Shown: in pieces, positions 1-64,000 of the stretch
How positions within the stretch are numbered: position 1 is the first letter of the stretch
Layout of the letters: every line of letters starts with the position of its first letter
Source of the DNA: Candidatus Bathyarchaeota archaeon A05DMB-5
GTDB lineage: Archaea; Thermoproteota; Bathyarchaeia; Bathyarchaeales; Bathycorpusculaceae
Assembly (NCBI GenBank): GCA_019685655.1
Contig: JABFQP010000001.1
Coordinates: forward strand, 186,001 to 250,000
Length of the DNA: 64,000 bases
Reading direction: 5' to 3'
Notes under the pieces: generated by a model
Told to the model about the DNA's origin: nothing
The model's database searches: none
The model's input: only the letters and a program-made list of their open reading frames with translations
Translations under genes and position numbers: made by a program

Positions 1-2
1 AA

Positions 3-83
3 AAATCGCCTTATGGAAATGGAAATGCTGCTGAAAAAATTGTCCAAATAATCAAGGAAGAAATGAGTTTTAAATGTTTATGA
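3..83 (+). CDS. C-terminal end of UDP-N-acetylglucosamine 2-epimerase-like protein (partial)
   Basis: An open frame enters from the left edge and ends at the TGA at 81-83, giving about 26 residues. It contains SPYGNGNAAEKIVQII, which resembles the conserved C-terminal end of non-hydrolysing UDP-GlcNAc 2-epimerases (WecB type, typically NPFGDGNA followed by a final amphipathic helix). These enzymes interconvert UDP-GlcNAc and UDP-ManNAc for surface polysaccharide. The last codons overlap the 3' end of the convergent PAC2 gene by six bases. The family call rests on this short tail only, so it is tentative; the rest of the gene lies outside the window. Confidence 0.6.
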   Translation, partial: KSPYGNGNAAEKIVQIIKEEMSFKCL

Positions 84-851
84 AATGTATGTAACTTTTT
101 TATCTTCCTCTTTACGGGTTTCCTCTGCTTGCAAGGCTCTTTTCTCTTCTATCTTCTGCAAACGAACAACCATCTTCTCTGCTTTAGCGATTTCTTCGTC
201 TAAACCATCTAAATTCACATCAAGGTTTAAGATTGATTTCAAAACTTCCAAAACACTTTTGGCAGCCCTTGGGTCTGGCAGGTACCCACGCGTTTCGCCT
301 AAAAGGCAAAGAGCATCTATTTTTTTCAAACGAGCTAAGCCAAGAATCAAACCGGCAGTGCCGACTATGGGGCTTCCCATGGGGCTGAGCATGGCTTTGG
401 CTTGTAATGCCTTGTTTAAAAGTTCTGGATTTGTTGCGGCTACGATTACTTTAGGTTTGTCTTTTACCTCGACGCGGTAACCGCCAATCGTTATTATCAA
501 GCTTACTTTGTGCTGTTCAGCAAAGTTGAGAATGCGGTCTGAAATTTCGTATTGACCCTCAATTGTTTGTGCTTGGCTGTCGCCTGTGAAAAGTATGAGG
601 TCGTTTTTTCCATTTTTGTTCTTCCAAAAGTGGAATGTTCCACGTAAAAGTCGAATTCCTCCTTTTTTGTTGACAAGCACGAAGTATGGAAAATGTGGAG
701 AGTATAGGTACGCGAATTTTTCAGCCTTCAACTGTTTAATTAAATAGCGTATAGCGATTTTGCCGACAATCCCTAACCCAGGAAGCCCTTCAACCAGAAT
801 AGGATTATTTAACTGAACCGTGACAAGTTCTTTAATGACGGTCTCTTTCAT
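78..851 (-). CDS. PAC2 family protein (proteasome assembly chaperone-like)
   Basis: 257 residues. The N-terminal VEGLPGLGIVGKIA loop and the later GETRGYLPDPRAA segment are typical of the PAC2 family, archaeal relatives of eukaryotic proteasome assembly chaperones whose archaeal role is not firmly established. The C-terminal 40 residues are a charged helix rich in Lys and Glu. It is the last gene of the L44e-S27e-aIF2alpha-Nop10-PAC2 operon and starts three bases after the Nop10 stop, so translational coupling is likely. A second PAC2 protein is encoded at 28151-28900; the two are paralogues with clearly different sequences. Confidence 0.9.
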   Translation of the reverse strand: MKETVIKELVTVQLNNPILVEGLPGLGIVGKIAIRYLIKQLKAEKFAYLYSPHFPYFVLVNKKGGIRLLRGTFHFWKNKNGKNDLILFTGDSQAQTIEGQYEISDRILNFAEQHKVSLIITIGGYRVEVKDKPKVIVAATNPELLNKALQAKAMLSPMGSPIVGTAGLILGLARLKKIDALCLLGETRGYLPDPRAAKSVLEVLKSILNLDVNLDGLDEEIAKAEKMVVRLQKIEEKRALQAEETRKEEDKKVTYIS

Positions 852-854
852 TTG

Positions 855-1016
855 TTAATCCTTCCTCTTTAAAGCCATCCTATACTTGAGGTATTTATCG
901 TCAGGCGAGAATTTTGGCGGATGCGGTACACGAACTTTTCCACCGCAATATGGGCATCCATCACTTTTCAACGTGTATTTTCCGCATTTTTCACATTTTC
1001 TTAAGAGCCAAACCAC
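855..1016 (-). CDS. nop10: Ribosome biogenesis protein Nop10 (H/ACA RNP)
   Basis: A 53-residue protein. It starts with GTG at 1016, which overlaps the last base of the aIF2alpha stop codon, and ends at TAA 855-857. The N-terminal zinc ribbon has four cysteines in two CxxC pairs (RKCEKCGKY and GCPYCGG), followed by the conserved VPHPPKFSPDDKY segment and a basic C-terminal helix. Nop10 is the small core protein of H/ACA ribonucleoprotein pseudouridine synthases and contacts Cbf5. Its position directly after aIF2alpha is the usual archaeal arrangement, which supports the call. Confidence 0.95.
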   Translation of the reverse strand: MVWLLRKCEKCGKYTLKSDGCPYCGGKVRVPHPPKFSPDDKYLKYRMALKRKD

Positions 1017-1816
1017 TACTTCTCCCTTCTAAAGACGCCTTGCCCGCCAGCTTTAGAAACATTAGAGATAACATTCTGAGCAATTCTTTGCAGAACATCC
1101 TCTGCACGCTTGTAATTTTCCGCCATAACCTCAATACAGTATTTTGGTGCGGCGACAACATAAAAGCGGAGCTTTGCGTCGCGGGATTTTTCAGCCTTTT
1201 TGGCGTTTAGAAAGGCTTCTTTGATGACTTTTACTCCGTTAGGCTTCATGCAACGAAGCTCAACTACGCCTTTTACACGAACCATTGGAACACGGATTCT
1301 TTCTTTTGCAACCTCAACGAGAACATTCGCAAGGTCTTCGGGCACGCCTATTTTTGTCAAAGCTTCCGTGCTTTCCCGCAAAGCCTTTTCGAATCCCTCA
1401 TAAAGTCCGTATTCTTTTTCGATTGGCGCACCGACTTTTTCATAAATACTTTCCAGCGGTTGTCCAGTTTTTTCGGCGATGCTTCTGAGTAGGGCTTCTG
1501 CTTTTCTTTCCTTTTTCCAAGACATGATTTTCTCGATTTTTTCTCTTTTTGTAACTCTTCTAAGGGATAAATCAATGTGTCCTTTTTCTACGTCCACCCG
1601 CAAAACTTTCAAAACAACTTTCTGCCCTTCGCGGACAAAATCTCGGATATTTCTAATCCAAGAAGAAGAAACTTCAGAAATGTGAAGCAATCCTTTCTTA
1701 TCATACTCATCCAGTTTAACATAAGCGCCATAATCTGTTACAGCTTCTACCGTGGCTATCACTAAGTCGCCCACTTCAGGCCATTCTTGCTTTTTAAAGG
1801 CCATTTTAGCGTTCAT
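1016..1816 (-). CDS. eif2a: Translation initiation factor aIF2 subunit alpha
   Basis: 266 residues. An N-terminal S1/OB domain covers roughly residues 12-85 (GDLVIATVEAVTDYGAYVKL and GLLHISEVSS). A helical middle domain follows, and then a C-terminal alpha-beta domain that in this family binds the gamma subunit. The aIF2 heterotrimer carries initiator Met-tRNA to the small ribosomal subunit. The gene overlaps the end of the S27e gene by four bases and the start of Nop10 by one, so it is co-translated in a ribosomal-protein operon. Length and domain order are normal for the family. Confidence 0.96.
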   Translation of the reverse strand: MNAKMAFKKQEWPEVGDLVIATVEAVTDYGAYVKLDEYDKKGLLHISEVSSSWIRNIRDFVREGQKVVLKVLRVDVEKGHIDLSLRRVTKREKIEKIMSWKKERKAEALLRSIAEKTGQPLESIYEKVGAPIEKEYGLYEGFEKALRESTEALTKIGVPEDLANVLVEVAKERIRVPMVRVKGVVELRCMKPNGVKVIKEAFLNAKKAEKSRDAKLRFYVVAAPKYCIEVMAENYKRAEDVLQRIAQNVISNVSKAGGQGVFRREK

Positions 1817-2016
1817 CCTCTTTCAAAAACCGCGACTATCTCACCCTTGATTATTGCTTTTCCACCGGACGGTGAAGCCAATTCGGTTCCGCAGACGTTG
1901 CAGTTGACCTTGTTTACGGCATGGTTGAAAACTAGTTGTTCATTTCCACATTTTTGACATTTCACTCTCAGGAAACTGCTTCTCGGTCTTGGAATAAGTT
2001 TTTCCCATTCAGCCAT
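1813..2016 (-). CDS. rps27e: 30S ribosomal protein S27e
   Basis: 67 residues. A C4 zinc ribbon is formed by VKCQKCGNEQ and VNCNVCGTEL, followed by the conserved LASPSGGKA segment. These are diagnostic of S27e, a small-subunit protein shared by archaea and eukaryotes. The gene sits 17 bases after L44e and overlaps aIF2alpha by four bases, which is the conserved archaeal operon order. Nothing unusual is seen. Confidence 0.96.
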   Translation of the reverse strand: MAEWEKLIPRPRSSFLRVKCQKCGNEQLVFNHAVNKVNCNVCGTELASPSGGKAIIKGEIVAVFERG

Positions 2017-2033
2017 TTCTTGTTCACCTCAAT

Positions 2034-2318
2034 CTACACAATCGCCAATTTTCTTAATCGCACACCATCTTTATGCCTAGTGTAACCGCAAACTTTGCAT
2101 TTCAACTTTAAAGTTTGTTTCTTTGTCGTCTTTGAAAATTCTCTTTGAAGAGGATACTTCTGTCCGCCATAACCTTTCTTTTCGCGTTCATGATGGCGTT
2201 CGCCTTTGGCTAAGGCTCTTCGCTTTCCAGCCTTGTAAAGAGATACTGCATGAGCTTGATGCTGTTTGCATCTTGGGCAATATGTTCTGACTTCTTTTGG
2301 AACATTCACATTAACCAC
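2034..2318 (-). CDS. rpl44e: 50S ribosomal protein L44e
   Basis: 94 residues. The zinc-binding cysteines lie in TYCPRCKQH and LKCKVCGYTRH, with the basic central segment GERHHEREKKGYGGQKYP characteristic of L44e. The start is GTG at 2318, preceded by GGAAGG six bases upstream. It is the first gene of the L44e-S27e-aIF2alpha-Nop10-PAC2 operon, whose promoter is in the 2319-2446 gap. L44e sits close to the tRNA E-site on the large subunit. No anomalies. Confidence 0.96.
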   Translation of the reverse strand: MVNVNVPKEVRTYCPRCKQHQAHAVSLYKAGKRRALAKGERHHEREKKGYGGQKYPLQREFSKTTKKQTLKLKCKVCGYTRHKDGVRLRKLAIV

Positions 2319-2350
2319 ATCCAGCCTTCCATAAAGAAAACAAACACGTT

Positions 2351-2362
2351 CTTATACTTTTT
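2351..2362 (-). promoter_or_regulatory. TATA-like promoter of the L44e operon
   Basis: On the minus strand the sequence reads AAAAAGTATAAG. It is a good archaeal TATA box centred about 38 bases upstream of the L44e GTG start. Transcription would begin near 2328-2331, leaving a leader of roughly ten bases that contains the GGAAGG ribosome-binding site. No other candidate box is as close to the consensus in this gap. Confidence 0.5.
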
Positions 2363-2446
2363 CGCTATGTCTTCGAAATAAATGTTTAACTAATCGGCGT
2401 GCGTTAAGCATTACTTCAGGTGGATATAGCAAAACTTTAAAGATAT

Positions 2447-3535
2447 ATGTGGAAAGGATTCATGTTAAGTCAAACTCTTAGGAAATACAACACTACCGTA
2501 ATGATATTGTTGCCTTTATTCTCAATCATCACTCCATTTGCAATATTGTATTTCTATCAAGACATAGCGTACCCACCATATCCTACCTTATACAACCCAG
2601 AAAAATACACAAACACGTTCGAAGCCACATGGAAAGGCAGAACCTTCTACATCTTCTTTCTCTGGCTTTTCGTCTTGGAAATGATATTCGGTTGGGAAGA
2701 ACTAATAAAAATAAAACATAAACTAAAATCCATAAAAACCCTCATTTTAATTCTAGCTCTAATACTTCCCACCATCTACACAATCACAGCTAATTTTTAC
2801 GGAATAAACAAAACAATTATTGAACTAACCTACCAAAAAGGGGCAGATAAATATTCTGTTCGTTGGGTTCCGCTTTCAACAGAATATCTAGTTTTCACAG
2901 TCCTGTTTGCATTAACAGTTCTTGTTGGACAGGGAATTACTGGTTTAATGAATTACTCGATTTCGATAACTTTCCTTGGAATTATTGGGTTGATATACAC
3001 GATAGATAATCTATATCCCAACGGACAATTCACACCATTCCAAATACTTGTCCCTACTACAGCAATACTCGCAGCCCGTGTCTTAAACCTGATGGGATAT
3101 CAAACCACATTTTTAGATCCGCAACAAGGAATGCCACATTTACAAGTCAACAAAAGTTGGGACGCAGTTATAGCATGGGGATGCTCAGGAATAGACAGCC
3201 TAATAATTTACTCAGTCACGATTCTTTTATTCCTAAAGAAAAGCGCAATTCCGATGAAGCAACGGATAATCTATTTTGTGATAGGCGCTGCTGTCACCTA
3301 CTTCATCAATATTCTCAGAATAGCAACCATTTTCATTATCGGAGTAAACGGCGGCGATTGGGAAACTTTCCATAACTTTTATGGACAATTATATTCAATC
3401 ACATGGATTGTATCTTATCCATTAATAATAATTGGAACACGCGCTTTGTGGAGCAAAATTAGAAGTTGGAAAGTGACTGCAAACAGCGAGGCTGGTTTCT
3501 CGCATCAAACAAAACCTTCAACGCAGACTCCTTGA
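2447..3535 (+). CDS. Archaeosortase/exosortase family membrane transpeptidase
   Basis: 362 residues with about eight hydrophobic membrane segments. The three invariant residues of the exosortase/archaeosortase superfamily are present in order: Cys246 in AWGCSGIDSL, Arg291 in NILRIATIF and His309 in ETFHNFYGQL. These enzymes are thought to cleave a C-terminal sorting signal from secreted proteins and attach the new end to a lipid or surface component. No protein with a PGF-, PEF- or VPXXXP-like C-terminal tag was recognised in the window. The start is uncertain: ATG at 2447 lacks an SD, while ATG at 2462 has GGAAAGG four bases upstream and would remove five residues. The exact subfamily is not assigned. 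Confidence 0.85.
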   Translation: MWKGFMLSQTLRKYNTTVMILLPLFSIITPFAILYFYQDIAYPPYPTLYNPEKYTNTFEATWKGRTFYIFFLWLFVLEMIFGWEELIKIKHKLKSIKTLILILALILPTIYTITANFYGINKTIIELTYQKGADKYSVRWVPLSTEYLVFTVLFALTVLVGQGITGLMNYSISITFLGIIGLIYTIDNLYPNGQFTPFQILVPTTAILAARVLNLMGYQTTFLDPQQGMPHLQVNKSWDAVIAWGCSGIDSLIIYSVTILLFLKKSAIPMKQRIIYFVIGAAVTYFINILRIATIFIIGVNGGDWETFHNFYGQLYSITWIVSYPLIIIGTRALWSKIRSWKVTANSEAGFSHQTKPSTQTP

Positions 3536-3544
3536 TTGCAACAT

Positions 3545-4093
3545 CTAGTTAACTTCAACTTTTTCGGCTAAACCCTGCTTAACCAGTATCTTAGCATTCT
3601 CCACAGGCAGAGAAGCGACATCCTCAATTTTAAAGGGACCATAAAGTTTCATATCCGCACCAATTACTGCGGGGACATCCTTAAGAAAACGTAGAACAGT
3701 TCTCTTGTGCTCCTTTCCCAAGCTGGTTCTCGACATATGCCCACGGAGAATACCATCTGCAAATTTTTGAAATGCCTCAGCAAAAGGTAGAGCCCCACTG
3801 AGAAAACTTTCTTCCTCAACCGTCAAAAGATCAGAAGGAACCTTGCCGCCTCTAGCAATTTTATTAACCAGTTTTCTATAGCGCGCATGAACCACTTCGC
3901 AAATCATACGTTTAACATTTTGCATTTCTTTATCGAGAAGTTTTGCCCTCGCAGTTTTTTTGTCAAGCATCCGACTTTCTTCCCTAAGTTTTCTCATATA
4001 ATCAGTAATTTTAACGTAAAAATCCCTTGGAAGTTTGCTTAATTCACCAGTTTCAAGCTCTTTTTTCCAGATTTCATATAGTTCATTATACAT
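3545..4093 (-). CDS. gins15: GINS complex subunit Gins51 (Gins15)
   Basis: 182 residues. An N-terminal helical domain (about 1-125) is followed by a short beta-rich B domain (about 133-180, VLRFLKDVPAVIGADMKLYG). This A-then-B order is that of the archaeal Gins51 type, as opposed to the B-then-A order of Gins23. GINS bridges MCM helicase, the GAN/Cdc45-like protein and primase at the fork. The start overlaps the preceding GT2 gene by eight bases. PriS lies just beyond that glycosyltransferase, so a usual archaeal primase-GINS neighbourhood is here split by a surface-glycan gene. Confidence 0.85.
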   Translation of the reverse strand: MYNELYEIWKKELETGELSKLPRDFYVKITDYMRKLREESRMLDKKTARAKLLDKEMQNVKRMICEVVHARYRKLVNKIARGGKVPSDLLTVEEESFLSGALPFAEAFQKFADGILRGHMSRTSLGKEHKRTVLRFLKDVPAVIGADMKLYGPFKIEDVASLPVENAKILVKQGLAEKVEVN

Positions 4094-5018
4094 TTTCGCT
4101 CACATACGCTTTGTTTGAGACGCAATTATTGGCGTTAACAACTCTCCGCCATGTCTTATATCCATCACGTAAGCCCTTCAGCGCATTTAACACTGATAAT
4201 GGCTCTATTTTAATTCGAACGCCAGATTTTAAAACGTAATCTCTTGGTGGAAGGAATATGTAACGCAAGAATCGGGAAAAACTGGTTCGTGACTGGATGA
4301 ATATGTTTTTGAAGTAAAAGTAAGTTTGGTTGCGGACGTACCAGTACAGCCATTCACTGCCTACTTGTTTACCTTTAAATTTGTGCCAAACCAACGCTTC
4401 TGGATGATATATTAACTTGTATCCAAGTTTTCTAACGCGTAAACAGATGTCCGTGTCGTCTCTGTAGCTTGTTCCAATGTAATTTTCGTCAAACCCGCCT
4501 ACTTTTTGAAGCACATCTCTCCGAAATGACATGTTACAGCCAATGAAAGAATCAACTTCTCTTAGATTACTTAATGGGATATCAAAGTTTCCAACGACAA
4601 ATCCACTGTCAAAAACTTTTCCTATTTCACTCCTACTAGTTTTCACATAAAACCTGTTAGACTTTCCATAAGGGATTACTCTTCCTCCAACCCCACCGAC
4701 TTCATTGTTTAAATAAGGTTCACTTATATGTCTCAACCAGTCTCTGTGAACAACAACATCATCATCCAAAAAGGCGACAACATCCCCGTTTGCTTCAGAA
4801 AACCCGACATTTCGGGCACGCACCATGCTTCTTTCTCGTATAGAAAGGTAGCGTATAGGAAAATGATCTTTCAAATTTTTAGTGCCATCGGTAGAGTTGC
4901 TGTCTACGACGATAACTTCGTGTAGGTTACCTTCCAAATTAAAAATTGAAGTTAAACATTCTTTCAAATCTGAACATCTGTTATAAGTAACGACCACAAT
5001 TGATACTTTAATTGTCAG
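4086..5018 (-). CDS. Glycosyltransferase family 2 (probable CTG start)
   Basis: A GT-A fold enzyme. The nucleotide-binding strand VSIVVVTYNR is followed by VDSNSTDGT, the metal-binding FLDDDVVV and the acceptor-side SYRDDTDICLRVRKLG with its ED/DD-like dyad. It probably transfers a sugar to a cell-surface glycan or lipid carrier. The first standard start codon (GTG 4997) would delete the beginning of the first beta strand and has no SD. In frame, CTG at 5016-5018 lies seven bases behind GAGGTGG, so I place the start there (310 residues). The C-terminal part has no clear membrane helix. It is inserted between PriS and GINS51. Confidence 0.88.
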   Translation of the reverse strand: MTIKVSIVVVTYNRCSDLKECLTSIFNLEGNLHEVIVVDSNSTDGTKNLKDHFPIRYLSIRERSMVRARNVGFSEANGDVVAFLDDDVVVHRDWLRHISEPYLNNEVGGVGGRVIPYGKSNRFYVKTSRSEIGKVFDSGFVVGNFDIPLSNLREVDSFIGCNMSFRRDVLQKVGGFDENYIGTSYRDDTDICLRVRKLGYKLIYHPEALVWHKFKGKQVGSEWLYWYVRNQTYFYFKNIFIQSRTSFSRFLRYIFLPPRDYVLKSGVRIKIEPLSVLNALKGLRDGYKTWRRVVNANNCVSNKAYVSENV

Positions 5019-5041
5019 ACAACGCCCACCTCAAACAACAT

Positions 5042-6271
5042 TTAACCCACAACCTCCGCCCGGTTTTTACAGACAAGCAATACAGCAACACCCGTAGGTA
5101 GTTCCACTTCTTGATTCTTGTAGGGGCCAAACGTTTCATCGCCGATTCTCAAGGAAGGTGCATCTGAAACGTAAACTTTCACTGTTCCGGTTTTAAAGGC
5201 CACAGCATCTTTGAACGGGTCAAAACTATCTATGGCTGACGCCGGAAACTCGATTTTTTTCAAGCCAGTCTTACCATGTAAAGTGCCAGCTAAACGAATC
5301 AATCGATGCACATCGGTAGTGACAACAGTGTCAATTTTCGCAGATTCAAGTTTAACAACATGCTCTATTATTTTTCGCCAACTTTCCACACCAACGCCCT
5401 TGATTCGACTCAAAGCCTTCATGTCAGACCAATCTTTTAACACCAACGCTTTATTCCTTAATATCGCATTTGAAACATTACTCTTGAGCCCAATTCTCTT
5501 GAGGTCATCTTCCGTAGCTTTCTGAATGAAACGTTGCAGTCCCAAGGCTAGGCGTTTACGCCAACCAAAATCGTCTAGTTGGGCAGGAAAGGCAGATGAC
5601 GTTTCTTTATATTTCTCATCTAAACCGTGGAAGGAGAAATTGATTCCTAAACCAGAAAAGTAGTCAACAATTTCCTTGCGTGCAACCGTGTCCAATGTTT
5701 GAACTGTCTCATTTTCTACGTGTACATGATAGCCTCGATGACCAGAGAAAAACACATGCACTTCTTTTGCGGAAAAGCCGAAATCATTCAACAACATATT
5801 TAAGAGTTTAATGGTTTCTTCCCTAGCAGATTGCAAACAAACCTCACAAAGCCACGTGTTAACTTCAAACTTTTCCTTTCCGCAAACAGGACATTTTTCT
5901 GGCGCGATTCCCTTCCCAGAAAATCCGCAAGCCCCGCAAGTCCATTCGTCATGCACTTTATCGCATTGGGTTGGTATATGGTCTGCGTCGATGTCGAAAA
6001 TCAAGTCGGCGCCTAACCAGTCTTTCTTGTCCATTTCAGCTTTTGGGTTGTCATAATAAGCGCAAGAATAATATGCGTCAGAAGGAACGAATTCTCTCAA
6101 AAAATTCTGCAGTTCGTTTTTATCTGCGAAAGCTTTGTGGCGTACCATGACGTTGTCGAATGAAATAAAACCGAATTCTCTTTTTTCAATCATGCGCGGA
6201 GATGAAACTTCGCAATTCTCGCTGTTATAGTAGTTGTGAAATAATTTGTTAATGAACAGTTTTGACTGCAC
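5042..6271 (-). CDS. priS: DNA primase small (catalytic) subunit PriS
   Basis: About 409 residues from GTG 6271, which has GAGGA six bases upstream. An upstream frame to 6328 adds 19 residues not typical of the family. The catalytic aspartates are in FDIDADH (about 93 and 95), followed by a zinc-binding insertion with CGACGF and CPVCG, and the conserved SGHRGYHVHV phosphate-binding motif. PriS makes RNA and DNA primers with PriL, which here lies 5 kb away at 11098-12144 instead of adjacent. The downstream neighbour in the same direction is the GT2 gene, then GINS51. Confidence 0.95.
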   Translation of the reverse strand: MQSKLFINKLFHNYYNSENCEVSSPRMIEKREFGFISFDNVMVRHKAFADKNELQNFLREFVPSDAYYSCAYYDNPKAEMDKKDWLGADLIFDIDADHIPTQCDKVHDEWTCGACGFSGKGIAPEKCPVCGKEKFEVNTWLCEVCLQSAREETIKLLNMLLNDFGFSAKEVHVFFSGHRGYHVHVENETVQTLDTVARKEIVDYFSGLGINFSFHGLDEKYKETSSAFPAQLDDFGWRKRLALGLQRFIQKATEDDLKRIGLKSNVSNAILRNKALVLKDWSDMKALSRIKGVGVESWRKIIEHVVKLESAKIDTVVTTDVHRLIRLAGTLHGKTGLKKIEFPASAIDSFDPFKDAVAFKTGTVKVYVSDAPSLRIGDETFGPYKNQEVELPTGVAVLLVCKNRAEVVG

Positions 6272-6358
6272 GTGGCATCCTCTTATCTTAATATGTGATT
6301 GACACTCATATCTAACAATATGCGACAAAAAACCAAAATAAACACTTTATGCAACATA

Positions 6359-8779
6359 TTAGTAGAACTCTTCAAAAACAAATTTTCCAGGAGGCAACCA
6401 CATAAGTTCAAGAGAAGCATCACCATCAAGCTCGGCATAGAAAACAGAAATTTTGTGCTCGCCAGCAGTTAATTCTACACTAAAGAAATCTGAATCAGAG
6501 ACATGTGAATTGTAAACTAGCTTGTCATCAACATAAATCATAGTGCAGTTATCTGCAACAACCTTAAACATGCATGTGCCAGACGATTCAACGTTAAAGT
6601 ATCCATTAATGAATGAAGAAAAATAGTCCTTGTTTATTGTAGGAAACGGCGACATGTGCCGAAAATTGAATGAAGGCGCAAAAACGACAGAAGAAACTGT
6701 TGGAATGCTGTCCAAGTAGAGAAAATCTGAGCTAAGAATCTTAGGTGCTGTTTCCCAAGGAGGCTTCCAGAATAGGAAGAGAGACTCGTTGTCGTCGGTT
6801 ACATTATACTCAAACCTAATGGTGTGAAAACCATTCTCTAATGCAAGCTTCGATGAGCTATCATGGCAATCAAATATTACTTTATTATCAATGGATAGTT
6901 TCCTATAGTTACTTGAATTAGACACCACGTAGAAACTGTACTCGCCACCCACCGGAATAAATAGCCATCCATCCCACACAACATTCAACTCAGAACTGTC
7001 TCTGTGAGGATTTAATTTTTCAAACAAGACAGGAGAAACAGTCACGTTCAACACGGTTTCGTTAAAAAGCGGGACACCGTCAGTAAACGAACCGTTGAAA
7101 ACAGTCATCAACAAGCCCTGATTATACAAATCAACATCAAAACCACCGTCAAAAAGACGAACAGAATCATCCGCATATTCCCTTTTAAGAAGCCAAACAT
7201 AATCTGCAGAAGCATATATGCCATAGCTTCCATTTTCAATTAACCTCAAACTGTATTCCTCAATATTCTCAAGATACCATTCAGACATGGCATCAATCAA
7301 AACGTAATCCACAGAAGCCTTTTGAAGAAAGAAATCAACCACACTTATGTTACTCGCAGAGGCATAGGACGCATAAATCCACAGAGTTGGCTCCCACATG
7401 GCATATGCATAAACTCTTTGACTTAAGTGTGGATGGATGTCATTCTGAGTCATAATTGAAGCGTCTGGCGGCACCAACTCTAGAATTCTATTTAATGCGG
7501 TAAAATGATTAAAAGAACGCTTAACAGTTTTGCTTGCCAGAAGGTCAACATGAGGTTGATAAAAAAGTACGACATAAGAAACGAGCAATATAACAACATA
7601 AAAAACAATTAACATCTTCTTACCTGCACCTCCAAAAGAAAGATGAAATGAACTAAACTTATCTTTTAAAACGAAAAGCCTTTTGCCTCCTCGCACAGCA
7701 GATATAAACACGAATGGCGCGGCAAACGCAACATACTGACAACCAATAGCTGTATAATAAGGAGCATAATTTGACAAAAGCGCAGCAAGAAACCAAGGAG
7801 AAGCTATCAAAAGAGAAGGAATATCCAGAAGAGACAGCAAACCAACTGGCGCCAACAAACCAAAAAGGTAAATGACCTTTTCTTCTAGAGTGGGCAAGAT
7901 CATTTGGATGGTTCGAAGCGGGTTGCTTATAACATTCCACAAAAGTGCCACTGGATTATGCAAAGGGTCTCCAAACTGAATCCAATTTCTGTTAGGAAAT
8001 ACTGTGGGGTTGCAGAGGAAAATAACTGTTCTTGCGATTACGTACCAAGAAATTCCCAGGATGATTGTCAAAATGGAAGCGACTACTGTTTTGTTTAACA
8101 GCAACTGATAGTTGAATGTCCTAATTGACTGCTTGATTGTTTTTCTTTCCACCCAAAAGCCATACAAACCAAAAAATATGACAATAAACGGAACAAATTC
8201 CACAACCGACAACGCCAGAATAATAAACAGGAAATACTTAAGGAACTTCTTATTGCTAAGATAATAAAATGCAAAAAAGAAAAAAACCGGCAGAAACGCT
8301 TGAGTGTGAAAATCAAAGACATTTACACCCCACATGGGCGGATACATCAAATAGAGAAAAGAGAAAAAAAAGGCGTATTTCTGATTCCCAGTTTCTTTTA
8401 AACCAATCAGATAAAGCGGAACTGCACCAGATGCTATGACAAAAGATTGCAAAACCAGCAAAGACGCAGTGCTTTGAAAAATCTTGTATATAGGAACGAC
8501 CAAAAATAGCACAGGAGAAAAATGGATTCCAAAGAAGCACCCTCCAGAATTTATAGGCAGTTCAACAGTGTACCAGAAAAATTTGCCAGCATTCGCGGTT
8601 GACCAAATACTTTGTTCATAAATGCCTAAATCCCAAGCCGTCGTCAAAAATAGATTGTGCTTAAGTATGGATATATAGGAAAATATTGCAGTATATATTA
8701 AGATGGAGATAAACAATAATAAAAAGAATTTATGAGAGCGCACATAGCTCTTAACTTTCACCGCAAACCCAAAGCGCAT
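6359..8779 (-). CDS. DUF2079 multi-spanning membrane protein with C-terminal PA14-like repeats
   Basis: 806 residues. The N-terminal 400 or so contain about ten membrane segments. They carry the DUF2079 signature WDLGIYEQSIW near residue 50 and FDFHTQAF further on; DUF2079 resembles GT-C lipid-linked glycosyltransferases. The last 240 residues are non-membrane and hold two related segments, each a beta-sandwich-like unit ending in a tryptophan-proline turn (LFLFWKPPWE and LELMWLPPGKF). This pattern suggests a tandem PA14-like carbohydrate-binding module facing the outside. A polytopic glycosyltransferase with a lectin-like tail is my inference. It lies between GT genes and the PriS gene. Confidence 0.8.
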   Translation of the reverse strand: MRFGFAVKVKSYVRSHKFFLLLFISILIYTAIFSYISILKHNLFLTTAWDLGIYEQSIWSTANAGKFFWYTVELPINSGGCFFGIHFSPVLFLVVPIYKIFQSTASLLVLQSFVIASGAVPLYLIGLKETGNQKYAFFFSFLYLMYPPMWGVNVFDFHTQAFLPVFFFFAFYYLSNKKFLKYFLFIILALSVVEFVPFIVIFFGLYGFWVERKTIKQSIRTFNYQLLLNKTVVASILTIILGISWYVIARTVIFLCNPTVFPNRNWIQFGDPLHNPVALLWNVISNPLRTIQMILPTLEEKVIYLFGLLAPVGLLSLLDIPSLLIASPWFLAALLSNYAPYYTAIGCQYVAFAAPFVFISAVRGGKRLFVLKDKFSSFHLSFGGAGKKMLIVFYVVILLVSYVVLFYQPHVDLLASKTVKRSFNHFTALNRILELVPPDASIMTQNDIHPHLSQRVYAYAMWEPTLWIYASYASASNISVVDFFLQKASVDYVLIDAMSEWYLENIEEYSLRLIENGSYGIYASADYVWLLKREYADDSVRLFDGGFDVDLYNQGLLMTVFNGSFTDGVPLFNETVLNVTVSPVLFEKLNPHRDSSELNVVWDGWLFIPVGGEYSFYVVSNSSNYRKLSIDNKVIFDCHDSSSKLALENGFHTIRFEYNVTDDNESLFLFWKPPWETAPKILSSDFLYLDSIPTVSSVVFAPSFNFRHMSPFPTINKDYFSSFINGYFNVESSGTCMFKVVADNCTMIYVDDKLVYNSHVSDSDFFSVELTAGEHKISVFYAELDGDASLELMWLPPGKFVFEEFY

Positions 8780-8970
8780 GTATTTCCAGCCGAACTAGTT
8801 ATATCTAGAGCTTATTCTTATTTTTTATCTAAACCATCAACGGATACTTAGAAAATGTAAAATAGGATTAGTGACAAAAATTCTCAAAGACAACAGGGAG
8901 AATAATGAACGACTATTACATGGTTGCTTTCTCTTGAGAGAATTCTGGTGACAATAAGAAGTGATTGCGG

Positions 8971-10074
8971 GTGAAAGAAAAAGTAACAATAGTTTGTGAT
9001 CCACTACTCAGCGAGTATGGTCCAACGCGTCCTCCAGTACTAATAGCAAAAGAACTTAGAAAACACAATTATGATGTAAGCTTGATTTCAATTCTCGCAA
9101 ACGAAAAAATAAAGAAAAACCTAGAGTCGGAAGGCATCGGCGTTAACGTTATTGGTAGCAGAGCGCCTCTAAAAAGTGAATCATTGACATGGTTTTATTT
9201 TTGGCTTTTAGAAGGATTTTTCTCAGTGAACTCAAAAAAATTAAACGGATTGCAATTATTGTTGGATGGGACTGTTCTGAATTTTTCTAACACAATAATT
9301 TTTCCTTGCAAGATTTGGTACGCTCAAGGTCCTCCAACTGTTTTGCTGGACAAAACCAAAGATTACCTAGCACTATATTATAAAACATTTTACCTTTTTT
9401 CCGCACCCGTCCTTAGAAAAATAGACAAAAAAATGACCAGCAAATTTTCCAAATTATCGGAAAAAGTATTTGCTAATTCTAAATATTTAGCCAAAGTCTA
9501 CGAGCAAATGGAAACAAAAGTCGACACAGTTATCTATCCGCCTATCGATTGCCAAATATTTAAACCAACAACAACCACGCCACAAGGAAACTATGTAGTG
9601 ACATACTTTGGAAAAGAAACAAACTTCAGAGCTATCCAGAAAGCTCTAGACAAGGGAATCAAAATAAAGGCTTTCGGAGGAAAAATGGTGACGGCGTCTA
9701 AAGATACTTTGAGACACCCTAACTTGGAATTCTTGGGCAGAATCAGCGACTCCTTGCTTGTCGACTTGTATTCAAATGCCGCATTCACACTCTTCCCATA
9801 TATTGATGAACCATTCGGATACATCCCAGTTGAAAGCATGGCATGCGGCACACCAGTCGTAACTTTTGGTAATCAAGGACCTGGAGAAACGGTTATTGAT
9901 GGAATAACTGGATGGCTTACGAATAATGAGAACGAAATCGTGGATATTGCATTAAAAATATGGAACATGGGATACTCCAAGGATATGAGAGAAGAATGTA
10001 GGAAAAGAGCCTTAGCATTTGACATTAAAGCAATTGTGAAACAATGGATTAGCGAAATCAACAATAAAGCATGA
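8971..10074 (+). CDS. Glycosyltransferase family 4 (GT-B)
   Basis: About 367 residues. The C-terminal Rossmann domain carries the GT4 signature DEPFGYIPVESMACGTPVV with the E-x7-E pair that binds the nucleotide sugar. The N-terminal domain begins VTIVCDPLLSEYGPTRPP. The enzyme probably extends a surface glycan or N-glycan lipid precursor. A TTG at 8965 could add two residues; I prefer GTG 8971, which has a GAAGTGAT near-SD five bases upstream. It is the only plus-strand gene in this part of the cluster and has its own 185-bp upstream region, so it is separately transcribed. Confidence 0.88.
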   Translation: MKEKVTIVCDPLLSEYGPTRPPVLIAKELRKHNYDVSLISILANEKIKKNLESEGIGVNVIGSRAPLKSESLTWFYFWLLEGFFSVNSKKLNGLQLLLDGTVLNFSNTIIFPCKIWYAQGPPTVLLDKTKDYLALYYKTFYLFSAPVLRKIDKKMTSKFSKLSEKVFANSKYLAKVYEQMETKVDTVIYPPIDCQIFKPTTTTPQGNYVVTYFGKETNFRAIQKALDKGIKIKAFGGKMVTASKDTLRHPNLEFLGRISDSLLVDLYSNAAFTLFPYIDEPFGYIPVESMACGTPVVTFGNQGPGETVIDGITGWLTNNENEIVDIALKIWNMGYSKDMREECRKRALAFDIKAIVKQWISEINNKA

Positions 10075-10087
10075 AAAAGAAAAGGAC

Positions 10088-11008
10088 TCATGCTTCTCTC
10101 AATCGTGCATGAACGCGGGCGCTGAAAAATTTGATGAGAATTTCATTTGAAAATTCTGCATTGCCATAAAAGATATATCTTGGAATCCCAAGATAATCTT
10201 CGAAATTTGCTTTTCCTATATAGGAGATAAATTGTTTTATCTCGTTTAAAGTTAGTTTGGACTTTCCCAGCTTTCTGTTAGTGAATACTATTGGCATTTC
10301 AATTATGTAACAACCTTTCTTAACAGCCTGTCGTATAGTTTCTATTTGTATTTCATATGTTTGACTGTGAAGTTCGCCTATTACTTTTTTTAGCATGTTT
10401 AGTGAATAACACCGTAGCCCACTAGTGCAGTCTTTTATTTTCGCTCCAATTATTACAGACGCGAATTTGTTAGCTACCTTACTTATCATTATCCTTACGG
10501 GACTCCAGTCAGTAATTTTTCCACCCGGAAAATATCTGCTGCCTATCACCAAATCATAGCCCTTTTTTGCGACTTTCACAAGTCTAGGTATGTCTTTTGG
10601 GTTGTGTGAGTAATCTGCATCCATTGTAATTACGTATTTGGGAGGGGTTTCCATTGAAAGAAATATTCTCATCCCATCAGTAATTGCCGTTCCGAGACCA
10701 GATTTTTCAGGTCTCACAAGAAGTAGGATGTTATCATATTTCTTCTGAAGCGTTCGCACAATGTTTGCTGTTCCGTCAGGACTGGAATCGTCAATCACCA
10801 TTATTGAAGCGTTTAGGTTTAGGTTTTCAATCTCGTTTATTATCTGTTTGATGTTTCCTGCTTCGCAGTAAGTTGGGAGGATTATTCCTATATCTGCGTT
10901 TAGTTCAAAGTTTCCTTCAAGTATTTTGGGAGAATTTGTTTGGAGAATAGTGTCTCCTACATGTCTCCAGTTTTCCACACTTGAAATGAAGGAAACTTCA
11001 GATTTCAT
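10088..11008 (-). CDS. Dolichol-phosphate mannosyltransferase-like GT2 (DPM1 type)
   Basis: 306 residues. After a 38-residue N-terminal extension comes ADIGIILPTYCEAGNI, then IDDSSPDGT, the DxD-containing ITMDADYSHNP and IGSRYFPGGK. All are characteristic of polyprenyl-phosphate mannose or glucose synthases. The protein would load a sugar from a nucleotide donor onto a polyprenyl phosphate for use by membrane glycosyltransferases such as the DUF2079 protein nearby. No C-terminal membrane domain is present, so it is the short soluble DPM1 form. It converges with the GT4 gene, 13 bases apart. Confidence 0.88.
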   Translation of the reverse strand: MKSEVSFISSVENWRHVGDTILQTNSPKILEGNFELNADIGIILPTYCEAGNIKQIINEIENLNLNASIMVIDDSSPDGTANIVRTLQKKYDNILLLVRPEKSGLGTAITDGMRIFLSMETPPKYVITMDADYSHNPKDIPRLVKVAKKGYDLVIGSRYFPGGKITDWSPVRIMISKVANKFASVIIGAKIKDCTSGLRCYSLNMLKKVIGELHSQTYEIQIETIRQAVKKGCYIIEMPIVFTNRKLGKSKLTLNEIKQFISYIGKANFEDYLGIPRYIFYGNAEFSNEILIKFFSARVHARLREA

Positions 11009-11097
11009 TTTTATGTTTCAACCTTCTAATCATCTATTAAAGAGAGAGGTATCTCTTATCGTACCGAACATACTTACCGCGTTTTCAACTTATAAGC

Positions 11098-12144
11098 TTA
11101 TTTCACTTTTTTTGCTTTTCTGCGGTAATAAGCGAGCGGGTGCCGTATTTTCTCGCAGAGAGCGTCCGGGTTTGTGCATACGTTATGCGTCTTTAGCGTT
11201 TCACATTTGGGTGAAGTGTATTGTGTTCGAGAGCCTCTTTCTCCGGCGATGTGCTCGACTTGGTAGCGTGTCAGTCTCTCGTTAAAGTCGGAAAAGTTTC
11301 TGAACAGTTCGATAACGCTTTCTGAAGACATTCCTATGTTGACGAGGAAGGATGTTAAGGTGAATCTGCCTATGTGTGATAGGTGACGCCCTGAAGATAC
11401 TATTTTATATAGCGTGTCTATGCATGGTGGAAAAGCTTCTTGGACGACATTTTTTGGGAATCCTTCCATTTCCATTTTGCCTATCCGTTCTAAGGTTAGT
11501 TTCTTTAGTTTTTCAGCAATTGTTGACAATTCTTCGGGAAACTTGGCTTCTTTTATTTCTAATCTTTTCTCGATGTACTTGCGAACTTCTTCTTTTAGTA
11601 GCCTCACTATTTTGTTTTTGTTTAAGTAAACCTTTCCGCCGGATAGTAGGCAGTTTATGAGTTTCCATTCTTTCTCTCGCAAGTGTGTCGTGTTTTTAAG
11701 ATAATCTGTAAAGTGTAACGCGAATTCGTAGGGAAGTTCGTTATCGCGGTTTATTTCAAGTTTCCATTCGAAGTTTTGTGCAATTGCCATGATTTTTTCT
11801 TTTGGTTCATCTTGCATGTCGTTGAGAACTTGTTCTGCCTCTGCCAAAGCGTATCTTTTTTTGATGAAGGAATTTTCCGTTGCAATAGCCAGCATTGTAG
11901 CAACTGGGAAGGATAAAATTTCAACTTCTGGCTTTCGCAGATCTCGGCTTACTAAAGCGAAAAGAATTGCTTCTTCAACTCTTGTTTCGGCGCGTTTCAG
12001 AATCTCCGCAAATTCTGGGCTTGTTAAATCTTGAATTTTTAAATCTAATTTTTTTACGTATTCTGTGGTTTCTTTGAGAAAAGGGTATTTTGCTAAGTCG
12101 TAAAGGGTGAATTTGGCGGCGGTAACTTGCATTTTGTTTTTCAC
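11098..12144 (-). CDS. priL: DNA primase large subunit PriL
   Basis: 348 residues, all-helical N-terminal part and a C-terminal iron-sulphur domain. Four cysteines at about 241 (FPPCID), 314 (SPKCET), 323 and 330 fit the 4Fe-4S ligands of PriL. PriL stabilises PriS and controls primer synthesis. The gene follows PCNA by one base, so the two are surely co-transcribed. In many archaea PriS comes next; here a DPM1-like gene, a GT4 and a DUF2079 gene intervene. Confidence 0.93.
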   Translation of the reverse strand: MKNKMQVTAAKFTLYDLAKYPFLKETTEYVKKLDLKIQDLTSPEFAEILKRAETRVEEAILFALVSRDLRKPEVEILSFPVATMLAIATENSFIKKRYALAEAEQVLNDMQDEPKEKIMAIAQNFEWKLEINRDNELPYEFALHFTDYLKNTTHLREKEWKLINCLLSGGKVYLNKNKIVRLLKEEVRKYIEKRLEIKEAKFPEELSTIAEKLKKLTLERIGKMEMEGFPKNVVQEAFPPCIDTLYKIVSSGRHLSHIGRFTLTSFLVNIGMSSESVIELFRNFSDFNERLTRYQVEHIAGERGSRTQYTSPKCETLKTHNVCTNPDALCEKIRHPLAYYRRKAKKVK

Positions 12145-12145
12145 G

Positions 12146-12910
12146 TTATTCTGTTTCGATTCTGGGTGCTAAATAGAATGTGAGTTTTCCTTCTTTTGTT
12201 TGTTGGAAGTCTATTTTTATGGGCATGTCTGTTGAGAATTCCATTGTTGCAATGTCGGATGTTGCTGATGCTGTTTTTATAATTTCCGAAAGGTAGCTTA
12301 GGCTGAATGTTGATTTTGATGGTTCTTTGGCTTCTAAGTCGAGGAGTGTATCGCTTCCTTTTTGAAGAGTTATTGTGGCTCCCATGAGGTCGCCTGTGGC
12401 GTTGAAAACTATTTTTTCAGCGTCTGCTTCGATTCGCACGTGGTCGCTTACGAGTTGTGCGTCTTCGATTGCTTGGCTTAAGCCTTGGGTTGTGGTTTTG
12501 GCTTTAACGTTGAATGTGAGTTTTGGCGTGGGCACTTCCTCTTCTGAGGCTTCGAGGGTTGGCATTGTAAAGTTTCTTGAGTATTTTCCAGTTATTTTTA
12601 GTTGTAAGCGTCCAGTTTTTTCATCCAGTGAGAGTTCAACTACTTCGTCTTTGCCTGCTCTCTTAAGTAGTTTCAGTAGTTCGCTTATGTTTATGCACAT
12701 TTTTGTCGGTTCTGTGCACATGTATTCTTCGAAAACTGTTTTTGGCCATTCGAAGTCTACCATGGCGACGCGTGACGGGTCCATGGCGCGTAGTTTCATT
12801 CCTTCTGGGTCGAGCTTGAATGTGGCTTCGTCTACGAGGATGGATATGGATGTGACCATGTCTCGCAGAAGTTTTGCGTCGGCTACTTTGAGTTTGAACA
12901 TTGTAGTCAC
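12146..12910 (-). CDS. pcn: DNA polymerase sliding clamp PCNA
   Basis: 254 residues, the normal clamp length, with two repeated alpha-beta domains. LRAMDPSRVAMVDFEWP is the classic archaeal/eukaryotic PCNA first-domain segment. The interdomain connector and the C-terminal KLTFYLAPRIE tail, which forms part of the partner-binding pocket, are intact. It tethers PolD and other enzymes to DNA; the PolD large subunit in this window ends with a PIP-like QISLMDFA. Located directly upstream of PriL. Only one PCNA was found here. Confidence 0.97.
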   Translation of the reverse strand: MTTMFKLKVADAKLLRDMVTSISILVDEATFKLDPEGMKLRAMDPSRVAMVDFEWPKTVFEEYMCTEPTKMCINISELLKLLKRAGKDEVVELSLDEKTGRLQLKITGKYSRNFTMPTLEASEEEVPTPKLTFNVKAKTTTQGLSQAIEDAQLVSDHVRIEADAEKIVFNATGDLMGATITLQKGSDTLLDLEAKEPSKSTFSLSYLSEIIKTASATSDIATMEFSTDMPIKIDFQQTKEGKLTFYLAPRIETE

Positions 12911-13033
12911 CTTTTTATTGGATATTGTTAGCTGTGAATAAAGCCTTTGCGCATTTAAGCGTGATGCTGGATTAAAGAAGTGGTTGCGCGAGAAAGAAGG
13001 ATTTAAAAAGCGAGTGCCATGTCATAAACGAGT

Positions 13034-13387
13034 TTAACTGTATTCTCTAAATGTATAACTGCATTTTGTGCATCGCAGAAACTGCGTAGAAGATTCATCG
13101 GCGCCTCTTGTTTGCACTTGCCAAACATAAGCTGTGTTATTTCCGCATTTTGGACATTCAATCCTAACTGTTGGTAATGTTCGAAGTTTCTGTTCTTCCT
13201 TGCTTATTACCGCAACAAGTTTTTGGGGGTTATGCTGTATTACTTTGGCAACCTTTGGCGTTGTCTTTTTATCTGCGGATTTCTTTTTGTAACCGCACTT
13301 GGGACAAACCATCATCAATGACGTTTCTTTACCAGTTTTTCCCTTTTTAGGTACAAGACGAGAACCGCATTTTGGGCAAAATTCCAT
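13034..13387 (-). CDS. tfs: Transcription factor S (TFS, TFIIS/RPC11-like)
   Basis: 117 residues with two zinc ribbons: N-terminal FCPKCGSRL/VCPKCGYKK and C-terminal IECPKCGNN/LRCTKCSYTF. The acidic hairpin RGADESSTQF carries the Asp-Glu pair that enters the RNA polymerase active site to stimulate cleavage of backtracked transcripts. It sits upstream of PCNA on the same strand, separated by about 120 bases. The arrangement TFS-PCNA-PriL is common in archaea. Confidence 0.95.
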   Translation of the reverse strand: MEFCPKCGSRLVPKKGKTGKETSLMMVCPKCGYKKKSADKKTTPKVAKVIQHNPQKLVAVISKEEQKLRTLPTVRIECPKCGNNTAYVWQVQTRGADESSTQFLRCTKCSYTFREYS

Positions 13388-13467
13388 TGGTTTTTACTCC
13401 GATGTCCGTTTGTTTTCCCTTATCATTGTCCCTTTTAAACTTTTTCTTATTGGAATAAAGATTAGGG

Positions 13468-14079
13468 CTAAACGAAACTTATTCCAGAAGCAATAAGATG
13501 TGCTACGCGTAGTGCCTCTGGGATGTTGCTTCTTGTTGAAGTTAACTGTAGAATTTTTTCTGCGTCGTCCTTGAGGATTCCGGAGATTTGCATGTAGATT
13601 TTCTCTTTTTTGTTTCGTGTGGAGACTTCGAATATTTCTCCCGCATTCTGTATTGCCTCCCAGCGCTCTTCGCTCTTTGGCAGATTCTTCAAAGCCTTGC
13701 GGATTTTTGCAAGGTTTGGTTTTTCGCGTGTAACTGCTATTGCTGGAAGTTTTGTTTTTGCATTTAGCTTCTTGATGTCGATGATGTTGAAGCCTGCGAG
13801 TGTTATTCCGTTAAGCATTATGACCCTTAACTGTTTGTAGTGAGGCGAGTTGATTATCATGGAAGCTATTTTTCTTGTAGCGTCAAAGCCGTCAATTTTC
13901 ACTTTTGTATGCATTACGCCGTCGAGGAAGTATCCGCCACGAAAAACAACTCCCACGACAGGTACAAGTCCCTCGGTGCGTGGTGTGAACACGCCATCGT
14001 CAATTCCGAGAACTCGAATTTCGGGTTTGATTACGCAGAATTTTTTTGGAATCAAAATATTTCCCCAGAGAGGTGGCAA
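13468..14079 (-). CDS. DUF99 family protein (endonuclease V-like fold), copy 1
   Basis: Up to 203 residues. IRVLGIDDGVF near the N-terminus, DGFDATRKI, MLNGITLAGFNIIDI, and the C-terminal IPEALRVAHLIASGI match DUF99, a family related to endonuclease V and of unknown function. The leading IDDG corresponds to the first metal-binding acidic strand of the RNase H-like fold. The start is uncertain: TTG 14079, or TTG 14055, which has GGGGAAAT upstream and would be closer to family length. A second DUF99 gene lies beside orc1 at about 59.3 kb, so both copies sit next to replication or transcription genes. Confidence 0.85.
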   Translation of the reverse strand: MPPLWGNILIPKKFCVIKPEIRVLGIDDGVFTPRTEGLVPVVGVVFRGGYFLDGVMHTKVKIDGFDATRKIASMIINSPHYKQLRVIMLNGITLAGFNIIDIKKLNAKTKLPAIAVTREKPNLAKIRKALKNLPKSEERWEAIQNAGEIFEVSTRNKKEKIYMQISGILKDDAEKILQLTSTRSNIPEALRVAHLIASGISFV

Positions 14080-14163
14080 TCATGAAATATAGGGCTACAT
14101 TCATTATAAGTTTAGCGAAGAATCAAAAGTGATGTAGGAATTGTCAGAGTATGAGGGAAGTGT

Positions 14164-14547
14164 GTGAAGATTAAGTCTTCCATTAAGAATTACGGTGACA
14201 TGACTGAAGTGTTAACAGACCATGGATTGGCTTCTCTGGGGGATGCTTACGTGAACTTCGTATATTCCGTGGCGATGTCAGCTAGAAAGGGTGTGCCATG
14301 TGGTGAAAAGGTTAAAGGAAGTATACTTGCTGAGGCGATAAGAAAAGCTGGGTTAAGAGAAAAGTTGCCTTCAAGAATGACGCGGCATTCGTTGGCTGAT
14401 GCCGCTGAGGCACTAATAGCGTACGCATGGCTTCAAGGGTGCATTACAATAGAAGAGAGCGTTACAATATTGACAAGCACTGATGACCCAGTTGAAGGTT
14501 TTAGCCAGCTACTTTCGAAGATAAGGAAGAGAATTAGGCTTTCTTGA
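14164..14547 (+). CDS. Minimal ribonuclease III-fold protein
   Basis: 127 residues from GTG. LASLGDAYVNFVYSVA resembles the first helix motif of RNase III and Mini-III enzymes (LxxLGDAV), and LADAAEALIAYAWLQG matches the DxxEALIGA catalytic motif including the Asp and Glu that bind metal. There is no double-stranded-RNA-binding domain, so it would be a Mini-III-like enzyme acting as a dimer. Substrate unknown; rRNA trimming is a guess by analogy. Its 3' end overlaps the convergent RpoL gene by 14 bases, and it diverges from the DUF99 gene. Confidence 0.75.
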   Translation: MKIKSSIKNYGDMTEVLTDHGLASLGDAYVNFVYSVAMSARKGVPCGEKVKGSILAEAIRKAGLREKLPSRMTRHSLADAAEALIAYAWLQGCITIEESVTILTSTDDPVEGFSQLLSKIRKRIRLS

Positions 14548-14818
14548 GAGCTTTCTCGAACTCTTTACCGAAAAGTTTGTTCATGTCGCGTGTTTTTTCT
14601 AATGCGTTATGTAAGATGGTTTCGGGTTTTGCTTTGCCTTTTGTGCGAACGTAAATTATGGAGCTTGACGCTAAGGGGTGTGGCATGTCATAGCCTGCTA
14701 AATCAACATTTTCGTCTTCTAAAAGTCTCTTTTGCAGTAGGTTGCAAATGGTGTGTCCTATACCTTCGACTTCTAGTTTTAGCTCGTTTGATGTTTTCTT
14801 TAACACTTTAACTTTCAT
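14534..14818 (-). CDS. rpoL: DNA-directed RNA polymerase subunit L (Rpo11)
   Basis: 94 residues. GHTICNLLQKRLLEDENVDLAGYDMPHPL is broken here into its key elements: GHTICNLL, the VDLAGYDMPHPL segment and IIYVRTKG, all typical of the Rpb11/Rpo11 family with its alpha-subunit-like dimerisation fold. It pairs with Rpo3 in the assembly platform of RNA polymerase. Follows the Csl4 gene with a 20-base gap in the same direction. Confidence 0.95.
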   Translation of the reverse strand: MKVKVLKKTSNELKLEVEGIGHTICNLLQKRLLEDENVDLAGYDMPHPLASSSIIYVRTKGKAKPETILHNALEKTRDMNKLFGKEFEKALKKA

Positions 14819-14838
14819 TTTCCATTTCTCCTTTCATA

Positions 14839-15420
14839 TTATAATGGTCCTTTTCCATAATCTAAAGCTGTCTTGCGCTTTTCAATCTTCCCACATCTCG
14901 GACAATGCATAGCTTGCCGTCTTTGTTCCAACAAGAAGCCGCACTGAGAACAAAAACCGTAAACCACTCCTAAATTCTTGTCTTTAGTTGATAGATGGTA
15001 GACTTTGTTCTTTTCGCTTATTACTTCAGCTCTAATGATGTCGCCGGGTTTGCATACGTCAAACATTGAATCTACATATCGCATTTGCACATCAGAAATA
15101 TGCAGAACACCAGTGAAAATGCCGGAAAGTTGTTTATTATTTATTTTGAAAATCCGCACACCCGCACTTTCAGATTGCACATTTGAAACTTGCCCAAGAA
15201 CAGTGTTTCCAACTTTAGGAACTAATGCTCCTCGAATTAATGGAAAAACTGAAACACGCCTATTCACAAGGTCAAGCAGAGCGCGCCCAACAACCTTAGA
15301 ATAAATCACACCGTCTTTCACGTACGTTCCAGCGTCAGGAATAAACTCTTCAATAACGCCTAAGCGTTCGCCGGGCAGCACAAATTGGCCGCTTTCTTGT
15401 TTGGAGGGTTGTGGGTTCAT
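14839..15420 (-). CDS. csl4: Exosome RNA-binding protein Csl4
   Basis: 193 residues: an N-terminal domain beginning VLPGERLGVIEEF, a central S1 domain (about 65-150, with VLHISDVQMRYVDS), and a C-terminal zinc ribbon FCSQCG/HCPRCG. This is the standard Csl4 architecture. Csl4 caps the Rrp41-Rrp42 exosome ring and recruits RNA or the DnaG adaptor. The exosome ring genes themselves are not in the window. It is first in a pair with RpoL. Confidence 0.95.
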   Translation of the reverse strand: MNPQPSKQESGQFVLPGERLGVIEEFIPDAGTYVKDGVIYSKVVGRALLDLVNRRVSVFPLIRGALVPKVGNTVLGQVSNVQSESAGVRIFKINNKQLSGIFTGVLHISDVQMRYVDSMFDVCKPGDIIRAEVISEKNKVYHLSTKDKNLGVVYGFCSQCGFLLEQRRQAMHCPRCGKIEKRKTALDYGKGPL

Positions 15421-15555
15421 TTAAATTCACTTTCTGCATGGTTTGTGCATAGATTTGGACGAAGCAAGGGATAAATGTTCGCTAATGTGATATGTGTAGT
15501 TTTCTGTCCGCTCAATAAACCTTTTGATTGGCGCTGGCTGTAAGGCACGCTGCAG

Positions 15556-16260
15556 TTACTTTTTACTAAGTCCATCTTTTCCTTCTATAACATATAGGTC
15601 TACTAGAAACTCATGCTTCCTTTTCGTGTGGAAATTGAACATGTGCGGAATCGTCATGAGCATGACATAAACTACTTTGATTCGTCCGCCATGTTCTTCG
15701 ATGAGTTTTTCTAGAAAAGGGTTAGGCGTTGCTGGTTTCAAAGCTGCTTTGTTATGTTTCAGTCTTTTGATGAATGCTTTGTCTTTTTGTGTACTTTTGT
15801 GTAGTGAGTAGATGGCTTTGGCTGTTTTCAGAGCTTTTTCGAGAAATTTTCGGTCTGCTTGTGGTCTTTGTACGCCGTAGGGCGGATTTTGAAGGATGGT
15901 ATCAAAGTTTCCGTTAACAGCGTTTATGTCCGCAATAATCCATTCCACTTTTTCTCGCAGATCCGCTTGTCGTGCATTTTCACATGCAACTTTTATTGCA
16001 GCCTTATCTAAATCTACGCCTACGACTTGTTTTGCACCCAAAAACGCGGCGCCTAGCGCGAGCCTTCCAGTGCCACATCCTAAATCCAAAACCGATTTAC
16101 CAATAATGTCATTGTATGTGTAGGCTGCCATGTAAAGCATTGTCGCGGCAACATCTGCTGGAATCGTGTATTGCTCAAGGTTTGGTTTAGGTGAAGGATG
16201 CGGCTTCACTTGTGAAAGCATCATTTCCAAATCTAATTTTCGAATAATCCTTTTCTGCAT
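15556..16260 (-). CDS. METTL5-like N6-adenine rRNA methyltransferase
   Basis: 234 residues. The AdoMet-binding motif VLDLGCGTGRLALGA and catalytic NPPYGVQRPQADRKF are present. NPPYG followed by a conserved ADRKF is the signature of the METTL5/archaeal putative RNA methylase group, which modifies an adenosine in small- or large-subunit rRNA. The C-terminal segment contains HTKRKHEFLVDLYVIE, also conserved. The gene overlaps the end of dph2 by about 28 bases, so the two are probably coupled. Confidence 0.87.
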   Translation of the reverse strand: MQKRIIRKLDLEMMLSQVKPHPSPKPNLEQYTIPADVAATMLYMAAYTYNDIIGKSVLDLGCGTGRLALGAAFLGAKQVVGVDLDKAAIKVACENARQADLREKVEWIIADINAVNGNFDTILQNPPYGVQRPQADRKFLEKALKTAKAIYSLHKSTQKDKAFIKRLKHNKAALKPATPNPFLEKLIEEHGGRIKVVYVMLMTIPHMFNFHTKRKHEFLVDLYVIEGKDGLSKK

Positions 16261-17234
16261 AATTCTTCCCAGGACAACTCGCCGACAACCACGCGCGCTT
16301 CATTAATTGTGAGCACGGGTTTCGGGAATTTCGAGGCGTCATCGAGAGAAACTCTTGGGCAAGCAGTGTTCACATAAGCATCTACCGTGGGAAACTCCAT
16401 GAGCACTTCTGGCGTGACCTCTCTAACGACAAAGAGGAACGCTGTTTTCCCGTTTTCTTCAAGTTTCCGTTTTAAACTCAATGCTTCATCGAACCTTCTT
16501 TGCCCAGGCTTCAACCCAATTAAAACTGCCGTGGATTTTGCCTTTCGGGCTTCTTCCATGCTTGCCCATCGTTGTTTCAGAATTTTCGCTGCTTGTTCAT
16601 CAATGGGGTAGGCGCGGTTTTCGTAAGGGTCTGCAACTATTGTGGGTTTAGATGTTGAAAGTGCAACGCCTAGAGCGTGAAATCGTCCGCCGCCAACAAA
16701 AAGGAAGGCTTCAACGTCTTTTGCTATTGATTTAGCGTTGCTGTAATCGCACCCGATTACTTGTCCGGGATAATTTACTCGTCCAGCGTCGCCTATAACG
16801 ACGATTTTTCCGGCGTGTAGTAGGATTTCTCTGACGCTGTCGAGGGTTTGCACATGCTGGACTGTTGTTGTTAAACCTATCTTACGCCATTTTTCCATTA
16901 ATGGCAAGGCTTTTTCGACGGCGCCGTCCACGTTTATGGTTGCTCTGGCTTCAACGTAAATTGTTGGAACTCGCTCGTACTTTAACAGTTTAGAATGCCC
17001 ATAATGGATGATTAGGTCCACGCAGAGTGTTTCTGCTTCGGCTGTGGCTAAATCGCATGCGCCATAACAAGGGTCTGCAGAAATTATCGGTAAGGCACCA
17101 AATTTTTCAATGGTTTTGGCTAGCCGCGGCGCTTCAGGTTTTAGACCTTCTGGAAGCTGGATTAAGACACGTTTCGCTCCAAGTTTGAGTATTTCCTGTT
17201 TGACTCTTTCTTCTTCAAAATCGAATTGTTTCAA
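16233..17234 (-). CDS. dph2: Diphthamide biosynthesis enzyme Dph2 (3-amino-3-carboxypropyl transferase)
   Basis: 333 residues. Three widely separated cysteines that ligate the radical-SAM-like 4Fe-4S cluster are visible at about 56 or 60 (DPCYGAC), 162 (VIGCDYSNA) and 292 (NTACPRVS). The enzyme transfers the aminocarboxypropyl group of AdoMet to the target histidine of elongation factor 2, the first step of diphthamide synthesis. Archaeal Dph2 works as a homodimer. It precedes the rRNA methylase gene in a translation-modification pair. Confidence 0.95.
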   Translation of the reverse strand: MKQFDFEEERVKQEILKLGAKRVLIQLPEGLKPEAPRLAKTIEKFGALPIISADPCYGACDLATAEAETLCVDLIIHYGHSKLLKYERVPTIYVEARATINVDGAVEKALPLMEKWRKIGLTTTVQHVQTLDSVREILLHAGKIVVIGDAGRVNYPGQVIGCDYSNAKSIAKDVEAFLFVGGGRFHALGVALSTSKPTIVADPYENRAYPIDEQAAKILKQRWASMEEARKAKSTAVLIGLKPGQRRFDEALSLKRKLEENGKTAFLFVVREVTPEVLMEFPTVDAYVNTACPRVSLDDASKFPKPVLTINEARVVVGELSWEELCRKGLFEN

Positions 17235-17294
17235 TTTTGGACACTCTCTAAATCAGAAAGTAAGAATGTTCAGTTCAGAAAAGAAAAGCGAGGT

Positions 17295-19772
17295 TTATTC
17301 TTCTGCTTCGTTCCATCTGGGCGTCCATTCCCAGTCCGGCTTTGGTTTTCGGTTTCCGCGTCCAAGAGCTCTTTCGCTTTGTTCAGCTAGTCTTTCAAGT
17401 ATTATTTTGCGTTCTATGCTTGCAACAAGTTTTTTGGTGGATATTACTGCGTCGTTGTTTACTGATATGCTGTCGATTCCTGCTCTTACGAGAAATTCTG
17501 CAAAGTCTGGCAGGTTTGATGGTCCTTCTCCGCAGATGGAGACTGTGCAGCCGTTTTCATGGGCTACTTTGATTAAGTGGGCAATTATTCTTTTCACGGC
17601 TGGGTCTCTTTCGTCGAAGTATCCCATCTGTCCTAGCCTTTCAGAGTCTCTGTCAATCATTAATATGCCTTGGGTCATGTCGTTTGAGCCTATGGAGAAG
17701 CCGTCGCAGAGTTTTGAGAATTCGTCGGCGAGTATGGCGATTGACGGTGTTTCAGCCATGAACCACACTTGGAAGTCTCGTGATCTTTCTAAACCTTCCT
17801 CTTTCATGATTTGGAGGCATCTTTTGGCTTCCCACACTGTTCGCACTACTGGAAGCATCACCCAAACGTTTTTCAAACCCCATTCTCTGCGGCATTTCTG
17901 TATTGCCTGACATTCAAGTCGAAAAGCCTTCTCGTACCATTGGCTTATGTAGCGGCTACATCCACGCCAGCCGAGCATGGGGTTGGCTTCGACAATCTCG
18001 TATTTTTCGCCGCCTTTCAATTCGCGGTACTCGTTTGTTTTGAAGTCGCTGAAGCGGACAACAACTGGGCGTGGTTGGATGGCTCTTGCGACTGTGGATA
18101 TGCCTTCGGCGAGTTTGTCCACGAATTTTTGTCCTTGTCCGGTTTCTATGAGATACAATGGATGCTCGCCTATGTAGCTGGCTAAGATGAATTCTATTCG
18201 CATTAGCCCTATGCCTTCGAAAGGCAGGTCCTTGTATTCTTCGATTTTTTCTGGGACGCCTAGGTTCATGTAAATTTTTGTTGCGGTTACTGGTACGGAT
18301 TGGAAGGTGCCGCCGACAACTGTTGGTGATGGTGTTGAAGCTCCGGAAGCGGATGAGAGTTGCTCGGTTAATGTTGCCATTATGCCTTCGTAAACAACGC
18401 CGCTTCTTGCGTCGACCGTGTATTCTTTGCCTGTTTCCATTAGTTTTGTGGCGTGTTCGGTTCCGACGATGCATGGTATGCCGAGCTCGCGGCTTACGAT
18501 TGCTGCGTGGCATGTTACGCCGCCTTTGTCGGTGACTATTGCGCCTGCGAGTTTCATGAATGGCACGAAGTCGGGGTTTGTCATGTCTGTGACGAGTATG
18601 TCGCCTTTTTGCATGACTTTGGCTGCTTCGTCTGGGTTTAACACGACTTTTGCTTTGCCTACTCCGAAGCCTCTTTTGCCCGCTGCGATTCCTCTCACAA
18701 TAACTTTTAACGCTTCTGCGGGTTTCATTGCTTCGGCTTCTGGTTTTTCAGGTTTCTCTGCAAGTTTTAGGCTCCAAACGGTTTCTGGTCTGGATTGTGT
18801 TATGAAGACGCTGTTTGGAAATTGCAGGTCTCCGTCGATTGCCCATTCGATGTCTTGTGGTTTTCCGTAATGTTGTTCGATGCGGTTAGCTAATTCTGCA
18901 AGTTTGAGAATTTCCTCGTCGTTTATGCATGGTTTTTCTTGGTGTTCTGGATGGACTTGTAAGTGTACTGTTTTTCCAGTGTTTGGGTCGCGCACATACG
19001 CGATTGTTTTTTTGGCAATGCTTCGTTCGACTATTTTCATGGTTCTTTTGTCGACGACGAAGTGGTCTGGAGTGACTGCTCCAGAAACGACTGCTTCGCC
19101 TAAACCATAGTTGCCTTCGATGACGATTTGGTTTGGGTCCCCAACGACAGGGTTTATTGTGAACATTACGCCGGCAGCTTTGGAGTTTACCATTTTTTGG
19201 ACGCCGACGCTTATGAGCACTTTTTCGTGGGCGAAGCCTTTTTCGGTGCGGTAGAAGATTGCGCGTGGAGTAAAGAGGCTTGACCAGCATTTCACGGTTT
19301 TTTCTAGAACTTCGTTTATGCCTCTGACGTTTAGGTATGTTTCTTGTTGTCCGGCGAAAGAAGCGTCTGGTAAGTCTTCGGCGGTTGCGCTTGAGCGTAC
19401 TGCGACGAAAACATCTTTTAGGTTGAGTCTCTTGGATAGTTCTTCATAAGCAAGCCTTATTGCGTTCTCGACGTCTTTTGGCATTGGCGTAGATTCTATT
19501 AAAGCGCGGATTTTTTTGGAAGCTATTTCATATTGTTTGGGGTCGCTGGGGTCGGTTACTGTTTCTTTTATTATCTCGTAGATTTTTGCTGCTATGCCGG
19601 TTTCTTCAATGAATTTTTTGTAGGAGTAGGCGGTTATTGCAAAGCCCGGGGGGACTGGGATTCCAGCGCGTGTCATTTCGCCGAGGTTTGCGTTTTTGCC
19701 TCCTACTAGGGGGATGTCGGTTTTTCGAAGGTTTTCAAACCATATTACTAAATCTTTTTTTGTTTCATTCAA
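17295..19772 (-). CDS. ppsA: Phosphoenolpyruvate synthase
   Basis: 825 residues in the standard order: an N-terminal ATP-binding domain (about 1-330, FVAVRSSATAEDLPDASFAGQ), the phosphohistidine swivelling domain with catalytic His422 in KGGVTCHAAIVSRELGIPC, and a C-terminal PEP/pyruvate barrel (FSIGSNDMTQ and SICGEGPS). It converts pyruvate, ATP and water to PEP, AMP and phosphate, the entry into gluconeogenesis. With the pyruvate:ferredoxin oxidoreductase at 36.6-39.6 kb this fits carbon assimilation from acetyl-CoA. It overlaps the uL16 gene by eight bases. Confidence 0.96.
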   Translation of the reverse strand: MNETKKDLVIWFENLRKTDIPLVGGKNANLGEMTRAGIPVPPGFAITAYSYKKFIEETGIAAKIYEIIKETVTDPSDPKQYEIASKKIRALIESTPMPKDVENAIRLAYEELSKRLNLKDVFVAVRSSATAEDLPDASFAGQQETYLNVRGINEVLEKTVKCWSSLFTPRAIFYRTEKGFAHEKVLISVGVQKMVNSKAAGVMFTINPVVGDPNQIVIEGNYGLGEAVVSGAVTPDHFVVDKRTMKIVERSIAKKTIAYVRDPNTGKTVHLQVHPEHQEKPCINDEEILKLAELANRIEQHYGKPQDIEWAIDGDLQFPNSVFITQSRPETVWSLKLAEKPEKPEAEAMKPAEALKVIVRGIAAGKRGFGVGKAKVVLNPDEAAKVMQKGDILVTDMTNPDFVPFMKLAGAIVTDKGGVTCHAAIVSRELGIPCIVGTEHATKLMETGKEYTVDARSGVVYEGIMATLTEQLSSASGASTPSPTVVGGTFQSVPVTATKIYMNLGVPEKIEEYKDLPFEGIGLMRIEFILASYIGEHPLYLIETGQGQKFVDKLAEGISTVARAIQPRPVVVRFSDFKTNEYRELKGGEKYEIVEANPMLGWRGCSRYISQWYEKAFRLECQAIQKCRREWGLKNVWVMLPVVRTVWEAKRCLQIMKEEGLERSRDFQVWFMAETPSIAILADEFSKLCDGFSIGSNDMTQGILMIDRDSERLGQMGYFDERDPAVKRIIAHLIKVAHENGCTVSICGEGPSNLPDFAEFLVRAGIDSISVNNDAVISTKKLVASIERKIILERLAEQSERALGRGNRKPKPDWEWTPRWNEAEE

Positions 19773-20283
19773 TTGTTTTCGCCTCTTCGGTTTGTATTTT
19801 TTCTACAACTATGCGGCATGGAATTGGAAGTTTGGCGCTTCCGCGTTTTAAGGCTTCTTTCGCTACTTCTACGCCGTCTGCGTTTACGTTGATTGTTATG
19901 ATTGTCTGGTTGGGCTCAACGCGCGCGGCGGTTCCGATTGGTTTTCCAAAGGACCTGCGCATGCCGTCTTGCAGACGGTCTGCGTGGGCGCCAAAAATCA
20001 TTTTGTTTTCTCTAAGGATTATGTGAGGGTACGGGTGAACGTGTAGGCGGTAATTGTTTTGAAATTTGTCCATTAAAGGACGGTTTGCTGCCATACGCGC
20101 AGCTTCTAGGGCATTGTGGCGGACCTGGGCTCTTTCAAGCGCGATTAGTTTGACTGCGTATTCGAATTTGGTTTTAGTGTCTCCCATGGTGAATTTGGTG
20201 ATTTTTGGTGGTGGAAAGCCTTTTACGAAGTCTTTTCTTGCGTATGGCTGTCCTTTAACGGCTCTATAATTGCGTGCACGCAT
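19765..20283 (-). CDS. rpl10e: 50S ribosomal protein L10e (uL16)
   Basis: About 172 residues from the ATG at 20283 (MRARNYRAVKGQPYARKDF), the conserved N-terminus; an upstream frame to 20316 adds 11 unconserved residues. LHVHPYPHIILRENKMIFGA and ADRLQDGMRRSFGKPIG are hallmark uL16/L10e segments near the peptidyl transferase centre. The coding strand is rich in A and C. It is directly upstream of, and overlaps, ppsA, an odd pairing that would link a ribosomal protein to a central-metabolism gene in one transcript. Confidence 0.95.
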   Translation of the reverse strand: MRARNYRAVKGQPYARKDFVKGFPPPKITKFTMGDTKTKFEYAVKLIALERAQVRHNALEAARMAANRPLMDKFQNNYRLHVHPYPHIILRENKMIFGAHADRLQDGMRRSFGKPIGTAARVEPNQTIITINVNADGVEVAKEALKRGSAKLPIPCRIVVEKIQTEEAKTIE

Positions 20284-20402
20284 TTTGGGTTCCCTTTTCT
20301 GCATACATAAGCGCAATATTTAAACGATTTGTTGACGTTGCCTTTTGATTAAAGTTATGAATTTAGAATTAGTTTTGAAAATTCAGAATGGTGTTTATGT
20401 TT

Positions 20403-20924
20403 TTATGGTGGTAATGGTTTGTTTTTGAACCATGTTTTTGCTAGTTCTTCATAGTTTGGGAAGACGTTTTTGAGTATTGGAATATACATTTGTATTTCTT
20501 CTTGGGTTAGGTATTGGAATTGGTATTCGCCCATGTAGGGTGATGCTTCTCCGTCTCTTGTTACGAATTCCACGTGCATGAAGGGGTCGCCGCGTTTTAT
20601 GGTTATTGGGCAGCGGTCGTTGCTGAGGTTTACGAGTTCTAGGGCTAGGCGTCCGATGAAGCCGCTGTGGACTTTTGCTGCGTTTAGGAAGCTTAGGCCC
20701 ATGCGTCCGTATTTGCTTTTGGCGGTTAGGTGTGCCACGTAGTTTGGTGGTGTGAAGACGATTTCGTATGTTGTTAGGTTTTTGTGTTCGAGGTAATGTA
20801 GTGTGGTTTCTTCTTTTACGGTTAGGATGTAGCCGTCTCCGTCGAGGAGGTTGTGGTCGTATGGGTATATGCATTTGTATTTTTCGATAAGTTCTTTTAG
20901 TTTGTCTTTACCGAGTATGCACAT
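20403..20924 (-). CDS. dcd: dCTP deaminase / dUTPase-family protein
   Basis: 173 residues. AKSKYGRMGLSFLNAA, KVHSGFIGRLALELVN and GDPFMHVEFV give the trimeric dUTPase-like fold. The Ser-x3-Arg spacing in SKYGR and the Glu in LALELVN correspond to catalytic residues of dCTP deaminase, so I favour dCTP to dUTP deamination over plain dUTPase. This supplies dUMP for thymidylate synthesis and keeps dUTP under control. A TATA-like GCTATATAAC lies about 50 bases upstream on the minus strand. Confidence 0.85.
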   Translation of the reverse strand: MCILGKDKLKELIEKYKCIYPYDHNLLDGDGYILTVKEETTLHYLEHKNLTTYEIVFTPPNYVAHLTAKSKYGRMGLSFLNAAKVHSGFIGRLALELVNLSNDRCPITIKRGDPFMHVEFVTRDGEASPYMGEYQFQYLTQEEIQMYIPILKNVFPNYEELAKTWFKNKPLPP

Positions 20925-21102
20925 GGCTATTCACGTTTTGAGTTGTTTTCTAGGAATAGTGCGGTTTTCTTGTTATATAGCTTTTTAACACAAACATGTA
21001 TGCGCACAGCAACAATAACTCGCCTGTTAGGAGCCAAATATGTTATAACATTGATTATGTTACTGAATTTATTGGTTGTGTTGTCTAGGTTGGCGCTGGT
21101 TT

Positions 21103-21318
21103 ATGAAAGAGGGTAAAGTGAGAGCTTGGTATGAGAAGTCGGTTAATATATTGTATATGCTGTTTGAAGAGGGACCAAGTCACGAGATTGTCGAGGTAGA
21201 CCCTGATGTTCATTTAGAACTTAATTCGAAGGGCAAAGTTATCGGCATAGAGATTTGGAATGCTAGAAAGCGTGGTCTCATAAAGCAAATAGCAAAAGCC
21301 ACAGCAGAGACAGCATAA
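21103..21318 (+). CDS. DUF2283 family small protein
   Basis: About 71 residues from ATG 21103; the frame extends to a GTG/ATG-like start at 21076 but those residues are not family-like. YEKSVNILYMLF, a central Asp/Glu-rich turn and LELNSKGKVIGIEIWNA match DUF2283, small proteins of unknown function often found as stand-alone genes or near toxin-antitoxin loci. No partner gene is recognisable here: the neighbour upstream is dcd (divergent) and downstream is a 370-bp intergenic region. Confidence 0.8.
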   Translation: MKEGKVRAWYEKSVNILYMLFEEGPSHEIVEVDPDVHLELNSKGKVIGIEIWNARKRGLIKQIAKATAETA

Positions 21319-21689
21319 TTGTAAGGAAATAGTCAGCTTTTTTGGCTATGTAGTTTATCGGTTATTACATGTATGAAACGTGGAACATAAAAGCAGAACA
21401 GCCATTGGTTGTTAAATGAAATATTCTTACGCCTTACACTTGGAGGTTCAGAGAGCATACGGCAAATTGTTAGCAATATCCCAATTAAATCCTAATCACA
21501 TTAAGCCCTTCTGATAAAAAAATGGGAAACAAACTCTATATCATAAACACTTTCAGACTAAAGGTTCAACCTATTTATAAGGGGGGTATAGCTTCCGCAG
21601 AGCGCAACAGTTTCGCATAACCACGAGCATGCAGAGTTAAGTAAAACTTCTCACCCAAACAATAATTTACACAAGGAGAAACAAATCAA
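21319..21689 (+). promoter_or_regulatory. 371-bp intergenic region with promoter and long leader of the zinc-finger/GNAT gene
   Basis: No gene is seen here. A TATA-like CTATTTATAAGG at 21571-21582 should drive the gene at 21690, whose SD AAGGAG lies at 21674-21679. That gives a leader of about 85 bases. The leader holds a possible small stem (AGTTT 21609-21613 with AAACT 21644-21648) enclosing CGCATAA, CCACG and AGAGTTAAG. The same three words occur in the same order at 41514-41538. The left half of the region shows no recognisable feature. Confidence 0.4.
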
Positions 21690-22250
21690 ATGAGTTGCAA
21701 GCACTGCCATAATCAAGCAGTTTACACATGCAGTGTCTGCGGAAAACCACTATGCCCACAACACACCCGATTGCGAACAGTATGCCCAACATGCCAAAAG
21801 AAAACCACACAGAACTACACCATCACAATAGCAAAAACCAAAAAAGAAAAAGAGAAAATCCGAAAATTTGTAGAACACTTCTGGGGAGAACAAGAACAAC
21901 TAACATTTAACAGACGATTCATTGTCACCAAACTCCCAACGTACATTGCAAAAACACAAAACACCACCATAATTGTGGCATTAGGCATACTCCCAAAATA
22001 CCAAAACACAGGAATAGGAAAAGCACTAACCAAAAAAGTCGAAATAAAAGCCAAACAATCAAACAAAAAACAACTACTAGTTTCAACATCAAACGACGAC
22101 CTACCAGCATTAGCATTCTACCAAAAACTCGGCTTCCAAATCTACCAAGTAAAACCAAACGCCATAGCAGAAAAACACGGCAAAACCATAAAAGGAATAA
22201 ACGGAATCCCAGTAAGAGACGAAATAAGACTACGAAAAATCATCCACTAA
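21690..22250 (+). CDS. GNAT acetyltransferase with N-terminal zinc finger
   Basis: 186 residues. The first 40 contain a cysteine/histidine-rich finger (CKHCHNQ, CSVCGKPLCPQH, VCPTC) resembling a B-box or ZnF-B-box-like ring. The rest is a GNAT fold with the acetyl-CoA loop LPKYQNTGIGKALTKK and the terminal NDDLPALAFYQKLGF. Substrate unknown. The finger could target the enzyme to a protein or nucleic acid. The coding strand is unusually rich in A and C, encoding many Lys, Thr and Gln residues, and shares this composition with the plus strand of the following genes although they run the other way. Confidence 0.83.
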   Translation: MSCKHCHNQAVYTCSVCGKPLCPQHTRLRTVCPTCQKKTTQNYTITIAKTKKEKEKIRKFVEHFWGEQEQLTFNRRFIVTKLPTYIAKTQNTTIIVALGILPKYQNTGIGKALTKKVEIKAKQSNKKQLLVSTSNDDLPALAFYQKLGFQIYQVKPNAIAEKHGKTIKGINGIPVRDEIRLRKIIH

Positions 22251-22621
22251 ACAATACCACGTTCACGCCTAATCCCATCCAACACTTCCTTCGCCACAGA
22301 ATACTTACCAAACAACTCAGAAAGCCTTCCACAAGGATACTCCACACAAAAACCACAATTCTCAACCTTCTTCGCCCTACCACACTTCCTTATCCCACAA
22401 TCATTACAATACCAAAAAATACGCAAACTATCACTCACACAACCATCACAGTTAATATCCTCTAACCTATACTCCCGCCCATACTGCCTAGTAAAAATCT
22501 CAGCCACACGCCTCCGCTCTACATCATCATTCTTCTGTGTAGCAACAAAAACCGGACAATCAGAACACACAATCCCACAATAACCAACAAACTTACCCAA
22601 ACAAGCTCTCTCCAACACCAT
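22247..22621 (-). CDS. DUF3795 family cysteine-rich protein
   Basis: 124 residues. YCGIVCSDCPVFVAT is the DUF3795 signature, followed by CDGC, WYCNDCGIRKC and CGFCVEYPC, giving more than ten cysteines likely to bind zinc or an iron-sulphur cluster. Function is not known for the family. It overlaps the convergent GNAT gene by four bases at the stop codons and is followed upstream by a 23-base gap to the HemK-like gene, with which it may be transcribed. Confidence 0.85.
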   Translation of the reverse strand: MVLERACLGKFVGYCGIVCSDCPVFVATQKNDDVERRRVAEIFTRQYGREYRLEDINCDGCVSDSLRIFWYCNDCGIRKCGRAKKVENCGFCVEYPCGRLSELFGKYSVAKEVLDGIRRERGIV

Positions 22622-22644
22622 ATTAAAAACATAAACAGATTAAC

Positions 22645-23259
22645 TTACCGCTTCGCCTCAACAAGCACCAACGTCTCAAAAAAGGGCAAATCACGCCTCG
22701 CAACAACACCGGCTTTCAACCCTTCCCTCGCAAAACCCTCCAAAGTTTCTTCAACCCCAGCCAAAGTAGACTGCATAAGCAACACACGCCCACCACGCCT
22801 AAGATAACTTGGCACTTCACAAATAAAACGGTCAATAACCCTCCTACCACTCTCCCCACCAGCCCAAGCACGCTCAATCCAAAACGCCCCTTCACTAACT
22901 TCAACAGGCAAATAAGGAGCATTAAAAAGAACCAAATCAAACTTCTCACATATCTTAAACGGCGAAAACAAATCACCCCGCACAAAAAACATTTTATCCA
23001 TAACCCCATTCAACTCAGCATTTTCCTTCGCACAACACACAGCATACGGGTTCACATCAACCGCAACAACACCAGACGCCTTCTCTGCAGCAATTATACC
23101 CAAAAAGCCACAGCCGGCACCTACATCAAGAACAAAATCACCCCGCCTAACAACCAAATTCTCAGCAAAAAGAAACGAATCCTCACACGGCTCATAAACA
23201 TTCTCCCAAACAGCAAAAACATAACCCCCAAAAAACACTTTCTTACACGCAAAACGCAT
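22645..23259 (-). CDS. HemK2/Mtq2-like class I methyltransferase (release factor type)
   Basis: About 204 residues from ATG 23259; an upstream frame reaches 23340 inside ksgA and looks non-coding. YEPCEDSFLFAE near the N-terminus, VLDVGAGCGFLGIIAAE and LFNAPYLP are typical of archaeal/eukaryotic Mtq2-type enzymes, which methylate the glutamine of the GGQ motif in class 1 release factor. The usual catalytic tetrad NPPY is NAPY here: Asn and Tyr are kept but the second residue differs. The start overlaps the end of ksgA by 17 bases. Confidence 0.82.
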   Translation of the reverse strand: MRFACKKVFFGGYVFAVWENVYEPCEDSFLFAENLVVRRGDFVLDVGAGCGFLGIIAAEKASGVVAVDVNPYAVCCAKENAELNGVMDKMFFVRGDLFSPFKICEKFDLVLFNAPYLPVEVSEGAFWIERAWAGGESGRRVIDRFICEVPSYLRRGGRVLLMQSTLAGVEETLEGFAREGLKAGVVARRDLPFFETLVLVEAKR

Positions 23260-24037
23260 TCGCCAACACTCCAAAATCTTCAGGCGCCAACTCCCTAATA
23301 CGCCTATCACCAAAAGGAACAACCATCCCAGAAGGCACACCCTTCAAAAAAACCAACACAGCATTCCTAACCTTCCTATTACGCTGCGTAAACAACAACC
23401 GCACCAACCGCCTGAACAAATCCTCATCCTTTAATTCGAACGGCTTAGGCTTTTTCGGCTTCAAACGCACAACAACCGAATCAACCCTCGGCTGCGGATA
23501 AAACATCCCCTTCGGAACATCATCCAACAACTCAACATCCACAAAATAATACGCAAAAACACTCAACCACCCATAAGCATCACTGCCCACAGAAGCCACA
23601 AGCCTATCCGCAAACTCCCTCTGAAAAACCAAAACTGCACAATCAAAATTCCTACTCAAAAGCCACAAAAACAAACGAGAAGAAATACGATAAGGAGGAA
23701 CAGAAACAACCTTATTAAACTCAGGAACCGCCACCTTAAGAACATCACCCTCAATAACTTGAACATTCACCAAATCCCTAAGCTGCTCACGCAAAACCCT
23801 AACAAGCCTCGCATCAAACTCAACAGCCAAAACACGACCACACTTACCCGCGAGAAAACGCGTCAAAAAACCAATCCCAGCACCAACATCCAACACTACA
23901 TCCCTATTACACACCACCGCATAATCAATCATCCGCTGAAAAATTGATGGCTCAACCAAAAAATTCTGCCCTAAATGCTTCTTCGGAAAAATCTGGTACG
24001 CCCGAAGCAAAAACTTCGTTTCAGCTAACAAGCTCAT
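23243..24037 (-). CDS. ksgA: 16S rRNA dimethyladenosine transferase (KsgA/Dim1)
   Basis: 264 residues. The N-terminal KKHLGQNFLV, AdoMet motif LDVGAGIGFLTRFLA (about 49-63), acidic EFDARLV, and C-terminal FYPQPRVDSVVVRLKP all fit KsgA/Dim1, which dimethylates two adjacent adenosines at the 3' end of small-subunit rRNA. Motif IV is odd. The usual N-[LI]-P-Y is VPPY here (VVSVPPYRISS, about 111-120), so the catalytic Asn is replaced by Val. This could reduce activity or reflect lineage-specific chemistry. Sits between HemK-like and DUF655 genes. Confidence 0.93.
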   Translation of the reverse strand: MSLLAETKFLLRAYQIFPKKHLGQNFLVEPSIFQRMIDYAVVCNRDVVLDVGAGIGFLTRFLAGKCGRVLAVEFDARLVRVLREQLRDLVNVQVIEGDVLKVAVPEFNKVVSVPPYRISSRLFLWLLSRNFDCAVLVFQREFADRLVASVGSDAYGWLSVFAYYFVDVELLDDVPKGMFYPQPRVDSVVVRLKPKKPKPFELKDEDLFRRLVRLLFTQRNRKVRNAVLVFLKGVPSGMVVPFGDRRIRELAPEDFGVLANAFCV

Positions 24038-24052
24038 ATTACCACAAATAAA

Positions 24053-24622
24053 CTATTGAACCCTCGTAAACAACCGATACTTGCTCTCGCCCGACAACTC
24101 CTCCAAAACACGTTTAGTAATCAACTTAACCGGATTAGGCAACTCCGTACGCTTCTGCAAATCATCAAAACTCTCAAAAGGCTTCTTCTCACGCTCATTA
24201 ATAACCTGCCACATATACTTCTTACCAATACCAGGAATCAACTCCAAAGCATGCATCCGAGGCGTTATAGCCCTCGCAGTATTAAAAAAGTTAACAAACC
24301 ACTTTTCACGATTCAAAACTATCCTACTAATAACCGCAGGAAGCTCCATCCTCGCAGCAGCCGTCAACTCCTCATAACTCACCCGCCCAATAATATACGT
24401 AATCTCCTCACGCGCATCCTTACCCACATAAACACGATCATGAAGCTTAAGCGTAACACCCTCCTTAGCTAAAGCCTCCAAAAGCGTAAAAAACTCCTCA
24501 CCTATCAACTGCACAAGCGCTCCCGCTCTGTAACCAGCCCTGCCTGTTGGACGAATCCCAGAACGCCCATGCGGCAAGAAATCTAAGACGTAAGCGTATT
24601 CCTCGTATCTTTTCTCCATCAT
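24053..24622 (-). CDS. DUF655 protein with helix-hairpin-helix motif
   Basis: 189 residues. EYAYVLDFLPHGRSG at the N-terminus is characteristic of archaeal DUF655. An OB-like middle (LKLHDRVYVGKD) is followed by a helix-hairpin-helix motif ELIPGIGKKYMWQVINER, suggesting nucleic-acid binding. DUF655 genes usually lie between RpoF and KsgA in archaea, as here, so a role in rRNA maturation or translation is often assumed but not shown. The coding strand is GT-rich. Confidence 0.88.
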   Translation of the reverse strand: MMEKRYEEYAYVLDFLPHGRSGIRPTGRAGYRAGALVQLIGEEFFTLLEALAKEGVTLKLHDRVYVGKDAREEITYIIGRVSYEELTAAARMELPAVISRIVLNREKWFVNFFNTARAITPRMHALELIPGIGKKYMWQVINEREKKPFESFDDLQKRTELPNPVKLITKRVLEELSGESKYRLFTRVQ

Positions 24623-24674
24623 GTTCGCCTTTATCTTACACTCTTTTTGCTTAAAAAATAGTTGCTAAGACAGC

Positions 24675-25022
24675 TCATTGAGGTTTTCGATGTTCATCCA
24701 AAAGGATGACTATAGCTTCCAACTTTGAAGTCTCAATAATCTTACGCCCAGCAGCAAGAAAAACCCTCAATTCATCAACACTCTTCGGCATACAGTTAAC
24801 TATCTGAACCGCTTCTTCCTCATCCAAACCAAACTCCTTCACAAGCTTCTCCACAAGCTTTCCAGCAGCCTCAGCATCCACCTTCGAAAACTTAGAAACA
24901 TAATCATAAGTGCGCCGCTGGAACTGATCCAGATTCTCCTCGCCAATAGACTCCAGCAACTTCTTAACTTCAGGAAGAGTAAGCTTCTTTTCCTTCTCGC
25001 TTTTTCCCGCCATCTCAATCAC
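24675..25022 (-). CDS. rpoF: DNA-directed RNA polymerase subunit F (Rpo4)
   Basis: 115 residues. LTLPEVKKLLESIG, RTYDYVSKFSKVDAE and AVQIVNCMPKSVDELRVFL fit Rpb4/Rpo4, which forms the stalk of RNA polymerase with Rpo7. The gene starts at GTG 25022 overlapping the L21e stop by four bases; an ATG four codons in is an alternative. The order L21e-RpoF-DUF655-KsgA is conserved in archaea. Confidence 0.94.
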   Translation of the reverse strand: MIEMAGKSEKEKKLTLPEVKKLLESIGEENLDQFQRRTYDYVSKFSKVDAEAAGKLVEKLVKEFGLDEEEAVQIVNCMPKSVDELRVFLAAGRKIIETSKLEAIVILLDEHRKPQ

Positions 25023-25312
25023 GCTTTAAAAGGCTCCAAATGTTCCGGTCTAACAATAATCTCCTTAACCGCATCCCCTTGCATAATGCTTACAACATAA
25101 CTTCGCCCGCGCTTGTCAACTATCGTACCAACCTTCCCATGATAACGTCTATGCGGCATGCCCTTCTGAACACTTGGATCTATCTTGATAACCACACTGC
25201 TTCCAGAAGGATACTCATACAGCAGCTTACTCAATTTCGTTTTCCCACGTTCACGTGGCTCCTTACGTAGCAGACGCCGAGTCCCTGAACGATATCCCTT
25301 TGACTTTTTCAT
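25019..25312 (-). CDS. rpl21e: 50S ribosomal protein L21e
   Basis: 97 residues. KGYRSGTRRLLRKEPRERGK at the N-terminus, and PHRRYHGKVGTIVDKRGRSY with an SH3-like barrel, are diagnostic of L21e. The gene follows pus10 by 14 bases in the same direction and overlaps rpoF by four bases. No unusual features. Confidence 0.96.
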   Translation of the reverse strand: MKKSKGYRSGTRRLLRKEPRERGKTKLSKLLYEYPSGSSVVIKIDPSVQKGMPHRRYHGKVGTIVDKRGRSYVVSIMQGDAVKEIIVRPEHLEPFKA

Positions 25313-25326
25313 TCATTTTCACCTTT

Positions 25327-26667
25327 TCAATCTTTCATAGCTACGTTTAAAACATCAAGTTTTATAGGCTTCGCTTTGTTCTTGAGAAGTCCTGAAACGC
25401 TTGGAGTTGTTCTTCCATCATCTCCTGTCACCAATTCTTTAACGTAAAGCCCTCCTTGGCATCGTATTTTCATTTCAGCCTTTTTAGGCGACAAAACCTT
25501 TACTTTCACGTCATATATGTACTTTTCCCGTGTCAAATCTGCTCGCCTATGCAAAACACGTGTTGGCGTCTTTTGTTTGACAATGATATTTGTTAGTTTA
25601 TCTTCAAGAAGCCGCATATCTTCTTTCGTAATTTCATCTTCAAACTCAACTATTACACGGTATTCTTTCTGAGAAGATTCAGCCTTCTTCAACCTTCGAA
25701 CCGCATCCTTGTTTGAAAACTTTAGATTCGAGACTTCAACCTTACCTTTTGCATAAGCATTCACTTCATTTTCTAATTTCTTAAGGTCCAAGAACCGCTT
25801 CTTAGGTCTCGAAATTTCAATCACGAAAGGTCTGCCCTTGCCAAGCATGCGAGCATCAATGTCTTCCCTTCCAGAAGCATGAAACGATATTTTCGCACCA
25901 CCTGTCGCGTCCAAAAACAATTTCCCAATAATCTCCTCAACAGATTCCGGGTACATCTTCCCAGTCCAATTACATTTTTCGCAACCTTTTCCTCTGCAGT
26001 TCGAACAGAACCATTTTGACTGCGGTATGCCTCTGGCAAGTTTCTTGTAGCGCCCAGAAATGAAAAGAGGGTTCACTTGAAGCCCTATCTTATTAGTAAA
26101 TGGGTTAACAATCACAACCACATCAGGCTTCTTATGCTCCACAGCTTTCTCACTGCACGAAGCAATTTTCTTGCCCAGCATCCTTCCAAACGCGGTTCGC
26201 ATACTTTCAGCATAGATTGCTTCAAACTCGGCTCTAAACTCATCTTCTCGCTCCTCCACGGAAAGAGGTAATTCTACGCCTACCAAAAAGTTGTTATATT
26301 CATATTCCTCAAACTGCTTTACTGCTTTTTTTGCCAAGTCTTCAGTCATCTCAAATTTATTTTCGCATAAAAAACATACCTTAGGCAGATTTTTTTCCGG
26401 AACCTGCCTTTTCATTTTATGCAATATTTCTTTGGCTGTTTCAAAAAAACCGTTTGTCGCAAGAATCTTGAGGTTTCTAATGCCTTCTTTAGCTTTGGAA
26501 AGGGCTAACGCGTGCACTTCAAATGTCAATGCGAGTTTTATTGTTTTTCCTCGTTCGTCGTTTTCTACTCCATGCCCAAGCAGAGCAAATTGTCTTCCTA
26601 AACAATGGTCACACAAGGGATACTTTTCAAGCATTTTAAACGCTTTTTCTAAAACGCCAGAGCCCAT
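25327..26667 (-). CDS. pus10: tRNA pseudouridine synthase Pus10
   Basis: 446 residues. The N-terminal domain carries CDHCLGRQFALLG and a second CxxC at VCFLCENKF, a zinc-binding THUMP-related module. A further zinc pair appears in FCSNCRGKGCEKC. The catalytic core includes ASGREDIDARMLGKGRPFVIEI written in pieces as ASGREDIDARML and GKGRPFVIEI, with the nucleophilic Asp in DARML. Archaeal Pus10 makes pseudouridine at tRNA positions 54 and 55. It lies between srp54 and L21e, a common archaeal setting. Confidence 0.95.
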   Translation of the reverse strand: MGSGVLEKAFKMLEKYPLCDHCLGRQFALLGHGVENDERGKTIKLALTFEVHALALSKAKEGIRNLKILATNGFFETAKEILHKMKRQVPEKNLPKVCFLCENKFEMTEDLAKKAVKQFEEYEYNNFLVGVELPLSVEEREDEFRAEFEAIYAESMRTAFGRMLGKKIASCSEKAVEHKKPDVVVIVNPFTNKIGLQVNPLFISGRYKKLARGIPQSKWFCSNCRGKGCEKCNWTGKMYPESVEEIIGKLFLDATGGAKISFHASGREDIDARMLGKGRPFVIEISRPKKRFLDLKKLENEVNAYAKGKVEVSNLKFSNKDAVRRLKKAESSQKEYRVIVEFEDEITKEDMRLLEDKLTNIIVKQKTPTRVLHRRADLTREKYIYDVKVKVLSPKKAEMKIRCQGGLYVKELVTGDDGRTTPSVSGLLKNKAKPIKLDVLNVAMKD

Positions 26668-26697
26668 TGTAAGGTCCTTTCCAAACCATTGTGCGCA

Positions 26698-28032
26698 TTA
26701 CTTAAAATCAAGCGGTAAACCTTTCCCGAAGAACGGAAGCTTCTTCTTTCGTCTAAGCGACTTTAACATTTTACGCATCATCACGTATTGTTTCAGAAGT
26801 TCTTTCACTTCCTTCTCACTTGTTCCAGAGCCCCTTGCAACACGTTTTATTCTGGAAGCGTTGAAAATTTTTGGGTTATCCTTTTCTTCCGGCGTCATGG
26901 ACTGAATCATTACACGCCACTTTTCTAGGCGGTCTTCTGCAGTGTTCAGCATATCCTCAGGTATGTCATAAGACATGCCTGGAACCATCTTCAAAAGTTT
27001 ACGGAAAGTTCCCATACCCTTCATGGCTTCGAACTGTTCATACATGTCAGTTAACGTGAATTTGCCGCTTAGGATGGCTTTGGCTTTTTTCTCTGGCACC
27101 TTAATTTCTGCTTCGCGAACTTTTTCCAACAAAGTTTCAAGGTCGCCCATGCCTAGGAGCCTGCCAACGAAACGGGAAGGAATGAACGCCTCTATGTCTT
27201 CTACTTTTTCGCCGGTGCTGATGAACTTTATAGGAGCCCCAGTAGCTGCAACCGCGGAAAGAGCACCGCCACCTCGCGCTGAACCATCCAATTTTGTCAC
27301 GATAATTGAGCCTATAGGCGTGGCTTCATTGAAAGCTTTCGCTTGAACTGTTGCTTGTTGCCCGATTGTTCCATCAATCACAAGTACAATCTCGTCGGGC
27401 TTAATGTTTTTTTCAAGCATTTTCATTTCTTTAATTAGTTCCTGTTCCTCTTTGTGGCGCCCAGCAGTGTCAATTATCACAATTTCCTTATCGTTGAATT
27501 GTTTTAAACCGTCAAGTGCTATTTTAACAGGGTCCTTTGCTTTTGGGTCGCCGTATAGCGGCACATTTATCCTGTTTGCTAATTGTTGCAATTGCGCGTA
27601 TGCTCCAGGTCTGTACGTGTCAACGCATATTAGCGCTGGTTTTAATCCTCTCTTTTGATAGTATCTTGCAAGTTTAGCCGCTACAGTTGTTTTTCCTGAC
27701 CCTTGAATCCCCACAAGCATTATCACGTTGCGCTTTCCAGGTTCCACCGTTATTGGCGCAGGCTTTTCTCCGAGAAAACGAGTTAATTCTTCATAAACAA
27801 CTTTTATTACATGCTCGCGGCGTGAAATGCCCGGAGGAACTTTTTCTTTTAGAGCTCTTTCTTCTATTCGCTTGGAAATGTCAAGCACAAGTTTAACGTT
27901 GACGTCTGCTTGCAGCAGAGCCCTCTGTATGTCGCGTACAAGTTCTTTAACTGTGGCCTCATCTACGATGGATGCTTTGAAAACTTTTTTTAGGGCTTCG
28001 TAAAGTGTGGAGCCCAAGCGTTCTAGTGCCAT
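26698..28032 (-). CDS. srp54: Signal recognition particle GTPase SRP54 (Ffh)
   Basis: 444 residues: N-terminal helical N domain, Ras-like G domain with GIQGSGKTT (P loop), DTYRPGAYAQ, DTAGRH and TKLDGSARGGG, then the methionine-rich M domain from about residue 310 (MYEQFEAMKGMG, MVPGM, and the SRIKRVARGSG RNA-binding helix). It recognises signal sequences and delivers ribosomes to the Sec translocon; Sec61beta is encoded at 42.0 kb. The SRP 7S RNA was not found in this window. Confidence 0.97.
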   Translation of the reverse strand: MALERLGSTLYEALKKVFKASIVDEATVKELVRDIQRALLQADVNVKLVLDISKRIEERALKEKVPPGISRREHVIKVVYEELTRFLGEKPAPITVEPGKRNVIMLVGIQGSGKTTVAAKLARYYQKRGLKPALICVDTYRPGAYAQLQQLANRINVPLYGDPKAKDPVKIALDGLKQFNDKEIVIIDTAGRHKEEQELIKEMKMLEKNIKPDEIVLVIDGTIGQQATVQAKAFNEATPIGSIIVTKLDGSARGGGALSAVAATGAPIKFISTGEKVEDIEAFIPSRFVGRLLGMGDLETLLEKVREAEIKVPEKKAKAILSGKFTLTDMYEQFEAMKGMGTFRKLLKMVPGMSYDIPEDMLNTAEDRLEKWRVMIQSMTPEEKDNPKIFNASRIKRVARGSGTSEKEVKELLKQYVMMRKMLKSLRRKKKLPFFGKGLPLDFK

Positions 28033-28150
28033 GTTGTTTCTCCAAATTCTAAACAGTTTATGCTTTTAAATAGATATTCTGCTCTTTAAGCTTAACTTGC
28101 ATAACCTTTTTACGAGTCGCCTTTTAAAGGAGAAGGTTGAGGGTTAAAGT

Positions 28151-28900
28151 TTGAATGAAGAAGTTAAAATTGTAGAGAAAAAAGAGATTTCACCTAACGC
28201 TACACTGGTGTTTGGTTTTCCAGATGTTGGATTGGTCGGCGTCATCGCAGCATCGCATTTGATAGAAGAACTTAAAGATTTTGAAGAAGTTGCGTTTATG
28301 GATTCAAAGTTGCTACCGCCGATAATCGTCTTGCATGAGGGCTTGCCGCATTCTCCGATAAGAATTTTTGGAAACAATGAAGCCTTGTTAGCTGTTTCTG
28401 AAACTGCAATATCTGCAGACATTATTTATCCAGTGATGAATGCGTTGATTGAATGGGGAAAAAGCAAAAATGTTAAGATGATGGTTTCATTAAGCGGCAT
28501 TCCAATACAAGACAGGCAAGACGTTCAAGAGTTGAAAGTTTTTGCTGCAGCGTCGAACCCAGACACGCTGAAAATGGTGCAAGATAAAGGCATAGAAATA
28601 TTGAAGGAAGGGTACATGGTTGGTCCCCAAGCACTTATGCTTCAAAGATGCGCGACTATGGGTTTACCAGCAATAGCATTACTTGCGCAATGTTTCCTTA
28701 ACTATCCAGACCCTGAAGCTGCAGCGGAAGTGTTAAAGGGATTAGCAAATGTCACCGAAGTAAAAGTGGATGTTTCAAAACTTCTGGAAAAAGGCGAAGA
28801 AATTCGTTTAAGAGCCAGAGACGTTATGAGACGAACACAGCAAGAGATGACTAAAATGAAGAAAACGCAAGAATACGACATTCCATTGTATGTTTCTTAA
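28151..28900 (+). CDS. PAC2 family protein, second copy
   Basis: 249 residues from TTG 28151, which has GAGGG seven bases upstream. The core has ATLVFGFPDVGLVGVIAA, a GIPIQDRQD loop and a final coiled-coil-like helix. This is the archaeal PAC2 type often annotated as proteasome assembly chaperone. It differs from the copy at 78-851, which has GLPGLGIVGKIA at the equivalent loop. The two-gene unit with the small heat-shock protein immediately downstream (13-base gap with a strong SD) points to protein quality control. Confidence 0.88.
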   Translation: MNEEVKIVEKKEISPNATLVFGFPDVGLVGVIAASHLIEELKDFEEVAFMDSKLLPPIIVLHEGLPHSPIRIFGNNEALLAVSETAISADIIYPVMNALIEWGKSKNVKMMVSLSGIPIQDRQDVQELKVFAAASNPDTLKMVQDKGIEILKEGYMVGPQALMLQRCATMGLPAIALLAQCFLNYPDPEAAAEVLKGLANVTEVKVDVSKLLEKGEEIRLRARDVMRRTQQEMTKMKKTQEYDIPLYVS

Positions 28901-28913
28901 GGAGGAAATGTGA

Positions 28914-29357
28914 ATGTCTAGCAGAAGAAGGCGTTCAATCTTCGACTTGATTGATGAATACTTTGACGAATGGGAAGAATTGTTCGAAAGGTTTGGAGAA
29001 CAATTAGCGGAAAGACCAAGCTGGAACCAGAAAACTTGCGCCGTGGAACCACTTCGTGACATGATAGTGACGCCGACAGAAGTGATAGTAACTGTTGATT
29101 TGCCCTACACAGAAGAGAGCACAGTGCAAGTTAAAGCGTTAGACGAAAAAACTCTTGAGATATCAGCGAAGATGAAACGAAAAATACGCCTCGAAGAACT
29201 GGGTATAACACACTACAAAGGCGAGTTCCAAACATTCCATTGCCAAACGCGTATTCCAGTACCTGTGCAGATGGATAAAATGGCAATACGTTTCAAAAAG
29301 GGAATATTAGAAGTGTGCATTCCCCGCAAACATGAATACGCAATCCCGGTGGAATAA
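28914..29357 (+). CDS. Hsp20/alpha-crystallin family small heat-shock protein
   Basis: 147 residues. The N-terminal 45 are acidic and aromatic (FDLIDEYFDEWEELFERF). The alpha-crystallin domain runs from about 50 to 140 with VIVTVDLPYTEES, LEISAKMKRK and the RIPVPVQMDKMAIRFKKGILEV region ending in a beta strand. The terminal AIPVE could act as the I-x-I/V oligomerisation tail. AAGGAGG lies eight bases before the ATG. It would hold unfolded proteins for refolding and is co-transcribed with the PAC2 gene. Confidence 0.87.
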   Translation: MSSRRRRSIFDLIDEYFDEWEELFERFGEQLAERPSWNQKTCAVEPLRDMIVTPTEVIVTVDLPYTEESTVQVKALDEKTLEISAKMKRKIRLEELGITHYKGEFQTFHCQTRIPVPVQMDKMAIRFKKGILEVCIPRKHEYAIPVE

Positions 29358-29362
29358 ACGTA

Positions 29363-29422
29363 GAAGCCTCAGCCCATAAATGTCTTCACAAATCAGACGG
29401 CTCTTCTCGCATCATCGGCTTC
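29363..29422 (-). ncRNA. Candidate archaeal C/D box sRNA
   Basis: Read on the minus strand from 29422: terminal stem GAAGCC, one base, C box ATGATGC (consensus RTGATGA, last base differs), a 12-base guide, D' box CTGA, TTT, C' box GTGAAGA (one mismatch), a 10-base guide, D box CTGA, and GGCTTC, which closes the stem perfectly. Total 60 bases. Box order, guide lengths and the short D'-C' spacer all fit archaeal C/D sRNAs that direct 2'-O-methylation. It lies in the gap between hsp20 and a small membrane-protein gene. Targets were not identified; the call rests on pattern only. Confidence 0.55.
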
Positions 29423-29516
29423 AATAAACACAAGACTAAACGAGAAAATAAACTTTGATGGAAAGTTTTAACAATAAGATATGCTAACTTCTAGAAACAG
29501 CTAATGGTGAAAATTC

Positions 29517-29714
29517 ATGGCAACTGAACGTGCTATTCAATTTGCTGTATTTGCTCTTTTGCTTGTAGGTTTAGGCGGTGTTAGCGCTTGGGCAAGTTAC
29601 ACGTATGTCACGCCTGAGGTATTGAAATTTGCTGGCATCGCACTAAGTTGGGGAATAATTCTTCTGGTTCTTTACTTAGGCTTCAAAAAGCTCAATTGGG
29701 AATGGTGGAGTTAA
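29517..29714 (+). CDS. Small two-helix membrane protein of unknown function
   Basis: 65 residues, not recognised. Two hydrophobic helices can be seen: residues about 8-28 (QFAVFALLLVGLGGVSAWA) and about 36-55 (FAGIALSWGIILLVLYLGF), joined by a short loop, with a C-terminal aromatic WEWWS. GGTGA lies about nine bases before the ATG, supporting translation. It is separated from hsp20 by the candidate sRNA and overlaps the convergent GNAT gene by four bases. Confidence 0.65.
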   Translation: MATERAIQFAVFALLLVGLGGVSAWASYTYVTPEVLKFAGIALSWGIILLVLYLGFKKLNWEWWS

Positions 29715-30235
29715 TTAAGTAACAAACCCATCACCAGTTCATCATGATATTTACCGTCTTCGCCAAAGTATGCATCCTTCATTATTCCTTCAATTTTGAA
29801 GCCAAACTTCTGATAGAGATGAACAGCGATTTTGTTATCAGCGACAACATGTAAACTTACTCGGTGCAATCCTTCATCTTTCGCAAGTTTCATGAGCCTA
29901 GCAAGCATTGCGGTTCCTAATCCCATGTTATGAAAGTTTTGGTGAAGATACATTACCAAATCACCTGTTCCTTTTCTTCGTGCATTAGGATTCTTGAAAA
30001 TCTGTGCATGCCCAACAATGTTATCCTCATGTAAAGCGATTAAGGCTATAATATTTTGAAGATTACTAAACCAGCCCCTTTCAAGTCTTTCCCTATTGTA
30101 AGGTGGCATTCCCCAACGTACAGCATCGTCCGAAAGAGATTCGTACATCTTGATAAGTCTCTCTTTATCATCTATCTGAAACTTTCTAATTAGAACCGTT
30201 CTGCCGTCCTTTAACTTGACCTTTTCAGCGGGCAG
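29711..30235 (-). CDS. GNAT family N-acetyltransferase (probable CTG start)
   Basis: About 174 residues. The acetyl-CoA-binding segment NFHNMGLGTAMLARLMKLAK and the terminal ADNKIAVHLYQKFGFKIEG identify the GNAT fold. Only one standard start exists (ATG 30148), but it would cut off conserved-looking sequence VKLKDGRTVLIRKFQIDD that forms the first beta strand. In frame, CTG at 30233-30235 lies nine bases after GGAGGT, and a stop codon is found a few codons further upstream. I therefore place the start at CTG. Substrate unknown. Confidence 0.85.
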   Translation of the reverse strand: MPAEKVKLKDGRTVLIRKFQIDDKERLIKMYESLSDDAVRWGMPPYNRERLERGWFSNLQNIIALIALHEDNIVGHAQIFKNPNARRKGTGDLVMYLHQNFHNMGLGTAMLARLMKLAKDEGLHRVSLHVVADNKIAVHLYQKFGFKIEGIMKDAYFGEDGKYHDELVMGLLLN

Positions 30236-30311
30236 GAATGTGTAACCTCCAGTAAAGAGTAACTACCAAGGTGTCTCATTTCATTCGATGCCAAAAGTTC
30301 AATCTTTCATT

Positions 30312-30704
30312 TTATTTTGTTCTTACTATTTTGATTTTGCCCAGTATCCGCCAATACTCGATTTCAACGCCAGCAGCAATTTTCGCCTTCAACTCTTCCT
30401 CTTCAGGATAAGGAGCATCAAAATACTCGTAGGTTTCCAAGTCCATTATTTGAATGCTTGAAGGAGTAACAGCGTAAACTTGTCCACTGCGTTTTTCAAT
30501 TATTGGAACTTCAGCGTTGGCGTCCACAGGTTTTACAATGCTCCTTTTTACGCCGTCAAAAACGCCAATGGCTACGATTCTTGCTTTGGCAGAACCATGT
30601 TTTCCAGGTTTTGATTTGGTTATATCGACTATTCGGCATGGTTCGTTATCGACAATCATGTATCCGCCTACACGCAAGCTTCCAACATCAACTGGTTTGC
30701 TCAT
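30312..30704 (-). CDS. eif5a: Translation initiation factor aIF5A
   Basis: 130 residues. The hypusination loop SKPGKHGSAKARI carries the lysine modified to hypusine or deoxyhypusine, between two SH3/OB-like domains. aIF5A relieves ribosome stalling at difficult peptide bonds. Length and both domains are normal. It diverges from the NAD kinase gene; the 85-bp gap contains the two promoters. Confidence 0.96.
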   Translation of the reverse strand: MSKPVDVGSLRVGGYMIVDNEPCRIVDITKSKPGKHGSAKARIVAIGVFDGVKRSIVKPVDANAEVPIIEKRSGQVYAVTPSSIQIMDLETYEYFDAPYPEEEELKAKIAAGVEIEYWRILGKIKIVRTK

Positions 30705-30789
30705 TCACTCACCAACTGCTCACGATTTTCATCCACAGCAATTTTAAACAACACCCATATATAGATTAAGGTGCCGCTAATACAAAACG

Positions 30790-31635
30790 GTGAAGCCATT
30801 GTTCAAAAGCGTCGGACTGGTTGCCCGTTTTGACAAAAAACCAGCCATAAAACTTGCTGAAGACTTGGCTAATTACTTGAGAGAAAAAGGATTAGAAGTA
30901 TTTGTAGAGGACACACTAGCAAACAAGGCAAGCATAAAAGGAAAAACCATTCCACTTGAAAAAATGAAAACTGATTTCATAATAACAGTTGGCGGCGACG
31001 GCACCATCCTACGAACATGCGTCGCCATTCCAAAGCCAGAACCGCCAATACTCACAATAAACATGGGTATTCGGGGTTTCCTAACAGAAGTCGAACCAAA
31101 ACAAGCCTTTGCCGCTATAGATAAATGCTTAAAGAAAGAATTCGAAATTGAAAAATGCATGAAACTTTCGATAATGGCGGATGGCACAAAGTTTCCCGAC
31201 GCCTTAAATGAGGTATTAATTGTAGCCGACGAACCAGTAAAACTGCTTTACACACGCATTCTCAAAGATGGACAACCAATCTTAGGCTCCCAAGCAGATG
31301 GCTTAATGGTTTCCACACAAACCGGCTCAACAGGATATTCGCTTTCGGCAGGTGGCCCAGTGCTGGACCCAAATGTAGACGCATTTGTTTTAACTTCCAT
31401 ATGCGCCTTAAGCGTTTTCCGCTCGATTGTCTTTCCAGCAAATTCCAATTTAACTATTGAAGTCGTTAGACCAAGAAAGATTCTAGTAATAATTGATGGC
31501 CAGCATCGGCAAATTATAAATTCCAAACTTCCACGCGTTACGGTCACACGCTCAAAATATGAAACTTCTTTTATAAGGTTCAGAGAGAACTTTTACCATC
31601 GCCTCAGAAGCAGACTTCTCTTTAAAGGAGTTTGA
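30790..31635 (+). CDS. nadK: NAD kinase
   Basis: 281 residues from GTG. The GGDGT motif at about 68-72 (TVGGDGTILR) and the second nucleotide motif TGSTGYSLSAGGP are both intact. The enzyme phosphorylates NAD to NADP. The 3' end overlaps the next gene (Nob1-like) by four bases, so the two are translated together. NAD synthetase is encoded at 49.7 kb. Confidence 0.95.
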   Translation: MKPLFKSVGLVARFDKKPAIKLAEDLANYLREKGLEVFVEDTLANKASIKGKTIPLEKMKTDFIITVGGDGTILRTCVAIPKPEPPILTINMGIRGFLTEVEPKQAFAAIDKCLKKEFEIEKCMKLSIMADGTKFPDALNEVLIVADEPVKLLYTRILKDGQPILGSQADGLMVSTQTGSTGYSLSAGGPVLDPNVDAFVLTSICALSVFRSIVFPANSNLTIEVVRPRKILVIIDGQHRQIINSKLPRVTVTRSKYETSFIRFRENFYHRLRSRLLFKGV

Positions 31636-32174
31636 TTGACAACGTGAATAGAAAAGTTATAGTTTTGGACACATCGGCTTTCGTGGCTGGATTCGACCCA
31701 TTTTCTATAAGCGAGGAACAATATACCGTGCCAATGGTTAGAGAAGAAATCTTCGGAAGCTCAATGTCTTGGGTCAGATTTAAAACAGCAATGGAAAGCG
31801 GAAAGTTAAAAGTGAAAATGCCAGAAGAGAACTTCCTCAATAAAGTTAAAGTGTCAGCAAATGTCATCGGCGATGCATTTTTCCTTTCAGATGCTGACCT
31901 TCAAGTTTTGGCATTGGCTCTAGAGCTTAAGTCGCAAGGATGCACTCCATTAGTTGCCACAGACGATTACTCCATACAAAACGTTGCAAATCAAATGGGC
32001 ATACCTTTTGCTTCCCTAGCAACTTTTGGCATACGCTTCCGATTACAATGGATAAGGTATTGCCCCGCATGCCATAAAAGGTATCCGGCTAATTATAAAT
32101 ACGGAAAATGCGAAATATGCGGTACAGAGTTGAAAAGGAAACCATTAAGAAAAAAGAGCTTAGACCAAGGATAA
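31632..32174 (+). CDS. nob1: Nob1-like PIN-domain endonuclease with zinc ribbon
   Basis: 180 residues. The PIN domain starts VIVLDTSAFVAG with the first catalytic Asp near residue 13; later acidic residues are in SDADLQVLALALEL and VATDDYSIQNVA. A C-terminal zinc ribbon CPACHKRYPANY/CEICGTEL completes the Nob1 architecture. Nob1 makes the final cut at the 3' end of small-subunit rRNA. The start is uncertain (TTG 31632 or GTG 31644), with AAAGGAG close upstream of both. Confidence 0.9.
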   Translation: MIDNVNRKVIVLDTSAFVAGFDPFSISEEQYTVPMVREEIFGSSMSWVRFKTAMESGKLKVKMPEENFLNKVKVSANVIGDAFFLSDADLQVLALALELKSQGCTPLVATDDYSIQNVANQMGIPFASLATFGIRFRLQWIRYCPACHKRYPANYKYGKCEICGTELKRKPLRKKSLDQG

Positions 32175-32232
32175 TCATCAACAATATAAGAAAGTGTGGA
32201 GTTTAAAATTTGAAAAATGTTGAGGTTTAGTC

Positions 32233-32808
32233 ATGAGCACAATTGAACGTAAAACCATTTACTTCAAGAAAGCAGGCGCTCAGAACACAGATGCACTGCT
32301 TAAACTTGTCAAAGATTACATAGAAAAAGAAGACATAAAAAACATAGTAGTTGCATCAACAACCGGCGAGACAGGAGCAAAAGCATCCGAAATCTTCAAA
32401 GGCTACAATGTCGTCGTGGTAACTCATTGCCACGGTTTCCGTCAACCCGGAGAAACCGAGCTACTAGAAGACCATAAGAAGGAAATTCTGGCGAATGGAG
32501 CGAAAATCTTCACAGGCATTCATGCCCTAAGCAGTGTAGAACGAGCAATCCGCAAAGATTTCAGCACAATCCAGCCTTTAGAGCTTATTGCAAACATCCT
32601 CAGACTCATGGGAGAAGGAACAAAAGTATGCGTAGAAATCGCCTTGATGGCTGCAGATGCAGGCTTAATTCCAGTCGACAAGGACATAGTGGCTATTGCT
32701 GGAACTGGAAGAGGCGCAGACACCGCACTACGAATTCAACCAGCTAACGCCGCGAGGTTCTTTGAACTGAAAATCAGAGAAGTAATAGCAAAACCACTTG
32801 AGTTCTGA
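32233..32808 (+). CDS. Pyruvate kinase alpha/beta-domain-like protein
   Basis: 191 residues. NIVVASTTGETGAKASEIF and VTHCHGFRQPGETEL, then VAIAGTGRGADTALRI, match the stand-alone proteins related to the C-terminal alpha/beta domain of pyruvate kinase (COG1751). No catalytic barrel is present, so it is not a pyruvate kinase. The role is unknown; the conserved TTGETG loop may bind a phosphate-containing ligand as in the allosteric site of pyruvate kinase. It follows nob1 by 58 bases. Confidence 0.85.
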   Translation: MSTIERKTIYFKKAGAQNTDALLKLVKDYIEKEDIKNIVVASTTGETGAKASEIFKGYNVVVVTHCHGFRQPGETELLEDHKKEILANGAKIFTGIHALSSVERAIRKDFSTIQPLELIANILRLMGEGTKVCVEIALMAADAGLIPVDKDIVAIAGTGRGADTALRIQPANAARFFELKIREVIAKPLEF

Positions 32809-32891
32809 ACAAACACTAGAGCTGAAGTTTCAATCAATCTTTGTTAAGTTCATTTGTTGTAAGGATGAACTCCAAAGGATACGTTTAACCG

Positions 32892-34166
32892 TTGAATTTT
32901 GCTGAAAAGTTGAGGAAAGAATTTTCATTCTTCCGAGGAAACTACCTAATACTCATTATAAGCTGGATTTTGATGGATTTCGCTCATGAACTCCCAGGAA
33001 CATACTATCCCGACTATGTCATTCAACTCGGCGGAAGCGCAACAATCCTTGGAGTAATAATGCTTGTTTCTTTGCTAACATTAGCTTCCGTTCAGTTTTT
33101 GGGAGGATACTTAGCGGACAAATATGGAAGACGATGGCTTGTATCAAGCTTAACCTTCGGAGTTGCCCTTTCATTCATTTTTTACGCGATTGCTCAAAGC
33201 TGGGAACTCATTCTAGTCGGAGCCGTAATACAAAACCTATGCCTACTATACCAGCCAGCCTTAAACGCTCTAATGGCTGATTCGTTGCCGCCGGAAAAAC
33301 GTGGAATGGGATTTTCTGTGCTTAATTTAATAATGAGCGTTTCAACCACTCCTGGTCCTGTTATTGCACTGTTTTTAGTGACCGCTTACGGTTCCATAAT
33401 GGGTATGAGAATTGCCTATACTATTGTTATATTTCTATATCTCGCAGCTGCTATCGTGCGCCTAAAATTGAAGGAAAGCATCAAGACCGCCGAGAAAATA
33501 AGCATAAGAGAAGCACTACGAGCATATCCAAAAGCCATAAAAGAAGGAATAAACGTATGGAAAACAGTGCCACATTCGACACGGTTTCTATTTTTCTCTG
33601 AATTAATTATGCGTTTTTCAATTGCGATGACTCAAACGCTGTTCATGGTTTATGCTTTTTACGTGCTCCGGATAGGAGGCCCGCGTGAAGTTGACCCGAC
33701 TTTTCAGTTGGCTCGCATAAATTGGGGTTATGTCATGATTGCTCTTTTCATCTGCATGATATTCTTGTCTTTGCCCGTAGGCAGACTAATTGACAAAATT
33801 GGCAGGAAAAGACCTTTACTAACAGCGAACCTTCTGATGATTCCAGCCATATTATTGTTTATTTTCGGAAATTACTTAACACTCTTCATATCCATGCCAC
33901 TCGCTGGGTTCTCAATGCTTCTTGGTTTTTCGTCTTATCAAACAATGTATGCTGACCTTGTTCCACAATCAAAACGAGGAAAAATAACGGGTTCAGCTAA
34001 CTTTTTCGCTTATATATTAATGGCTTTAGGTGCTGGTTTGGGCGGATTCTTGTATGATGATGTATCTCCTATGCTTCCGTTTTTGCTCACAGCCATTTTT
34101 GCAATTCCTTCTACAGTGTTGATATTATTTGTGCAAGAACCAAAACCGGAAGAAAGACAAGCGTGA
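32892..34166 (+). CDS. Major facilitator superfamily transporter
   Basis: 424 residues from TTG, with about twelve membrane helices. The loop between helices 2 and 3 has GGYLADKYGRRWLV, the MFS signature, and the equivalent of the second half has VGRLIDKIGRKRPLL. Substrate cannot be predicted. A hairpin-forming repeat GTTCAT/ATGAAC lies just upstream at 32848-32870. The next gene is convergent, 105 bases away. Confidence 0.88.
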   Translation: MNFAEKLRKEFSFFRGNYLILIISWILMDFAHELPGTYYPDYVIQLGGSATILGVIMLVSLLTLASVQFLGGYLADKYGRRWLVSSLTFGVALSFIFYAIAQSWELILVGAVIQNLCLLYQPALNALMADSLPPEKRGMGFSVLNLIMSVSTTPGPVIALFLVTAYGSIMGMRIAYTIVIFLYLAAAIVRLKLKESIKTAEKISIREALRAYPKAIKEGINVWKTVPHSTRFLFFSELIMRFSIAMTQTLFMVYAFYVLRIGGPREVDPTFQLARINWGYVMIALFICMIFLSLPVGRLIDKIGRKRPLLTANLLMIPAILLFIFGNYLTLFISMPLAGFSMLLGFSSYQTMYADLVPQSKRGKITGSANFFAYILMALGAGLGGFLYDDVSPMLPFLLTAIFAIPSTVLILFVQEPKPEERQA

Positions 34167-34271
34167 TTCGCATAATCTTGATGATCAACCGCTTCATTAA
34201 GAGAAAGCTGTGTTAGAAGAAAAATGAAGATGTAGATTATGGTTGTTAAAAGATTGGTGGAGAAACTTCTG

Positions 34272-34700
34272 CTATACTTCCTCACTATCACGTTTGCTAA
34301 AGTATAATATGTCACGGTGTTCCACATACCCGCATTCTTTGAACAACTTCTTTGATGCAGTGTTATAATCTTCGATTAAGGCGCAAAAAATTCCTAACCC
34401 ATGCTTTCTAAATATTTGCTCTGATTCAGAAATCAGTGCTTTAGCAAAGCCGCGGTTTCTATAGTCGGGGTCAACTGCTAATCGGTTTATCCAGCCTTTT
34501 CGCATGTCACTGCTCAGAATCGCGACACCTACAAGGCGGTTATTTTCAAAAACTCCAAGAAAAAATTCTGGATTCGCCCTCATTTGCGCGGCTATCGCTT
34601 CTTTACTGTCTCTTCCTTTGGGTTTAAAAGGCAGGCCTGCTTTGCGCCAGAGCCGTACTATTTCCTCATAGTTGTCTATGGTTAGCTTCCGAATTTCCAT
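34272..34700 (-). CDS. GNAT family N-acetyltransferase
   Basis: About 142 residues from ATG 34700 (MEIRKLTIDNYEEIVRLW); a longer frame to 34742 runs into the aminotransferase gene. The acetyl-CoA loop VDPDYRNRGFAKALISESE and NTASKKLFKECGYV are clear GNAT motifs. It resembles the ribosomal-protein or small-molecule acetyltransferase branch, but the substrate is unknown. It follows the class III aminotransferase with a 28-base gap and is probably co-transcribed. Confidence 0.88.
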   Translation of the reverse strand: MEIRKLTIDNYEEIVRLWRKAGLPFKPKGRDSKEAIAAQMRANPEFFLGVFENNRLVGVAILSSDMRKGWINRLAVDPDYRNRGFAKALISESEQIFRKHGLGIFCALIEDYNTASKKLFKECGYVEHRDILYFSKRDSEEV

Positions 34701-34728
34701 GCAACCACACAGAGAGCGACGGAAGCCC

Positions 34729-36060
34729 CTATTCTTTTTCAACCTCTTTTACGACATCTACAATTATGTCTAATGCGGAATCAACGAGTTCTCGTGTAAT
34801 GTTAAGTGGAGGCGCAACCCTAACTGTAGAAGCCCCACAAGCTATCACAGCAACTCCTCTTTTCCAAGCGCGCATCATGATTTCCGAAGCTTTTTTAGAT
34901 TCAGGTTTTTTGCTTTCCTTGTTTTCCACAATCTCCATTCCGATCATTAAGCCTTTGCCCCTTACGTCACCGACTATCTCGCTTTTCTCTTTCAACTCTT
35001 CAAGTCTTTTAAGAATGTACGCGCCTTGTTTGGTTGCGTTTTCCAGAAGCCTTTCTTCCTTGATTATTTCTATTACAGCATTTGCAGCAACGCATGAGAG
35101 CGGATTACCACCGAAAGTGCTTGCATGAGAACCCCCAACCCAGTCCATAACTTTCGCTTTAGCTATGGTTGCACCTAATGGTAGTCCTGAAGCTAATGCT
35201 TTGGCGCTACAGATGATGTCTGGTTCAACGTTCCAGTGCTCAATTGCAAACCACTTCCCTGTTCTGCCCATACCAGACTGAACTTCATCGTCAATGAGTA
35301 GAATGCCATATTTGTCTGCGAGTTTCTTTAGCCGCTGGAAATATTCTGGTGGCGGAACCACATATCCTCCTTCTCCTTGAATAGACTCAAAAACAATGGC
35401 AACGACATCTTCCGGAGGAACATACTTCTGAAGGACAAACTCGTCAATGAAGTCTACACACCAATAGTGACACTCTGGATAGTTTAGTTTGAAGGGGCAA
35501 CGATAACAGTACGCATACGGAACATGAGTAACGCCTGGCATAAGTGGGAAGAAATAGCGCTTTTGGGTGGGTTTACTAGCGGTGAAAGAAAGAGCGCCAA
35601 TTGTACGCCCGTGAAATGCGCTTATGAACCCAATGAAAAGTTGCTTGCGAGTGTGCCATTTTGCAAGTTTGATTGCTGCTTCAATTGCTTCAGTTCCGCT
35701 GTTACCAAAGTAGACTTTTTTAGCGTCTTTTCCCGGCGTAATCGATGAGAGGTTTTCTGCGAGGTCAACCACTTCTTTATAGAAGAAGTCAGTGTTGGAA
35801 TAGTGCAGAAAACGGTCACATTGATTCTTTATTGCTGCAATAACCTTTGGATGGTTATGACCAACATTTAGGCACACCAAGCCAGAATTGAAGTCTATGT
35901 ATTCATTTCCATCCACATCTTTTACAATACAGCCTTTTCCAGACTCAACAACAAGCGGGTAAAACCGCACGTATGATGGCGAAATCAGTTCCTCATCTTT
36001 TTTTACGAGCGCTCTTGCTTTTGGTCCGGGTGGAGTAACAACGATTTTCGGGTAATTCAT
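34729..36060 (-). CDS. Class III PLP-dependent aminotransferase (4-aminobutyrate/acetylornithine or racemase type)
   Basis: 443 residues. The PLP lysine lies in ICSAKALASGLPLGA; the phosphate-binding loop is FGNSGTEAIEAAIKLA, and LLIDDEVQSGMGRTGK holds the cofactor Asp. A cysteine-rich insert (CYRCPFKLNYPECHYWC) could bind a metal. The family includes GABA and ornithine aminotransferases and also archaeal amino-acid racemases, so the reaction cannot be settled from sequence alone. Its promoter has a TATA box at 36100-36110 and an inverted repeat further upstream. Confidence 0.88.
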   Translation of the reverse strand: MNYPKIVVTPPGPKARALVKKDEELISPSYVRFYPLVVESGKGCIVKDVDGNEYIDFNSGLVCLNVGHNHPKVIAAIKNQCDRFLHYSNTDFFYKEVVDLAENLSSITPGKDAKKVYFGNSGTEAIEAAIKLAKWHTRKQLFIGFISAFHGRTIGALSFTASKPTQKRYFFPLMPGVTHVPYAYCYRCPFKLNYPECHYWCVDFIDEFVLQKYVPPEDVVAIVFESIQGEGGYVVPPPEYFQRLKKLADKYGILLIDDEVQSGMGRTGKWFAIEHWNVEPDIICSAKALASGLPLGATIAKAKVMDWVGGSHASTFGGNPLSCVAANAVIEIIKEERLLENATKQGAYILKRLEELKEKSEIVGDVRGKGLMIGMEIVENKESKKPESKKASEIMMRAWKRGVAVIACGASTVRVAPPLNITRELVDSALDIIVDVVKEVEKE

Positions 36061-36111
36061 CTTAAATCACCAATAGGAGGAATAAAGTTTAGAAAAGGGG
36101 GTTTTATATAA

Positions 36112-36148
36112 TTACCTATCTTTTTTGTCTAAAAATTATGATAGGTAA
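36112..36148. promoter_or_regulatory. Inverted repeat upstream of the aminotransferase promoter
   Basis: TTACCTATC (36112-36120) and GATAGGTAA (36140-36148) form a perfect 9-base inverted repeat around a 19-base AT-rich centre. It lies immediately upstream of the minus-strand TATA-like TTATATAAAAC (36102-36112 region) that should drive the class III aminotransferase. It could be an operator for a dimeric regulator. Alternatively it could serve as the terminator of the Alba gene, which ends at 36208 on the same strand. Confidence 0.4.
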
Positions 36149-36207
36149 ATAGTCCAAAATAGGTCAGTTGCACATTTTATTAGCACTTTGGAGGAAATTA
36201 AGACGGT

Positions 36208-36546
36208 TTATGGTCGCGCCACTGTAATCTCAATCGCTGAAACATTTGACTTTTGGCCTTCGCCCCGAGCTACTTCCTCTGTAGATATGTTGATACTTTG
36301 AAGTTGCAAATCTTTCAGAAACGCTCGCCGCAACAACTCAACAGTGTCAACAGCTCTACAAATCACTCGCCCTCTAGCTTTAACTGTAACCTTTTTGGCA
36401 CCTGAGTTGAAAAAAGTTAAGCAAGCGACCACGTAGTTCATCACTGGTTTTTTGCCGATGAACACGACGTTATCGTTTGATTCTGGGTTCCGCTGTGGTT
36501 TAGCTGGTTTTTGGGCGGTTTCCTCCTTTCGCTTCTTTTCTGTCAT
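36208..36546 (-). CDS. albA: DNA/RNA-binding protein Alba
   Basis: 112 residues. A polar, lysine-rich N-terminal tail of about 25 residues precedes the Alba core: NVVFIGKKPVMNYVVACLTFF, split here as NVVFIGKKPVMNYV and ACLTFF, then KKVTVKARGRVICRAVDTVE. The Lys pair in GKKPV corresponds to the DNA-contacting site that is acetylated in Sulfolobus. Alba coats DNA and RNA and organises the chromosome. It lies between the Por operon and the aminotransferase. Confidence 0.94.
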   Translation of the reverse strand: MTEKKRKEETAQKPAKPQRNPESNDNVVFIGKKPVMNYVVACLTFFNSGAKKVTVKARGRVICRAVDTVELLRRAFLKDLQLQSINISTEEVARGEGQKSNVSAIEITVARP

Positions 36547-36618
36547 ATTTTACCTCCTTTTTCGCTGATTGCAAATGGATGGCATCGTAAAGCGGAGTAT
36601 ACATGGTTTTTGAGATTC

Positions 36619-37554
36619 TTATATTTTTCCGTGCAGTGTAGCGTCAGACAGACTGTTTGACGCCAATTTACGGTAACGTTCCCAGTCTTCATCAACCCAC
36701 TGTTGGATCCTGTTTACGTCTTCTTCTGTTAAGTTGCGGAATCTGCCTTGCAATTGTAAATATTCCTTAACGGGTTTTCGTTTTGCTTTATCAATCAAAC
36801 GGTCGCTTGGAGAATTAAGTTTGAACTTTCCATATTCAATTTCGTATAATGCCCACAAGCCAGTTTGAACGGCAAGGCGTCCAAGCTCTACTGTTCTGTT
36901 TGCGTCATAACGCCATCCTGTAGGGCATGGTGCTAAGACATGAATGTACTTTGTGCCTTTGATGTCTCTTGCCTTTCTCATCTTCTCTACAAAATCTATA
37001 GGATAGGAAGGGCAAGCAGTTGCAACGTAAGGTATTCTATGTGCAGCCATTATGAAAGGCATGTCTTTTTTCCTTTCTCTTTTTCCTGACGGAGTAGTTG
37101 TCGTCCAAGCACCGTAAGGTGTCGCTCCGCTTCGCTGCATCCCAGTATTACCATAAGCCTCGTTATCATAGCAAATGTAGATGAAGTTTGTCTCTCTTTC
37201 AGCCGCCCCGGACAAGGCTTGAATCCCAATATCAACTGTTCCACCGTCGCCAGCCCAACCGACAACCGTTATGTCTTCCATTTTCCGTAGACGCAACGCA
37301 GCAACAATTCCAGAAGCCGCGGCTGCAGTAGATTCAAACAGAATGTTTTGGAGAGGAACAGCAACGGAAGTGTATGGGTAAGGTCCTTGAATCACGGTTG
37401 TACAACATGCTGGAACAACCATTATAACCTTGTTTCCTAAAGCTTTGAAGAGTAGACGAATTGCAATAGATGGGCCGCAACCAGCACAAGCAGCATGACC
37501 CTTAAGTAAGTATTCTTCTTTAGGAAGTTCTTTTATTGTCACCATTATTCTCAC
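36619..37554 (-). CDS. porB: Pyruvate:ferredoxin oxidoreductase, beta subunit
   Basis: 311 residues. The thiamine-diphosphate motif GWAGDGGTVDIGIQALSGA with the distal NEAYGNTGMQRSG, and cysteines in GHAACAGCGPS that ligate an iron-sulphur cluster, identify PorB. The enzyme oxidises pyruvate to acetyl-CoA and CO2, reducing ferredoxin, and can run in reverse. It is the last gene of porG-porD-porA-porB and overlaps porA by four bases. Confidence 0.94.
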   Translation of the reverse strand: MRIMVTIKELPKEEYLLKGHAACAGCGPSIAIRLLFKALGNKVIMVVPACCTTVIQGPYPYTSVAVPLQNILFESTAAAASGIVAALRLRKMEDITVVGWAGDGGTVDIGIQALSGAAERETNFIYICYDNEAYGNTGMQRSGATPYGAWTTTTPSGKRERKKDMPFIMAAHRIPYVATACPSYPIDFVEKMRKARDIKGTKYIHVLAPCPTGWRYDANRTVELGRLAVQTGLWALYEIEYGKFKLNSPSDRLIDKAKRKPVKEYLQLQGRFRNLTEEDVNRIQQWVDEDWERYRKLASNSLSDATLHGKI

Positions 37555-38729
37555 TCCCTCAAATCAACCCATTCAGTTTCTTTCTCCACTTTTCCTGCGT
37601 GCATCTGTTTTAGCGATTTTTTAGCAATTTTCTTGATAGTTTCTGAAGTGACATCTCTTCCTCCTAAGCCCGCAACAAAGCCTGCAAGCAATGGTCTATC
37701 TTTTCTGTTGAAAAGAGACGCTTTAATCTCCGACGCCAGAAAGCCTTCCATTCCAAAGGATATATGGCGGTCTATTGTTGCTAACATTTTAGCTTGCTCT
37801 GCAAGCTTTGCTATTTCTTCCGTTGGGAAAGGACGAAAAACTCTAACCCTTGCAACGCCTACTTTTAAGCCTTCCTTGCGAAGACTGCCGACGGCTATTT
37901 TTGCGTCGCTTGCCATAGTGCCCATAGTAACCAATACTAAATCCGCATCATCGCATTTGTACTTCTCAATTAACCCGCCATACTCAAACCCGAAACGTTT
38001 ACTGTAGTCCTTGTCGATTTTCGGAATCAACTGTTTTGCGTTCTCCATAGCTTCTTGAATCACGTAACGAAACTCCATATACCAGTCTGGTGAAACCAAA
38101 TTTGCATGAGATAAAGGACGATTAACATCCAAAATCCACCCGCATTTATAGGGGGGCAGAAAATCATCAATCTTTTTTTGCTCAGGAATTTTCACGGGCA
38201 TGTACGTGTGCGATAAAATAAAACCTTCTAAACAAACCATGGCAGGCAAAAAGACTCGTTCGTCTTCACAGAGTTTGTAGGCTTGAATAACCGTATCAAA
38301 AACTTCCTGATTATCAGCGCAGTAAAACTGAATCCAGCCAGTATCGCGTTGAGAAAGAGAGTCGCTGAAGTCTGGCCAAATACTCCACGGAGCACCCATA
38401 GCACGGTTAACAACAACCATCACTACAGGCAAACGAGAGCCAGCAGCCCAATGTAATGCTTCATGCATAAGAGCTAACCCATGAGCAGAAGTCGCTGTGA
38501 AAGTTCGAACTCCAGCTGCTGCCGCAGCGATACATGCTACCATGGCGCTGTGTTCAGATTCCACTCGGATATATTCGGCGTCCATCTCTCCACTTTCGAC
38601 AAAATCAGCTATTTTTTCTACTACAGTTGTTTGAGGAGTTATTGGGTATGCGGCTACAACCTTTACTCTTGCCGCCTTTGCAGCGTATCCGGCGATGTGG
38701 TTTGCCGTGTCAATAATCACTTGTGCCAT
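37551..38729 (-). CDS. porA: Pyruvate:ferredoxin oxidoreductase, alpha subunit
   Basis: 392 residues. VVAAYPITPQTTVVEKIA and VESEHSAMVACIAAAAAGVRTFTATSAHGL are signatures of the alpha subunit, given here as two elements. MVVVNRAMGAPWSIWPDFSD follows. It contributes part of the thiamine pyrophosphate and CoA sites. It starts two bases after porD. A pyruvate-specific role over other 2-oxoacids is inferred from the four-subunit arrangement and is likely but not proven. Confidence 0.94.
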   Translation of the reverse strand: MAQVIIDTANHIAGYAAKAARVKVVAAYPITPQTTVVEKIADFVESGEMDAEYIRVESEHSAMVACIAAAAAGVRTFTATSAHGLALMHEALHWAAGSRLPVVMVVVNRAMGAPWSIWPDFSDSLSQRDTGWIQFYCADNQEVFDTVIQAYKLCEDERVFLPAMVCLEGFILSHTYMPVKIPEQKKIDDFLPPYKCGWILDVNRPLSHANLVSPDWYMEFRYVIQEAMENAKQLIPKIDKDYSKRFGFEYGGLIEKYKCDDADLVLVTMGTMASDAKIAVGSLRKEGLKVGVARVRVFRPFPTEEIAKLAEQAKMLATIDRHISFGMEGFLASEIKASLFNRKDRPLLAGFVAGLGGRDVTSETIKKIAKKSLKQMHAGKVEKETEWVDLRE

Positions 38730-38731
38730 TT

Positions 38732-39016
38732 TTATTCTTCCTCCCGTTTCATTGTTATCGCTTTAACTGGACACTCGTTAGCACATATCCCACAACCTTT
38801 GCAGTAATCGTAATCTATCTTGGGTGAGTCATCTTCTTGGCGTGCAATGGCAGCGTCTGGACAGTAAATCCAGCATATGGTGCATCGAGTGCATTTGGAA
38901 TAATTAACTTCAGGTCGGAATGTTCTCCAAGTTCCTGTTTTTCCCATGCTACCCACTGTAGGTTTAGATAACGGCGTAATGGGCATTTCCTTACAAGTTT
39001 TGGAAGCACTGCACAT
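38732..39016 (-). CDS. porD: Pyruvate:ferredoxin oxidoreductase, delta subunit (ferredoxin-like)
   Basis: 94 residues with two 4Fe-4S motifs, CTRCTICWIYCP and CKGCGICANECP. The N-terminal extension before the first cluster is typical of PorD. It passes electrons from the TPP site to external ferredoxin. Placed between porG and porA with gaps of 6 and 2 bases. Confidence 0.95.
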   Translation of the reverse strand: MCSASKTCKEMPITPLSKPTVGSMGKTGTWRTFRPEVNYSKCTRCTICWIYCPDAAIARQEDDSPKIDYDYCKGCGICANECPVKAITMKREEE

Positions 39017-39022
39017 ATGTTC

Positions 39023-39580
39023 TCACCATCCTTTTATTAAACGGTCATAAGCCAATTCTGCAGCTCGCGCATTCTTTTCTCCCGCTGCACCTGACCAAGT
39101 TTCTTTTATGGCTTTCACGACGTTTTCCAACTTAATTTCTTCAGTGGCCTTAGCGAAAGCACCTATTATTGAAGTGTTAACCACAGGCGAACCAGCAACA
39201 AGGAGGTTTAGTTCGAGAGCAATTCCGGTTGCGTCAACCGTGGCAACCTTATAATTTTTTATTCCAGTTTCTGCAGGGTTCTTTGTCGTATTTAAGATAA
39301 TTATTCCATCTTTCTTCAATCCTTCAGTTACGTCCACAGTTTTGTAGATTGCGGGGTCAAGCACAATTACATAATCGGGATTGTAAACTTGGCTATGTAC
39401 AAGAATTGATTCGTCGCTTATCCTTGTGAAGGCTTTGACTGGCGCACCGCGCCGCTCTGCACCAAAATAGGGAAAAGCTTGAACCCACTTACCCTCAATA
39501 AAAGCAGCGTGCGCCAACAACTCTGCTGCTGTTACGCTGCCTTGTCCTCCGCGCCCATGAATTCTGATTTCCTTAAGCAC
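39023..39580 (-). CDS. porG: Pyruvate:ferredoxin oxidoreductase, gamma subunit
   Basis: 185 residues. [19 protein letters not shown] at the start and [16 protein letters not shown] are gamma-domain hallmarks. It is the first gene of the por operon. Together with ppsA at 17-20 kb it suggests reversible interconversion of acetyl-CoA, pyruvate and PEP in this organism, which would suit acetyl-CoA-based carbon metabolism. Confidence 0.94.
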
Positions 39581-39632
39581 GGCTTTTTCCTTCCATTAAG
39601 AAGAGAGAAGTGCTTGTTTCAGACTTATTAGT

Positions 39633-41465
39633 TTAGCTTATAAAAAACACCAAAAATAACATTAAAATGATGCCGCTTGACACAAAAATTGGGGCGACTA
39701 TTCGCTTTGCTCTTCGTTTAGCCCTATCTATAAGAAGACAGAGGGTTTCTAGTGCTTTTTCTCCTATAACCTTAACATTGTGGATTTCCACTTTGCGGCA
39801 CGCAACTTTAACGCGTTCCAGATTAGATGTAGCAGTAACTATAGACTCTTTTATATACTCAATAAGTTTTTCGTGGTCTATAGCCTCTCCAATAGGGTGA
39901 TACCCGCGTTCAACCAGCACTATTGCATTTACTAAATGTGTATCTGTTGTGAAAATTTCGCCATCGTTTATTCCTAGGGAAGAGAGAGCGGAGAGGATTT
40001 TTTCGCGTAAACTAGTGACCATGTTGTTGCCGTCAATGACTACGTAAGCAGTCTTTTGGTCGCCTACTTTGACAACAATGGCGGTGATGCCTCCTGGTCC
40101 CATGCCGTCTTTGAGGCTAAGTTCTCTAGGTTGAACGTTGGCTACGCCGACTTCGAACGGTAACTGTTTAAGGGAAACTGCTTTCTTTAAACACTCAATC
40201 GCGACAGCTTTCAATGAGCTTAAAACATCTTCTGTATCTGCATTTCCGTCAATACTGTTATGAGCGTTAACAACCGTGTAGCATGTTATTCCGCGCCTTT
40301 CTGCCTCTTGACTAACAAAATAACCCAATTCTTGAGGAAAATCTTCAGTGGTTCTAGGTGCAAGACTGAAAGAGATGAAGGCTGATTTACCGAAAATTTG
40401 GCAACACGCGGTGGCTATGCCATTACTAACTTTAACAAATGGTGTTGCTCTTGCCTCTGACCCTTCAAAGTTCACTGAGTCAATAATGTGACTGATTACT
40501 TTTTGGTTTTGAGACTGCGAAGCCAAATCAAACTCGTGCCCGAGCAATCCGTGAGGAACACATGCAACACAGTTGAGCGTATTCTCTAATGATGTCTTAA
40601 GCATTGAGGGTAAAGGACTGCTTCCAATGTTTTTGAAAGGTCCAGGATGAATAGATGGCACGGCGATTACTGCTTTAGGTTTGGCGGAATCAAATTTTAT
40701 GAGAGAAACTTCCACGTTTTGTTCTTCGCCCAACTGCTCAAGAAAACTTTCAAACGGAGCATTCAAGTCTACGACCCAATTCAACAGGAAAGCCTTCAAA
40801 AGAGACAAGGAAGGAACTTTAAGCGTTTTTTTGCCCACGCGATTCAAAGGAGAAAGGAAAAGCCAACTTGAAATAATGCTTACAACAGACGCGAATACTA
40901 AAAACAAAAATAAGAGATAATCGATTTCAGTCCAAATTATCATCAGTTGAAGTACGCAAGGGATTGGTTGAAGGAAAGAGGCTGCGAGGAGTTTGCTGTA
41001 ATTTTTGAATGATGTTGCGTTAAGAACTGTTAACCGAAAAATCAGCACGGCAGAAAATCCCAAAAGGCATAATCTAACCCACCAAATTGAACCAAACCAG
41101 ACAGTGAGAACAGTTCCTATAAAAATGAAAAAAAGCCAAAAAACCCAACTGAAAAGTGAAAGTCCAGTGGTTCTTCTTAAATCGTAAATAGGGTCTCCTT
41201 TCAAAATTAGAGCACTTATAGCATGATCAAGAACGATGTTTGTAAGCAACAAAGAAACTCCAAGAAGTATTCCTACAATTAATCCATAAAGAGAAGGGAA
41301 AAGGATAATTGCGGAAAGTACACCACTGCTAATGCAAAGCAAGGCAAGAAGCAAAACCATCTTTCCATATGGCGGAAGCTTAAACAACGAAGAATAGTGC
41401 TTAACCGCCTTATCCATGGAAATAGTTAATGAATCGCTGCTTGCCACAGTCATCCTCTCGTTCAA
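39633..41465 (-). CDS. DUF2070 family membrane protein
   Basis: 610 residues. About six membrane helices fill the first 215 residues. A large soluble domain follows (about 230-580) with VPSIHPGPFKNIGSSPLP, NAHNSIDG, and DGMGPGGITAIVVKVG, and a last helix ends the protein. The soluble part has conserved His and Asp residues consistent with a metal-dependent hydrolase-like site, but DUF2070 has no established function. The start may be TTG 41465 or ATG 41453. A TATA-like TTTAAAATA lies about 25-35 bases upstream on the minus strand. Confidence 0.85.
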   Translation of the reverse strand: MNERMTVASSDSLTISMDKAVKHYSSLFKLPPYGKMVLLLALLCISSGVLSAIILFPSLYGLIVGILLGVSLLLTNIVLDHAISALILKGDPIYDLRRTTGLSLFSWVFWLFFIFIGTVLTVWFGSIWWVRLCLLGFSAVLIFRLTVLNATSFKNYSKLLAASFLQPIPCVLQLMIIWTEIDYLLFLFLVFASVVSIISSWLFLSPLNRVGKKTLKVPSLSLLKAFLLNWVVDLNAPFESFLEQLGEEQNVEVSLIKFDSAKPKAVIAVPSIHPGPFKNIGSSPLPSMLKTSLENTLNCVACVPHGLLGHEFDLASQSQNQKVISHIIDSVNFEGSEARATPFVKVSNGIATACCQIFGKSAFISFSLAPRTTEDFPQELGYFVSQEAERRGITCYTVVNAHNSIDGNADTEDVLSSLKAVAIECLKKAVSLKQLPFEVGVANVQPRELSLKDGMGPGGITAIVVKVGDQKTAYVVIDGNNMVTSLREKILSALSSLGINDGEIFTTDTHLVNAIVLVERGYHPIGEAIDHEKLIEYIKESIVTATSNLERVKVACRKVEIHNVKVIGEKALETLCLLIDRAKRRAKRIVAPIFVSSGIILMLFLVFFIS

Positions 41466-41498
41466 ATTTTCTATGAAACATTACTAGGCATATTTTAA

Positions 41499-41543
41499 AG
41501 TGTCGCGAAGCTCCGCATAATCACCACGGAGAGTTAAGACACT
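41499..41543. other. Possible structured element with nested stems
   Basis: AGTGTC (41499-41504) pairs with GACACT (41538-41543); inside it CTCCG (41511-41515) pairs with CGGAG (41527-41531), leaving an internal loop of GCGAAG against AGTTAA and a loop of eleven bases. The words CGCATAA, CCACG and AGAGTTAAG recur in the same order in the leader at 21614-21641. It sits in the gap between divergent genes. It could be an RNA element, a regulatory site, or chance. Confidence 0.3.
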
Positions 41544-41711
41544 CTTAGGAATAATCATTCACAAGTTGGAACTAAAATTTTTACATAAACACTGAAAAAT
41601 GGGAAATCATAAACTAAAAGGCTATCATGGCGAAACCGGTAAGTTAACATTACCTCACCAGGGGCAACGGTTTTATTTACCAAATATCTATTATAGGATT
41701 TTGCGAACCTT

Positions 41712-41999
41712 ATGCCAGAACAAAATGTTCCCCCAACCATATTTCATATGCTTGAGAAAAATCTGGGTAAACAAATTCGCGTAATTTTAGATCCAGCATA
41801 TGGTTTTGAGGGAACATTAGCAGCGATCACGCGAGAGCCCGCTGGGATATGGCTTTCCGATGCTGAAGCTATAATATTGCGTGCAACAATTGCGCAACCC
41901 ATACCACAAGTTGCTGGAAGGGAAGAAAGAAGCGAAATATTCGTTCACCTTAACTCTGTTCAACGAATCGAAATTTTGCATCCGCCTTCTCGACGCTAG
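41712..41999 (+). CDS. Sm-like (LSm-fold) small protein
   Basis: 95 residues. LEKNLGKQIRVILDPAYGFEGTLAAI followed by GIWLSDAEAIIL and EIFVHLNSVQRIEIL has the strand pattern of an Sm fold: Sm1 (LGKxVxVxL, xFxGxL) and a C-terminal Sm2-like strand with a small replacement of the usual IRG. I split the first element here as LGKQIRVIL and FEGTLAAI. It may form a ring that binds RNA, but this is inferred. A TATA-like TTTTATTTA at 41671-41679 gives a short leader. Confidence 0.55.
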   Translation: MPEQNVPPTIFHMLEKNLGKQIRVILDPAYGFEGTLAAITREPAGIWLSDAEAIILRATIAQPIPQVAGREERSEIFVHLNSVQRIEILHPPSRR

Positions 42000-42006
42000 A
42001 ATAGCA

Positions 42007-42189
42007 CTATTTGAAAAAGACGTTTGCCAAAACACAAACAACGATTAAGGTTATCGCTAAAGCCACAAGTATCTCAGGTTTAACCTTAACCCCTTCCGTC
42101 TCTTCCTCAAAGAACCGAAGTAACCCCGCACTTGCAGCAGGCATTGGCGCTGACTCTTTCTTCTTCTTTTTCTTGCTCATCTGAGCCAA
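42007..42189 (-). CDS. secG: Preprotein translocase subunit Sec61beta
   Basis: 60 residues, or 57 from the ATG three codons on. A lysine-rich start, the conserved AGLLRFFEEETEGVKVKPE segment, and a single C-terminal membrane helix (ILVALAITLIVVCVLANVFF) match archaeal Sec61beta. It is a small accessory of the SecYE channel. It converges with the Sm-like gene, seven bases apart. Confidence 0.93.
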   Translation of the reverse strand: MAQMSKKKKKKESAPMPAASAGLLRFFEEETEGVKVKPEILVALAITLIVVCVLANVFFK

Positions 42190-42281
42190 CCTTTCTCAAG
42201 AGTGTAAGTAACTTTACAAGTTTCTCTATTATTAATGTTATGTTGTCTCAAAAGAGTTTTTATTTGTGATTAAAGGATACT

Positions 42282-43619
42282 GTGATGCAAAAGGTGTGGA
42301 TGATGACGACCCCCCAAGAGGAATATAATCACGTGATTAATCTTCTACAACAGCATCATAAATGGTTCCAAGAAAGCATTCCACTCATAGCCAGCGAAAA
42401 TGTTCCAAGCCCAGCCGTCCGCGAAGCCATAATGTCAGACTTTGGAAACCGCTACGCAGAAGGATGGCCTGGAGAACGCGTGTACGCCGGGTGCCGCTTT
42501 ATAGACCAAGTAGAATTCAAATGTATTGAACTTATGAAAAGGCTTTTTGATGTAGAGTTTGTGGATGTCAGGCCCATTTCTGGCGTTGTAGCAAATCTGG
42601 TTGTGTACACAGCGTTTACAGAACCTGGCGACACTATTATGGCTTTGTCCATTCCGTGCGGCGGACACATCACAACAGGCAAGAAGGAGCTGGGAGGAAC
42701 GGCAGGAGCTGTCCGCGGTCTAGTAGTTGAATATCTCCCGTTGGATTACAAGGAACTAAATATTGACGTTGACAAGGCAAAGGAGAGAATTCAAAAACTA
42801 GCAGCAGAAGGAAGACCACCTAAACTTGTCATGTTCGGCGCAAGTGTTTTTCCATTTCCGCATCCAATTAAGGATCTGGAAGATACAATTCGTTCAGTAG
42901 GTGGAACAGTAGCATATGACGCTGCCCACGTAGCAGGACTAATCGCGGGAAAACAATTTCAAGATCCTCTGAAAGAAGGCGCAGATGTAGTAAGCTTAAG
43001 CACCCACAAAACATTCTTTGGACCACAACATGGCGGAGTTCTTTCGTGGACCAAATACGCGGACAAGATAAAACGTGCAACATTTCCCGGAATGGTAAGC
43101 AATCACCACTTACATGCAGTTGCAGGCGTCACAATTGCATGCGCGGAAATGCTCGAATTCGGACAAGAATATGCAAGCCAAATAGTGAAAAATGCTAAGG
43201 CTTTGGCACAAGCACTTTACGAGAGAGGCTTCAATGTTTTAGCAGAGCATAAAGGTTTCACGCAGTCACATGTGATTCTAATCGACATAACAAAACAAGG
43301 AGACGGCGGCACAATTGAAGAGACTTTAGAAAAAGCGAATATCATAATTAACAGAAACTTGCTGCCATGGGACATTAAAGAAGGACGCCACTTCATGCAC
43401 CCGGGCGGCATAAGATTGGGCGTATCAGAAGTTACAAGACTTGGAATGAAAGAATCTGAAATGGATGAAATAGCAGAGTTCATTAAACGCGTGATAATGG
43501 ACAAGGAGCCTCTAGAAAAAGTGAAGATGGATGTTGCTGAGTTCCGACGAGACTACCAAAAAGTGCATTACTGCTTTGAAAACGCAACAGAAGCCTACAA
43601 GTACATAAAAATTCGGTAA
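42282..43619 (+). CDS. glyA: Serine hydroxymethyltransferase
   Basis: 445 residues. IPLIASENVPSPAVREA, GGHITTG, and the PLP lysine segment STHKTFFGPQHGGV are characteristic of archaeal SHMT. It interconverts serine and glycine with a folate or methanopterin C1 carrier. The start is uncertain among several close ATG/GTG codons (42282, 42285, 42300); AAGGTG just before 42300 could serve the last. The upstream neighbour is Sec61beta in the opposite direction. Confidence 0.95.
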   Translation: MMQKVWMMTTPQEEYNHVINLLQQHHKWFQESIPLIASENVPSPAVREAIMSDFGNRYAEGWPGERVYAGCRFIDQVEFKCIELMKRLFDVEFVDVRPISGVVANLVVYTAFTEPGDTIMALSIPCGGHITTGKKELGGTAGAVRGLVVEYLPLDYKELNIDVDKAKERIQKLAAEGRPPKLVMFGASVFPFPHPIKDLEDTIRSVGGTVAYDAAHVAGLIAGKQFQDPLKEGADVVSLSTHKTFFGPQHGGVLSWTKYADKIKRATFPGMVSNHHLHAVAGVTIACAEMLEFGQEYASQIVKNAKALAQALYERGFNVLAEHKGFTQSHVILIDITKQGDGGTIEETLEKANIIINRNLLPWDIKEGRHFMHPGGIRLGVSEVTRLGMKESEMDEIAEFIKRVIMDKEPLEKVKMDVAEFRRDYQKVHYCFENATEAYKYIKIR

Positions 43620-43634
43620 ACGCGTTCAATGTTC

Positions 43635-44068
43635 ATGATAAAAGCGAAAATACAAGTATGGCCTATTGGTCATGGCAACCGTTTAATAGACACTTTCTTG
43701 AATTGCTGAGTGAACACCAAATTCAGGTGCTCATAGGCATTCGTAGATTTCCAACATCAAAAATTGAACATTTCAAAAAAAGAACAACTGCAAAAGTGGC
43801 TCCCGGGGCATGACATAGAATATGTTTGGATTGGCAACGAATTAGGCGGATACCGGCAGGGTGGATATAAAAAGCATATGCGAACTAAACTTTTCAAGGA
43901 AGGATTGAAAAACTCTGTGAACTTGCGGCGAAACAGCGTGTTTGCCTTATGTGTATGGAAATAAACCCAAAATATTGCCATCGCCGATTTGTCTCCGCCA
44001 ATTTAGAAAGAAAAGGTACCAAGGTAATTCACATAACCGAAAAGGAACAAAAAAGTCTTACAACTTGA
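43635..44068 (+). pseudogene. DUF488 family gene broken by three frameshifts
   Basis: Reading across three frames restores a complete DUF488-like protein. It begins QVWPIGHGNR (43635 onward), continues after a shift near 43690 with FLELLSEHQIQVLIGIRRFP, resumes after a seven-A run at 43774-43780 with EQLQKWLPGHDIEYVWIGNELGG, written here as EQLQKWL and YVWIGNELGG, and ends after a five-A run near 43910 with RVCLMCMEINPKYCHRRF. Two shifts are at A homopolymers, so sequencing errors are possible, but all three together with intact neighbours favour a pseudogene. DUF488 proteins are of unknown function. Confidence 0.8.
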
Positions 44069-44157
44069 GCATACGCTAATTTTATCTATAATAGGTTCAT
44101 CTTCTCTGTTTTAATAAATGAAACACGCGCTTTCCACACGAAACAAGGTGAAAAAAT

Positions 44158-44445
44158 TTGCATATATCAGAGTTCCAAAAAATGATGCGCCAAATATACT
44201 TTCACAGAGATTCTGAACGTGGAATAGATGGAACGTATAATTGGCTTGTAGATGAAGTGAAAGAATTAGGTGAAGCGTTAAAAGCAAGCAATAAAAAAGC
44301 TTTGGAAAACGAATTTGCAGATGTCATCGCATGGTTGACCTCACTTGCGAACATCGCCAACGTAGACCTAGAAAAAGCAGCACTCAGCAAATATCCTAAT
44401 CAATGCCCAAAATGTAGACACACGCCGTGCAACTGTGTCTTTTAA
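44158..44445 (+). CDS. MazG-like nucleotide pyrophosphohydrolase
   Basis: 95 residues from TTG 44158, with AAGGTGA seven bases upstream. WLVDEVKELGEAL and NEFADVIAWLTSLANI carry the ExxE and ExxD metal-binding motifs of the MazG family, which hydrolyses nucleoside triphosphates to monophosphates. The C-terminus CPKCRHTPCNC is an added zinc-binding-like cysteine cluster. It may sanitise the nucleotide pool. Overlaps the convergent winged-helix gene by four bases. Confidence 0.85.
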   Translation: MHISEFQKMMRQIYFHRDSERGIDGTYNWLVDEVKELGEALKASNKKALENEFADVIAWLTSLANIANVDLEKAALSKYPNQCPKCRHTPCNCVF

Positions 44446-44720
44446 CCCAAATTTTCTAACCGTTTCTGTCCTAAACCCGTGAGAACCCATACACATGGTT
44501 TATTGCCTTTTCTCTCAACTATCCCTTCAGCTTCAAGAAGCTTCAAATGATGCATAACAACGCCATAATGCATTCCTACTTCTTTCATAATAGTCTTGGC
44601 ATCGAGGGAGCGCCCCTCAAGACTATTTAATATCCGCGTTCTAGCCTTAAGACCAAGCTTGACGTTTCTTATATGTGCCAAGTAAGCATTAGGATGATAA
44701 ATCTCTTTTAACATGTCCAC
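44442..44720 (-). CDS. Winged-helix (ArsR-like) transcription regulator
   Basis: 92 residues. LKARTRILNSLEGRSLDAKTIMKEVGMHYGVVMHHLKLLEAEGIVERK, in outline LKARTRILNSLEGRSLDAK then MHHLKLLEAEGIVERKG, is a compact winged helix-turn-helix with no extra sensor domain or metal-binding cysteines. It resembles archaeal ArsR/MarR-like regulators. No target was identified. It lies just downstream of the PolD large subunit gene in the same direction (36-base gap). Confidence 0.75.
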   Translation of the reverse strand: MDMLKEIYHPNAYLAHIRNVKLGLKARTRILNSLEGRSLDAKTIMKEVGMHYGVVMHHLKLLEAEGIVERKGNKPCVWVLTGLGQKRLENLG

Positions 44721-44756
44721 CGCATATAATTAAACCTTTAAAATAGAAAAAGTTTC

Positions 44757-47700
44757 TTAGGCAAAATCCATTAGGCTTATCTGCTTCGGCTTTTGCCCCT
44801 CAAACAAAGCGTTAATTTCCTCTCTCACAAGCAGAATTCTCTGAGAATAATACCGCGGCAACCTATACTTCTTGACAAGGTGTTCAGCCGCCTCAAGATA
44901 CTTCTCAATCCCGCCACGATAGACGGTGAGAGTTAATTGTCCTCCACAAGAGGGGCACTTACCGCGAAGAGGCAACCGGCGAAAATGTTTGTTACACGAT
45001 TTGCATCTGAACCCTTGTGTCGAGAAAGCACGTAAGTTTCCTGCAATATCTCGAATAAAATGTTTAGTTAAAACCTTTAAGGCTACTTTTCTAGCGTCCA
45101 CCGCCTCAATTTTCTCAGCTAACTCAAGCTGGCTGTTCAGTTTTTCAACCATCGTTTTGAACAATTTATACGCGCTATCAACATTTCCCATGTTAACATT
45201 TGACACGGGAGTCGTGAAGCCGAACCCTTCAAATTGCGCCTCTGAACCAAGACGGTATTCGACGATGTCAATGAGATGGCTTACTTGTTTAGCCTCTGTA
45301 TGCTCCAATGTTTTTTCGTAAAATTCCAAGGGGTAAGCTTTAGCCACGTCCACATCATGCGCTTGCCTTTGCACCTCTTGCGGATTAACAACTGGAATCA
45401 GAAGCAACGGAGCATCCATTATTCCACCTATCTGTGCAGGCAAATACTCTCTGGAAAAATTAAGCAGGGTATCCAAAGCAAGCATTAAAGCGTCTTCATC
45501 ACCATCGCAGTCTCTACGCTTTGCAGAATGCCAAATTGGATGCGCATAGCACACGTTTAAGTTGGTGAAGCCTACAATGCGCCCTATAATACTAACAGAA
45601 GTGTGTGGAGCTAAACCGGCAACTAAATGTCCAACAAGGTCTTCCACCCGCTTAACGTTGTAGTAAGGCGAAAGCCCATAGACTTTCGTTAAGAGTTCGT
45701 CGAGAAAGTCTGCAACACGCATAAAGTACTCCGCACATTTCATTGGAATTACCACATCTTGTAGTTTCAATTCGCACACTTGATTTGGCTCGGTTAATTC
45801 TGCACCATCAATTGCGTGAGTATAGCCCAATTGCCTAAGCTTCTCAACAGAAACGCCAATCTCAGAAGGTTTAAAATGCGTCAAAGGAGCGTTTGTAACA
45901 TCAAAACGGATTGTTCCATCCTTGTAAACTGACAACCCATGTCTCGCACGCAAAACGCCTTTTTCAAGGATTTCAGGGACTTTTTTTTCATTCGTTAGAC
46001 CCTTGACGCCTTTCAATATTTTAGGTGCGGAAACACCTAGACGACTACACGCGCCTTCAAGCATTTCTCTAAAGTTAATTACTTGCTTTTGAGAGAACTG
46101 CACGGGCACTTTACATGTTGGGCATTCTTCTGCATTCAAAACTCGTCCACATCTAGGACAACTTTTCTCGAGAACAGTTTCAGAGCCACACACAGGACAA
46201 ACAATTCTAAATGTGAAAGTCTTGCAAATAGGACATTTACGCTTTACAACCTCTACAAATGCCGGTTCCTTTTTCGCTGCTTCAACAAGGTCTCGTTGGG
46301 AACCGCCAGACAAACCTATAGGAAAGAGCACATGGACAAGAGGTTTCATCTCCCGCCTTTTTGCTTTCTCAGGTCTCCCCATCCTAGCACCAACAAGAGT
46401 TGGAGCTTTTTCCCTTACTTGCACGTCAGAGAGTAAGCTAACTACTCCAAGAACAGTTTGCGCGGATGAAAAATTCTCATCAAAAGATTTTCCATAGCCA
46501 AGACAAAACGCAAATGCATGAGCATCTTCATCTTTAATGAGAACCTTGCCATCAAAAACTTCATGTGGCAAACAGATTGTTTCCAAAGCCTGTTTGATAT
46601 TTGCCTCAATTTCTCCAACAACTTTGCAGCAAACGCCATTTTCAAATTGTACTTCTGCTTTATGAAGCCAGTTTCTTAACAGTTTAAGCTCTTCAACTGA
46701 TGAGAGGTATGACCAGAAAAATGTAAAAGACGGGTGTAAAGGCACGCGCAAAGCCAACGATAACGCAATAGCTTCTTTAACATTAGGCTTGCAATAAAAT
46801 GGGTCTGCCAAGAAAGCCGCTAGCCTCTCAAGAGGAATCTTCGTAGTTTCCGTTATAACCTCCAAGTTCCCATTAAACTGTTCAGCAATTGCCTTTCGTA
46901 AATCTTCAACCCACCACTCTTCAACGTATCCAGAAGGCGCAAGAGGTTTACTGCTGTACAAGAAATCGCCATAGCCAATCAACATGTCTCCTAAAAACAG
47001 AATTTTTTCTACGTTACCTTTTATGGCATTGAAATTTTCAAGAGTAACTCGAATAACAGACCCATCCTTTAACCGAACAATAGGCGGTTCCATAGTGTCC
47101 ACAGGAACCGCAATGCCGCCTTTCCCAGGAAGTTCCAAACGGAGTTGAGTACCCGCTGCCAGAAAACCTTGAAGAACTAGCATAGTCGCAGGGTGAATAC
47201 CAACAGCAGACAAACCTGTGTTCCGAGCTCTACCATATCTTAAACGAAAACCTCCACGTCTTGATGGAAATGAAAAGATTGGACGCCCAGCAATAACATC
47301 ATCCATAAACCCCGCAGACTTTTTCTCGGATTTTTTACGAAATTCCTTAAGCCAGTCCCACCCTTGAATCCCAAGTTTCTCAATTATTGTTAAAACTTTA
47401 AGCGCACGCCCAACCACGCCGTCATTCACAACTCTTAATGCGCCACCTCTTACACGGTTAGTCTCTATCCGCGGAAGATTCCTAAAAGAAGAAACTTCCA
47501 CAGGGTCAGATTCCGTGCCTGTTACTTCAACAGGAAGCCACTGAAGCGCCTTACGTAATTCATCATCCGAAACATGAAATTGAAAGCGGCTTACAGAGCG
47601 TTCATAAAGTCTAACTTCCTCAATGAAACGTAAGATCTCTTCTTCAGTAGGCTTATAACGATCAAGACCCAACAATCGCCGCACAAAATCTCCAACAACT

Positions 47701-48173
47701 AGTGTGAGAGCTTGGTCTGTCCCGCCTGCCGATCTGATGGGACCGGCAAAATAAATTGCTAGATACTGTGTTCGGTCACGGTTTGTTTTAATTTTCACTT
47801 TTGCTACTCCTTGGAGAGGAGCAGCCGTCAGTCCTTCTGTCAGAATTGCAAGTGCCGTGCGTATTGATTGCTCTGCTGCTACTTCAGCTTCCATGTGCCC
47901 AAATTTGCCATAAACGATTTCTTCAGCGATCTTAAAGGCTATCTCTTCTCTGGGCAACCTTTTGCTTAACTCTCTTATGCTTTCTGCAACACCCTTCGGT
48001 CCAACGAGACCTTCTACGAGGTCGGCTAAATCTTTCGCAATTGTGCACTCAGGTTTTAGTGTTGGGTCAAGACCGTTTGCTCTGGCTTTTTCGCTTATGG
48101 TGTATAATTGGTTCAGTTTACTTTCTAAAGTTTCCACATATCGCCGATAGGCCTCGCTCATTGGACCGTTCAA
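44757..48173 (-). CDS. polC: DNA polymerase D large subunit (DP2)
   Basis: 1138 residues, full length and free of inteins. The catalytic RRDCDGDEDALMLA motif lies near residue 890. Zinc modules are seen in CPICKTFTFRIVCPVCG, SCPRCGRVLNAEECPTC and CKSCNKHFRRLPLRGKCPSC, given as short pieces CKSC and KCPSC. The C-terminal QISLMDFA is a PIP-box-like end for PCNA binding. DP2 is the polymerase subunit of PolD, the replicative polymerase outside Crenarchaeota. The small subunit gene is at 59.9-61.4 kb, 11.7 kb away. Confidence 0.97.
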   Translation of the reverse strand: MNGPMSEAYRRYVETLESKLNQLYTISEKARANGLDPTLKPECTIAKDLADLVEGLVGPKGVAESIRELSKRLPREEIAFKIAEEIVYGKFGHMEAEVAAEQSIRTALAILTEGLTAAPLQGVAKVKIKTNRDRTQYLAIYFAGPIRSAGGTDQALTLVVGDFVRRLLGLDRYKPTEEEILRFIEEVRLYERSVSRFQFHVSDDELRKALQWLPVEVTGTESDPVEVSSFRNLPRIETNRVRGGALRVVNDGVVGRALKVLTIIEKLGIQGWDWLKEFRKKSEKKSAGFMDDVIAGRPIFSFPSRRGGFRLRYGRARNTGLSAVGIHPATMLVLQGFLAAGTQLRLELPGKGGIAVPVDTMEPPIVRLKDGSVIRVTLENFNAIKGNVEKILFLGDMLIGYGDFLYSSKPLAPSGYVEEWWVEDLRKAIAEQFNGNLEVITETTKIPLERLAAFLADPFYCKPNVKEAIALSLALRVPLHPSFTFFWSYLSSVEELKLLRNWLHKAEVQFENGVCCKVVGEIEANIKQALETICLPHEVFDGKVLIKDEDAHAFAFCLGYGKSFDENFSSAQTVLGVVSLLSDVQVREKAPTLVGARMGRPEKAKRREMKPLVHVLFPIGLSGGSQRDLVEAAKKEPAFVEVVKRKCPICKTFTFRIVCPVCGSETVLEKSCPRCGRVLNAEECPTCKVPVQFSQKQVINFREMLEGACSRLGVSAPKILKGVKGLTNEKKVPEILEKGVLRARHGLSVYKDGTIRFDVTNAPLTHFKPSEIGVSVEKLRQLGYTHAIDGAELTEPNQVCELKLQDVVIPMKCAEYFMRVADFLDELLTKVYGLSPYYNVKRVEDLVGHLVAGLAPHTSVSIIGRIVGFTNLNVCYAHPIWHSAKRRDCDGDEDALMLALDTLLNFSREYLPAQIGGIMDAPLLLIPVVNPQEVQRQAHDVDVAKAYPLEFYEKTLEHTEAKQVSHLIDIVEYRLGSEAQFEGFGFTTPVSNVNMGNVDSAYKLFKTMVEKLNSQLELAEKIEAVDARKVALKVLTKHFIRDIAGNLRAFSTQGFRCKSCNKHFRRLPLRGKCPSCGGQLTLTVYRGGIEKYLEAAEHLVKKYRLPRYYSQRILLVREEINALFEGQKPKQISLMDFA

Positions 48174-48259
48174 ACTTTCTCCCGTCTACAATTCTTTTTG
48201 CCATGGTATATTTTGGTTTTGTAACACAAAAAACGCAAAAATAGTAGAGCAGAATACGT

Positions 48260-48571
48260 TTACTCCTTGTGAATTCTACACAAAAACACTGTTGACCAAT
48301 TTTCTTTTGTGCGTCCCGTGGCTTTATGGTAAGCGTCCCCTGCAAGTTTACATCGCTTTTCAACACACCCCTTACAGCGACCATGCCTCAAATCAGAAGG
48401 ACCATCACAAACGCCACAGTTAAGTATCAAAACTTCACCTAAACCTCTCAGTGTAGCCCAAACATACTCATATTCATCATATTGCGGCTCAAAATCAGGC
48501 CACACCTCATAGACATTTTCATTTTCAAAAATTTTCTTCAAAGCAGAAAAATAGTTTCCAAAGGCTGTCAA
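48260..48571 (-). CDS. Cysteine-rich hypothetical protein
   Basis: 103 residues from a TTG, not recognised. The middle has LNCGVCDGPSDLRHGRCKGC with a further KRC, giving a likely zinc-binding cluster. The N-terminal half is acidic with aromatic residues (VWPDFEPQYDEYEYVW). It lies between the GGGP synthase and DP2 genes in the same direction, seven bases after the GGGPS stop, so it is probably translated. Weak SD makes the start uncertain. Confidence 0.55.
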   Translation of the reverse strand: MTAFGNYFSALKKIFENENVYEVWPDFEPQYDEYEYVWATLRGLGEVLILNCGVCDGPSDLRHGRCKGCVEKRCKLAGDAYHKATGRTKENWSTVFLCRIHKE

Positions 48572-48578
48572 ACTCGTT

Positions 48579-49331
48579 TCACATCTTGCCTTGTTTTATG
48601 CCCTCTACAATCTCAGAAACTTTTTGCTTAACTTCGTTGTTTTCAACCACATTACCAGTAACGATTATGTCCGCCCCAGCCGAGGCCGCAGCTAAAGCTT
48701 GTGATCTGGATCTTATGCCGCCTCCAACAATTAGGGGCACATCTATGTAATGTTTAACAGCATGAATCATTTCGGGAGGAACTGATTTTTTGGCGCCAGA
48801 TCCTGCTTCTAAATATATAAAGCGCATGCCCAAATATTGTCCAGCTAATGCATGCGCCGCTGCGAGTTCAGGCTTATTGTATGGAACTGGAACTGCCCTG
48901 CCAACTATGCCGGCTGTGCCGCCTTCACCAACAATTATGTACCCCATGGGAATAGGCTCTAACCGATGCTTTTTAACTAAGGGAGCCCCCAAAACTTGTG
49001 CGCCCATTAGAAAGTAGGGGTCAACAGAGTTTAAGAGAGACATAAACCAGATAGCGTCAGCGTAACGCGTTATGCCTGTTACGTTGTTTGGGAAAAGGAT
49101 TACTGGAATTTTTACTGTGCGTTTGATAGCCTTAACAACGTGGTCCAAGTGTGTGCTGGAGGTGAACGTTGAGCCACCAACCATTATAGCAGAGGTGCCG
49201 CTTAAATTTGCTTTGGCGGCAATTCTAGAAGCTTGAGGGGGCGTCACTTTTTCTGGGTCTATGAGGGTTATGTGAATTGACCCTTCCGACTCAATTTTTT
49301 CAAGAAGATATTTTTCAACACGCCCTATCAT
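48579..49331 (-). CDS. Geranylgeranylglyceryl phosphate synthase
   Basis: 250 residues. ITLIDPEKVTPPQASRIA, MVGGSTFTSSTHLDHVVKAIK (in outline MVGGSTF and THLDHVV), YIIVGEGGTAGIVG, YLEAGSGAK, and GGGIRSRSQA match the PcrB/GGGPS TIM-barrel family. It makes the first ether bond of archaeal membrane lipids from glycerol-1-phosphate and GGPP. It is the second gene of an Elf1-GGGPS unit; the gap to Elf1 is 15 bases. Confidence 0.93.
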   Translation of the reverse strand: MIGRVEKYLLEKIESEGSIHITLIDPEKVTPPQASRIAAKANLSGTSAIMVGGSTFTSSTHLDHVVKAIKRTVKIPVILFPNNVTGITRYADAIWFMSLLNSVDPYFLMGAQVLGAPLVKKHRLEPIPMGYIIVGEGGTAGIVGRAVPVPYNKPELAAAHALAGQYLGMRFIYLEAGSGAKKSVPPEMIHAVKHYIDVPLIVGGGIRSRSQALAAASAGADIIVTGNVVENNEVKQKVSEIVEGIKQGKM

Positions 49332-49346
49332 GGCTAACCAGCTCAG

Positions 49347-49613
49347 CTAAACATTTTTACTTTCAGGCAAAGAAGCTTTTCGTGAGCTTCCATAAAGTTT
49401 GTCAGTAAACATGCAGTAAATGTCAATTTCTCCCTGTGCGGGTTTCGCGGGGAACTCCTCTTTCAAGCCGCAGCTACCGCATCCAACCACTGCACGACTT
49501 TCTTCTCGGAAAATTTCAACTCTCACGGCTTCCTTTCCGCATCTTGGACAAGAGAAGAATTTAGGCAACCGTTTTTTTGGAATGCGAACAACTTTTCGTC
49601 TTCTTCTCCCCAT
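49347..49613 (-). CDS. Transcription elongation factor Elf1-like zinc ribbon
   Basis: About 88 residues from ATG 49613 ([17 protein letters not shown]). The basic N-terminus and zinc ribbon [27 protein letters not shown] match archaeal Elf1, which associates with RNA polymerase and Spt4/5 during elongation. The tail after about residue 60 ([14 protein letters not shown]) is also conserved in this group. It stands at the head of a three-gene unit with GGGPS and the Cys-rich protein, ahead of DP2. Confidence 0.9.
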
Positions 49614-49708
49614 TTGCATCCGCCTAAATTATAGAGTACACCCTTTTCATATTTACATTTGTCCTTAAATACTTGCCTATAAGCATAAGACACTGAGGGT
49701 GTAGCTGT

Positions 49709-50551
49709 TTGGAGTTGACGCCTTCGGTTCTGGATTTGAACTGGCAAGAAGTGAAGACCAAAATAACCAGGTTTATCAAGGATTACTTTGAGAGAGTCAA
49801 AGCTGAGGGCATTATTGTAGCGCTATCTGGTGGAATTGACAGCAGCACCGTCGCAGCGCTTTCAGCGTTAGCTATCGGAAAAGGCAAAGTTTTGGGGCTC
49901 ATGCTACCAGAAGAGGAAGCCTACAACGCTAAAGATGTCAAACACGCAGAGCTTGTCGCTAAAAAATTCGGATTAAAGAAAGAACGGGTTGACATCACTC
50001 CTGTTTTAGAAGCATTCTACAAATCAATACCAATATTCGCTCCAGCAGACAACCTTTGCAAAGGCAACATAAAGGCACGAACCAGAATGATTTACGTGTA
50101 CTATTATGCAAACAAGCTCAACATGCTCGTTTGCGGTAGCTCAGACAAATCAGAAACAATGATGGGCTACTTTACGAAGTGGGGTGACGTTGCCGCAGAT
50201 ATATCACCAATAATGGACCTCTACAAAACTCAAGTTCGAAAACTTGCGTATCATATAGGGGTACCAAAAGAAATTGTTGAAAAACCATCTTCGCCAGCAT
50301 TGTGGCCCGGACAGTTTGCAGAAACAGAGCTTGGCATAAAATATGAGCAGCTTGACCTTATTCTTTATGGACTGGAACATTTCATGAAAACCGAAGAAAT
50401 AGCAAACCAGTTAAACATAGAAAAAGAACTAGTGGAAAAGGTAAAACGCAGATGGCTTGCCACAGAACATAAAAGGCGGATGTTGTTAACAACAAAGATT
50501 GAATATCGAACGGTGGGAGCAGATTTTAGACTCCCACGGAACACGCCTTAA
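49709..50551 (+). CDS. nadE: NAD+ synthetase (ammonia-type)
   Basis: 280 residues from TTG 49709, with GAGGGTG seven bases upstream. The PP-loop ALSGGIDSSTVAALSALA binds ATP, and GSSDKSETMMGYFTKWGD binds nicotinate adenine dinucleotide. No glutaminase domain is fused, so the enzyme is ammonia-dependent by sequence. A stand-alone nitrilase-type amidohydrolase gene starts 16 bases after its stop, the same enzyme class that is fused to NadE in many bacteria, so the pair could act together. Confidence 0.95.
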   Translation: MELTPSVLDLNWQEVKTKITRFIKDYFERVKAEGIIVALSGGIDSSTVAALSALAIGKGKVLGLMLPEEEAYNAKDVKHAELVAKKFGLKKERVDITPVLEAFYKSIPIFAPADNLCKGNIKARTRMIYVYYYANKLNMLVCGSSDKSETMMGYFTKWGDVAADISPIMDLYKTQVRKLAYHIGVPKEIVEKPSSPALWPGQFAETELGIKYEQLDLILYGLEHFMKTEEIANQLNIEKELVEKVKRRWLATEHKRRMLLTTKIEYRTVGADFRLPRNTP

Positions 50552-50567
50552 TCATGAGAGGATTGCC

Positions 50568-51401
50568 ATGAAAGAGAGATTCAAAGTAGCTCTTGCACAA
50601 ATAAGCTGCAAATGCGGAGACAAGGCAGCGAACATAAAGAAAATAGAAAAACTGGTCTCTAAAGCAAAGAAACAAGCGGCGAACCTTGTGATTTTTCCAG
50701 AACTCTCATTAACTGGTTACGTTGTAAGAGACCAAATTTACGAGTTAGCAGAAACAATACCAGGACCATCAACCAAAATCATCGAAGGAATCGCCAGAAA
50801 AGCAAAAGTACATGTGGTTTTCGGCATGCCAGAATTAAGTGAAAAGGCACAAGCAACCGTTTACAATTCAGCAGTCCTTGTAGGCCCCGACGGATTTATT
50901 GGAAAATACCGTAAAATGTACCTTCCAACTCACAGCGTCTTCGAAGAAAAGAGGTATTTTAGACCTGGATATCAAGCAGCAGTGTTTGACACTAAACTCG
51001 GGAAAGTAGGTCTAATCATATGTTACGATATCTTCTTTCCAGAAGTGAGCAGACTGGCACGTCTTGCTGGTGCTCAGCTAATAGTTTGCATCTCAGCTTC
51101 ACCAGCGGTGCGGAAAGCATTTTTTGAAGCATTAACAATTGCCAGAGCCATAGAAAACACAGTCTTTCTAGCGTACGTAAATTTAGTAGGCATAGAAGAT
51201 GGTTTGCAGTTTTGGGGCGGAAGTAGACTAATAGGACCTAACGGAAAAATTCTTGCCCAAGCAAAATATGATGACGAAGACCTTGTGACATGTGATGTGG
51301 ACTACACGGACATAAGACCAGTGGAAACATTTGTTCCAACATTGAAAGACCTACGCCCAGAACTTTTTGACAAACTGAAGGAAGCCTCAGAGAACCTTTA
51401 G
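50568..51401 (+). CDS. Nitrilase-superfamily carbon-nitrogen hydrolase
   Basis: About 277 residues from ATG 50568 with GAGAGGA upstream; an overlapping frame to 50499 lies inside nadE. The catalytic triad is visible: Glu in VIFPELSLTGYVV, Lys in KYRKMYLPTH and Cys in LIICYDIFFPE. These enzymes hydrolyse amides or nitriles; a glutaminase role for NadE is my inference from adjacency. The tail is normal and no membrane segment is present. Confidence 0.9.
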   Translation: MKERFKVALAQISCKCGDKAANIKKIEKLVSKAKKQAANLVIFPELSLTGYVVRDQIYELAETIPGPSTKIIEGIARKAKVHVVFGMPELSEKAQATVYNSAVLVGPDGFIGKYRKMYLPTHSVFEEKRYFRPGYQAAVFDTKLGKVGLIICYDIFFPEVSRLARLAGAQLIVCISASPAVRKAFFEALTIARAIENTVFLAYVNLVGIEDGLQFWGGSRLIGPNGKILAQAKYDDEDLVTCDVDYTDIRPVETFVPTLKDLRPELFDKLKEASENL

Positions 51402-51406
51402 AACAG

Positions 51407-52615
51407 CTACCTACGCTTTTCCACTGCTTTTTCTATCCTGGTTAATGCTTCTTCTAATTGTTCATAGGATGCAGCGTAAGAAATACGTAAGTACCCTTCG
51501 CCATGATTGCCAAAGGCAGAGCCAGGAACTGTTGCTACACGGGATTCTTTGGCAAGAAACTCTGCAACTTCCTCAGAGGACATACCAAAGTCCCTTATGT
51601 TTGGAAAAACGTAAAACGCGCCTTTCGGAAGTTTACAAGCAAAGCCTTCAATCTCATTAAGTCTATCGTGTACTAGGTGGCGTCGTCTATCAAATTCTTG
51701 AACCATGCTCGCGACAGAGTCTTGAGGACCATTTACCGCAGCTAACGCAGCGTACTGTGTAGGAGTATTTACACAAGCGACTGTATACTGATGCGCTAGC
51801 CATAAAGGAGCGACAAGTTCCCTTGGCCCATAAACATACCCAACCCTCAATCCAGTCATTGCATAAGTTTTAGAAAACGAGTTAACAACTAACGTACGCT
51901 CGCGCATCCCACGAAAAGTAGCAAAGCAACAATGCTTCGCTTCGTCATAGAGAATCTTCTCGTAGACCTCATCAGAAATCACAATCAAATCATGCTCAAC
52001 AGCGATTTTTGCCAGCGCGGCAGCCTCATCATGCGAAAGAACGGCGCCCGTGGGATTGTTGGGATAGTTCAAAATTATCACACGTGACTTTTTCGTGATT
52101 AGTGACGTCACATTTTCAACTAACGGCTTAAACCCATTTTCTTCAAAAAGAGGAACAGAAACAGGAACACCGCCAGCCAGCAAAACGCTTGGTTCATAAC
52201 ACACAAATCCAGGATTCGGAATTAACACTTCATCGCTGGGGTTTACCAAACTGAACAACGCAAGAAAGATTGCTTCTGTTCCGCCAACTGTGACTAGTAT
52301 TTCAGTGTCTGGGTCGTAACGGAGATTGTAGTCTTTATAGGCTTTTTGAGAGAGAGCTTCTCGAAGTTCTGGAATGCCGTTGGTTAGTGTGTAATGTGTT
52401 TTTCCTTCTTTTGCAGCCCGAGAATACGCCTCTAAAACATGAGGCGAAGGTGTAAAATCGGGTTCTCCAACGGTTAAATTGATAATTCCAGGTATTTTTT
52501 GCGCTAAAGCGAAAAAGCGGCGTATTCCAGAACTTTTTATGGCTTTTAGGCGTTTTGCGGGTTCGAAGTGTGAAACCAAGAGGTAATCCTCAGTATGCAT
52601 TATTTTCTTCAACAT
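51407..52615 (-). CDS. Class I/II aminotransferase (aspartate aminotransferase-like)
   Basis: 402 residues. The PLP lysine is in NSFSKTYAMTGLRVGY; ILNYPNNPTGAVLSHDE and ISDEVYEKILYDE hold the Asn and Asp that contact the cofactor. This is the archaeal AspC/Aat group; specificity among aspartate, alanine or aromatic substrates is not determinable here. It converges with the nitrilase gene, five bases apart. Confidence 0.92.
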   Translation of the reverse strand: MLKKIMHTEDYLLVSHFEPAKRLKAIKSSGIRRFFALAQKIPGIINLTVGEPDFTPSPHVLEAYSRAAKEGKTHYTLTNGIPELREALSQKAYKDYNLRYDPDTEILVTVGGTEAIFLALFSLVNPSDEVLIPNPGFVCYEPSVLLAGGVPVSVPLFEENGFKPLVENVTSLITKKSRVIILNYPNNPTGAVLSHDEAAALAKIAVEHDLIVISDEVYEKILYDEAKHCCFATFRGMRERTLVVNSFSKTYAMTGLRVGYVYGPRELVAPLWLAHQYTVACVNTPTQYAALAAVNGPQDSVASMVQEFDRRRHLVHDRLNEIEGFACKLPKGAFYVFPNIRDFGMSSEEVAEFLAKESRVATVPGSAFGNHGEGYLRISYAASYEQLEEALTRIEKAVEKRR

Positions 52616-52730
52616 AAAATGTTTACGTTCGTAAATCAGCTAGTAGGATGGAAGAATATTCGACAGACTTAAAAGGGTTACCTCGTATACAAAACTGTAT
52701 TCATTAGCAAGAACCCATAGAGGGAAAAGT

Positions 52731-53210
52731 GTGAAGTTAAAAGAAAGCGTGCAATCATGGCTTACAAGTTCCTTAAACGACCCCGTTGTGAAAATACTCG
52801 CTAAAAATAGCCACTTAACAAAAACACAACTTGAAACACTGCTCATAGACATTTTATCCGAAAATATCGCAGGCAAACCGCTAAAATACGATGAAAAAGC
52901 CAATTTACGGCTAATGAAGGCAAAAATAAGTCGCGGAGCCTTCAACAGGACTTTAAAACAGGCAAAAGGAAATGTAATAAAAGCAATCTACACGGTACTA
53001 CTTTTAGGATATCTAGGAGTCTTTGAAACCACAACTTTAGACCCGTATTTAGAAATAGCAAACAAGTTACAAGAATACATTGACGCGTACAAGAACATAC
53101 CAAACAAAAGCGGAGAATTAAATGAGCACCTAAAAGTCATAGAAATCATAAGAGAAGAGCTTGAAACAAGCCTAAAACAGCTTTCAAACGCCTCGGAAGG
53201 CTTAGTGTGA
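52731..53210 (+). CDS. Conserved-looking hypothetical protein with a possible helix-turn-helix
   Basis: 159 residues from GTG, not assigned to a family. The central segment KAKISRGAFNRTLKQAKGNV looks like a helix-turn-helix, followed by a hydrophobic helix IKAIYTVLLLGYLGVFE. The N- and C-terminal parts are helical and polar. Its stop codon TGA lies inside the palindrome TGTGACGTCACA that begins the TGTGA motif array. It may therefore be linked to the regulation of the following gene, but no direct evidence for function exists. Confidence 0.65.
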   Translation: MKLKESVQSWLTSSLNDPVVKILAKNSHLTKTQLETLLIDILSENIAGKPLKYDEKANLRLMKAKISRGAFNRTLKQAKGNVIKAIYTVLLLGYLGVFETTTLDPYLEIANKLQEYIDAYKNIPNKSGELNEHLKVIEIIREELETSLKQLSNASEGLV

Positions 53211-53494
53211 CGTCACAAATCACACTAAAAAGTAACCTAACTTCTAGGGCGTGAAACCCAAAATCTTTTAGCCGAAGAAAACAGTTGGAAATTCGAAAAT
53301 AACCCATAATTAAGGCGTTTTATGGTTTCATAGCAACGATGACGTTTGGTGTGAGTGTTACAATAAACTGTGATGTGTGACGTCATAGGGGCATGGGATA
53401 TATGCGTAGAACCATAATCTTTAAATCTTTTATGGTAAAAATGTGATGTGTGATGCAACATGACTCAATCACACATAATCACATGTGAATCACA
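53206..53494. promoter_or_regulatory. Array of eleven TGTGA/TCACA motifs
   Basis: Motifs on the plus strand: TGTGA at 53206, 53350, 53369, 53376, 53442, 53449 and 53484; TCACA at 53213, 53220, 53469, 53479 and 53490 (some share bases). TGTGACGTCACA (53206-53217) is a perfect palindrome. TGTGATG occurs as tandem copies seven bases apart at 53369/53376 and 53442/53449. They flank a TATA-like TTTAAATC at 53420-53427 that should drive the coiled-coil winged-helix gene. This is a likely binding region for a dimeric regulator, possibly that gene's own product. Confidence 0.6.
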
Positions 53495-54219
53495 GAGGGA
53501 TTCTTCTGACTGACATTTTGTTAATTCTGGCGGGTATGTTGTCAGTTGCGACTGTAGGCGCTGCAGTTGAGTATTATAGGCAACTTCGTAGAGTTCAGAA
53601 AGAATATGAAAAGGCGCGAGAGGTTGTCGAAGACATTGTTCTGAGTTTTAATAGACAACTTAGACAAGAATCAGAAAAATTGGAGGCTGTTGCATATAAG
53701 GTTCATTCGGTTTCTTCAAAAAGCGACAGTGCCTTTAGCAAGGCAGAAAATGTTGATAAACAGTTACGTGTTTTAGAAACAAAGCTCAATGGCGTTGTAG
53801 AAGATAAGGATAAAGTGTTAACAAGACTAGAAGAGGTTGACAAGAAACTGTGTGATATTGTTGTGTCACATGAGACATTAAACACTAAAGTTTCTACCAT
53901 AGAAGAACAAGCTCGTCACTTCACTGCAATACCTGAAGCAAAAGTCGAGGCGGTAATACCAATAAAGAGAGACAAGGCTATGGCACCATTGACTGAAACT
54001 GAAATTGCTGTGTTGGAAATGCTTGCAATGGAAGGTTCAAAGACTGCTCCGGAGATTAAGGAAAGAGTTAAACTGAGCAGGGAGCATACGGCGCGGTTAA
54101 TGAAGAAGTTGTATGAGGAAGGTTATCTGGAAAGGGACACGAACAAGATTCCATTTAGATACAGTGTCAAGAAGGAAATGGAGAAACTTTTGAAAAAGAC
54201 AGAAAGCGAAGCAACGTGA
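53485..54219 (+). CDS. Membrane-anchored coiled-coil protein with C-terminal winged helix
   Basis: 244 residues from GTG 53485, or 237 from CTG 53506, which lies five bases after AGAGGGA; the GTG has no SD. A single N-terminal membrane helix (ILLTDILLILAGMLSVATVG) is followed by a long coiled coil to about residue 150 and a C-terminal winged helix (TETEIAVLEMLAMEGSKTAPEIKE, in outline EIAVLEMLAMEG then HTARLMKKLYEEGYLERD). Such a layout suggests DNA tethering to the membrane or a membrane-linked regulator. It is convergent with herA and ends two bases before it. Confidence 0.8.
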   Translation: MNHRGILLTDILLILAGMLSVATVGAAVEYYRQLRRVQKEYEKAREVVEDIVLSFNRQLRQESEKLEAVAYKVHSVSSKSDSAFSKAENVDKQLRVLETKLNGVVEDKDKVLTRLEEVDKKLCDIVVSHETLNTKVSTIEEQARHFTAIPEAKVEAVIPIKRDKAMAPLTETEIAVLEMLAMEGSKTAPEIKERVKLSREHTARLMKKLYEEGYLERDTNKIPFRYSVKKEMEKLLKKTESEAT

Positions 54220-54221
54220 TA

Positions 54222-55766
54222 TCATAAGGAAGGAGATTCTTGCTCACGTAATCTCTTGAGACGCTCATCCATCTCTGAAAGATTCTTTGTTTCAGCAAGT
54301 CCATAATCTTCTTTTTCTCTTCTCTGTAAATATTCGGGGTAATGTGTAACTTTTATTGGTACGGCAAACCGAATTTTTGGTTCGGATATAAGTAGAGCCT
54401 CGCCTACATCTAACATTTTGATTTCGGTATCGCTGTATTCCAGGTAAGGCGTGTTTTCAGTTAAATATGTTCTATCTTTTCGCAGCTCGGTTTTCATTAT
54501 AACTTTTGTCCATAGTTCAGCGAAAACGTCAAAGTTAATCCTTGAGGGACGTGGTGTTACAGCGTTAAGTCCAACTCTGTATTTGCGGTATGTCAGGGCG
54601 ATGTCTGAAAATATTGTTCTTGGTTTGTTAGGGTCCAGGAATTCGTGTGCTTCTTCGAGCGTAATAAGAAGTGTTGGAAGTTTCTGCCATTCTGCGTAGT
54701 TTTCTTCCCACAAGCGCTTGTAATGGCGTGCAACAGTCGACGCTACAAGGCAAGTTATTTTGTTCTGGTCTTCTGAGCTTATTCCGGAAATGTCTATGAG
54801 GCAAGTGATTCCGTTGCATAGGTTTTGGGTTACGTTGTCAACGAAACTGTAGTCAGAAACGGGGAATAGGTCAGAAGAAAGAGAAGACAGTTTAAGCATT
54901 AGAGCATCAATTACATGTTTCATTTTGTAATCCGCAACGCGCCCAACTCCAACATGCCCTTCAGCGCCATAAACTTCTCTTGTTTCTTCAATCCAGCTTT
55001 TATCTAGCTTTTTATAGAGCTTCTTTGCAAGCCTAAGCTGAGGAAGCCCTATGTCAGGAAAAAGTGTGAGAAGTTTTTCTGGGCTTATTGTACGTAAACC
55101 TACAGCCATTTTTCCATCGCGTGAAGAATAGTATTGAACTTTGCTGTGAAAAAGCGGATGATCTTTTAAACCTCTTTGGGGTTTGATGCCTTTTCCTTCG
55201 AGAAGTTGCCCGGCAAAGTCAAAAATTAAGGCCACTGTCTTTGGGCTGTTGTCAATTATCTGAGCATTTAAAATCAGTTCGGTATTTGTTTTCCCAGAGC
55301 CAGTCATTCCAAACATGCCCATCATCAGCGGTATAGCCTCAATATTTATACCTACGGAGCCAAGAGATTGCTCGCCTGAACGCAGTCGCCCTAACTCTAA
55401 TTCTCCAGAAAGTTTAAGGACAGCGCAATCTTCTTCGCTCGCTGCGTATACTTTGTCTCTATAGTTTGGGTTAAACGTTGGAGAGCGCACCTTACCAGCT
55501 GTTTTCTCTAAGAAGAGAATAGCCTCGACACAACGATAGGCAGAGTATGGTCCAAAGGACTCTTTACCTTCTGCTTCACGCAGTTGTTCAATAGTGTCAA
55601 GAGTTGAGTTGCTTTCAGCGTTAACAATTCTCGCATAGAAACTTCTCTCGCCTGAGCCTATGCGAACTATCTGCCCAAAAGAAAGAGTTACTCCCTTATT
55701 GAGGAAGAAAGAGACCGAGTCTCCTTTTGTTCCACATATAAACCCTATAGAGTTAGAACTGCCCAT
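54222..55766 (-). CDS. herA: HerA-type bipolar DNA translocase
   Basis: About 514 residues from ATG 55766, just after a purine-rich GGGAGTGGTGGG; a TTG at 55784 is also possible. Walker A is GMTGSGKT, Walker B is LLITLEEAHEFL, and the beta-barrel HAS-like N-terminal domain precedes them. HerA is a hexameric DNA pump that works with NurA in end resection and replication-linked repair. It overlaps the end of nurA. Mre11 and Rad50, the usual archaeal neighbours, are absent from the window. Confidence 0.93.
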   Translation of the reverse strand: MGSSNSIGFICGTKGDSVSFFLNKGVTLSFGQIVRIGSGERSFYARIVNAESNSTLDTIEQLREAEGKESFGPYSAYRCVEAILFLEKTAGKVRSPTFNPNYRDKVYAASEEDCAVLKLSGELELGRLRSGEQSLGSVGINIEAIPLMMGMFGMTGSGKTNTELILNAQIIDNSPKTVALIFDFAGQLLEGKGIKPQRGLKDHPLFHSKVQYYSSRDGKMAVGLRTISPEKLLTLFPDIGLPQLRLAKKLYKKLDKSWIEETREVYGAEGHVGVGRVADYKMKHVIDALMLKLSSLSSDLFPVSDYSFVDNVTQNLCNGITCLIDISGISSEDQNKITCLVASTVARHYKRLWEENYAEWQKLPTLLITLEEAHEFLDPNKPRTIFSDIALTYRKYRVGLNAVTPRPSRINFDVFAELWTKVIMKTELRKDRTYLTENTPYLEYSDTEIKMLDVGEALLISEPKIRFAVPIKVTHYPEYLQRREKEDYGLAETKNLSEMDERLKRLREQESPSL

Positions 55767-56808
55767 CCCACCACTCCCACTCAAACGCGTGTTTTATTCC
55801 ATGCAGTTCGTCTGCAAACCGACAAGAAAACTCTTCTCTACGCAATGCCTCCAATAAGCCCGCTTCAGCAAGGACACCCTCTACTTGATCATGGTAGGCC
55901 AAGAGCATCGAATCAGAAGGTTTTGAAAATTCATGAGCAAGCAAAAGAGGAATAGGATATCCTAAACAGCGAGGGTCTTCAGCCACAACGGTTAGAGGTG
56001 CAAGCAGTTCACTTACGTCACCCTCAGTCAGGTACTCCATGATATCACAGCGAAAAACACGAAAACTCTCTTTGCACAACTTAACAAGTGCTATGTCACC
56101 ATACAAGCTCTGATCTTTATCTGCTTCTCTTACTGGATGAAAAACCCATAGGTCGTAAGGGGAAAGAATACTCGTAGTAGCTATAAGATCTCTGCCTTTT
56201 TCGTCTTGAAGAGAAGGAGAATTTTTGCTAATAGCTAACAGCGTAATCCTTTCTTTTTCGCATTTTTCATATAAAGCCACCCGAAACTTCCGTTCCCCAC
56301 CGAAATAGCCGCCGCCATCAAGCAAAAGGTAATTACTACGAGGATCGCTATGCTCGTAGTATGAAAAGTTGGTTTCGCCTTGAAAAAGATCGAGCCCCAT
56401 TTGACTTTCTAACTCGATCCTTACGTCTGTGAGGAAATTACTACGAGTATGCGCATCGCCAACCACAGTGCATACCCTTTCACGGTAACCCCAGTCAACA
56501 TCCCGTTCTTTTACTGAGGCATAGGCAACTCGCATGAGGTAGATTCCCCAGTTATTTGCTCTCTTAAGCGTCCTTGTAGAACAATCGACAGCAATAAATC
56601 TTCCAGAAAAGGTGCTCATTTTCTTTAAGGGCTTTATTAAAGACGCGTCTGGTTTGGCGGCTATCACTGGTTCCTCTCTTATCTCAGTTACGCTGGTAAC
56701 TCTTCCTTTGTCAAGGTACCCCTTGAGTTTCTTTTCCATTTCGTCCAAATCCAATCTTATTACATTGTTCACTTGCGACCGTTCCTCATCGTGTTGCTTA
56801 TGTTGCAA
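55753..56808 (-). CDS. nurA: NurA domain nuclease
   Basis: 351 residues. The first catalytic Asp lies in FIAVDCSTRTLKRANNWGIY (about residue 75), the second in NYLLLDGGGYF (about 164), and later LAISKNSPSL carries the conserved Lys-Ser. This matches the NurA family, a 5'-3' exonuclease that forms a complex with HerA. It is transcribed ahead of herA with a 14- to 32-base overlap, so the two are made together. Starts near 56808 with an ordinary ATG. Confidence 0.88.
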   Translation of the reverse strand: MQHKQHDEERSQVNNVIRLDLDEMEKKLKGYLDKGRVTSVTEIREEPVIAAKPDASLIKPLKKMSTFSGRFIAVDCSTRTLKRANNWGIYLMRVAYASVKERDVDWGYRERVCTVVGDAHTRSNFLTDVRIELESQMGLDLFQGETNFSYYEHSDPRSNYLLLDGGGYFGGERKFRVALYEKCEKERITLLAISKNSPSLQDEKGRDLIATTSILSPYDLWVFHPVREADKDQSLYGDIALVKLCKESFRVFRCDIMEYLTEGDVSELLAPLTVVAEDPRCLGYPIPLLLAHEFSKPSDSMLLAYHDQVEGVLAEAGLLEALRREEFSCRFADELHGIKHAFEWEWWDGQF

Positions 56809-56872
56809 AATTTTTCATTAAAATAGTTGTTTGTTTTTGTTAATTATCTTTTTTGTAGGAAAATATTCAAGG

Positions 56873-57304
56873 TTATAGTATCTTTTGTTTAAGTGCGGCT
56901 TGAGGAACACTCAGCACCAGTTTATATTTTAAGCTGTTGGCTGCTCCCGTTTTCATGAGTATTCCTTTAGTTGTTAACCTTGTAAGATAAGTTGCCACGG
57001 TACTGAGGCATATAGGCTCTTTAAATTCTTGTTCGTAAACAGTTTGGATATCTTTTGAGGAGAACCACACAATAGGAAAATGCTTCTGAATTAACGTACG
57101 AACTTTTTCATATTTAGTGAGCCCGTTGCCAATACCTGCCGGATTGCTGCTTGGATTGGCTGGCTCGGTTGGCATCCCGCCTAACAGTTCCACCAAATCT
57201 AGAAGCCGCTGGGCCTTCTCTCTAGTTATTTGTCCCTCGAAGGCTACAGCATACTTGTTGCCTTCACTATCGAACACTTCAACGCGTATTTTTCTTGCAG
57301 GCAT
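56873..57304 (-). CDS. Small winged-helix-like DNA-binding protein
   Basis: About 143 residues from ATG 57304; the frame extends to 57391 but those 29 residues are unlike protein. The N-terminal half (KIRVEVFDSEGNKYAVAFEG) is beta-rich. The C-terminal half has a winged helix: HFPIVWFSSKDIQTVYEQEF, then LSTVATYLTRLTTKGILMK. The family is not recognised. It lies between nurA and the candidate origin. Its upstream region holds a 14-base palindrome and TTCACA repeats, suggesting autoregulation or origin-linked function. Confidence 0.65.
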   Translation of the reverse strand: MPARKIRVEVFDSEGNKYAVAFEGQITREKAQRLLDLVELLGGMPTEPANPSSNPAGIGNGLTKYEKVRTLIQKHFPIVWFSSKDIQTVYEQEFKEPICLSTVATYLTRLTTKGILMKTGAANSLKYKLVLSVPQAALKQKIL

Positions 57305-57314
57305 TGGTAGCATG

Positions 57315-57328
57315 CACCACATGTGGTG
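57315..57328. promoter_or_regulatory. 14-base perfect palindrome upstream of the winged-helix gene
   Basis: CACCACATGTGGTG reads the same on both strands. It lies eleven bases upstream of the preferred start of the winged-helix gene (57304) and is followed by two TTCACA words at 57329 and 57344. This placement is right for an operator bound by a dimeric regulator, perhaps the gene's own product. It would also overlap any longer reading of that gene. Confidence 0.45.
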
Positions 57329-57502
57329 TTCACAGTTTAACAATTCACAAGTTATAGGTGTTATGGTTAAAATGAAAAAAGAAAAAGTCATTTAAAGGAG
57401 GTAAATAGGGAAAAAAAAGGATATTTTCATTTCTTTTAGCTTTACAGGTTTCACAAAGTTTCAAAATAGTGAAAACGGTAAAGAATGTAGGGGAAGTGTT
57501 GT

Positions 57503-57514
57503 TTTCCAGTGGAA
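57503..57514 (-). promoter_or_regulatory. ORB-like element 1
   Basis: On the minus strand it reads TTCCACTGGAAAACAAC, sharing the TTCCACTGGAAA core of the other two boxes but without the G run. It is inverted relative to them, giving the expected inward arrangement around the AT-rich stretch. Weaker than boxes 2 and 3. Confidence 0.5.
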
Positions 57515-57925
57515 GGATAGAGGTGGTTTATTCACAAAGCAGAAACATAAAAAAGTAAATATTTTATGAATAGAGACTGAAAAAGCTGCATTATTAAGTT
57601 AATTTCACAATACTTTCACAAAACTGTGAAGAATAAGCGTAAAACAAAGGAAAACAATCTTAAGTCTACACATCAACAAACGGCATGAGAGGATTTATCT
57701 TGTTTAGTAGAGTTTACTACTCTTAAGCAATAACTTACTGACACCCCTCTGTTTCCTTTGGAATGCATTACTGTGGGTTTGAAAAAACTTGTGCTAAAAT
57801 AAAATTTTTAAGTTGTTATTTAAAATGTTTAATAATAATGATTATAATTCTTTTTTACATTTCATCTTTCAGAGTATATTTCTTTTCTTGAAGAAATCAA
57901 CATTACTTATTAAAAATAAATCAGA

Positions 57926-57950
57926 TTTCCACTGGAAACTTTGGGGTGAC
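57926..57950 (+). promoter_or_regulatory. ORB-like element 2
   Basis: TTTCCACTGGAAAC followed after three bases by GGGG and TGAC. The dyad core plus a downstream G run is the archaeal origin recognition box pattern bound by Orc1/Cdc6 (winged helix on the dyad, AAA+ domain near the G string). It is the best match in the region. Confidence 0.65.
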
Positions 57951-58040
57951 TGTGTAAAACACACATATTTATTTTAGCGCCATCTTTAATTTTTAGAAAT
58001 GTTATTGTTTAATTTAGTTTTTTGTACGGTAGAGCTTATT

Positions 58041-58061
58041 TTCTCCACTGGAAAATGGGGC
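58041..58061 (+). promoter_or_regulatory. ORB-like element 3
   Basis: TTCTCCACTGGAAAATGGGG carries the same core with a closer G run. It lies about 30-50 bases upstream of the orc1/cdc6 start, so Orc1 binding here could also regulate its own gene. Confidence 0.6.
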
Positions 58062-58091
58062 TTTACCTTTGAAACAGTGTGAGGGGATGAA

Positions 58092-59342
58092 ATGGACGAA
58101 GCAGACATACTTGACAGCGTATTCCAAAAATTTGTTACGAACGCAAAAATCTTTAAGGACAGAGAAGTGCTACGCCACGACTATCTGCCAAATAGACTGC
58201 CTCACCGAGAAGAACAGATCCGGCGGCTTGGGGAAACCGTAGCTCCTGTTCTTAAAGGAGCAAGAAGTTCCAACGTTTTAATCTATGGAAAAACGGGAAC
58301 AGGGAAGACAGCCGTAACAAAATATGTGCTTAGCCATCTTGAAGTTAAGGCTAAGGAATTTCATGCCCCTGCAAGATTTTGTTACTTGAATTGCAGAATG
58401 GCGGGTTCAGAGTATCGTATTTTTGCTGCGTTATGCCAAAGTGTGGGCGTAGCTGTTCCTTTTACTGGTCTTTCTGTTGGGGAAGTTTTTGATAGATTTA
58501 AGAATGGCTTGGATGCCTCGGGGATAATGTTAATTATAGTTCTGGATGAGGTTGACACTTTAATAAAGGCGCATGGTGACAGTGTTCTTTACGAGTTAAC
58601 ACGAATAAATGAAACGTTAACTAAAAGTAAAGTATCAATTGTTGGCATATCTAATGATCTTCGGTTGAAGGAGTATCTTGACCCTCGCGTTTTAAGCTCA
58701 CTTAGTGAAGAAGAAATTGTTTTCAAACCATACGATGCAAGTGAACTGCGAAACGTTCTGTTTGAACGTTCAAAGCTGGCGTTTTTTGACAATGTCCTAT
58801 CAGATGCAGCATTAAGTCTCTGTGCTGCTTTGGCAGCTGCAGAACACGGTGACGCTAGGCGTGCGTTGGATTTGTTGCGTGTTGCCGGAGAAATTGCAGA
58901 AAGACAAGGTGCAATGGTAGTCGTTGAGGATCATGTTAGGGAGGCAGAGAAAAGCATCGAGCATAACCGTGTGGTTGAAACTCTTAAGAATTTAACTTTG
59001 CATTCTAAATTGGTGCTTTTGAGTGTTTACCATTTAACTAAAGTAGACGCTCAGCGTGCGATAACTGGTGAAATATATGATGTTTACAGTGAACTCTGCG
59101 GGGAGCTAGGGCTTGCGCCATTGACACAACGACGTTTAGGCACACTGGTAAGCGAACTGGATTCTATGGGCTTGTTAAACACCAAGGTCGTAAGTATGGG
59201 AAGATATGGACGCACAAAAAAGATTAGATTAGAGATAGCCCGCAGTAGTATTAGAGATGTTTTTGCTAATGACGGTAGGCTCGGGCGATTGGTTGAATAT
59301 GAAGCAAAATGCCTTACAAAACATGCCAGTGGTCGGAGTTGA
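58092..59342 (+). CDS. cdc6: Orc1/Cdc6 replication initiator
   Basis: 416 residues. The AAA+ core has Walker A GKTGTGKT (about 66-73), Walker B LIIVLDEVDTL and sensor-1 IVGISNDLRL; the C-terminal third is a winged helix (LVLLSVYHLT, VSELDSMGLLNT). GAGGGG lies five bases before the ATG. It binds origin boxes and loads MCM. It starts 31 bases after the last ORB-like element. No second orc1 gene or MCM is in the window. Confidence 0.96.
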   Translation: MDEADILDSVFQKFVTNAKIFKDREVLRHDYLPNRLPHREEQIRRLGETVAPVLKGARSSNVLIYGKTGTGKTAVTKYVLSHLEVKAKEFHAPARFCYLNCRMAGSEYRIFAALCQSVGVAVPFTGLSVGEVFDRFKNGLDASGIMLIIVLDEVDTLIKAHGDSVLYELTRINETLTKSKVSIVGISNDLRLKEYLDPRVLSSLSEEEIVFKPYDASELRNVLFERSKLAFFDNVLSDAALSLCAALAAAEHGDARRALDLLRVAGEIAERQGAMVVVEDHVREAEKSIEHNRVVETLKNLTLHSKLVLLSVYHLTKVDAQRAITGEIYDVYSELCGELGLAPLTQRRLGTLVSELDSMGLLNTKVVSMGRYGRTKKIRLEIARSSIRDVFANDGRLGRLVEYEAKCLTKHASGRS

Positions 59343-59856
59343 GGATGGAAGTTTCCAAAAGGGAATAACACGAAAAACGGTTCTTGCTGCAGTGTTGCTT
59401 AAGAGATATGCTCTTGAAGATGTACGAACAGCTGATATACTTGTTGACGGCTTAGACGCAACAGAAAAACTCATAAAACTCTTGCGTGGATGGATGTTTA
59501 ACGTTGTTTTTCTCGCCGGCATTTCTTTTGCTGGTTTCAATGTTGCCGACCCGAAGAAGATTCATGAACAGTTTAGAACGCCTGTTATTGTGGTAACGCG
59601 AACCAAACCTGACAATATGGCAGTGAAAAGGGCTCTCCAACGTCATTTTGAAGATTGGGAGACACGGTGGGATGTTTTTGTGAAATTGGGACCTTTTCTT
59701 GGGATTGTTACCTCTGTTGGTAAGCAACCAATTTACGTTGCAACAATAGGCGAAAACCCCAGTTGGGCATGTAAACTCGTTAGAACATTGTGTGTTTGCG
59801 GTCGTGTTCCGGAGCCAATTCGCGTTGCGCGGCTAATTGCACGAGGGCTCTCCTAG
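59299..59856 (+). CDS. DUF99 family protein, copy 2
   Basis: About 185 residues from ATG 59299, overlapping the end of orc1 by 44 bases; ATG 59323 is an alternative. PVVGVEDGSFQKG corresponds to the leading acidic strand of DUF99 (VLGIDDG in copy 1), followed by DGLDATEKL, FLAGISFAGFNVAD and the C-terminal VPEPIRVARLIARGL. The family is related to endonuclease V and its function is unknown. Being coupled to orc1 here and near PCNA/TFS in copy 1 suggests a DNA-linked role. It ends at the PolD small-subunit stop. Confidence 0.85.
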   Translation: MKQNALQNMPVVGVEDGSFQKGITRKTVLAAVLLKRYALEDVRTADILVDGLDATEKLIKLLRGWMFNVVFLAGISFAGFNVADPKKIHEQFRTPVIVVTRTKPDNMAVKRALQRHFEDWETRWDVFVKLGPFLGIVTSVGKQPIYVATIGENPSWACKLVRTLCVCGRVPEPIRVARLIARGLS

Positions 59857-61409
59857 TTAAATGGAATAATAGTGACTTCAAGCGTTTGAAGGTTCACTAC
59901 TGGAACTTTTCCAGGAGTAGGAACCAGCCCGAGCCGGCGCATGTAACTTGTTTGTTCTTGCCATCCGCCTGAATTTACAACTAAGACTCCCCGATAATTT
60001 GTATGCCCTAAAACATGCACGTGACCAGCATGGAAAATGTCTGGGACGCGTTCTATAACGAGGAAGTCTCTGTTTTCTGGGGAAAGCGGAGTTTTTCCAC
60101 CGTATGTTGGTGCTAAGTGGCGGCTCTGTAATAGTAGTTTCATGGCTTTTTCTGGGTGGTTAAAATCCATTCCGGGAATTGTGGAGGTAATGTCATCTAA
60201 GCTACGTCCGTGGTATAACAATAATTCTACATTGTGCAGACTTAAGAAGCAAGGGTTTCCAAACGAATGCACATTTCGTGATTCTTCTAATGTTTTCAAA
60301 TAAGTGTTTGCAATTGCCGGTTGGGGCAAGGCTTTTCTTGGGGCGTCATGGTTTCCGGGTATAATTATTACTTCTATGTAGTCTGGTATCTGCTCAATAT
60401 AATTTGCAGCAAGTTTATACTGTTCATACACATCACGCACAGCCAACTCTTTCACTTGGTTAGGATAAACTCCTATCCCGTCTACAATATCCCCCGCAAC
60501 TAAAACATATTTAACGTGGCTTGCCATTTCCCTCATAGCGTCATTTCCATATTTGCCGTTAAGCCACAATATGAAACGACTGAACACTTCTCTTTGAAAT
60601 TTTGTGCTACCAACGTGCATGTCTGAAGTTAAAACGGCATAAACTGGAACTGGGGCTTTGCGTTGAGGTTTTTGGGCGATGTCCGGTAAAATAATATCTT
60701 CAGCAATTAAGAGGTTGCTTCTGGTCTTTGCGACACTTAAACAAACAACTTGGTCAAGCATGAGTAAACGTGCTTTTTTCTGTAACTCTTCTGGCGCGTT
60801 CTGAGGCACGAGCACCATCGTGTTCGCATGTAAATCTTCAATTGTCAGTAGTATTTTCTGTTTGGATTCCCTCTTTTCTGTTATTATCCCTATTACTTTG
60901 AGTTTAGCGTTTGGAGGCGCCTTCAAAGCATCAATTACAGACGCTGCACTTTTAACGTCCACTCGCTGCCTCAGCAACTTTCCTATTCGTTCAAATCGGT
61001 CACGAAAATATCCAAGATAATCCTCTACTGTTCCATTTGAGCTCAGCTTGCCAGTCGGGTCATCAATAACCTTTATTTGAGCGTCAACTTCCTTCGCGTA
61101 GGCATGGAACGGTTTTTTCCCTTCAGTTATTTGCGGTTCTTTTAGTTCTTGTGGCTTTTCCTCTGGCAGCTGAATTACAATTTCTTTTGCAGACTCCGGC
61201 TTTTTGACCACTTCTTCCAAAAAACTTTTTTCAATAAACAGGGGCTTTTCCTTTTGAGTCTCTATTTTCTTTAATAACTTGCCTATGATTTCTGTTGGGT
61301 CTTCTGTTGCTGCTAACGTGCTTAAAAACTCGAACGCTTCCTTATTTAGCTGGTATCCTGCCGAAATTGTTAGTTCAACGGCTTTTTGTAGCTTTTCTAT
61401 TCCGCTCAT
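59853..61409 (-). CDS. polB: DNA polymerase D small subunit (DP1)
   Basis: About 518 residues from ATG 61409, which forms an ATGA overlap with the stop of the upstream DUF429 gene. A helical N-terminus and a variable linker precede an OB fold and a calcineurin-like phosphoesterase domain: LTSDMHVGSTKF, VAGDIVDGIG, IIPGNHDAPRKA and HAGHVHVLGHT. The metal-binding residues look intact, consistent with the 3'-5' proofreading exonuclease of PolD. It overlaps the end of the DUF99 gene by four bases. Confidence 0.95.
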   Translation of the reverse strand: MSGIEKLQKAVELTISAGYQLNKEAFEFLSTLAATEDPTEIIGKLLKKIETQKEKPLFIEKSFLEEVVKKPESAKEIVIQLPEEKPQELKEPQITEGKKPFHAYAKEVDAQIKVIDDPTGKLSSNGTVEDYLGYFRDRFERIGKLLRQRVDVKSAASVIDALKAPPNAKLKVIGIITEKRESKQKILLTIEDLHANTMVLVPQNAPEELQKKARLLMLDQVVCLSVAKTRSNLLIAEDIILPDIAQKPQRKAPVPVYAVLTSDMHVGSTKFQREVFSRFILWLNGKYGNDAMREMASHVKYVLVAGDIVDGIGVYPNQVKELAVRDVYEQYKLAANYIEQIPDYIEVIIIPGNHDAPRKALPQPAIANTYLKTLEESRNVHSFGNPCFLSLHNVELLLYHGRSLDDITSTIPGMDFNHPEKAMKLLLQSRHLAPTYGGKTPLSPENRDFLVIERVPDIFHAGHVHVLGHTNYRGVLVVNSGGWQEQTSYMRRLGLVPTPGKVPVVNLQTLEVTIIPFN

Positions 61410-62002
61410 ATGTGCATAGTTCTCCAATCTTGCCTTTTGGGCACTATTATGTAGCCTTCCGCCTTGTCTCCTATAGCTTCTGTGTGGTTATGTATATGGA
61501 GATAGGCTGTTAAAGCGGCTGTTATGGCGTCAAGCTCATGCGGTGTTAACACGCGAGTTCTTATGTCATCTTCTAATCCCATGTTCTTGAAAGCTGTTTG
61601 AATTTCTCCCCAATTTTTTAGCGGCATCCCCAAGGCTTTACGTGTTGAAGTAGGATGCACTTCTATTACGTTATATCCTTTTTCCCCTATTAATTTGTTC
61701 AATTTAATGGCACGTAATGTAAGCATTCTCATTGATGTCAAAACAGGCGGAAAAACACGGTACCCTTTCCTTATCATTTCTCTGTCTGCTTTTCTCAATA
61801 ATCCTTTCCGAGGAAAACTAAATGGAGCATCTATTGCAATGAGGACTGGATCATATTTAGTAATATTCTCCAAAATTTCTTGGTCATCGTACAACAAACA
61901 TGCCTTAATCTTCTTATTTTTCCAAAACGCCCATCCTGAAGGATTCTTTGGTGTTCCAGCTAAATCTATACCAATTATACATTCTTTCTTCAATTTCAAC
62001 AC
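61406..62002 (-). CDS. DUF429 family protein (RNase H-like fold)
   Basis: 198 residues. IIGIDLAGTPKNPSGWAF at the start and AIDAPFSFPRKG, with the C-terminal LTPHELDAITAALTAYLH, match DUF429, predicted RNase H-fold nucleases of unknown role. The acidic residues IGIDLAG, AIDAP and HELDAI form a plausible metal site. It is the first gene of a unit with polD small subunit and shares an ATGA junction with it, suggesting a role tied to replication. Confidence 0.83.
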   Translation of the reverse strand: MLKLKKECIIGIDLAGTPKNPSGWAFWKNKKIKACLLYDDQEILENITKYDPVLIAIDAPFSFPRKGLLRKADREMIRKGYRVFPPVLTSMRMLTLRAIKLNKLIGEKGYNVIEVHPTSTRKALGMPLKNWGEIQTAFKNMGLEDDIRTRVLTPHELDAITAALTAYLHIHNHTEAIGDKAEGYIIVPKRQDWRTMHI

Positions 62003-62077
62003 ACATGCTTAGATTTATAAATTGGCGTTTTGTTTAGATATGTTAATATTCGAAGTCTGAACATTAACTTTGAGAGT

Positions 62078-63070
62078 ATGGCGATACGTATGAGCGAATT
62101 ACGCAAAGTCCAACGTACTCCAACCGGAACCTTTTTCGTGTGTTTACCCCGCACTTGGGCGGAACAGTATGGTTTGAAAAAAGGGTCTATCGTAGCCATT
62201 AGCGAAACTGCCGATGGCAAGCTCTTGATAGACACCAAGTACAATGTGGAGCCTTCTCCCCTTACTGCCAACTTGAAGCCTGGACCATACTTGGGGCGTG
62301 AGATTATTGGCAAATATTTACTTGGATTTGACATTATTCGTGTTGAGTCAAAGGAACGTATTAGCTTTGAGGTGCGGGATGCTGTCAAAAAAACTGTTAG
62401 TCGTTTGGTTGGGTTAGAAATTATTGAAGAGGACTACGCAAAAATTGTTTTGCAATGTTTGCTTGAGCCGTCGGGGTTTCCGCCTGAGAAAATTCTCCGT
62501 CGCGGCTATGCGATTGTTTCGAGCATGCACCGAGATGTTGTTAACTCTTTTACTGACGGAGATGTACAGCTAGCTAAAAGCGTCATTGCGCGCGACGACG
62601 AAAGTAACAGGCTTTATTTTCTCTTAGTACGTATCTTGCGCACAATAATTCAGAATCCAAGTTTAAGCGACAAACTAGGTGTTAGCCCAATTGAGTGCTT
62701 GGATTACCGGTTAGCGGCAAGCCTTGTAGAAGCAATCGGAGATGAATGTGTGCGCGTGGCAATGAAAACTGTTGAGTTGAAAGAGACGAAGCTTGCTGAA
62801 GATTTAAAGAAACTGTTTGTAGACTTTCACATGCTCTGTTTTGAGGCTCACGAAAACGCATTAACTTCGTTTTTTGTGGGTGACATCGCCTTGGCGGAGA
62901 ATGTGCGGAATATGCGAGAAAAAATTGACAAAGCATTTACTAACATTGAAAGGGTTGCACGGGCTCAGTCGCTCGATGTTGTGCCACAGATTCTAGCAGC
63001 GGCTTCGTTCTTAAGACAAATCTATGAACATAGTGTTGACATAGCGGATTTGGTCATGCCTAAAAGGTAA
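62078..63070 (+). CDS. PhoU-like regulator with N-terminal AbrB domain
   Basis: About 330 residues from ATG 62078 (ATG 62090 is an alternative). An AbrB/SpoVT swapped-hairpin domain is seen at VQRTPTGTFFVCLPRTWA and LKKGSIVAIS. Two PhoU-like helical repeats follow, with the usual metal-binding acidic helices (EAIGDECVRVA, FHMLCFEAHENA). Archaeal proteins of this layout are annotated as phosphate-uptake regulators. No phosphate transporter is in the window, so the link is only by family. Confidence 0.85.
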   Translation: MAIRMSELRKVQRTPTGTFFVCLPRTWAEQYGLKKGSIVAISETADGKLLIDTKYNVEPSPLTANLKPGPYLGREIIGKYLLGFDIIRVESKERISFEVRDAVKKTVSRLVGLEIIEEDYAKIVLQCLLEPSGFPPEKILRRGYAIVSSMHRDVVNSFTDGDVQLAKSVIARDDESNRLYFLLVRILRTIIQNPSLSDKLGVSPIECLDYRLAASLVEAIGDECVRVAMKTVELKETKLAEDLKKLFVDFHMLCFEAHENALTSFFVGDIALAENVRNMREKIDKAFTNIERVARAQSLDVVPQILAAASFLRQIYEHSVDIADLVMPKR

Positions 63071-63082
63071 AGTCTAACTACT

Positions 63083-64000
63083 TTAGAAAGAAAGTTTTTC
63101 TACTTTTTGTGGAGCTTTGCTCAACGAAACATTTTCCTCTATTCTTAATTCACGGGAGTAGTGAACTTCGCCGTCTATGCGGCAATGAGATTCGATAACA
63201 ACATTTTCGCCGTAAACATTCCTTGCGTAGGCTCCTTCTCTCATTAAAATTTGTTTTCCAAAGAGATCTCCCACACTAGCATTTTTGTTGATAACAACTC
63301 GCTCTGCTCTTATTGGCCCGTGAACCTTGCCTCTATGGCCGATCTCCACAAAACGCGCTGTCACGCCTTCCGTTGTTCTTATCGAGCCACCAACTTCCAC
63401 ATGGTCTTCTACCGTAACTTTTTTTGCACTTAATGCTCCGCCCACTTCGATATCTTTTGCGGTAATTTCCCCGCCTATTTCGACTATGCCTCCTACTTCC
63501 AATTCACTAGAAAGCTTCAAAGATTTGCCAACTTCCAATCTGCCACCTACATCGATTTCCACGCCTTCTGCTGCTCCAGTTATCTTTACTTTTCCGCCAA
63601 CATCAATATCTTCAAAATTTAGGTCGCCTTTAACTTCTAATGAGCCTCCTACATCTATTTTGCGTCCCTTGTTTTTGTTGGAGAGACAGGCGATTCCGCC
63701 AACATCGATTTCTTCAAATTCTAATTGGTCATCTGACTCAAAGCTTCCGCCGACATTTATTTCGTCTATTTTTCCTCCTTTTACTTTGGCGGTTCCTCCT
63801 ACCTCAAGTGTTTTGATGTTACTTTTTGATTCAATGAGGAGTCTTCCTCCCACGTCAACGTCGGCTGCTTCGACTTCGCCTTTGGCTCTGAAACTTCCGC
63901 CGACATCTATGCCTTCTGCCTTTAGTGCGCCTTCTACGTTTAGGCTTCCACCCACATCTATTTTTTCTGCGACCAAGTCTTTGCTGACATGTAATGCCTT
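63083..64000 (-). CDS. Bactofilin-like polymer-forming protein with IDVGG repeats (partial)
   Basis: At least 297 residues. The frame is open to the right edge without an ATG or GTG, so the real start is outside the window. A short unit of about 20 residues built around [IV]-[DE]-V-G-G is repeated at least ten times (KIDVGGSL, GIDVGGSF, DVDVGGRL, TLEVGGTA, EINVGGSF and on). After about residue 200 the pattern gives way to GHRGKVHGPIRAERVVI and similar rungs. This is the pattern of a right-handed beta-helix as in bactofilins. A cytoskeletal or scaffold role is inferred. Confidence 0.75.
   Translation of the reverse strand, partial: KALHVSKDLVAEKIDVGGSLNVEGALKAEGIDVGGSFRAKGEVEAADVDVGGRLLIESKSNIKTLEVGGTAKVKGGKIDEINVGGSFESDDQLEFEEIDVGGIACLSNKNKGRKIDVGGSLEVKGDLNFEDIDVGGKVKITGAAEGVEIDVGGRLEVGKSLKLSSELEVGGIVEIGGEITAKDIEVGGALSAKKVTVEDHVEVGGSIRTTEGVTARFVEIGHRGKVHGPIRAERVVINKNASVGDLFGKQILMREGAYARNVYGENVVIESHCRIDGEVHYSRELRIEENVSLSKAPQKVEKLSF

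Follow-up and report, generated by a model that had tools for sequence, protein, structure and literature searches.

A probable oriC1-type replication origin beside orc1/cdc6 in a bathyarchaeal genome

Described archaeal origins and the bathyarchaeal locus

Sulfolobus oriC1 is served by Orc1-1, contains the boxes ORB1-3, a DUE and the ucm/UBP module, and adjoins an Orc1-1-type gene (PMC12141716). The ubp gene is described as having been acquired relatively recently in Desulfurococcales and Sulfolobales, and the authors of this 2025 study raise the question of analogous origin-binding factors in divergent archaea (PMC12141716). The oriC1 of the haloarchaeon Haloarcula hispanica lies beside cdc6 and combines inverted ORBs, which end in a G-string, with an AT-rich stretch and a G-rich inverted repeat located directly inside the ORBs (PMC3936714). 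Pyrococcus has a single oriC, directly upstream of cdc6 (PMC4010727). No description of a bathyarchaeal replication origin was found in the open-access literature, to which the search was confined (subscription papers and preprints lay outside it).

The region considered here is the whole intergenic gap (57305-58091, no strand assigned) between two divergent genes in the window, that is, the entire 64-kb stretch of DNA analysed. Its sequence makes it very probable that this gap is a chromosomal replication origin of the oriC1 type, recognised by the Orc1-1-type initiator encoded alongside, and that replication would be initiated within it. An earlier note on this DNA had proposed a chromosomal origin; the proposal is supported by the boxes of relatives, by weak skew minima and by a box cluster that is the only one found in the genome, but the anatomy given for it has to be corrected. 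The origin is of a known kind. The parts that are new are the layout of boxes A, B and C, fixed across the lineage, an element composed of GAGTATA and a dyad, and a conserved winged-helix neighbour; for the latter two, no description was found in the open-access papers searched.

Like Sulfolobus oriC1, the locus adjoins an Orc1-1-type gene and contains three ORBs; an inverted pair of these encloses an AT-rich stretch with a conserved non-ORB motif inside. By contrast, the non-ORB element is here GAGTATA plus a dyad, situated near ORB C rather than midway, the B-C spacing is 163 bp, and a mini-ORB is present at the orc1 promoter. The Sulfolobus ucm itself (AATTATACAAA, a query taken from an oligonucleotide in PMC12141716) is absent from the AT-rich stretch at up to one mismatch. 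With haloarchaeal oriC1 the locus shares the inverted ORBs, the terminal G-string, the AT-rich stretch, the position beside cdc6 and an inverted repeat inside the ORB pair, but the repeat is here AT-rich, covaries and lies about 50 bp from ORB C. A haloarchaeal locus (L024) inspected as a check of polarity yielded no box by the pattern used. The likeness to Pyrococcus oriC concerns the layout, with the origin directly upstream of cdc6.

Boxes, AT-rich stretch and orc1

A pattern joining the core to the G-string (TTCCANNRGAANNNNNGGGGTG, two mismatches allowed) has exactly three matches in the window, where 0.24 would be expected: 57504-57525 (+), 57742-57763 (−) and 57927-57948 (+). The distal box, ORB A (TTCCAGTGGAAGGATAGAGGTG), has a degenerate G-string and the same orientation as C; its plus strand ends in GAGGTG, and the counterpart in a genome of the same genus (G001), which reads TTCCAATGGAAGGATAGGGGTG, ends in GGGGTG. 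ORB B (TTCCAAAGGAAACAGAGGGGTG) is the inverted box and matches the extended pattern perfectly, and ORB C reads TTCCACTGGAAACTTTGGGGTG. The core searched with one mismatch gives six matches against 1.26 expected, a number reached in none of 100 shuffles, the near-palindromic core being counted on both strands. A few TTCACAAA-like repeats were also seen by eye near 57330-57630.

The three core sites listed in the earlier note exist (TTCCAGTGGAA at 57504-57514, TTCCACTGGAA at 57927-57937 and CTCCACTGGAA at 58043-58053), one to two bases away from the positions it assigned to them (57503, 57926 and 58041). The first was thought to be inverted, which is wrong: the minus-strand reading then gives CCCC, and it is the plus strand, here and in G001, that yields the box. 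The sole inverted box is B, which had been overlooked because its core (TTCCAAAGGAA) deviates from the one searched. A layout in which A is inverted and A/C or A/D flank the AT-rich stretch is thus ruled out; the stretch is real, but the pair flanking it is B and C. As to the GGGG said to follow two of the sites, that at 57927 belongs to a full ORB, while that at 58043 stands two bases too close and the site does not score as one.

The genome, of 98.6% completeness, totals 1.51 Mb over 11 contigs and has two matches to the strict 22-bp ORB pattern, at B and C. Two mismatches raise this to six matches, and only the three origin boxes lie within one mismatch. A position weight matrix was built from 75 boxes of relatives, with the window left out. 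In the first 400 kb of contig C1 it assigns 37.2 bits to ORB C, the best site, then 31.8, and 23.7 to ORB A, the third best, with the next site at 12.6; on the main contig of G001 the orthologous boxes score 37.2, 33.7 and 33.4 bits and the next site 14.5. These scores are partly circular, the matrix having been trained on relatives of the same loci, and independent support comes from the fixed-pattern search and a reversed control: the strict box is present in 89 of 257 genomes of the class, and the reversed pattern in none. The cluster is the only one found in the genome.

Searching for the boxes upstream of orc1 in relatives, a check the earlier note had suggested, was carried out on 98 non-redundant loci with at least 720 bp of upstream sequence each. 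Order and orientation, A(+) B(−) C(+), are fixed in 94 of them, with median spacings of 165 bp (B-C) and 270 bp (A-B); called A and B boxes are missing in 4 of the 98. Of 61 genomes, 59 yielded relatives of Orc1 itself, a few at no more than paralogue level. Four genomes from beyond the order (G061, G069, G201 and G212) have a B(−)/C(+) pair adjoining orc1, with the G-strings facing outward. In two others (G090 and G091) an ORB pair with its AT-rich stretch adjoins the winged-helix gene, and orc1 is about 3 kb off. A separate arrangement is seen at locus L192 (G127:C29), where a strict ORB match lies about 2 kb upstream of orc1 with no winged-helix gene within 1.5 kb, which suggests that the origin region has taken up an insertion or was misassembled.

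The stretch between B and C (57764-57926, no strand assigned) is 80% AT and is a putative duplex-unwinding and MCM-loading zone. The most AT-rich 80, 100 and 163 bp of the 64-kb window fall within it, as do the window's least stable 60, 100 and 160 bp; it contains no run of four G or C, and exceeds its flanks in AT content in nearly all relatives in which B and C were called. A conserved AT element (TTTAATAATAATGATTATAAT, 57828-57848, no strand assigned) was recognised inside it by eye in an alignment of 47 relatives. Orc1 would most likely bind at ORBs A, B and C, of which the inverted pair B/C, its G-strings pointing outward, brackets the 163-bp easily melted stretch; MCM helicases may then be loaded onto this stretch, giving two outward forks.

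The gene directly downstream of the gap (58092-59342, +) encodes an orc1/cdc6 initiator of the Orc1-1 type, as the earlier note had stated. The product exceeds the cut-off of NCBIfam NF001625, contains Pfam Cdc6_C and Cdc6_lid, and retains the C-terminal GRYG(R/K)T stretch. Its best PDB relatives are Sulfolobus solfataricus Orc1-1 (2qby_A, 371 bits) and Aeropyrum pernix ORC1 (2v1u, 357 bits), with Orc1-3 at 207 bits, and the closest named records, 73% and 65% identical, are proteins of Candidatus Bathyarchaeota MAGs. Only one paralogue was found (G000:C4:210638-211741, L076; 31% identical). No ORB-like site is present in the approximately 16 kb examined around it, and a second ORB-type origin at this paralogue is rejected on that ground. 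A 32% identical Orc1/Cdc6-like protein occurs in a MAG filed under the bacterial Phycisphaerae (L025, JAGOLX010000088.1), probably on an archaeal contaminant contig.

Upstream of orc1, a conserved promoter-like block (TTTTTTGTACGGTAGAGCTTATTT, 58018-58041, +), a putative part of the promoter, precedes a mini-ORB, box D (CTCCACTGGAAAATGGGG, 58043-58060, +), at −49 of the gene. Box D is degenerate, its GGGG being the one displaced by two bases. Of 105 relatives, 73 carry the TTCCANNNGAAA core, at up to two mismatches, between −75 and −20, where 6.2 would be expected; its commonest position is −46 to −50, and the TTTTTTGTACGGTAGAGCTTATTT block precedes it. The box is likely an autoregulation site through which Orc1 would tune its own expression.

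The GAGTATA-dyad element

The conserved non-ORB element of the melting zone (TCATCTTTCAGAGTATATTTCTTTTCTTGAAGAAATCA, 57862-57899, +) consists of GAGTATA (57872-57878) and an inverted repeat (57878-57885 / 57890-57897). GAGTATA occurs inside the B-C interval of 80 of 103 loci at up to one mismatch, exactly in 61, and in all but one of the 80 it is located 49-59 bp before the ORB C core. A stem of at least 6 bp follows it in 48 of the 80 (10.4 expected). The arms of the dyad covary: in 44 sequences, which include non-pairing ones and leave out genus g11 and family f9, six of seven pairs are changed on both sides, and doubly changed cells number 22 against 5.0 in shuffles and 4-9 in slid versions. 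The motif GAGTATATTTC-N8-14-GAAATCA has 18 matches in 17 of 90 genomes of the family, most of them just upstream of orc1 positions, and its reversed control none. In the genus g11 loci (L168-L197) the dyad has decayed to AT repeats, yet GAGTATA for the most part survives, so that the element's two halves may differ in role. Beyond the order, strong hairpins of unrelated sequence lie within B-C in G201 and G212 (z −2.4 and −4.3), and the B-C interval of G091 has a similar TTACC...GGATGCT sequence with no clear hairpin.

The element may act through protein binding at the dyad, as a DNA hairpin or within a transcript. Its candidate counterpart in Sulfolobus is the ucm, and it would probably serve as a binding site or hairpin for a later step. 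That origins of Bathyarchaeia require it as a lineage-specific element, to which a dedicated protein binds (possibly the winged-helix neighbour) or which acts as a DNA hairpin, is a tentative reading with a little less than an even chance of being right; if true, it would place a counterpart of the ucm/UBP module outside Sulfolobales and Desulfurococcales. It is also possible, though the balance lies somewhat on the other side, that the element is a promoter, an operator or an RNA hairpin of a transcript (the orc1 leader or that of the divergent gene) and no part of an origin: GTATATTT resembles a TATA box, compensatory changes fit an RNA hairpin, and the window copy alone is unsupported as a strong DNA hairpin (z −0.69), so that the case for pairing is comparative. 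A transcript-borne hairpin finds no counterpart in Rfam, neither for the element nor for any RNA family in the gap. An origin role is favoured because the distance to ORB C is near-constant and because the element persists where orc1 is not adjacent, the B-C interval of G090 and G091 still showing, by eye, a TTACC...GGATGCT sequence with a dyad-like part although orc1 is some 3 kb away.

The question raised for Sulfolobus, of analogous factors in divergent archaea, is directly testable here, since the element and the winged-helix neighbour are both conserved. Because the layout is conserved too, it can serve to call origins directly in hundreds of uncultured genomes and to anchor estimates of growth rate from metagenome coverage, and it provides sequences with which Orc1 binding can be assayed in vitro.

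Skew, rival readings and neighbouring genes

Skew was drawn on stretches and not on a full circle, the genome being in 11 contigs. On the main contig of G001, where orc1 starts at 1,081,288, cumulative GC skew is lowest at 1,089,661 and cumulative keto skew at 1,086,047; in the first 400 kb of C1 the GC minimum is at 235,692 and the detrended keto minimum at 242,609, with orc1 at 244,092. The minima, looked for as the inflection that the earlier note had asked for, lie within about 10 kb of the region in both but are a weak signal. With gene strand controlled, third-position keto skew at the predicted origin differs between leading and lagging genes (permutation p=0.001), and none of 225 circular shifts reaches as high; GC3 skew by itself, corrected for gene strand, falls short of significance (p=0.2). 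Corrected keto skew places the origin of G001 best at 1.17-1.32 Mb, a broad range, whereas 1.08 Mb is predicted. Skew is therefore weak and coarse in position, and is supporting rather than decisive.

Two other readings of the whole locus bear on this evidence. The boxes might be a mere operator for orc1 autoregulation, with box D at the promoter and chromosome replication starting elsewhere. Box D does adjoin the conserved promoter-like block, and archaeal Orc1 proteins can be transcription regulators, according to PMC9738581. Yet an operator does not call for two inverted boxes spaced 165 bp apart about the window's least stable DNA, or for a distal box at −600. The ORB pair and AT-rich stretch of G090 and G091, moreover, have stayed with the winged-helix gene and not with orc1, no other box cluster was found from which replication might start, and the skew minima fall at this locus; the operator is accordingly a most improbable account. 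It is also very unlikely that the region, a genuine origin by sequence, is dispensable or dormant and that replication proceeds from another origin or by another route. Origin- and Cdc6-independent replication is reported for Thermococcus kodakarensis (PMC5663688), and the weak, coarse skew would suit dormancy. Against it, the boxes have retained their succession, orientation and core throughout an order and partly through the class, which requires continued selection; the genome has yielded one box cluster, and its second orc gene is without boxes. An active origin recognised by Orc1 remains the preferred reading.

On the far side of the origin, the divergent neighbour (56873-57304, −) encodes a small protein of 143 aa, whose C-terminal half is winged-helix-like with a weak match to Pfam Penicillinase_R; its structure model is of low confidence (pLDDT 54). 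In 94 of 95 relatives with enough sequence the gene occupies this place and strand. It is single-copy in the searched genomes where it was found, and its product is a candidate origin-associated factor. Further neighbours named in the earlier note were confirmed, namely the HerA-like protein, the large and small PolD subunits, DUF99 (Pfam Endo_dU) and DUF429. Its NurA has a weak NCBIfam match (E 0.061) and no PDB relative. For two genes upstream of herA (52731-54219), distant relatives have ORFs of similar appearance by eye that adjoin the winged-helix gene (L082, 166-666; L080, 293-1006), a hint that the surroundings of the origin are conserved.

Elsewhere in the window, strand asymmetry is extreme at 22000-25000 (GC skew about −0.5, AT skew up to +0.4), where the genes are ordinary methyltransferases with G/T-rich coding strands (KsgA-like, 23243-24037; small-domain, 22645-23340). 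A bactofilin-like protein with repeated IDVGG strands is encoded at 63083-63976 (−).
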